This document shows, in pieces, positions 1 to 22,063 of a stretch of DNA of 22,063 nt. This DNA is from a virus, in the IMG/VR virus record IMGVR_UViG_3300033182_000196, positions 1 through 22,063 of that record; one strand, 5' to 3'. The notes under the pieces were generated by a model. The model searched no databases. It saw nothing but the letters and a program-made list of their open reading frames with translations, and was not told the DNA's origin. The position numbers were made by a program, and so were the translations under genes. Positions within the stretch are counted from its first letter, which is position 1; each line of letters opens with the position of its first letter.

Positions 1-115
1 AGGTATCATCATTAAACCAAGCATTGAAACCAAGTTCAGCATCAGTCATGAATCCATCATAGGTAGTGTCCAACCATGGAGCATCATCTTTTTCTGGGAG
101 GTTGTAGTCAGTCAT
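1..115 (-). CDS. Hypothetical protein, 3' part outside window
   Basis: Leftward reading frame that starts with ATG at 115-113 and stays open to the left edge, so only the first 38 residues are visible (beginning MTDYNLPEKDDAPW). It is acidic, has no domain I recognise, and its function is unknown. The start codon lies inside the end of the upstream gene: the two overlap in the 8-mer ATGACTGA, which supplies both the ATG here and the TGA of the upstream gene. The same 8-mer joins two more gene pairs just to the right. That arrangement supports this start and suggests translational coupling. The protein begins MTD, like the next two genes. Confidence 0.6.
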   Translation of the reverse strand, partial: MTDYNLPEKDDAPWLDTTYDGFMTDAELGFNAWFNDDT

Positions 116-329
116 AATACTTTTGTGCGTCTTCTGACCATTCTTTTAGGGCATTTATCTCACTGATAGATTTTACAAGGTCAATGATAGTGGCATTCTT
201 ATCAATATACTCACCATTACGATCTACTGGTGCTGGATTGATGTCAAAGATTACATCCCACCAATCGTAAAGGAGATCAAACAAAACCTGTTCATATTCA
301 TCACCAGTGGGGTAGGTAAAGTCAGTCAT
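108..329 (-). CDS. Small acidic hypothetical protein (73 aa)
   Basis: A 73-residue acidic protein beginning MTDFTYPTGDEYEQ. The middle is aromatic and hydrophobic (LLYDWWDVIF, about residues 19-28), followed by a segment likely to be helical (IIDLVKSISEINALKEW). It has no signal peptide or membrane span, and I do not recognise a family. The start ATG (329-327) overlaps the TGA of the upstream 50-residue gene in ATGACTGA, and its own TGA overlaps the next ATG in the same way. It therefore sits in the middle of a tightly coupled string. It is probably a small accessory protein; no function is proposed. Confidence 0.65.
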   Translation of the reverse strand: MTDFTYPTGDEYEQVLFDLLYDWWDVIFDINPAPVDRNGEYIDKNATIIDLVKSISEINALKEWSEDAQKYYD

Positions 330-474
330 TAAAACTCTCCTGAAATTGTTTCCAGCGTTTGTCTAATTGACTATCCATCCATCCCCAGACACCGTGTTCC
401 ATACCATCAACTCCAGCAACTTCAATCTCATCTTGAATGAGACGGCGGAGCATTTCAATTTGTTCGTCAGTCAT
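322..474 (-). CDS. Small hypothetical protein (50 aa)
   Basis: A 50-residue frame too short for usual ORF cut-offs: MTDEQIEMLRRLIQDEIE at the N-terminus, then VAGVDGMEHGVWGWMD and a basic/aromatic end (LDKRWKQFQESFND). The first 18 residues look like an amphipathic helix. It is supported by fit rather than homology. The ATG (474-472) overlaps the stop of the 126-residue gene in ATGACTGA, and its TGA (324-322) overlaps the ATG of the next gene in the same 8-mer. A GGAG about 8 nt before the ATG can serve as ribosome binding site. Function unknown. Confidence 0.6.
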   Translation of the reverse strand: MTDEQIEMLRRLIQDEIEVAGVDGMEHGVWGWMDSQLDKRWKQFQESFND

Positions 475-847
475 TGTTCAACTCCATAAATTGTTTAGCA
501 GTGGCAATATCTTTTTCAAGGTCTTTCCACTCTTCAAACTTACTACGGAGGTCTTCATTCATAGTCATATCATATTCTTCGGCAACCTTACGCATATCCT
601 CCTGGGATCGCATATCATTAAATGCCAAAGAACAAGCACCTTTCATGATGGCAATGTCATTATATCCCATCGTGCGAGCAATCGTTCCAAAGAAACGGAA
701 GAGTTGAACACAGTTAAGATCCTCACATGGAATCTCAAAGGTATAATGTTCCTCTGGGGGAGTTTCATCATCGTAGATACCTGAACCACCATAAGTGGTA
801 GTCCATTCGGTATCAAACTGAACTTTCAGGGTTGCTTTGTAAGTCAT
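467..847 (-). CDS. Hypothetical protein (126 aa)
   Basis: A 126-residue acidic protein beginning MTYKATLKVQFDTEW. The first ~45 residues look beta-rich (TLKVQFDTEWTTTY, then YTFEIPCEDL). The rest is probably helical, with a charged helix near the C-terminus (KFEEWKDLEKDIATAKQFMEL, about residues 103-122). I recognise no catalytic motif or known family. It lies 2 nt downstream of the 106-residue gene and overlaps the next small gene by 8 nt, so it is part of one coupled unit. Probably an accessory protein of the phage; no function can be read from the sequence. Confidence 0.7.
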   Translation of the reverse strand: MTYKATLKVQFDTEWTTTYGGSGIYDDETPPEEHYTFEIPCEDLNCVQLFRFFGTIARTMGYNDIAIMKGACSLAFNDMRSQEDMRKVAEEYDMTMNEDLRSKFEEWKDLEKDIATAKQFMELNND

Positions 848-849
848 GA

Positions 850-1170
850 TTATTCTTCAGTCAAATGATCTTGACATGCTACAGTGTTTGGGTCACATTG
901 TACATTCTCAGGTTTAACAAATCCTTGAACCCGACAGTAAATATCAGCAGATTTAGTCAAACCTTTCTCATGATAATCAACCCAACCCCTCAATTCGTCA
1001 ACTACATCATCAAAGAACATTTGAGGGGTGAGAGCATCATCAGCGATATATTCTGAAATAATATCAGAGAGACGATCTTTCAGAAATTGACGATAATTAG
1101 TTGTTGCAGTTTCAGGCACAGAATCACTCCAAAAGTCTTCGTAATCTTGTTCAGTTGCAGAAGTAATCAT
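850..1170 (-). CDS. Hypothetical acidic protein (106 aa)
   Basis: A 106-residue acidic protein (MITSATEQDYEDFWSDSVPE...). Helical-looking stretches occur around FLKDRLSDIISEYIADDA and MFFDDVVDELRGWVDYHE, and three cysteines lie near the C-terminus (CRVQGF, VQCDPN, VACQDH). Their spacing does not form a zinc motif I recognise. The ATG overlaps the stop codon of the 50-residue gene upstream (ATGA type, TGA at 1169-1167). Function unknown. Confidence 0.7.
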   Translation of the reverse strand: MITSATEQDYEDFWSDSVPETATTNYRQFLKDRLSDIISEYIADDALTPQMFFDDVVDELRGWVDYHEKGLTKSADIYCRVQGFVKPENVQCDPNTVACQDHLTEE

Positions 1171-1319
1171 TTGGTAATTTCCAACAATTTATCCATAATA
1201 GGGCGAAGATCTTCCTCTTCAGCAGCACTGAGATCGATAAACATTTGCTCAATACACCAGAGCATCAAATCTGCCTGAGATTTGGTGACTTCAATAGTAT
1301 TGAAAGTTGAGGTTGTCAT
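1167..1319 (-). CDS. Small helical hypothetical protein (50 aa)
   Basis: A 50-residue frame (MTTSTFNTIEVTKSQADLML...EITK). The stretch SQADLMLWCIEQMFIDL followed by SAAEEEDLRPIMDKLLEI suggests two amphipathic helices. It is supported by the ATGA overlap with the next gene and by a late-promoter-like sequence ending 29 nt before its ATG. It therefore looks like the first gene of the leftward late cluster that runs to the window edge. No family recognised. Confidence 0.6.
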   Translation of the reverse strand: MTTSTFNTIEVTKSQADLMLWCIEQMFIDLSAAEEEDLRPIMDKLLEITK

Positions 1320-1348
1320 TGATAGTTAAAAAGAATGAACTACGATAG

Positions 1349-1356
1349 TATTTAAT
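1349..1356 (-). promoter_or_regulatory. Candidate T4-type late promoter
   Basis: On the minus strand ATTAAATA begins on the last base of the upstream stop codon. Its AAATA core ends exactly 29 nt before the ATG at 1319, the same spacing as at 8994 and 15496. The match to the T4-type late box (TATAAATA) is one base short, so the call rests on spacing and position as well as sequence. Confidence 0.45.
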
Positions 1357-1592
1357 CAGCAAGCACAAGGGAAATATTGTTGGGGTTCGGTGAGAAAATC
1401 AGTCACCTGATAGTTAAGATCAAGACGAGCATTAACAGTCTCGATCATCTCTTTTTTGCTCATCAAACGCATCGACTTGGTTTGCTCATCTCCCATAAAC
1501 TTGAGAGTATAAACAAACTTATCGGTGAGAATGTTGTGAGGACGAAACTCAACAACCATTGCGCGGTGCTGACCTTGTGAAGTAAGTTGCAT
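1356..1592 (-). CDS. Hypothetical protein (78 aa)
   Basis: A 78-residue protein beginning MQLTSQGQHRAMVVEFRPH. Alternating beta-type segments (AMVVEFRPH, FVYTLKFMGD) precede a helix (SKKEMIETVNARLDL), and the tail ends in a Cys-Ala-Cys tripeptide. I recognise no family. It lies between the lysozyme gene (23 nt upstream) and the late-type promoter at its own 3' end. A purine-rich AAGGG about 13 nt before the ATG is a weak ribosome binding site. No function proposed. Confidence 0.65.
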   Translation of the reverse strand: MQLTSQGQHRAMVVEFRPHNILTDKFVYTLKFMGDEQTKSMRLMSKKEMIETVNARLDLNYQVTDFLTEPQQYFPCAC

Positions 1593-1614
1593 GAGGTGAA
1601 TCCCTTTGACTCTT

Positions 1615-2178
1615 CTAATATACGGCAGGAGGAGGGGTCATGGGGAGAATGGTGGACACCTTGGCGACTGGCACACTTGTCTTGAGGCGATTTGCATAAT
1701 TGTATGCATAGCGGGTACGATTGCCATGGATTCCCCACCCTAACCAGTACCATGATTGTTTCATGTAATACTGGATAGATCCGCCAGATTGTTTTAGTTT
1801 CGGTTCAAGTCTTTGCCAATGAACTTCATTAACCATGTAACGAAGTTGTCCATCGAGACTGTTAGGATTGCAGTTGTACTTACGACAGAACCTGCCTAAT
1901 CCATAGTAACGATTATCAGTCGTCCATTGAATCAAACCGAAACCACCAGAGTGACAACGATTGTAAGGAACACGAGCGCCTCCCTCACAAATATTAGTGT
2001 GGAATCCGCTCTCCTGCTTGATATTGCCCATCACAGTTGCGAGGGCATTAACACTCTTAATTCCACGCTTTTGTAGGAACCTGAGTGTTGCTTTTTCATT
2101 GTCATTGCAGTCAGCGCAGACAACAATAGGAGCAGGAGGATGATCATACATCATAAAACTTTGCTGAGTGAAATACAC
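1615..2178 (-). CDS. Phage tail-lysozyme-type peptidoglycan hydrolase
   Basis: A 187-residue protein with the hallmarks of the phage tail lysozyme / lysozyme-like family. The segment ALATVMGNIKQESGFHTN (about residues 45-62) carries the probable catalytic glutamate E56. It is followed by GGFGLIQWT (about 78-86) and by helical segments that would complete the fold. The enzyme would cut the glycan strands of peptidoglycan, either in virion entry or host lysis. The first ~20 residues are hydrophobic and proline-rich but not a clear signal peptide, and the C-terminus is a proline-containing tail (LPMTPPPAVY). The gene start overlaps the end of a small membrane-protein gene by 28 nt, so the two are likely co-translated. 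I am confident of the lysozyme-like fold, less sure whether it is an endolysin or a virion enzyme. Confidence 0.8.
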   Translation of the reverse strand: MYFTQQSFMMYDHPPAPIVVCADCNDNEKATLRFLQKRGIKSVNALATVMGNIKQESGFHTNICEGGARVPYNRCHSGGFGLIQWTTDNRYYGLGRFCRKYNCNPNSLDGQLRYMVNEVHWQRLEPKLKQSGGSIQYYMKQSWYWLGWGIHGNRTRYAYNYANRLKTSVPVAKVSTILPMTPPPAVY

Positions 2179-2366
2179 AGAAGAAACGACAACATTAGAA
2201 CAACATCCCAGGATTTAGTTCTAATGAAATAGGGTACAGAAATAGCGTCAGCGATAAACATCATTATAGCACCTAATGATGTGCTAATGTGTAGAATCAC
2301 GAAGTAAGATAGTATCACAAGGGCACTACCAATAACCCGCAAAACTACATCGACGCTATATTTCAT
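2151..2366 (-). CDS. Small membrane protein, holin candidate
   Basis: A 71-residue, very hydrophobic protein with about three possible membrane segments: residues 7-25 (VVLRVIGSALVILSYFVIL), 31-48 (LGAIMMFIADAISVPYFI) and 54-70. Size, hydrophobicity and a 28-nt overlap with the lysozyme gene downstream fit a holin, which would open the inner membrane for the hydrolase. No holin family signature is visible, so the role comes from context. Any other small cyanophage membrane protein remains possible. Its ATG overlaps the stop of the HicA-like gene in ATGA. Confidence 0.65.
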   Translation of the reverse strand: MKYSVDVVLRVIGSALVILSYFVILHISTSLGAIMMFIADAISVPYFIRTKSWDVVLMLSFLLCISLSKVL

Positions 2367-2548
2367 GCAATTTGCCTCTTGATGTCCTTTTCAATTTCTT
2401 TTAACCATCGTGCTTTTCCTGGCGTCTTAGATGTAACGACCACAGCACCATTTGGTCCATGCCATGTATAATGACTGCCAATCCTATGTAACACAAACTC
2501 ATACGATTTCATGAGTTTTCGTAGATCTTTGTCAATTTTGGTTTTCAT
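2363..2548 (-). CDS. HicA-like (YcfA-type) small protein
   Basis: A 61-residue basic protein. The segment YEFVLHRIGSHYTWHGPNG (about residues 16-34) followed by a beta strand (AVVVTSK) and a basic end resembles HicA mRNA interferases: a small double-stranded-RNA-binding-like fold with a conserved Gly-Ser-His whose His (here H26) is needed for RNA cleavage. No HicB antitoxin is encoded next to it: the upstream neighbour (108 aa) and downstream neighbour (membrane protein) do not look like HicB. I chose the ATG at 2548-2546. An upstream TTG at 2554 would add two residues but lies inside the preceding stop region. It could be a stand-alone RNA-binding or host-shutoff protein rather than a toxin. 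Confidence 0.55.
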   Translation of the reverse strand: MKTKIDKDLRKLMKSYEFVLHRIGSHYTWHGPNGAVVVTSKTPGKARWLKEIEKDIKRQIA

Positions 2549-2550
2549 AA

Positions 2551-2877
2551 TCAAGCAACATAGAGGAACGAACCGTAAGGATCACAAATGTCAGGAGACT
2601 GAACAAGTTGATCGATCCAGAAACGAATACCTTTTGCAGGTGATTTCCAAGAGGCAGACTTATAAACTGCGCCAGTGTTCTTATCAATGAACATGTAGAC
2701 GCTACGACCACCACCAGCAGAGTGATTGTCAACCAGTTTGATGTACTTTCTGCCATCTTCACGAGTCAGAAAGTGGTAGAAAGAATGACCAGATTCGATG
2801 GCATTAACTTTCCAAGAGTCATTAAGTTGCTCGATCAGAGCATCAGTGTAGAATGTAACTCGGTCAGCGGTAAGCAT
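2551..2877 (-). CDS. Hypothetical protein (108 aa) behind promoter A
   Basis: A 108-residue protein beginning MLTADRVTFYTDALIEQL. The core looks beta-rich (YIKLVDNHSAGGGRSVYMF, then IDKNTGAVYKSASW), followed by a helix and a short hydrophobic end (YGSFLYVA). The segment DKNTGAVYKSASWKSPAKG is the kind of block that recurs in cyanophage proteins of unknown function. I can give no activity. It is the first gene after the 253-bp non-coding stretch. Its ATG lies 22 nt after a TATACT hexamer with no obvious Shine-Dalgarno site, so it probably starts a transcription unit with a very short leader. Confidence 0.7.
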   Translation of the reverse strand: MLTADRVTFYTDALIEQLNDSWKVNAIESGHSFYHFLTREDGRKYIKLVDNHSAGGGRSVYMFIDKNTGAVYKSASWKSPAKGIRFWIDQLVQSPDICDPYGSFLYVA

Positions 2878-2899
2878 GTGGTTTATTTGAACTGAAGTC

Positions 2900-2962
2900 A
2901 GTATAACCGCCTGCCCATGCCCTTGGGGGATATGGTGGACAGTTCATACGACTGTCACAGTG
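2900..2962 (-). promoter_or_regulatory. Promoter A: GTCCAC box + 27 nt + TATACT
   Basis: Read on the minus strand: a palindromic ACTGTGACAGT (2961-2951), then AACTGTCCACCA (2944-2933), then 27 nt, then TATACT (2905-2900), 22 nt before the ATG at 2877. The same arrangement with identical 27-nt spacing is found at 4999-5060 and 10375-10420. There is no TTGACA-like hexamer at the -35 position, which suggests dependence on an activator. This is a prediction from pattern repetition within the window. Confidence 0.55.
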
Positions 2963-2995
2963 CCTCAGTTTGCCTGTTACCTTGGTATCGGTGCC

Positions 2996-3021
2996 GATCT
3001 CAGTCTAGACTCGCTGAGATC
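2996..3021. repeat. Perfect inverted repeat (8-bp arms, 10-nt loop)
   Basis: GATCTCAG at 2996-3003 and its exact complement CTGAGATC at 3014-3021, with a loop containing the palindrome TCTAGA. A second short palindrome, ATCGGTGCCGAT, overlaps it at 2987-2998, so alternative hairpins are possible. Not followed by a T run, so it is not an obvious terminator. Confidence 0.6.
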
Positions 3022-3072
3022 CCTTGCAGCACCGTGCCCGAAAACCTGATTTTTCTGCAATTCTACTCGAAA

Positions 3073-3099
3073 GGGGCATCAGGTCACCCCCGACGCCCC
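3073..3099 (-). terminator. Possible terminator hairpin after the 83-aa gene
   Basis: GGGGCATC (3073-3080) can pair with GACGCCCC (3092-3099) over 8 bp with one G-U wobble, leaving an 11-nt loop. On the minus strand it lies 32 nt after the stop of the 3131-3382 gene but is followed only by TTT. Termination is therefore uncertain; it may instead be part of a structured RNA. Confidence 0.35.
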
Positions 3100-3130
3100 C
3101 GATCACGAAAAAAGTGAAAGTGTAAAACAA

Positions 3131-3382
3131 TCAATCAAGTTTGATTGCTGCTTTACTCTTAGACTTCTTACTAGACTTCTCTAGTTTAGAAATATAGTTC
3201 ATGGCACTGTGATAGTCTCTACAGAGTTTATCCTGTTTGCCATCAACAATGACCATGAACTTTTTACTTTGAATGACACGAATGGCAGCAAATCTGCCAT
3301 CCTTGCTTACATAACCCTCATACGGATTATCTGCATCTAAGATGCAAGAGTTGATACAATAAAAGTCTTGATAATTAGACAT
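3131..3382 (-). CDS. Hypothetical protein (83 aa) with Lys-rich tail
   Basis: An 83-residue protein. The N-terminal half looks like a small beta sheet (FYCINSCILDAD, EGYVSKDGRFAAIRVIQ, KFMVIVDGK). A helix follows (YHSAMNYISKLEK), then a lysine/serine-rich tail (SSKKSKSKAAIKLD) that could bind nucleic acid. No family recognised. Its ATG overlaps the stop of the upstream 54-residue gene by 8 nt (ATGTCTAA). It is the last gene of the unit that begins with the helicase, before the non-coding stretch. Confidence 0.65.
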   Translation of the reverse strand: MSNYQDFYCINSCILDADNPYEGYVSKDGRFAAIRVIQSKKFMVIVDGKQDKLCRDYHSAMNYISKLEKSSKKSKSKAAIKLD

Positions 3383-3539
3383 TCATGTTAATCCGCATCA
3401 CTTGCACATTACCATATTGCTCTTTGATGATTTGCTCAGCACCTTGACGACTTTGAGCAGGAACTCTTACAGTTTGCATACCAGTATTGGTGCTGTAGAA
3501 AGTTACATCAGCATAGCGAGAGTTGTTGAAACCGAACAT
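3375..3539 (-). CDS. Small hypothetical protein (54 aa)
   Basis: A 54-residue frame (MFGFNNSRYADVTFYSTN...). Predicted layout is strand (ADVTFYST), strand (MQTVRVPAQS), helix (RQGAEQIIKEQYG), strand (NVQVMRINM). The layout is very like the next gene to the right (3542-3703), so the two may be old duplicates of one small beta-beta-alpha-beta fold. It overlaps the downstream gene by 8 nt and starts 2 nt after the upstream stop. Function unknown. Confidence 0.6.
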   Translation of the reverse strand: MFGFNNSRYADVTFYSTNTGMQTVRVPAQSRQGAEQIIKEQYGNVQVMRINMNV

Positions 3540-3541
3540 AA

Positions 3542-3703
3542 TTAAGCAGCGGGAACAGTGGTAAGGATTTTCTCAATTCTGGCAGTAGGAAAGGCATTAA
3601 GAAATTGTGCCTCTGCCATATTTCTGGACTCAGCGATTACCTCTTGTTCGAGAACAGGTCCAGTGCCATTCTCTCTATAGGAAACAGTGTGCTTGTACTT
3701 CAT
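3542..3703 (-). CDS. Small hypothetical protein (53 aa)
   Basis: A 53-residue frame (MKYKHTVSYRENG...ILTTVPAA) located 3 nt after the helicase stop codon. Strand-strand-helix-strand layout: KHTVSYREN, VLEQEVIAES, NMAEAQFLNAFP, ARIEKILTT. The helix-strand unit (A...F/I...FP/YG-A/N-x-I/V-x-x-I) is shared with the neighbour at 3375-3539. Too short for secure family assignment; no activity proposed. Confidence 0.6.
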   Translation of the reverse strand: MKYKHTVSYRENGTGPVLEQEVIAESRNMAEAQFLNAFPTARIEKILTTVPAA

Positions 3704-3706
3704 TTG

Positions 3707-4978
3707 TTATGCGAACGAGTGTGCGGGGAGACCATCAACAAAGATGAGGTCAATAACTTTCTGGAGACGATTGCGCGTCGCTAGTGATGCTTTGCCACAA
3801 AGAGGAACAGTTACAACACCGTGAGATTTACGGTACATTTGATACTGACCAGGGACAAGTTTGCCCTCCGCAATATCTTTTGCATCATCTTTATGTAGGC
3901 GAATAACACGCCCAATAGTTTGTGCCATCTCAATCACAGGCAGATTACGCAGTAGAATAGTATGCGTCAGACCAGGCACATTGATGCCCTCAGAGAGAAT
4001 AGAGTAGTGAAAGACGATGAACTTTTTGTCATCATCACGACCCCATTCGTTGAGAGTTTCGAAGAACTTCTCACGACCAACTTTCTCACGGTTGACATAG
4101 GCACCGTGCTTGCTGGTGATATGAAGAATGTCGTAACCCATATCGTTGAGAGTGTCAAGAATATCGGTACGAGAGAGCATTTGCCACAGCACACGAGTAT
4201 TAGGAGCAGCAACCAGAACTTTAGCAGATTGTTCCTCACTAAGATCGTCGATGATGTTGAGCACCATCTCACGATCTACATCAGCAGCATTATGCTTGTT
4301 ACGCACAAGTTCAGTCTCATGCACAACAAGTTGTGGAGGAATGATGCTGCCATTGGCAACAAGTTCGGGTGCAGGAACAGTCTCCAGAGTATCACCGAAG
4401 ACAAGACGATTGTTCATGCCATTGGCATAAGGATTGCGAGAGAACTTGGGAGTAGCAGTAAAGAAGAAACTGTTATCTGCACTCATGGAAGTAGCAGCAA
4501 CACCAACAAAGTGTGCTTTCTGAGTTGCATTGTGTGCCTCATCACAATACATCACATTGACAGCGATACTGCTATCAACAATGCGACTGAGACTGTGATA
4601 GGTAGTGAAGATCAGTTGATGCACATTGACATGCTGACAAATAGCATTATGACGCTGAATCTCAGCAGGTTTGGTAGACTTGAAATGCACAGTCTCACCG
4701 CTGTGAACATGCATCACCATGAAGTTGTTGCCATACTCATAGTTTGGATTGCCATCGAGATACTCCATGAACTCGGAGCACAGTTGATTAGCAAGAAGGA
4801 TGCGAGGTGCAACAACAACAATAGTTTGTGCGCTTTCTGCATTATCAAGACGACGCACACAATCTTCCATCATGATGACAGTCTTGCCACCACCAGTAGG
4901 AACATAGACACAACCTTTCTGCGCATCCTTGAGTGCATCAAGGGCGCGAGATTGGTGGGGTCGGAGAGTAAAAGGCAT
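3707..4978 (-). CDS. SF2 DEAD/DEAH-type helicase
   Basis: A 423-residue superfamily 2 helicase with the motifs in order: RPHQ (Q-like, 6-9), Walker A PTGGGKT (27-33), motif Ia VVAPRILLANQL (55-66), DEAH (146-149), FTATP (173-177), motif V SEGINVPGL (329-337) and motif VI QTIGRVIR (353-360). It would hydrolyse ATP to unwind or translocate on DNA or branched nucleic acid. The layout is that of the ResIII/UvsW-like group, but it lacks the extra N-terminal domain of T4 UvsW and is short, so it is probably a separate cyanophage helicase. There is no obvious Shine-Dalgarno site before the ATG. Promoter B lies 20 nt upstream, inside the end of the preceding gene, so the helicase probably has its own mRNA start. 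It is followed closely by three small genes. Confidence 0.88.
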   Translation of the reverse strand: MPFTLRPHQSRALDALKDAQKGCVYVPTGGGKTVIMMEDCVRRLDNAESAQTIVVVAPRILLANQLCSEFMEYLDGNPNYEYGNNFMVMHVHSGETVHFKSTKPAEIQRHNAICQHVNVHQLIFTTYHSLSRIVDSSIAVNVMYCDEAHNATQKAHFVGVAATSMSADNSFFFTATPKFSRNPYANGMNNRLVFGDTLETVPAPELVANGSIIPPQLVVHETELVRNKHNAADVDREMVLNIIDDLSEEQSAKVLVAAPNTRVLWQMLSRTDILDTLNDMGYDILHITSKHGAYVNREKVGREKFFETLNEWGRDDDKKFIVFHYSILSEGINVPGLTHTILLRNLPVIEMAQTIGRVIRLHKDDAKDIAEGKLVPGQYQMYRKSHGVVTVPLCGKASLATRNRLQKVIDLIFVDGLPAHSFA

Positions 4979-4998
4979 GTGTTTTTGTCGATGATGTA

Positions 4999-5060
4999 AT
5001 CATATCAGGTCCATGTCCTTCCCAGCGCGTCTGGTGGACGGTTTATGCGCTGTCACAGCG
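4999..5060 (-). promoter_or_regulatory. Promoter B: GTCCAC box + 27 nt + TATGAT
   Basis: On the minus strand: palindromic GCTGTGACAGC, then AAACCGTCCACCA ending at 5032, then 27 nt, then TATGAT (5004-4999), 20 nt before the helicase ATG. It matches promoter A at 25 of 30 aligned positions across the box. The palindrome changes its outer pair from A-T to G-C, so symmetry is kept. It lies within the coding sequence of the 87-residue gene. Confidence 0.55.
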
Positions 5061-5263
5061 TCAAGCAGTGCCCTTTTGTTGTAGTATTCAACCTCTCGCA
5101 TATTATATGCGCGTTGTTTATCCTCTTCTGACATATTCTTGGTCGATTCTGTCCACCAAGGATGCTCAAATTCCTTATTCATGTTGATCTCTACCCACTC
5201 TTTGAGTGCAAAATAGCGATCTTTCCACATTTGCGCTTCGTTGTTCACTCTGCTGCTCTCCAT
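5000..5263 (-). CDS. Hypothetical protein (87 aa)
   Basis: An 87-residue charged, probably helical protein (MWKDRYFALKEWVEINMNKEFEHPWW..., then EEDKQRAYNMREVEYYNKRALLDAV). A good ribosome binding site (GAGGAAAG) directly precedes the ATG at 5263. It overlaps the end of the DUF4385 gene by 19 nt. The last ~20 codons are GC-rich (5021-5060 is 65% GC) and contain promoter B, so the C-terminus may be shaped more by the promoter than by protein function. No family recognised. Confidence 0.65.
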   Translation of the reverse strand: MESSRVNNEAQMWKDRYFALKEWVEINMNKEFEHPWWTESTKNMSEEDKQRAYNMREVEYYNKRALLDAVTAHKPSTRRAGKDMDLI

Positions 5264-5739
5264 TCTTTCCTCATTTTAACATATTCTGGGTCTGTTGCGA
5301 CAATATCGCGCACAGTCTTAAAGATAGACGCTGCCTGTGCCTTTTCATTGGTCAAAGCATCTGCTTCTTGCGGAAGAATAGGTGCTCCTCCTCTATCACC
5401 AGTGTGATAATAGGGAGGTTTGGTAGCATACTTCTGACCAGATTTGTGATTAGCATAACGACGAGCGCGTGTGAATCCCATCTCTAGAAACTTACGGCAC
5501 ATATCCATGCCAATAAAATCTTTCTTCTCTTTGTACATTGAGTAGAGATTGTAGATAGCACGAGAGGAAGTCTCTGCTACATCAGTATTCTTGAATCTCC
5601 AATATTTGCATATATCGTTAGTGTAAGGGCGTACCAATAGCACTCCTTGCTCTCCCCTTCCAATACGATAAAGTTTGCGCACTTCTGAATCTGTGAAGTC
5701 AAGATCTTCATAAGGGAGATCATAATCAAACTCTTTCAT
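5245..5739 (-). CDS. DUF4385-family protein
   Basis: A 164-residue protein matching, from memory, the DUF4385 family found in phages and bacteria. Its conserved features are the N-terminal FDYDLPYEDLDF, then LYRIGRGEQGVLLVRPY (about 23-39), KYWRFKN, and FLEMGFTRARRYANH (about 84-98). The function of the family is unknown. I use the ATG at 5739, which gives the family's usual MKEFDYDL start. A TTG at 5760 would add seven unlikely residues. It overlaps the upstream 58-residue gene by 14 nt and the downstream gene by 19 nt, so it is part of a coupled operon of small genes. Confidence 0.78.
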   Translation of the reverse strand: MKEFDYDLPYEDLDFTDSEVRKLYRIGRGEQGVLLVRPYTNDICKYWRFKNTDVAETSSRAIYNLYSMYKEKKDFIGMDMCRKFLEMGFTRARRYANHKSGQKYATKPPYYHTGDRGGAPILPQEADALTNEKAQAASIFKTVRDIVATDPEYVKMRKEWRAAE

Positions 5740-5902
5740 TGAACGCTTCAGGATAAGCAATGGGTTGAAGTTTAGTTAGAATGTCATTGAGTCGATAATA
5801 CTCATCAACATTTGCACTTTGGAGTAAAGTCTTTTGATACTTCCTACATGCATGAAACATCAGTCTAAGATCACTTTCAGTGAAGTTTTGTTGGTCTAAC
5901 AT
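5726..5902 (-). CDS. Small helical hypothetical protein (58 aa)
   Basis: A 58-residue frame (MLDQQNFTESDLRLMFHACRKY...). It looks like two amphipathic helices (SDLRLMFHACRKYQKTLL and VDEYYRLNDILTKLQ) with a short tail (AYPEAFNERV). It fills the gap between DUF4385 and the 56-residue gene, overlapping both (7 nt upstream, 14 nt downstream). That packing is the main support. Function unknown. Confidence 0.6.
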   Translation of the reverse strand: MLDQQNFTESDLRLMFHACRKYQKTLLQSANVDEYYRLNDILTKLQPIAYPEAFNERV

Positions 5903-6066
5903 GGTTGATACTCATCGTCGTTAAGATAACGAATCACCGCTAATACTCTTTCATTTGGATAAAGGTGCTTGATGTAATCTTCTGCATCCTCGTAATCAAT
6001 AGCATCAGTCACATCATGATAACGAGTGCAGTGAAATTGTTCGTCCCAGGTCTCTACAGAATACAT
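5896..6066 (-). CDS. Small acidic hypothetical protein (56 aa)
   Basis: A 56-residue acidic frame (MYSVETWDEQFHC...). Likely two strands flank a helix: YSVETW, then DYEDAEDYIKHLYP, then ERVLAVIRYLND. The ATG overlaps the stop of the upstream 125-residue gene in TAATG, and its TAG lies within the start of the next gene. I recognise no family. Confidence 0.6.
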   Translation of the reverse strand: MYSVETWDEQFHCTRYHDVTDAIDYEDAEDYIKHLYPNERVLAVIRYLNDDEYQPC

Positions 6067-6443
6067 TATTTCTCACCAAGACTGAAATTGCTGCTGATAC
6101 CACTTTCAGGATGACACCATGGTTCTTCACACTTAGACAGTGCTTCTTTCAATGCATCAAACACACTCTCTTTGAAAGAATGACGGGGAATGAATACCTC
6201 ATCTACATCATCTTTGTGGTGAGGATATTTCTCTTTGAACGCAGAGTCAACAGCGTATGACATTGCAGTAGCAATATCTTCAATCACTTCTAGATGCTTA
6301 GCAGAAAGACCGTTCCATGAAGTATTAGGAAAGAATCGACCTTTCACTATTGCCATTAACTCAGCGTGGTGATTAAAACGCTCCTCAAACAAATTGAGGT
6401 AGTCCTCTCTTTCGAGTTCATTCTCAAAGAAGGGAATTGACAT
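6066..6443 (-). CDS. Hypothetical protein (125 aa)
   Basis: A 125-residue acidic, probably all-helical protein (MSIPFFENELEREDYLNLFEERFNHH...). Histidine- and tryptophan-bearing segments (KYPHHKDDVDEVF, EEPWCHPESG) are present but form no metal or catalytic motif I recognise. It overlaps the end of the 128-residue gene by 20 nt and leads directly into the 56-residue gene (TAATG). Function unknown. Confidence 0.68.
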   Translation of the reverse strand: MSIPFFENELEREDYLNLFEERFNHHAELMAIVKGRFFPNTSWNGLSAKHLEVIEDIATAMSYAVDSAFKEKYPHHKDDVDEVFIPRHSFKESVFDALKEALSKCEEPWCHPESGISSNFSLGEK

Positions 6444-6810
6444 CGGTTTCTAGCGATTTAACTTTTTGAATTATACCACCGTCAAAGAATAATATCAAGC
6501 GAGGAAATGGTGCATAGTATGCATCCCACATTGCTGGATAGATCTCAACTGTCTTGAATAATTGTGTGATTGGTCTAACCTTACCATGGGTGCCATTAGG
6601 AACAGTTCTAAACAAGTTCCATGGACTATTTTTCTCCTCTTCAGGCACATCTACGAAATCGTGTGTGCCCGAGTAGTCAACCTCAAAGAGTTGACCAGCA
6701 GGACTAATCCAATACTCACACATACAACATTCAAGATCTTTCGTCTGTAGATCCTTTCTAAATCCAGGACCTAGATCATATGATGATCTTACAGTGTCAT
6801 ACATGCCCAT
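6424..6810 (-). CDS. Conserved phage protein of the MGMYD type (128 aa)
   Basis: A 128-residue protein with the MGMYDTV start shared by a group of phage proteins of unknown function that often carry a small cysteine-bearing (zinc-ribbon-like) N-terminal part. Here cysteines lie at 28, 29 and 31 (ECCMCEYW), followed by GQLFEVDYSGTHDF. The four-cysteine set of a full ribbon is not complete, so zinc binding is doubtful. The C-terminal half contains beta-type segments (TVEIYP, FPRLILFFDGGII). It begins 1 nt after the stop of the putative nuclease and overlaps the next gene by 20 nt. Confidence 0.65.
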   Translation of the reverse strand: MGMYDTVRSSYDLGPGFRKDLQTKDLECCMCEYWISPAGQLFEVDYSGTHDFVDVPEEEKNSPWNLFRTVPNGTHGKVRPITQLFKTVEIYPAMWDAYYAPFPRLILFFDGGIIQKVKSLETDVNSLL

Positions 6811-6811
6811 G

Positions 6812-7516
6812 TTACTGATAAATGTGAAACATCATTCCATGATAACCAGAATTATACTTTTTGCCAGATCCTTTCATCTGAAGGTGAAACAATTTGTCAC
6901 CTTTGAAAGTACGAAACTCTAGGGTTGTCTTATTTAGTTTCCACTCACCAGTTTGAGTCAGTTTGTCAAGATCTGCAATAGGAATGAACTTGATATTATT
7001 GCTCTTCTTATTACGCCAGATCATCGTAGAGACAGGATAACCATCATCCAAACCTTTACGGACAATAACATCAAAGATCGCCATCTTATTGGCGTTCATA
7101 AACCCCAGGAAGGCGTCTTTAATGTGCTGAGGGATATGATCAGCGTAGACGCGATTCTGACGCTTCTCAGCGTCACTCAGGGCAATATCTGGGTGCTGTA
7201 GATGAACCAAAGACATACCAAGATTGTTAGGGATGCCAAAGAACATCCAAATAAAAGATTCACAATCAGTTCCCTTAAGACAGAAATACTCGATGAACTT
7301 ACGGGAAGAGAGTAATGCAACCTGGGTGTGATTCTTGCTGACATTCTTGACAGAATAGGCAACACCTGAATCGTTGTCATAAACATCAACCTTAGTAGCA
7401 GGACGACCGTCAGTTACATGATCTCCACCGAACAATTCATTCAAATAAGCAGGCAAATCACGCTCATATTCGTGACCCTGTGCCTTTGCTAGTCGTCCTG
7501 CCTCTGTAGCGTTCAT
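6812..7516 (-). CDS. Putative PD-(D/E)XK-type nuclease
   Basis: A 234-residue protein whose N-terminal third has a restriction-endonuclease-fold layout. A helix with an acidic residue (AQGHEYERDLPAYL, E16 and E18) is followed by a strand ending TKVDVYD (42-48, D44), a short turn, and a strand YSVKNVS (54-60, K57), then a helix with QVALLSSRKF. In PD-(D/E)XK enzymes the Asp and Lys hold a metal ion, and an acid usually precedes the Lys by two. Here that position is Ser55, so the acid may come from the helix (E16/E18), as in known migrated variants, or the enzyme may be inactive. The C-terminal part is beta-rich (NNIKFIPIADLDKL, KTTLEFRTFKGDKLFHLQM). It has a TATAAT in front and could degrade host or competitor DNA; this is inference. 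Confidence 0.5.
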   Translation of the reverse strand: MNATEAGRLAKAQGHEYERDLPAYLNELFGGDHVTDGRPATKVDVYDNDSGVAYSVKNVSKNHTQVALLSSRKFIEYFCLKGTDCESFIWMFFGIPNNLGMSLVHLQHPDIALSDAEKRQNRVYADHIPQHIKDAFLGFMNANKMAIFDVIVRKGLDDGYPVSTMIWRNKKSNNIKFIPIADLDKLTQTGEWKLNKTTLEFRTFKGDKLFHLQMKGSGKKYNSGYHGMMFHIYQ

Positions 7517-7537
7517 GGGTGTCCCGTTGTTTCTCTT

Positions 7538-7566
7538 ATTATAGCAACATCGCTAGGGTGTGGTCA
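7538..7566 (-). promoter_or_regulatory. Promoter D candidate: GTGACC-18-TATAAT
   Basis: Minus-strand TATAAT (7543-7538) followed by AAGAG, the same 11 bases (TATAATAAGAG) as at promoter C. A GTGACC lies 18 nt upstream, a partial match to the -35 consensus. It sits 21 nt before the ATG of the putative nuclease, at the end of the halogenase gene. The 27-nt box of promoters A to C is not at the right place here. Confidence 0.45.
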
Positions 7567-8964
7567 CTTCTTGCGCCGCTTCCTCAACTGTCCACCCATG
7601 ATTGGATCTAGTCTAATCTCACCAAACTTCTCAGGAGGATCAATTAGTGGAGACATGAGAGGAAACTTATCCGCATAAGGTGCGCCCAGTCCATATGCTG
7701 CTTGAATGAAACTTTGATATGCTCCTAACATTTTGTAGGGTTCATCTGAGTTGGGAGACATTCTCTGACGCAGGAAATATTCATCCTCTGCTTGTCTCCT
7801 AAAGTAATCAAGTCTGATATTCTCGTGGCGAGGAATCTGTGCCAGTTTCTCATATACTTCAGCACGATTGAGAGAGTGTATCTCATGATTCTCTAAGAAA
7901 GCACATGCGTTAGTTCTAGTCTGCTCCCAGAACTTCGACTTGTACTTAGAACCAAACTGCATGTAATATGACATGACAGTAGCAGTATCAACCTGACTAT
8001 CTTCCCATCTCTCTTCTACTTCAAGTCTGTGGAAGTTAGATTGCTGTCTATCAGGATCATAGAACAAATACTCTCCGAGAGCATTAGCAATATCAGACTC
8101 AGTGTAACTATTGAAACCAGTAAAATCGTCGTTGATGCCTAATGCGCGACCACATCTTGCATACTTATTATTCTTGTGAATAGCATACTCAGATACTTTA
8201 TGATCTGATCCATTCTTTCTGTAAGAACAATGCTTCTTGACTTCGCAATGTGCATTGAAATCTTCTATTGCTTCTTCCTCAGTTGTGATGTCACTATCAT
8301 ATGAATAGATCCAAGTTTGTGCATCTTGTGTGGGAATACCAGTCAAATATCCATGCTCACATGCTACATGAACTGTGTAATCCCATTCACCAGGCAACTT
8401 ACGATTGACTGTAAGTTTAGTGTCTGTAGGATTAAAGTATGCGTCCTTATATGCTTTCTTATCCCACAATGCACCTTTCACACAATCGATAACAAAATTA
8501 TATGGTTCACCATCAAGATATGCATAATCATCATCAAATCTAATCTCTTTGACTCTCTTGTCAACTAGTTTAAGTTTGTAGTGTTGCTTAGTTACATTCT
8601 CCCAGAAAAAGTCAACAAACTTACCTTCATCAAAGTGCAATCCCATCTCTGTAGGATCAAACAAGGTAAAGAAGTTCTTGTCTCTGCGATTGCCGAGACC
8701 AACAAACTTCATGCCAAGTTTTTGTACTGCATCAAATCTTTGATAATAGTCGATTGCACTAATTGTGGTGTTTTGAGCAACAGAAGTAACCCAAATTGGA
8801 TTTGTTTGCACCCCAAAATTGGGAACTTGATGAGTGCAATCCCGTATCCATGTAATTTCGTCATCTTGATATACACTATCCTGAAGATCTCTATGACTGA
8901 TGAGTTGAACCAGAGTGATCACTGCATCTGCACCAGCACCAATAATAGCAATTTTTCTACTCAT
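7564..8964 (-). CDS. FAD-dependent (tryptophan) halogenase-like protein
   Basis: A 466-residue flavoprotein with an N-terminal FAD fold (KIAIIGAGADAVITLV, 4-19) and a VIDCVKG segment (158-164). KFVGLG (86-91) aligns with the region holding the catalytic lysine of PrnA/RebH, suggesting K86. The stretch GYLTGIPTQDAQTWIYSYDSDI (205-226) corresponds to the WxWxIP region that sets flavin halogenases apart from monooxygenases, but the first two Trp are replaced (Y-L-T-G-I-P). Known enzymes use reduced FAD, chloride or bromide and oxygen to halogenate tryptophan. Here the replaced Trp residues and the shorter length (family about 500-540) leave substrate and activity open. The basic tail (RKRRKK) is unusual. 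A late-type promoter lies 29 nt upstream, so it is probably a late gene; halogenase-like genes are known from cyanomyoviruses. Confidence 0.72.
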   Translation of the reverse strand: MSRKIAIIGAGADAVITLVQLISHRDLQDSVYQDDEITWIRDCTHQVPNFGVQTNPIWVTSVAQNTTISAIDYYQRFDAVQKLGMKFVGLGNRRDKNFFTLFDPTEMGLHFDEGKFVDFFWENVTKQHYKLKLVDKRVKEIRFDDDYAYLDGEPYNFVIDCVKGALWDKKAYKDAYFNPTDTKLTVNRKLPGEWDYTVHVACEHGYLTGIPTQDAQTWIYSYDSDITTEEEAIEDFNAHCEVKKHCSYRKNGSDHKVSEYAIHKNNKYARCGRALGINDDFTGFNSYTESDIANALGEYLFYDPDRQQSNFHRLEVEERWEDSQVDTATVMSYYMQFGSKYKSKFWEQTRTNACAFLENHEIHSLNRAEVYEKLAQIPRHENIRLDYFRRQAEDEYFLRQRMSPNSDEPYKMLGAYQSFIQAAYGLGAPYADKFPLMSPLIDPPEKFGEIRLDPIMGGQLRKRRKK

Positions 8965-8992
8965 CAGTCTTAAAAAATCTTCTTATTCGTCG

Positions 8993-9000
8993 TTATTTAG
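8993..9000 (-). promoter_or_regulatory. Late promoter before halogenase
   Basis: Minus-strand CTAAATAA overlapping the TAA stop of the 50-residue gene. The AAATA core ends 29 nt before the halogenase ATG at 8964, as at 15496 and 1349. It fits the T4-type late box used with a phage late sigma factor (known for T4-like phages). Confidence 0.6.
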
Positions 9001-9149
9001 TTCAAGACAGGTAAAATATCATAGTTTTCAATTCCTTGCTTTTTGAGTTCTCCAATCCACCAGAGAACATCCTCTTGATTGTAAAAGACTGCTTTCTGAA
9101 AGGATGAATAACCTTTCTTGGGACGCTTCCACTCAACTGCAAATTTCAT
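8997..9149 (-). CDS. Small hypothetical protein (50 aa)
   Basis: A 50-residue frame beginning MKFAVEWKRPKKGYSSF, then KAVFYNQEDVLWWIGELKKQGIENYDILPVLN. The open frame extends further upstream to 9251, but that part overlaps the ligase-like gene in another frame and looks unnatural, so I use the ATG at 9149. A strand-then-helix layout with a Trp pair (LWWIGELKKQGIENYDILPV) is typical of small phage proteins; no family is recognised. The stop codon is shared with the halogenase late promoter. Confidence 0.6.
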   Translation of the reverse strand: MKFAVEWKRPKKGYSSFQKAVFYNQEDVLWWIGELKKQGIENYDILPVLN

Positions 9150-9189
9150 ACTCAAAGCTATACTTGTGGTGATCTTTGACAAAGATAGT

Positions 9190-10368
9190 CTACTTGGAAT
9201 CCCAGGTCTTGTCAACCGTGATGTTAGCAAGACGAAACTCATCGTCAACAAACTTCATCATGGAGCGATCATTGTGAACGACATAACCTTCAGGAGAGGT
9301 AGGATTGCGACCGATAAAGGTTTGGATGCTACCAACTTTGTTGAGTTGAGTAATAACCATCTTCTTAGCAGTACGAATGGAGATATAAGCAGCGATCAGG
9401 AAGTACAACTCGCGCTGATAACGAGAGATGAACATGAGACCGTTGACTTTCATGTCATCATACTTATTCTGTGCAGCAAGAGTTTTCTTCTTTGCTTTCT
9501 CTGCATCAAGAGTCTGCCTGTAGAATACAGCAAACTCAGCGATGATCTTCTTGGTGTCAAGAACACCACGACCAGAACGAATACGCTGATTAAAGAAACG
9601 CTTGAGCAGCAGATTCATCATGAAGGTGGATTGTCCCTCAGTTTGAATAGCATCAAGGAACTTAGAACATTGCTTCAGCGCACCATTTGCTTTGTTGATA
9701 TGTGTGTTGAAGAGGAACACATCACCTGCATCAAATAGAGCAACACCAGAGGTATCAGTAAAATTCGCACTGGCAACAAAAACATCTTGAGTAGAAAAAT
9801 ACTTAGGTGCTTTCTTCTGCGGTACAACTTGTGCAGTCTGTAGAGTATCGCCCTTGTAAATCGTATGAAATACGATGCCAACCTTGGCGAGATGCACCGA
9901 ATTACCTTCTCTGGAATTACGATCAACAGCGTAAGTAATAGTATTAGGAGTAAAGCAAATAACTCGCTTTCCACCGACAACGCCGCTTCTCTTATCTTCT
10001 TTAGTGAAGAGTAAGTCACCTTGAACAATCCCTGAAATGTTGAGTTGTGGAAGATATTCCAAGCAATCCTTCAGTTTGTTAGCAAGTTGACCAGTGTAGA
10101 AACGATCTACATCGGTGTCATCAAAACAGATCTTAGGATTGACCTTATTGAACACAGATTTGGTGCCAACAAAGAAACGACCGCTGATAGGTTCGGTGCC
10201 ACAAATAATGGCAGGAGCACCATCCCACTTTGTAGTGATGCTCAGGTCGCTATCTTTGCCAGACAACATATCGCTGAACTGACTCAGGAAGTTGATAACA
10301 TTGAACCCGCCAGCGGTGCCGCTGTTGAGGATCTCGTCTTCCAGGTGTTCGAGGTGAGTGTTCTTCAT
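9190..10368 (-). CDS. Ligase-type nucleotidyltransferase-like protein
   Basis: A 392-residue protein in which the ordered motifs of covalent nucleotidyltransferases (DNA/RNA ligases, capping enzymes) can be read. Motif I is TKWDGAP (46-52) with K47 as the AMP-accepting lysine. GTKSVFNK (68-75) follows, then a motif III-like GIVQGDLLF (113-121) and a IIIa-like KVGIVFHTIYKG (162-173). Motif IV is SPEGYVVH (358-365) and motif V MMKFVDDEFR (370-379). An unusually long, mostly helical insert (about 175-350) separates IIIa from IV. It could seal or modify nucleic acid ends or adenylylate another substrate; cyanophage homologues are, to my knowledge, usually left unnamed. The ATG at 10368 is chosen because the protein begins naturally there. 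The frame continues 27 codons upstream through promoter C, which makes the extension unlikely. Confidence 0.55.
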   Translation of the reverse strand: MKNTHLEHLEDEILNSGTAGGFNVINFLSQFSDMLSGKDSDLSITTKWDGAPAIICGTEPISGRFFVGTKSVFNKVNPKICFDDTDVDRFYTGQLANKLKDCLEYLPQLNISGIVQGDLLFTKEDKRSGVVGGKRVICFTPNTITYAVDRNSREGNSVHLAKVGIVFHTIYKGDTLQTAQVVPQKKAPKYFSTQDVFVASANFTDTSGVALFDAGDVFLFNTHINKANGALKQCSKFLDAIQTEGQSTFMMNLLLKRFFNQRIRSGRGVLDTKKIIAEFAVFYRQTLDAEKAKKKTLAAQNKYDDMKVNGLMFISRYQRELYFLIAAYISIRTAKKMVITQLNKVGSIQTFIGRNPTSPEGYVVHNDRSMMKFVDDEFRLANITVDKTWDSK

Positions 10369-10374
10369 GCTCTT

Positions 10375-10420
10375 ATTATAGGGGCAGAGAGGGGGCAGAG
10401 TGGGGCAGAGTGGACAGTTC
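10375..10420 (-). promoter_or_regulatory. Promoter C: GTCCAC box + 27 nt + TATAAT
   Basis: On the minus strand GAACTGTCCACTC (10420-10408), 27 nt of CT-rich repeats, then TATAAT (10380-10375). It shares the 11 bases GAACTGTCCAC and the 27-nt spacing with promoter A. The hexamer is only 6 nt before the ATG, so transcription would begin at or very near the start codon, giving a leaderless mRNA. The distal palindrome seen at A and B is not present. Confidence 0.5.
10381..10411. repeat. Three tandem 10-11-bp repeats (GGGGCAGAG units)
   Basis: On the plus strand three head-to-tail copies: GGGGCAGAGAG, GGGGCAGAGT, GGGGCAGAGT. They fill exactly the spacer between the GTCCAC box and the TATAAT of promoter C. 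Gain or loss of one unit would move the box by about one helical turn. Confidence 0.75.
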
Positions 10421-10421
10421 C

Positions 10422-11024
10422 CTATCTGAACCCAGGACCGTTCGCCCACACCACCAGGGAGCGGCGAGTCCCACGGGTCACGGGTGTGACGCGATGCAAG
10501 ACATAACTAGGGAAAACTGTGACTAATCCTTTCGTTTTTGGTGCTGAAAATATAGATCCGTCGTTAAATTGAAGTTCTCCACCATCATATTCCGATGGGT
10601 CTGTTAGTTGAACTGCCATGCTCAACTTTCTAGGTGGAGAGTCTGTCATCATCATATTGTCCACATGCCAATTATAGCAAGAGTTATCACCATGATATAC
10701 AGTATATTGCAAGTCTTCATGGAATCCAAAGATGTCAAATCTCCAATGCATTCCATTCATACATCTCAGTATTCTTCCCAGTCTTTCATACAACCACTCC
10801 GTATCTTCTTCTAGTCCAATCCACGAAGTCTTTGACTTTCTAATATCTTCTACAACTGTTAATGTATCATCCGTAGATCCTACAGTTGATGACTGAGGAC
10901 CTAAAGATTCACCATATCGAATGATATTGTCACATTCTTCAGGAGTAAATCCATCCTCCCAAGTTTCAAAGAGAGTTTCTCCTACCCCAAAATTAGGGGA
11001 AGGGAGAAGTTGATACATTGCCAT
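10422..11024 (-). CDS. 2-oxoglutarate/Fe(II) oxygenase, prolyl-hydroxylase-like
   Basis: A 200-residue enzyme of the Fe(II)/2-oxoglutarate dioxygenase superfamily. The iron-binding triad is H120-x-D122 in YHGDNSCYNWHVD (110-122) and H177 in FPSYVLHRVTPV. R187 in GTRRSL is placed to bind 2-oxoglutarate, and the Y..G..Y..H.D pattern and final W.NGPGFR are typical of prolyl 4-hydroxylase/PiuC-like members. It would hydroxylate a substrate using oxygen and 2-oxoglutarate. Its gene begins 8 nt after the collagen-like fibre gene, whose Gly-X-Pro repeats are an obvious candidate substrate (inference). There is no Shine-Dalgarno site. The last 26 codons are far richer in GC than the rest, although they encode conserved residues. 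Confidence 0.82.
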   Translation of the reverse strand: MAMYQLLPSPNFGVGETLFETWEDGFTPEECDNIIRYGESLGPQSSTVGSTDDTLTVVEDIRKSKTSWIGLEEDTEWLYERLGRILRCMNGMHWRFDIFGFHEDLQYTVYHGDNSCYNWHVDNMMMTDSPPRKLSMAVQLTDPSEYDGGELQFNDGSIFSAPKTKGLVTVFPSYVLHRVTPVTRGTRRSLVVWANGPGFR

Positions 11025-11032
11025 GATATAAA

Positions 11033-12733
11033 TCAGTAAATTACTTTAATGTCTCCTGTGCCACCCTCATTGGGTCCATTAATAACCTCATAATATCTAT
11101 TAGAGGAAGGACCAGCACCCTTAACGGCACGACCACCAGCACCGCCACCACCAGGAACTGCCTGTCCTACAAACGATCCAGACCCGCCAGGCAGACCCCA
11201 GTTACCACCGCTACCTCCAGGTCTTCCAGATGTGCCAGGTGTGCCAGGAGTACCAGCGACGCCAGGTGTGCCAGGTTGTCCAGGTTGCCCGTTGCCGCCT
11301 CTGCTTCCAGGTGTGCCAGGAGTTCCAGGTTGACCACTGCCTCCAGGTTGTCCAGGTTGACCAGCAGAGCATCCAGCAGCACCGCCAGGTTGACCTGCTT
11401 TACCACCGCCACCAGATGCGCCAGGTGTGCCAGGTTGACCAGAACCCCCAGGAGTTCCTGCCTGACCAGGAGTGCCACCACCACCAGGAGTGCCAGGAGT
11501 ACCAGGGGTGCCAGGTTGTCCAGTAATGTTACCAGTAATATAATTCCAACCTCTAGCGGGTGCAGCGACACCTAAGACACCTTTAACTCCTTTAACTCCG
11601 TTATATCCAGAAGCACCGCCAGCACCTCCAGTCCCGCCACCGCCGCCAGATCCACCTATACCGCGAGCACCACCACCGCCGCCAGCACCTCCAGCACCTC
11701 CAGCACCACCAGAGCACCAAGTTCTTGACTGTGCTCCAGATCTTTGCTGTTGTCCCTGTCTTTGTTGGTAACCTTGTCTATTCTGCCAACCCGCTCTTCT
11801 TTGTCTGGGCCAACCACCATTCGGGCGTCTATCGTTTCTTCTATTCCTCTCACCTCTTCTCTGTTGATAACCTCTTCTCTGCTGATATGATCTTCTTTGT
11901 TGTCCAGAAGAACCAGGACTTCCACTAGCACCCGTACTCCCAGCGGATCCAGGTTGACCATTAGAACCAGTAGATCCAGCAGATCCATTAGATCCTTTTA
12001 CACCAGCAGCAGCACCAGATCCATTGACACCATCTACACCATCAATTCCATCAATTCCACCACCTCCACCAGCATAAATGCGAGCGTCTGATCCTTCACA
12101 CTCTACAAATACTTTACGAGTTAATGGTGCTCCAGGATTGTCAATGTCAATAGCATGTCCGCCAGGTTGTCCACCAGTTGCACCACCAGCAGCATAGATT
12201 CCATAACCAGGAGGAGTATTTGCTACAAATACATTCAGGTTAGAAGATGCTTGGTCAATAATTAATGCCGCTGTACTAACACCAGCGGTGACCATTCTAC
12301 CCTTCAGTCTCAAATACTTGGTAATATTTTTATTGAGATTACTATTCCAACTCGCATCAACTGCTGGAGTACCAGCACCCGTTAATGTAGCAGCATTAAA
12401 GTTTTCTTCTTGAGTTGAAGTTGCCTGCTCAATAATATATTCTTTAATGACACCTCTCAAGTCTTGAGGTGATATAGCACCCGTAGTTCCCACACCCACA
12501 TTCTCGGTTGCATCGAGAACATATGGTAAGTGCGCTGAACCTGAAGAAGAAGGATATTTGCCTGTTGCGTAATCATATGGTGCATCAAGATCAGTAACCC
12601 TGTGCAACTCACGAGCAGAAAGTGGTGCTGTTGTGTCACCAATCGCTGCTCTAATCTCACCATAAGAGATACGAGTGCCAGGTGTGCCCGTCAGGAGTTG
12701 TTGAGTTTTTTCGCTCCAATCTCCAAAAGCCAT
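11033..12733 (-). CDS. Collagen-like, glycine-rich tail fibre / adhesin
   Basis: A 566-residue fibre-type protein. Residues 1-220 form an unrepetitive N-terminal part (MAFGDWSEKTQQLL..., probable attachment region). Residues 226-277 are Gly-X-Y repeats (GIDGIDGVDG..., GSAGSTG). Residues 278-338 are a Gln/Arg-rich insert, 342-376 nearly pure glycine with alanine and serine, 405-516 Gly-X-Y repeats rich in GTP and GQP triplets, and 520-566 a C-terminal tail ending GGTGDIKVIY. Collagen triplets would form trimeric rods and the glycine-rich blocks resemble T-even gp38-type adhesins, so host recognition is likely. All 23 prolines of the repeat blocks are in the Y position. It has an SD site (GAGG, 10 nt before ATG), lies 12 nt after the 906-residue gene and 8 nt before the oxygenase gene. 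Confidence 0.8.
   Translation of the reverse strand: MAFGDWSEKTQQLLTGTPGTRISYGEIRAAIGDTTAPLSARELHRVTDLDAPYDYATGKYPSSSGSAHLPYVLDATENVGVGTTGAISPQDLRGVIKEYIIEQATSTQEENFNAATLTGAGTPAVDASWNSNLNKNITKYLRLKGRMVTAGVSTAALIIDQASSNLNVFVANTPPGYGIYAAGGATGGQPGGHAIDIDNPGAPLTRKVFVECEGSDARIYAGGGGGIDGIDGVDGVNGSGAAAGVKGSNGSAGSTGSNGQPGSAGSTGASGSPGSSGQQRRSYQQRRGYQQRRGERNRRNDRRPNGGWPRQRRAGWQNRQGYQQRQGQQQRSGAQSRTWCSGGAGGAGGAGGGGGARGIGGSGGGGGTGGAGGASGYNGVKGVKGVLGVAAPARGWNYITGNITGQPGTPGTPGTPGGGGTPGQAGTPGGSGQPGTPGASGGGGKAGQPGGAAGCSAGQPGQPGGSGQPGTPGTPGSRGGNGQPGQPGTPGVAGTPGTPGTSGRPGGSGGNWGLPGGSGSFVGQAVPGGGGAGGRAVKGAGPSSNRYYEVINGPNEGGTGDIKVIY
11186..11521 (-). repeat. Collagen Gly-X-Y repeat region
   Basis: Codes for residues 405-516 of the fibre protein: about 37 Gly-X-Y triplets with short breaks near GCSA and at a single Trp. 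At DNA level it consists of degenerate 9-bp units (plus strand CCAGGTGTG and relatives), prone to slippage and recombination, so length may differ between related phages. Confidence 0.8.
11720..11902 (-). repeat. Gln/Arg-rich low-complexity segment inside the fibre gene
   Basis: Codes for residues 278-338 with repeats of YQQRRG/SYQQRR, 18 arginines in 61 residues, six aromatic residues and almost no acidic ones. Arginine codons are nearly all AGA and the coding strand is purine-rich. It lies in frame between two Gly-rich blocks, so it is an insertion rather than a frameshift; the other two frames give no Gly-X-Y pattern. Confidence 0.7.
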
Positions 12734-12745
12734 CTATACTTAACC

Positions 12746-15466
12746 TCAGACAAGATTCAGGGTAGCGGAACCAACTCCAGCAATCGTAATGAATACTTTG
12801 GTTCCAGTGCTATCTAATTCAATATTTAGTGCCGAAGTTGCAGAAGACACATAGGATCTAAAGATACTTGCATCTGTTGCAGTTGCACCTTGAGTTGTTG
12901 CATACTGGTGCTTATTGTATGCTTTGTTATAAAGCATATGAGATGTACCAAATCCAGCAGCAGCAACAACACCAGGGAATGTTAATCCAGGTTGAATTTC
13001 ATTATCAACATTACCAGAAATTAGAGTTGCTCTCTGTGAATCATTGTCAGCAACGCCACCAATAAATCCAAGTTCATTGATGTATTGTGCAGGATCATAC
13101 AAGCGACCAAGTACAGACTGAATACCAACCGTTGAGTTAGTATTATCAACATATTCTAATCTATTGCCATCACTGCCAGCATAGTTGAACCACAGAGCAC
13201 CAGTTTTTGCTCCGATTGGGTTACCCGCTGTGCTATCGTGTCTAGAAAGTATAATACAACCTGGCGCTTCTCCAAGATCAAGTGTAGATTCTGGTTCAGC
13301 AGTATTAAATCCAACTCTAATTAATCCCTCACCATTATTAGCATCACTTCCACCAATACCAGTGTGATTGCCGAAGAAAGTAACATCCTTATAAACTTCA
13401 ACACGGTTGCTATTTACAAGGTCAACTTTAGTACCAATACCAACTCCGCCCTCAAATAATGCACCACCGCCAATAAATTCACCAGCAGGGTCTCTTCTTA
13501 GTCCAACATAGAAATCAATATCGGAAGATCTTCCACCACTTGTTGTGCCGATGCCGATACCTGCTTCACCGATCATTGCGATCTCGGCATTATCATAGAA
13601 GGCAATACCTTCAGCAACACCAATGCTGTCAGTGTTAAATCCAATCTTATTCAGAAGAAGATTTGTACTGTTGCCATCAGTGATACTGAGGTTAGCAACA
13701 GTCGTGATACCACCAGAAGAAATTAGATTGATACACTCAATGGTTCCACTGGATTGGACATCACCACAAGAAATAATTCCAGTAACACCATCAAGTTCAA
13801 TAGAACCAAAGGTTGCAATACTACCACCAGTGTAGTTAAAGTTACCAAGAATAGTAATGTCTTGGCAAACAACTCCACCAGTCGTAACAACACCACTCAG
13901 ATTAGCGAACAGTGTACCTGCGGCAGCAACTTGAACAGCAGCACTACCAAACTGCAATGTTGTTGTATTCAGGACACATGTTCCACCAACAGTTACAGCA
14001 CCAAACGATGCAGTTTGTGTAACTGTTTGTGAAATAGGACCATCAATAGTAGTATCTCTAAGAATAGCATTAGAACCAGTAGTTCCAGAGATAATGCCAG
14101 TAACAATTAACTCATTTGCTGTTGCGTCACTGATGTCAAGAGAACCGCCGAATGTGCCACCAATGGAAAGATTTCCACCAACTACAAGGTTACCAGAGTA
14201 TGAACCATCACCATCTACATCAGCGTCTCCAATAACACCAAGACCTTTACCAAGAGCAGATGCTGTAGAACCAACACCGACAAAGTTAGTTGCAAAAAGT
14301 TCTCCACCAAATGTAGAGATACCAGTGTTTCTGATATAAACTGTGTTGAGACCAGATGATGTGATTTGGTCTACAACAATATCTGGTGTGCCAGTTAATC
14401 CTTGTGCTAAACCTGCAACACCAGTAATGTCACCGATAACATTACCAATGAATCCTCCAGAAGCACCGACAGTTCCAGTGAATGTACCAGTGCCAACTAC
14501 ATCAAGAGCGAAATCTGTTCTTGCTCTAGATGTTCCTACACCTACACTTCCTTCTCTGGTAACAACAACTCTAGGGAGATATGTTGTATTGTTATCACCC
14601 CAGATCTCAATCTGTCCACCCTCTGTTCCACCAGTGCCAGTTACACTGCCGTTATAGAGAATGGCAGACTTAACACTACCAGATGTCTCAATAAATCTGA
14701 TACCAGTGCTTCTATCTACATTAGCAAAGTTGCCATTGAAATCAATAAACTTGTTCGAACCCTTAACTGTTAATCCGCCAGTGGTGCCAATCATTACACC
14801 AGTGGCAACATTCAGGTTACCAAATGATCCAACACCAGAGAACTGAGCGTTACCACTACCAGTGACAGTCTGAACACCACTGATAGATCCAACCATGGAA
14901 AGATTACCCTGTTGGGCATTTCCAGATAATGTTAGATTCTTAGCATCTAATCCTTGGAATGTACCAATACCACTAATGGCATCGACTTCAATCAGATCAC
15001 CAACAGCAAAGTCTGCCTGTGGATATGTAACAGCAACACCTACAGGTCTGAACGCATAGATTGTTGTTCCTGCACCAGGATTAGGGTTTTCCCATACAGA
15101 TGTGGGAAGATTTGTCAGGGCAGATCCATCACCAGTAAAAGTTTGGGCAGTTACATTACCTTCAGAATCAACAGTGAACCCAGTTGTGCCTACACCAACT
15201 TGGAACGCTGCCTCAGGTACAGTTGTACCGATGCCGACCGAATATCCTACAGCAACATTAATATTGCCATAGTGGGTTTGGTATCCAATTACATTTACAT
15301 CTCTAAGATTTGTTTGATTCTCAACGATCAGATTGCCACGAATATCTAATTCTTCTCGCGGAATGGTCGTGCCGATACCGACCAGACCATTCTGCGATAT
15401 TAGATCATTTGCATCAACTTGGATACCATCTCTAAAGTTGATGATTGTCTTATAATTCGTAGGCAT
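12746..15466 (-). CDS. Large repetitive virion fibre / structural protein (906 aa)
   Basis: A 906-residue protein beginning MPTNYKTIINFRDGIQVDANDLI, with many short repeats of the GIGTT and TFTGDGSALTNLP kind and long stretches of alternating small and beta-forming residues. This is typical of trimeric beta-helical tail fibre proteins of cyanomyoviruses. It would be part of the adsorption apparatus and probably folds as an intertwined trimer. Unlike the 1744-residue neighbour it has no S74 chaperone at its C-terminus, which instead ends in a beta-rich block (ALNIELDSTGTKVFITIAGV). A late promoter overlaps the stop of the upstream gene and lies 29 nt before this ATG. The exact place in the virion cannot be read from sequence. 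Confidence 0.75.
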   Translation of the reverse strand: MPTNYKTIINFRDGIQVDANDLISQNGLVGIGTTIPREELDIRGNLIVENQTNLRDVNVIGYQTHYGNINVAVGYSVGIGTTVPEAAFQVGVGTTGFTVDSEGNVTAQTFTGDGSALTNLPTSVWENPNPGAGTTIYAFRPVGVAVTYPQADFAVGDLIEVDAISGIGTFQGLDAKNLTLSGNAQQGNLSMVGSISGVQTVTGSGNAQFSGVGSFGNLNVATGVMIGTTGGLTVKGSNKFIDFNGNFANVDRSTGIRFIETSGSVKSAILYNGSVTGTGGTEGGQIEIWGDNNTTYLPRVVVTREGSVGVGTSRARTDFALDVVGTGTFTGTVGASGGFIGNVIGDITGVAGLAQGLTGTPDIVVDQITSSGLNTVYIRNTGISTFGGELFATNFVGVGSTASALGKGLGVIGDADVDGDGSYSGNLVVGGNLSIGGTFGGSLDISDATANELIVTGIISGTTGSNAILRDTTIDGPISQTVTQTASFGAVTVGGTCVLNTTTLQFGSAAVQVAAAGTLFANLSGVVTTGGVVCQDITILGNFNYTGGSIATFGSIELDGVTGIISCGDVQSSGTIECINLISSGGITTVANLSITDGNSTNLLLNKIGFNTDSIGVAEGIAFYDNAEIAMIGEAGIGIGTTSGGRSSDIDFYVGLRRDPAGEFIGGGALFEGGVGIGTKVDLVNSNRVEVYKDVTFFGNHTGIGGSDANNGEGLIRVGFNTAEPESTLDLGEAPGCIILSRHDSTAGNPIGAKTGALWFNYAGSDGNRLEYVDNTNSTVGIQSVLGRLYDPAQYINELGFIGGVADNDSQRATLISGNVDNEIQPGLTFPGVVAAAGFGTSHMLYNKAYNKHQYATTQGATATDASIFRSYVSSATSALNIELDSTGTKVFITIAGVGSATLNLV

Positions 15467-15494
15467 TATCTTTTAGTGAGGAACACCTTTTTAC

Positions 15495-15503
15495 TTATTT
15501 ATC
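15495..15503 (-). promoter_or_regulatory. Late promoter before the 906-aa fibre gene
   Basis: Minus-strand GATAAATAA contains the consensus ATAAATA late box and includes the TAA stop of the 1744-residue gene. The AAATA core ends 29 nt before the ATG at 15466. Best late-promoter match in the window. Confidence 0.7.
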
Positions 15504-18500
15504 CTTTAGACCATCGACCTGTTTAGAAAGGTCTTTGACTGCCTCAATGAGAAGAGGAATCAGTTTGTTATAGTGGACACCCTTAGTTCCATCAGGTTTG
15601 GTAGAGACTGCTTCAGGAAGAACCTTTTCAACATCTTGAGCGATAACTCCAATATCGTGTCCTTTGAAACTCTTATGACCGTCTTTCCAGTCATACTCTG
15701 TACCACGGATCTGCATAACTTTGGCAAGAGGATCTTCCAGAGTGGAGATATTCTCTTTCAGCAGAGCATCAGATGGAGAACCATAGAAGGCAACAATATC
15801 ATCATAAACATGGAGAGGACCACCGTTGTAGGTGAATCCAGCACCACTCATGTAGACATCACCAGAGAATGTGGTGAATCCATTGATATTTACCTGACCC
15901 TCAAATGTTACATTAGATGTGTACTTCGTGTCAGTTGCGATAGCAACAGAGAATCCAGATGCAGCATTAAGAACAAGATCGCCAGCACCAGGAGGAGTTG
16001 TAATCATGGTCTTTTGAGTACCAAGACCAACAACTACATTATTCAGTTTAGCACCATTGGGGAAAGTACCAGTGATTTCAATTTCACCACCAAGATCAAC
16101 AGTGCCACTGGTAATTAAATCATCAGTGAAGTTGACATCATTGGAGAATGTAACGGGACCATCAAATTGAGACAGAATATTTTGCTGAGGTCCACCCTCA
16201 ATAATGACTCTCTGTCTAACAATAACTTCATCGAATACGACAGAGTTGTTAGATGCAGTCTCACCAGTTACGGTGGGAATGGGAATACCGAAGGAAGATT
16301 CTTGACCACTAGCGGAGGAAATACGCTTGTTACCAATGTAGAAGTCACCCTCGTTATTCAGACCAGTGTAGACAATAGAGCCAGCAGATCTTTCTTGTGC
16401 CTGAGACAGATACTCTTCATCATCGGTCAGAGTTCTATTCTGTACCTGGGGAAGACCCGTAGAATAGTTACCAGGACCGTAACCAAGATATTCAAAGGTG
16501 TGACCAGAAGCACGGAGAATAGAGGGACGACGAAGTTCAATAGCGAGAGCATTGACCTTTCTAACTAGAGATCCAGCGGAGTGTGTGGAAGGAAGAGTAC
16601 CAAGAACACCACGAATAACATTCAGAGAATCCAGTCCTCCACCAATCAGACCTTGCTGAGCAACTCTCATGATCTCATTATCAACTTCAATATAATCACC
16701 GAGTTTGAATCTCAGAGCAGTTCCAATACCAGAGTTGGGAACTTGTACTCTGACTGTTGTAGTGGTGCTGTCTAATGCGTCTTTGGTAGTTGCTACTTCA
16801 CCAGCATACAGATTACTAAATCTAGATCCAATATCCTCAATCAAAGGAACTGGTTGTGCCTGTCCAGCAAATACATTTTGATATAGTTTGTGACCAGCAG
16901 CATAGTTGATATCATTTACTGTGGTTGTTGTAAATGTATTGATACCAGCAACAGTATCGACAATAAAGTCACCAACCTTATTGCTGTTAGTATCGACGAC
17001 TCTAAAACTAGATCCTCTTCTGAGTCCGTGTGGACGCGATGTTGTAATTGTCGTGATGCCAGTTGCAATATCGAAATGAGTAGAAGCAATGGCAACAGAA
17101 GGAGTAACTCTATATGCATACTGACCAGAAATGACTTTAGGATCTCCAGTTGTCACGGCGATTGCAACACTATTCTTGGTGGGAACAGATGCAATTCTAA
17201 AAAGACCGTCTGTAGTTGTACCAATACCAGTAATAGAAAGAACATCACCAACAGCAGAAGAAATACCAGCAGTAGGAACACCAATAGAAGAACCACTGAA
17301 TCCTTCAATGCTCAAGGATTCGCCACCAACAAAACCAGAACCAGGAGCAAATACCTCAATGTTTGTAATAGTAGTGGATCCAACTCCAACGGTTACAGTT
17401 GCAGTTGCTCCATTCCAGTTACCACCATCAAGCAGTCTTACATTATATGCTGTGGTTTCAGCATAACCAACGCCACTAACGAGATTTTCGTGAATGACCA
17501 AACCATTTAAGTTATGCTGATTTGTAAATGTAATAGTTGCAACACCAGCAGATACAGGAGTTACACTAGATACTGCATAACCAACATTGAATGTAGTGAC
17601 AAACTTATCCATTGCCTCTCTTGTGAGAGACTTCTTAAGATCATTGACCTCAACTTTACCAAGTGGAGAACGCTTGGCAAATGATTTAGAAGCAGGTGGG
17701 TTGACTACAATGTTATCCCTATCCTGCTGAGGATAGAAATAGGTAACATTCTGCTCATACTTCTTAGGAGTAAATTCCTGAGGAGGTGCATAGTCAGCAG
17801 CAAGAACTTCTAACAGATAAACACCATCATTTTGATCTCTGATATAAGGTTCAATTACGGTTGAACGATATACCGAGAAGTTCTTTTGGTTGTTATTGAT
17901 AGAGAATCTAGGAAGGAAAAGATTCCTAGTGTTTGATGTATCAATATATGTTCCAGTATTTCTCTCTACACCATCATTGTCAGTATTGGGATATGTGAAT
18001 CGATATCCATCAATGATACCATTGACGGTGAAGTATCCATTATATCCTTTGTTGGGAAGACCACCAGTATTGTTGGAGTCTTGAATGTTCTCAACATAAA
18101 TGATATCGCCAACTTCTACCATGTGGGGAAGTTCTGTTCTAACAGTTATGGTTCCGCCAGACTCACTTGCAGCAGCAATAAACTGATTATTTCTTCTAAA
18201 GTTGTTATCATCAAGAGTGATTGTAGTAGAAGTAGGATCAGCAGTCTTGGCAAATCCAGTCAAACCAGAATTTTGGATGATAAATCCATTGACAGGATCT
18301 CTAGAATTTCCTGCTTCTTTAGGAATAACATATCTAAACTTATACAGTTTATCTTCAATACTTCTGTTATCCTCATATCTGTGAATGTAAGAAATCTCCG
18401 TACCAGCACCATCACTTAAGTTGGTATTGCTTTGGACTTGAGGATAGATCTGGTTGGTGGTGTCAACATGCAAGAACCACTGATTTTGGTTTGTATCCCA

Positions 18501-20729
18501 CTGAATCGGGTGACCGATTTGACCAGCAGACTTATCAGATACTCTACTTTCAACTCTTAGATTTGTTCCACCATAGATTTCGATGGGGATATTGTTGATA
18601 GCATTAGAGAATGTAGTCGCAACCTTAAGTCTAGTAGCAGATACTACGATAGCATAGTAAACTCTATCAAACTCAAGATTTTCTGGTAGGTCACCGTCAT
18701 CACTAAAGATTCTAATCTTTTCTCCACTGACCAATCCAATGGAGTCCATCGTCATTTCAAAATTAGTGTTAGGAACAGTCAATCTGCTTTGCTTTGTTCC
18801 TGTTTTGGATCCAATAGATGCTGTTGCAACACCAGCAATAACATTTTCTGTCATGCGAACATCTGCATTATATGCAGTTCCGCCAATAGAAACATACAGT
18901 TTCTCATCAAGTTTAGATCCAATTCTGAAACCTTGAGACAAACTCAGAGGAGGATCATCCTGTCTATCAAATCCGAAGATATAAAGATGACTGGAAAGAC
19001 CAACATTCTTGGTCTTAGTTACATCTAACTGATAGAAACTTACTGTATCAATTCTATTGTCTGCCGTACTTACAAACTGTGGAGATGTAATATGAGTGAT
19101 ATATCCTTGGTCATCTCTGGGGAATGCTTCGGGTCTAAATCCATCAGCAAGTAGAGCAAACTGACCGAAGTTAGAGTTGGAGTTGGTGATAGATGCGTCA
19201 GCACCACTCTCACCTAAGAAGTGACCATTGAATCCGATAGCAAACACGGACACAACCTGAATGACCGCATTATTGGACATTCTGATGTGCGATTGTTCCC
19301 ATCCCTGACGATAGATTGCACCAGAGTCTAAGTGATAAACTGTGGCAGCATCTGTTGAGGAAGACTGTGCAGATAGTTCGGCACCACGAGTGAGAGGATA
19401 TGTAATACCCTCATACAATCTAGAGACGGGATTGTACTTAACAAATGCACGGTCGTCCTTTTGCAGAGAGATACCCGTGAACTGGGCAACAACCATCGAA
19501 CGGAAACCTGCTGCCTTACTACCATCGGCATGCATACCTGCCATGCCATATACAGAACGCAGTGAGATGTTGAAGATATAAGGAGATGCGCCAGTTACTG
19601 TATCAGATTCAATAGTAACTACAGCACTTGAAATGTTGGATGGTGTTGCAGGTAAGTTGTTGGGGAATGTAGGCAGACTATATGTAAATGTGGTTGCATC
19701 TACAATAGACTGAACAATCGTAGAGATGTTGTACTGTGATACATTAACTCCACTGATCTTAATAGGAGTTCCTGCACTCAGTCCGTGCTCTAGTTGTGTT
19801 CTTACAGTTACTTGAGCTGTAGGACTTAAACCATCACCAGAGATAATGCTAGCAATTTCAAGTGGGTCAGTACCGAGAGCACCAACAATCTCATATTCGG
19901 GACGAACTTTCTCAAAGTCACCCTGATTGTCGGGCCATTCGTATGTAATAGCACGACCAGATGCCTCTTGGAAAGCATAAGTCAGCTTGTAGTAATACAT
20001 GCTGAGGTCGGTATAATCATATCCTTTAACCTCGTTGATACCATCTGCATACTCGAAGCATGTCAGTTTGTGGTGAGAGAATGTGGGATAAGATCTATTG
20101 TCCTCATTGAACTGTTGATGGTCTGTATATACTAGACGATCTCCCTTACCATCGAAGATAGAGAATTGCCAGAAATAGCAGTTACCAGTGATTCTAAAGA
20201 TAGCAGAGTCGGGTACATCATCATCTGTAGGGTTAGGTACATACAGAGGACGAATCTTAGTCTTTCTAAGGTCAAGACCAACAATAGATGTACCACGAGG
20301 CACAATACATCCACCGTTGACAGAGTTAAATCTGTAAAGAATATTATTTTCTACAGTCAGATCGAATTCGCTAGTCAGAGACAGTGCAAATTCTGTGGTT
20401 CCTAATGTCTCAGCACCAATGGGAGATACGCCAACTGCCCTACTGGGATCGGCAGGATCTTTCTTAATAGCATATCCAGGACGGTTATCAATAAAGTGAT
20501 CTCCAGGGAACAGGAGAATCGTTGTTTTATCAGTAATATCGTTATCAAATCCAGTCTGATATGAGAATCGAGCAGACTCTAATAGTGCTCGCTGAATAGT
20601 CTTAAAGGGTTTTGTCAGCGAGTTACCCTGGTTCGTGATACTATCTGTAGCATCAAGATCATTAGGGTTCACATAAAGAATTTTACCCTCAGTATTCTTG
20701 ATGAAATTCTCTAGTTTATTAAGTGGCAT
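15495..20729 (-). CDS. Giant beta-helical virion protein with C-terminal S74 chaperone
   Basis: A 1744-residue structural protein. The N-terminal part (GKILYVNPND...PFKTIQRALLES, about 16-52) has the entry signature of pectin-lyase-like right-handed beta-helix proteins, followed by long beta-rich repeats. Near the C-terminus, PSDALLKENI at 1652-1661 starts a peptidase S74 (intramolecular chaperone) domain of 92 residues: S1653 and K1658 fit the Ser-Lys pair that cuts the chaperone off just before the Ser after trimer folding. The domain continues with VIAQDVEKVLPEAV and HYNKLIPLLIEAVKDL, and ends in a short coiled coil. It probably forms a tail fibre, spike or side-tail structure. A GAAGAGAG ribosome site precedes the ATG, and a late promoter lies 32 nt upstream. 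Confidence 0.82.
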   Translation of the reverse strand: MPLNKLENFIKNTEGKILYVNPNDLDATDSITNQGNSLTKPFKTIQRALLESARFSYQTGFDNDITDKTTILLFPGDHFIDNRPGYAIKKDPADPSRAVGVSPIGAETLGTTEFALSLTSEFDLTVENNILYRFNSVNGGCIVPRGTSIVGLDLRKTKIRPLYVPNPTDDDVPDSAIFRITGNCYFWQFSIFDGKGDRLVYTDHQQFNEDNRSYPTFSHHKLTCFEYADGINEVKGYDYTDLSMYYYKLTYAFQEASGRAITYEWPDNQGDFEKVRPEYEIVGALGTDPLEIASIISGDGLSPTAQVTVRTQLEHGLSAGTPIKISGVNVSQYNISTIVQSIVDATTFTYSLPTFPNNLPATPSNISSAVVTIESDTVTGASPYIFNISLRSVYGMAGMHADGSKAAGFRSMVVAQFTGISLQKDDRAFVKYNPVSRLYEGITYPLTRGAELSAQSSSTDAATVYHLDSGAIYRQGWEQSHIRMSNNAVIQVVSVFAIGFNGHFLGESGADASITNSNSNFGQFALLADGFRPEAFPRDDQGYITHITSPQFVSTADNRIDTVSFYQLDVTKTKNVGLSSHLYIFGFDRQDDPPLSLSQGFRIGSKLDEKLYVSIGGTAYNADVRMTENVIAGVATASIGSKTGTKQSRLTVPNTNFEMTMDSIGLVSGEKIRIFSDDGDLPENLEFDRVYYAIVVSATRLKVATTFSNAINNIPIEIYGGTNLRVESRVSDKSAGQIGHPIQWDTNQNQWFLHVDTTNQIYPQVQSNTNLSDGAGTEISYIHRYEDNRSIEDKLYKFRYVIPKEAGNSRDPVNGFIIQNSGLTGFAKTADPTSTTITLDDNNFRRNNQFIAAASESGGTITVRTELPHMVEVGDIIYVENIQDSNNTGGLPNKGYNGYFTVNGIIDGYRFTYPNTDNDGVERNTGTYIDTSNTRNLFLPRFSINNNQKNFSVYRSTVIEPYIRDQNDGVYLLEVLAADYAPPQEFTPKKYEQNVTYFYPQQDRDNIVVNPPASKSFAKRSPLGKVEVNDLKKSLTREAMDKFVTTFNVGYAVSSVTPVSAGVATITFTNQHNLNGLVIHENLVSGVGYAETTAYNVRLLDGGNWNGATATVTVGVGSTTITNIEVFAPGSGFVGGESLSIEGFSGSSIGVPTAGISSAVGDVLSITGIGTTTDGLFRIASVPTKNSVAIAVTTGDPKVISGQYAYRVTPSVAIASTHFDIATGITTITTSRPHGLRRGSSFRVVDTNSNKVGDFIVDTVAGINTFTTTTVNDINYAAGHKLYQNVFAGQAQPVPLIEDIGSRFSNLYAGEVATTKDALDSTTTTVRVQVPNSGIGTALRFKLGDYIEVDNEIMRVAQQGLIGGGLDSLNVIRGVLGTLPSTHSAGSLVRKVNALAIELRRPSILRASGHTFEYLGYGPGNYSTGLPQVQNRTLTDDEEYLSQAQERSAGSIVYTGLNNEGDFYIGNKRISSASGQESSFGIPIPTVTGETASNNSVVFDEVIVRQRVIIEGGPQQNILSQFDGPVTFSNDVNFTDDLITSGTVDLGGEIEITGTFPNGAKLNNVVVGLGTQKTMITTPPGAGDLVLNAASGFSVAIATDTKYTSNVTFEGQVNINGFTTFSGDVYMSGAGFTYNGGPLHVYDDIVAFYGSPSDALLKENISTLEDPLAKVMQIRGTEYDWKDGHKSFKGHDIGVIAQDVEKVLPEAVSTKPDGTKGVHYNKLIPLLIEAVKDLSKQVDGLKDK

Positions 20730-20760
20730 CTCTCTTCAGACTGAGATAGTTGTGCTCCTC

Positions 20761-20770
20761 TTATTTAGAC
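20761..20770 (-). promoter_or_regulatory. Late promoter before the 1744-aa structural gene
   Basis: Minus-strand GTCTAAATAA, a T4-type late box. The AAATA core ends 32 nt before the ATG at 20729. It shares the intergenic region with a plus-strand late-like box at 20775, so the two face away from each other only 5 bp apart. Confidence 0.6.
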
Positions 20771-20774
20771 ATCA

Positions 20775-20781
20775 ATAAATA
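20775..20781 (+). promoter_or_regulatory. Possible plus-strand late promoter
   Basis: ATAAATA on the plus strand inside the 179-bp divergent region (20730-20908). It is 127 nt before the ATG of the 260-residue gene, much farther than the other late boxes, so it would give a leader over 100 nt long. Perfect match in sequence, uncertain in use. Confidence 0.4.
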
Positions 20782-20908
20782 GCTCAAATAATGTCCAACA
20801 TTATGTCGAGCACTGCAAAAAGGAAAAGAAAGGACGACGCTAACGAAACTTTCTTTCTATATGTTATCTTCCACACAATTATAACTTCGATCGTTAATTT
20901 ATTCTCTG

Positions 20909-21691
20909 ATGCCTGAAATCCGTGAGATAAAGATAAGGGAACTAGACATACCAGCAGTTCCTGATTATTTGATGAGAACTTCAGTATCTGTTCCTAATGC
21001 TCCACCAGTAACGGTACAGATAGGCACACCTATTGTCAACATTCCAGGTTGCGTAGAGGCACATGAGACGAATTCAAAGTCCAAAACCATTGGAGGGGAT
21101 GACCCGAAAGGATTGGTTACTTACTGCGATGGTGGTGTTCCCAGCTATGATCCTATTGAGTATTCTCCTGAGAACATGACTGTAACAACCTCGGAATCTC
21201 CACCGAAGGTTGAACCACCAGAATCACCAGAAATTACAACACCAGAAATTCCAGCAGCGACACCTGCTACTGCCAAGGTAGATTGTCCTACAGCAGTACA
21301 GGAAGCAAGAGAACCTGTCGGAACATATGTAGAGGGTTTCCGAAAAAAGGTTACTGAATATAAACTGATTGGCAATGAGTGTGTTCAAATAACAGAATCA
21401 GTTGCCATCCCAGAACAAATCATCGCTGGACTTCCTAGTGGTGGTCAAGTCATGCAGGTTGGCGGTGTTGCTGTCATTGCTACAGCATCGGCACTATTAG
21501 CAAAACCGTTGGCAGACATACTTTTGAAAGCAGTCAGACCAACGGTTAAGAAAGTAATGAAAAAGATTGCTGCAATCAGGAAGAAACCTATTCCCGTCCA
21601 GAGTGTAGGGGACCGCCGAGCAGAGCAGCGGCAGATGAATCATGCTGTTCGTGAGTTACGGTCTGTTTTCCCGAGGAGGAAGAAGGGATAG
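20909..21691 (+). CDS. Proline-rich hypothetical protein (260 aa), only plus-strand gene
   Basis: A 260-residue protein. The N-terminal part contains beta-type segments rich in proline (MPEIREIKIRELDIPAVPDY, then APPVTVQIGTPIVNIPG), followed by a Pro/Glu/Thr-rich linker (95-120). A hydrophobic stretch (182-206, VMQVGGVAVIATASALLAKP...) could cross a membrane, and the C-terminus is strongly basic (KKVMKKIAAIRKKPIP, RRKKG). I do not recognise a family; a virion or membrane-associated protein is possible. It is the only rightward gene in the window, has no clear Shine-Dalgarno site, and its last 104 bp overlap a convergent leftward gene. Confidence 0.72.
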   Translation: MPEIREIKIRELDIPAVPDYLMRTSVSVPNAPPVTVQIGTPIVNIPGCVEAHETNSKSKTIGGDDPKGLVTYCDGGVPSYDPIEYSPENMTVTTSESPPKVEPPESPEITTPEIPAATPATAKVDCPTAVQEAREPVGTYVEGFRKKVTEYKLIGNECVQITESVAIPEQIIAGLPSGGQVMQVGGVAVIATASALLAKPLADILLKAVRPTVKKVMKKIAAIRKKPIPVQSVGDRRAEQRQMNHAVRELRSVFPRRKKG

Positions 21692-22063
21692 AATGTGCGT
21701 GTGGTTTGATGTAGTTGACATTATGAACTACCACATCTGCACAAACTTTATAATATGGACTCTTGGGATGGAATTGAATACCTTGCTTCATCAATTCACC
21801 ACAGTTCTTTAGTCTTGCAATCTCAAAATCTAATCTCTTGTTAGCAGTTAATTGTTTCTGCAATTCAATTTGAGTTTGTGCTGCTTCTTTACATTGTTCT
21901 TGCAATTTACTGTCTAATGGTTTACTCCAGGTAGCACTGACACCGATTGAGAGGTTGTAATTATCTTTTTGACCCGTTCTGGTGGGTACATGGTAAAGAA
22001 TGTTGCCAGGGTTATCCAGAGACCCATCATCATTGAGGTCACGCATATCATATACAGGATCCA
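21588..22063 (-). CDS. Hypothetical protein, 5' end outside window
   Basis: Leftward frame open to the right edge. An internal ATG at 22046 is possible, but the frame continues upstream (DPVYD before that Met), so the gene probably starts outside. Visible parts are a beta segment (NYNLSIGVSATWSKPLD), a long coiled-coil-like helix (about 50 residues around EQCKEAAQTQIELQKQL and RLDFEIARLKNCGEL), HPKSPYYKVCADVVV with paired cysteines, and a Ser/His-rich tail. The NLSIGVSATW strand recalls a beta barrel or virion protein; the function is unknown. Its last 104 bp overlap the 3' end of the plus-strand gene tail to tail. Confidence 0.68.
   Translation of the reverse strand, partial: DPVYDMRDLNDDGSLDNPGNILYHVPTRTGQKDNYNLSIGVSATWSKPLDSKLQEQCKEAAQTQIELQKQLTANKRLDFEIARLKNCGELMKQGIQFHPKSPYYKVCADVVVHNVNYIKPHAHSIPSSSSGKQTVTHEQHDSSAAALLGGPLHSGRE

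Follow-up and report, generated by a model that had tools for sequence, protein, structure and literature searches.

The DNA analyzed here (the window, meaning the whole stretch of 22,063 bases taken from an IMG/VR virus record) resembles Kyanoviridae, the T4-like cyanophages, which are among the most abundant viruses of the ocean. Five promoters were located on its minus strand, and a TATAAT-type −10 hexamer of the sigma-70/SigA kind was present downstream of the operator at all five. Promoter A carries its operator at 2935..2960 (CTGTGACAGT-CGTATG-AACTGTCCAC; PWM score 30.5 including the −10) and the hexamer TATACT at 2900..2905, 29 nt from the operator; its predicted start lies at about 2893, ahead of a DUF7717 gene (2551-2877; PF24835, E=4e-21). 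Promoter B, with its operator at 5034..5058 (CTGTGACAGC-GCATA-AACCGTCCAC; PWM 24.9) and TATGAT at 4999..5004, precedes a DNA helicase gene (3707-4978; PF04851 and PHROG_16). Promoter C has its operator at 10410..10434 and TATAAT at 10375..10380, leaving only 6 nt to the start codon (ATG, 10368) of a DUF6267 gene (9190-10368; PF19782, E=4e-114). The right half of this operator, AACTGTCCAC, is good and the left half is degenerate (PWM 14.9, left half −3.9); given this poor left half (10419), the assignment of promoter C rests on the right half, the spacing, and the orthologues.

The fourth promoter (site 1661, layout TGTGCCAGT-N5-AGGTGTCCAC-N29-TATATT) consists of an operator at 1652..1676 (GTGTGCCAGT-CGCCA-AGGTGTCCAC; PWM 29.3) and TATATT at 1617..1622, and precedes a small gene (1356-1592, start codon 1592; PHROG_500). 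Sites in S-RIM50 (43143) and S-RIM8 (38034) precede a protein with the start MQLTSQGQSRAMVV, whose window counterpart is MQLTSQGQHRAMVV. The fifth promoter (site 7581, layout GTGGACAGT-N5-AAGCGGCGCA-N28-TATAAT) has its operator at 7572..7596 (GGTGGACAGT-TGAGG-AAGCGGCGCA; PWM 22.4) and TATAAT at 7538..7543, at the slightly shorter distance of N28, and precedes a PHROG_25220 gene (6812-7516, start codon 7516). The same strand also encodes a phage tail lysozyme-like protein between two of the promoters (1615-2178; PF18013, E=6e-16; PHROG_512), a weak relative of tryptophan halogenases (7564-8964; PHROG_2928, E=5e-14, Pfam below the cut-off), and a collagen-like Gly-rich ORF (11033-12733) with a stretch of QQRR repeats, where the reading frame seems to change within the repeat. 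An Rfam search of the window gave no match.

The initial annotation had described only three of these loci, as a GTCCAC box at a constant distance from a TATAAT-like hexamer. GTCCAC-N29-TATACT (2940-2900), GTCCAC-N29-TATGAT (5039-4999), and GTCCAC-N29-TATAAT (10415-10375) were all found on the minus strand at the positions given for them, and the distance was indeed fixed; counted from GTCCAC it is N29, the 27 nt reported earlier having placed two more bases in the box. The number of loci, by contrast, was too low, as sites 1661 and 7581 had been missed. A flexible form of the pattern, applied to the window only, matched 3 times where 0.25 matches were expected on average, and 1 of 100 shuffles also reached 3. 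Judged within the window alone, the three-site pattern is thus only moderately unlikely by chance, whereas the support across other phages is overwhelming. When the named genomes were scanned with the literal pattern GTCCAC-N-TATRMT, counts stayed near the control; the signal became clear only after the palindrome had been recognized.

At the GTCCAC sites of S-CREM1, S-RIM50, and further phages, a conserved upstream half, TGTGCCAGT or TGTGACAGT, was observed. Iterative PWM training generalized the right half to AACTG(G/T)CACA, which mirrors the left half; the element is therefore a near-palindrome of 24-26 bp, TGTG(C/A)CAGT-N5/6-AACTG(G/T)CACA, with 28-30 nt between its right end and a TATAAT-type hexamer downstream. 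The mirror variant GTGGACAGT (the mirror of ACTGTCCAC) occurs as a left half at 7587-7596 of the window. GTCCAC, which had been taken for the recognition element itself, is accordingly one variant of a palindromic half-site, and CTGTGACAG, proposed earlier as a separate distal palindrome, dissolves into the same structure, since its GTGACAGT is the left half-site and the partner of ACTGTCCAC. Viral contigs were scanned with TGCCAGT-N5..9-AACTGTCCAC, a query from which the −10 was absent, giving at least 75 distinct sites. Of the 75 distinct sites among the matches listed, 60 were followed at 27-32 nt by a −10-like hexamer, 50 of these at 28-29 nt.

PWM matches were counted at one threshold in real sequences and in a reversed-sequence control. 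The real and control counts were 29 and 0 for S-CRM01, 28 and 0 for S-PM2, 25 and 0 for P-SSM2, 18 and 0 for S-RIM8, 15 and 0 for S-RIM50, 11 and 0 for Syn9, 8 and 1 for S-CREM1, 5 and 0 for the window, 3 and 0 for S-SM2, and 0 and 1 for S-H38. The nine genomes and the window thus gave 142 real versus 2 control matches; the training set comprised these nine genomes together with the window and IMG/VR loci, and some counts are mirror matches of one palindrome on the opposite strand. Four held-out cyanophages gave 72 versus 1 (S-SSM7, 20/0; P-RSM4, 21/1; P-SSM4, 17/0; P-HM1, 14/0), and comparison phages outside the training set gave 0/0 for T4 and 1/0, a weak match, for Ma-LMM01. In an operator-only scan of S-SSM7 and P-RSM4, 21 TATWHT/TATGAT hexamers stood exactly 29 nt away, and no other distance was represented by more than 3; on the computational side, the genome-wide fixed distance by which the initial annotation had proposed to be judged was therefore found in held-out genomes. 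Altogether, the scans covered 13 T4-like cyanophage genomes, of which 12 contain 3-29 sites and S-H38 none, and 56 of 58 IMG/VR loci with an operator and a −10 resemble Kyanoviridae. As judged from these genomes, the predicted promoter class is a large one, common to T4-like viruses of marine and freshwater cyanobacteria. The ten forward sites of Syn9 all precede gp55, 61, 63, 68, 73, 75, 78, 90, gp150, or gp183, with no structural gene among these targets, and the Syn9 sites cluster in the small-gene region gp55-gp93.

The core promoter was examined at 130 sites. An extended −10 (TGn before the hexamer) was present at 57 of them versus about 8 expected, and 29 (22%) showed at least 5/6 of TTGACA at 16-19 bp versus 1.8 expected. 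The five window sites are devoid of a TTGACA-type −35 at 16-19 bp; TTGA was found in none of the four spacers scanned there, nor by eye in the fifth. The earlier statement that the −35 hexamer is missing thus describes the window correctly and does not extend to the class as a whole. Sites with a good −35 did not have significantly weaker operators, and no trade-off between operator strength and −35 quality was found among the 130 sites; together with the 22% of sites having a good −35, this indicates that dependence on an activator would not be uniform. The −10 hexamer was 20-29 nt from the ATG at 73 of 111 sites, and in the window 20-24 nt from it at four sites and 6 nt at promoter C. At some operators, e.g., P-SSM2 66600(−)/66605(+), correctly spaced −10-like hexamers flank the palindrome on either side, giving the impression of a single palindrome shared by a divergent promoter pair.

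Orthologous genes were then compared. Among helicase orthologues, 42 of 56 had a PWM site scoring at least 14 within 200 nt upstream, and in several of the remainder a hairpin preceding the −10 encloses a TTGAC −35, with no scored operator. Operator-less phages keep a TTGAC...TATATT-type promoter with a hairpin upstream of the same helicase, which suggests a different early control in these phages; in S-H38, a list of TTGAC-based promoters revealed no obvious substitute operator. Sites were present upstream of DUF6267 orthologues at 35 of 65 distinct loci, and 35 of the 38 loci scoring at least 12 had exactly 6 nt between the hexamer and the ATG. With a gap this short, the predicted transcript start falls at or beside the ATG, and the DUF6267 mRNA appears to be leaderless, a prediction conserved in 35 orthologues. 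In a paralogue present in S-RIM50 and Syn9, which begins MPNKHLEH, the gap is 21 nt instead of 6. The fixed operator to −10 spacing, the held-out genomes, and the orthologous genes agree that this is a genuine promoter class, as had been proposed.

The spacers between operator and −10 folded better than their own shuffles, with 37 of 130 in the lowest 5%. A folding energy of −8 kcal/mol or less was reached by 43 of 130, and 20 of these 43 also had a T run, resembling intrinsic terminators, so that a terminator-like hairpin occurs in about 15% of spacers; none of the four window spacers folded reached −8 kcal/mol. T-run hairpins within a 29-nt spacer were seen at sites of S-CRM01, P-SSM2, S-RIM50, S-RIM8, and S-CREM1, and a −35 TTGAC sometimes sits in the loop or stem of a spacer hairpin. 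The spacer of promoter C (10381-10409, minus strand) contains three TCTGCC repeats in steps of 10-11 nt, and the Syn9 promoter at 44788 (plus strand) contains the same three repeats in 11-nt steps.

Dyad symmetry, a position upstream of −42, a constant spacing, and a −35 that is usually missing together point to an activator, and they bear out the earlier view that the box keeps a set distance from a downstream sigma-70-type −10 and occupies an activator-like position. The sequence, the dyad, the fixed spacings to the −10 and to the start codon, and the conservation among T4-like cyanophages are direct observations, as is the finding that no sequenced cyanobacterium yielded the exact palindrome; we infer the transcription start, the early timing, activation over repression, and the identity and origin of the binding protein. 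These promoters are probably activator-type promoters of T4-like cyanophages, used by the host sigma-70-type polymerase together with a putative dimeric DNA-binding protein. The −10, TATAAT-type and often TGn-extended, would be read by the host RNA polymerase carrying its primary sigma factor, and a dimer bound to the 24-26 bp near-palindrome, spanning about −42 to −66, would stabilize the polymerase and so stand in for a good −35. The binding protein is most likely phage-encoded or virion-borne, and the class would drive short operons, mostly of small genes in an early-type region (helicase, DUF6267, DUF7717, and others).

Such an arrangement resembles the T4 middle promoters (MotA/AsiA), which also combine a phage-specific box with a host −10, mostly without a −35 and with TGn in about half. 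That the layout differs from the MotA one had been noted in the initial annotation. The MotA box, with a TGCTT core bound by a MotA monomer, has its centre at −30 and keeps 12 ± 1 bp to the −10 (PMC2988021), whereas the operator here is palindromic and ends 28-30 nt away. A TGCTT box at 12 ± 1 bp from the −10 is not a feature of the operator sites. Bacterial class I/II activator promoters, e.g., those of CRP, likewise have a palindromic operator at a fixed distance upstream of the −10 and a poor −35. The CRP operator is however TGTGA-N6-TCACA, centred at −41.5 or −61.5, whereas the present one is 24-26 bp long with TGTG...CACA ends and a centre at about −54. The T4-like late promoter of cyanophages, NATAAATA, is similar in having a conserved element near the −10; the class described here, in contrast, combines a TATAAT-type −10 with an upstream operator and does not stand before structural genes in Syn9.

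A host transcription factor could instead bind the operator and be exploited by the phages, as has been suggested for the NtcA and PhoB sites of cyanophages. Any factor serving early genes has to be available when infection begins, sites predicted for NtcA and Pho have been reported in cyanophages (PMC3037559), and a gene-content comparison of operator-rich genomes with S-H38 yielded no convincing phage regulator (the few families missing from S-H38 by BLAST, among them a small acidic protein and the gp45 clamp, are non-regulators). However, the exact palindrome had 13 matches in 84,980 bacterial and archaeal species, where about 11 were estimated by chance, and none was cyanobacterial, which speaks against a host regulon with that consensus. 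Moreover, the consensus contains neither GTA-N8-TAC (NtcA) nor CTTA-N7-CTTA (Pho), as these are quoted in PMC3037559, and the operator is almost confined to Kyanoviridae-like contigs, so we consider a host factor unlikely. That the operator is a shut-off site, at which a phage early protein acts as a repressor when middle transcription begins, is less likely still: a repressor acting as a dimer would fit a palindrome, and 22% of copies possess a −35 that could function without help, yet the operator sits further upstream than −42 and does not cover the −35 and −10, its fixed 28-30 nt to the −10 is what polymerase contact would require, and most copies, having no −35, would be weak alone. A non-promoter origin, as chance similarity or as a replication, recombination, or packaging signal, is highly improbable, since the modest support within the window (three matches in 1 of 100 shuffles) is outweighed by the fixed distances to the −10 and to start codons, the conservation at orthologous genes, and the scan of held-out genomes, which excludes chance similarity.

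For the preferred reading, activation by a phage-associated dimer, a precedent may already exist. A 2016 study of Syn9 and P-TIM40 by Doron et al. reportedly described a novel regulatory element controlling early genes, with middle genes using host-like promoters, and such elements are said to be abundant and conserved among T4-like cyanophages. Going by that description, the operator is probably the same element; literature searches, both by motif letters and for papers repeating the element, found nothing usable. The class was therefore probably described in 2016, and the label "unrecognised" is probably not borne out, the earlier interpretation being right in kind and too narrow in extent. 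A further combined proposal, that a phage-encoded and possibly virion-borne dimeric activator opens most T4-like cyanophage infections and that many of the promoters are composite, holding the terminator of the upstream operon in the spacer, is conceivable and rather doubtful. If composite promoters do exist, one short junction would end one operon and start the next.

The precise operator model (half-site, dyad, and spacing) allows promoters to be annotated in any cyanophage genome and genes to be grouped into operons, and it also allows isolation of the bound protein. DUF6267, with its fixed 6-nt gap, is a case in which leaderless translation could be tested in the course of an infection. 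According to a 2010 review, cyanomyoviruses are without homologues of alt, modA, modB, motA, and asi, and their early genes may use the unmodified host polymerase, early and middle control being called unclear at that time (PMC2984593). The operator bears on how T4-like cyanophages take over the host RNA polymerase without Alt, MotA, and AsiA.
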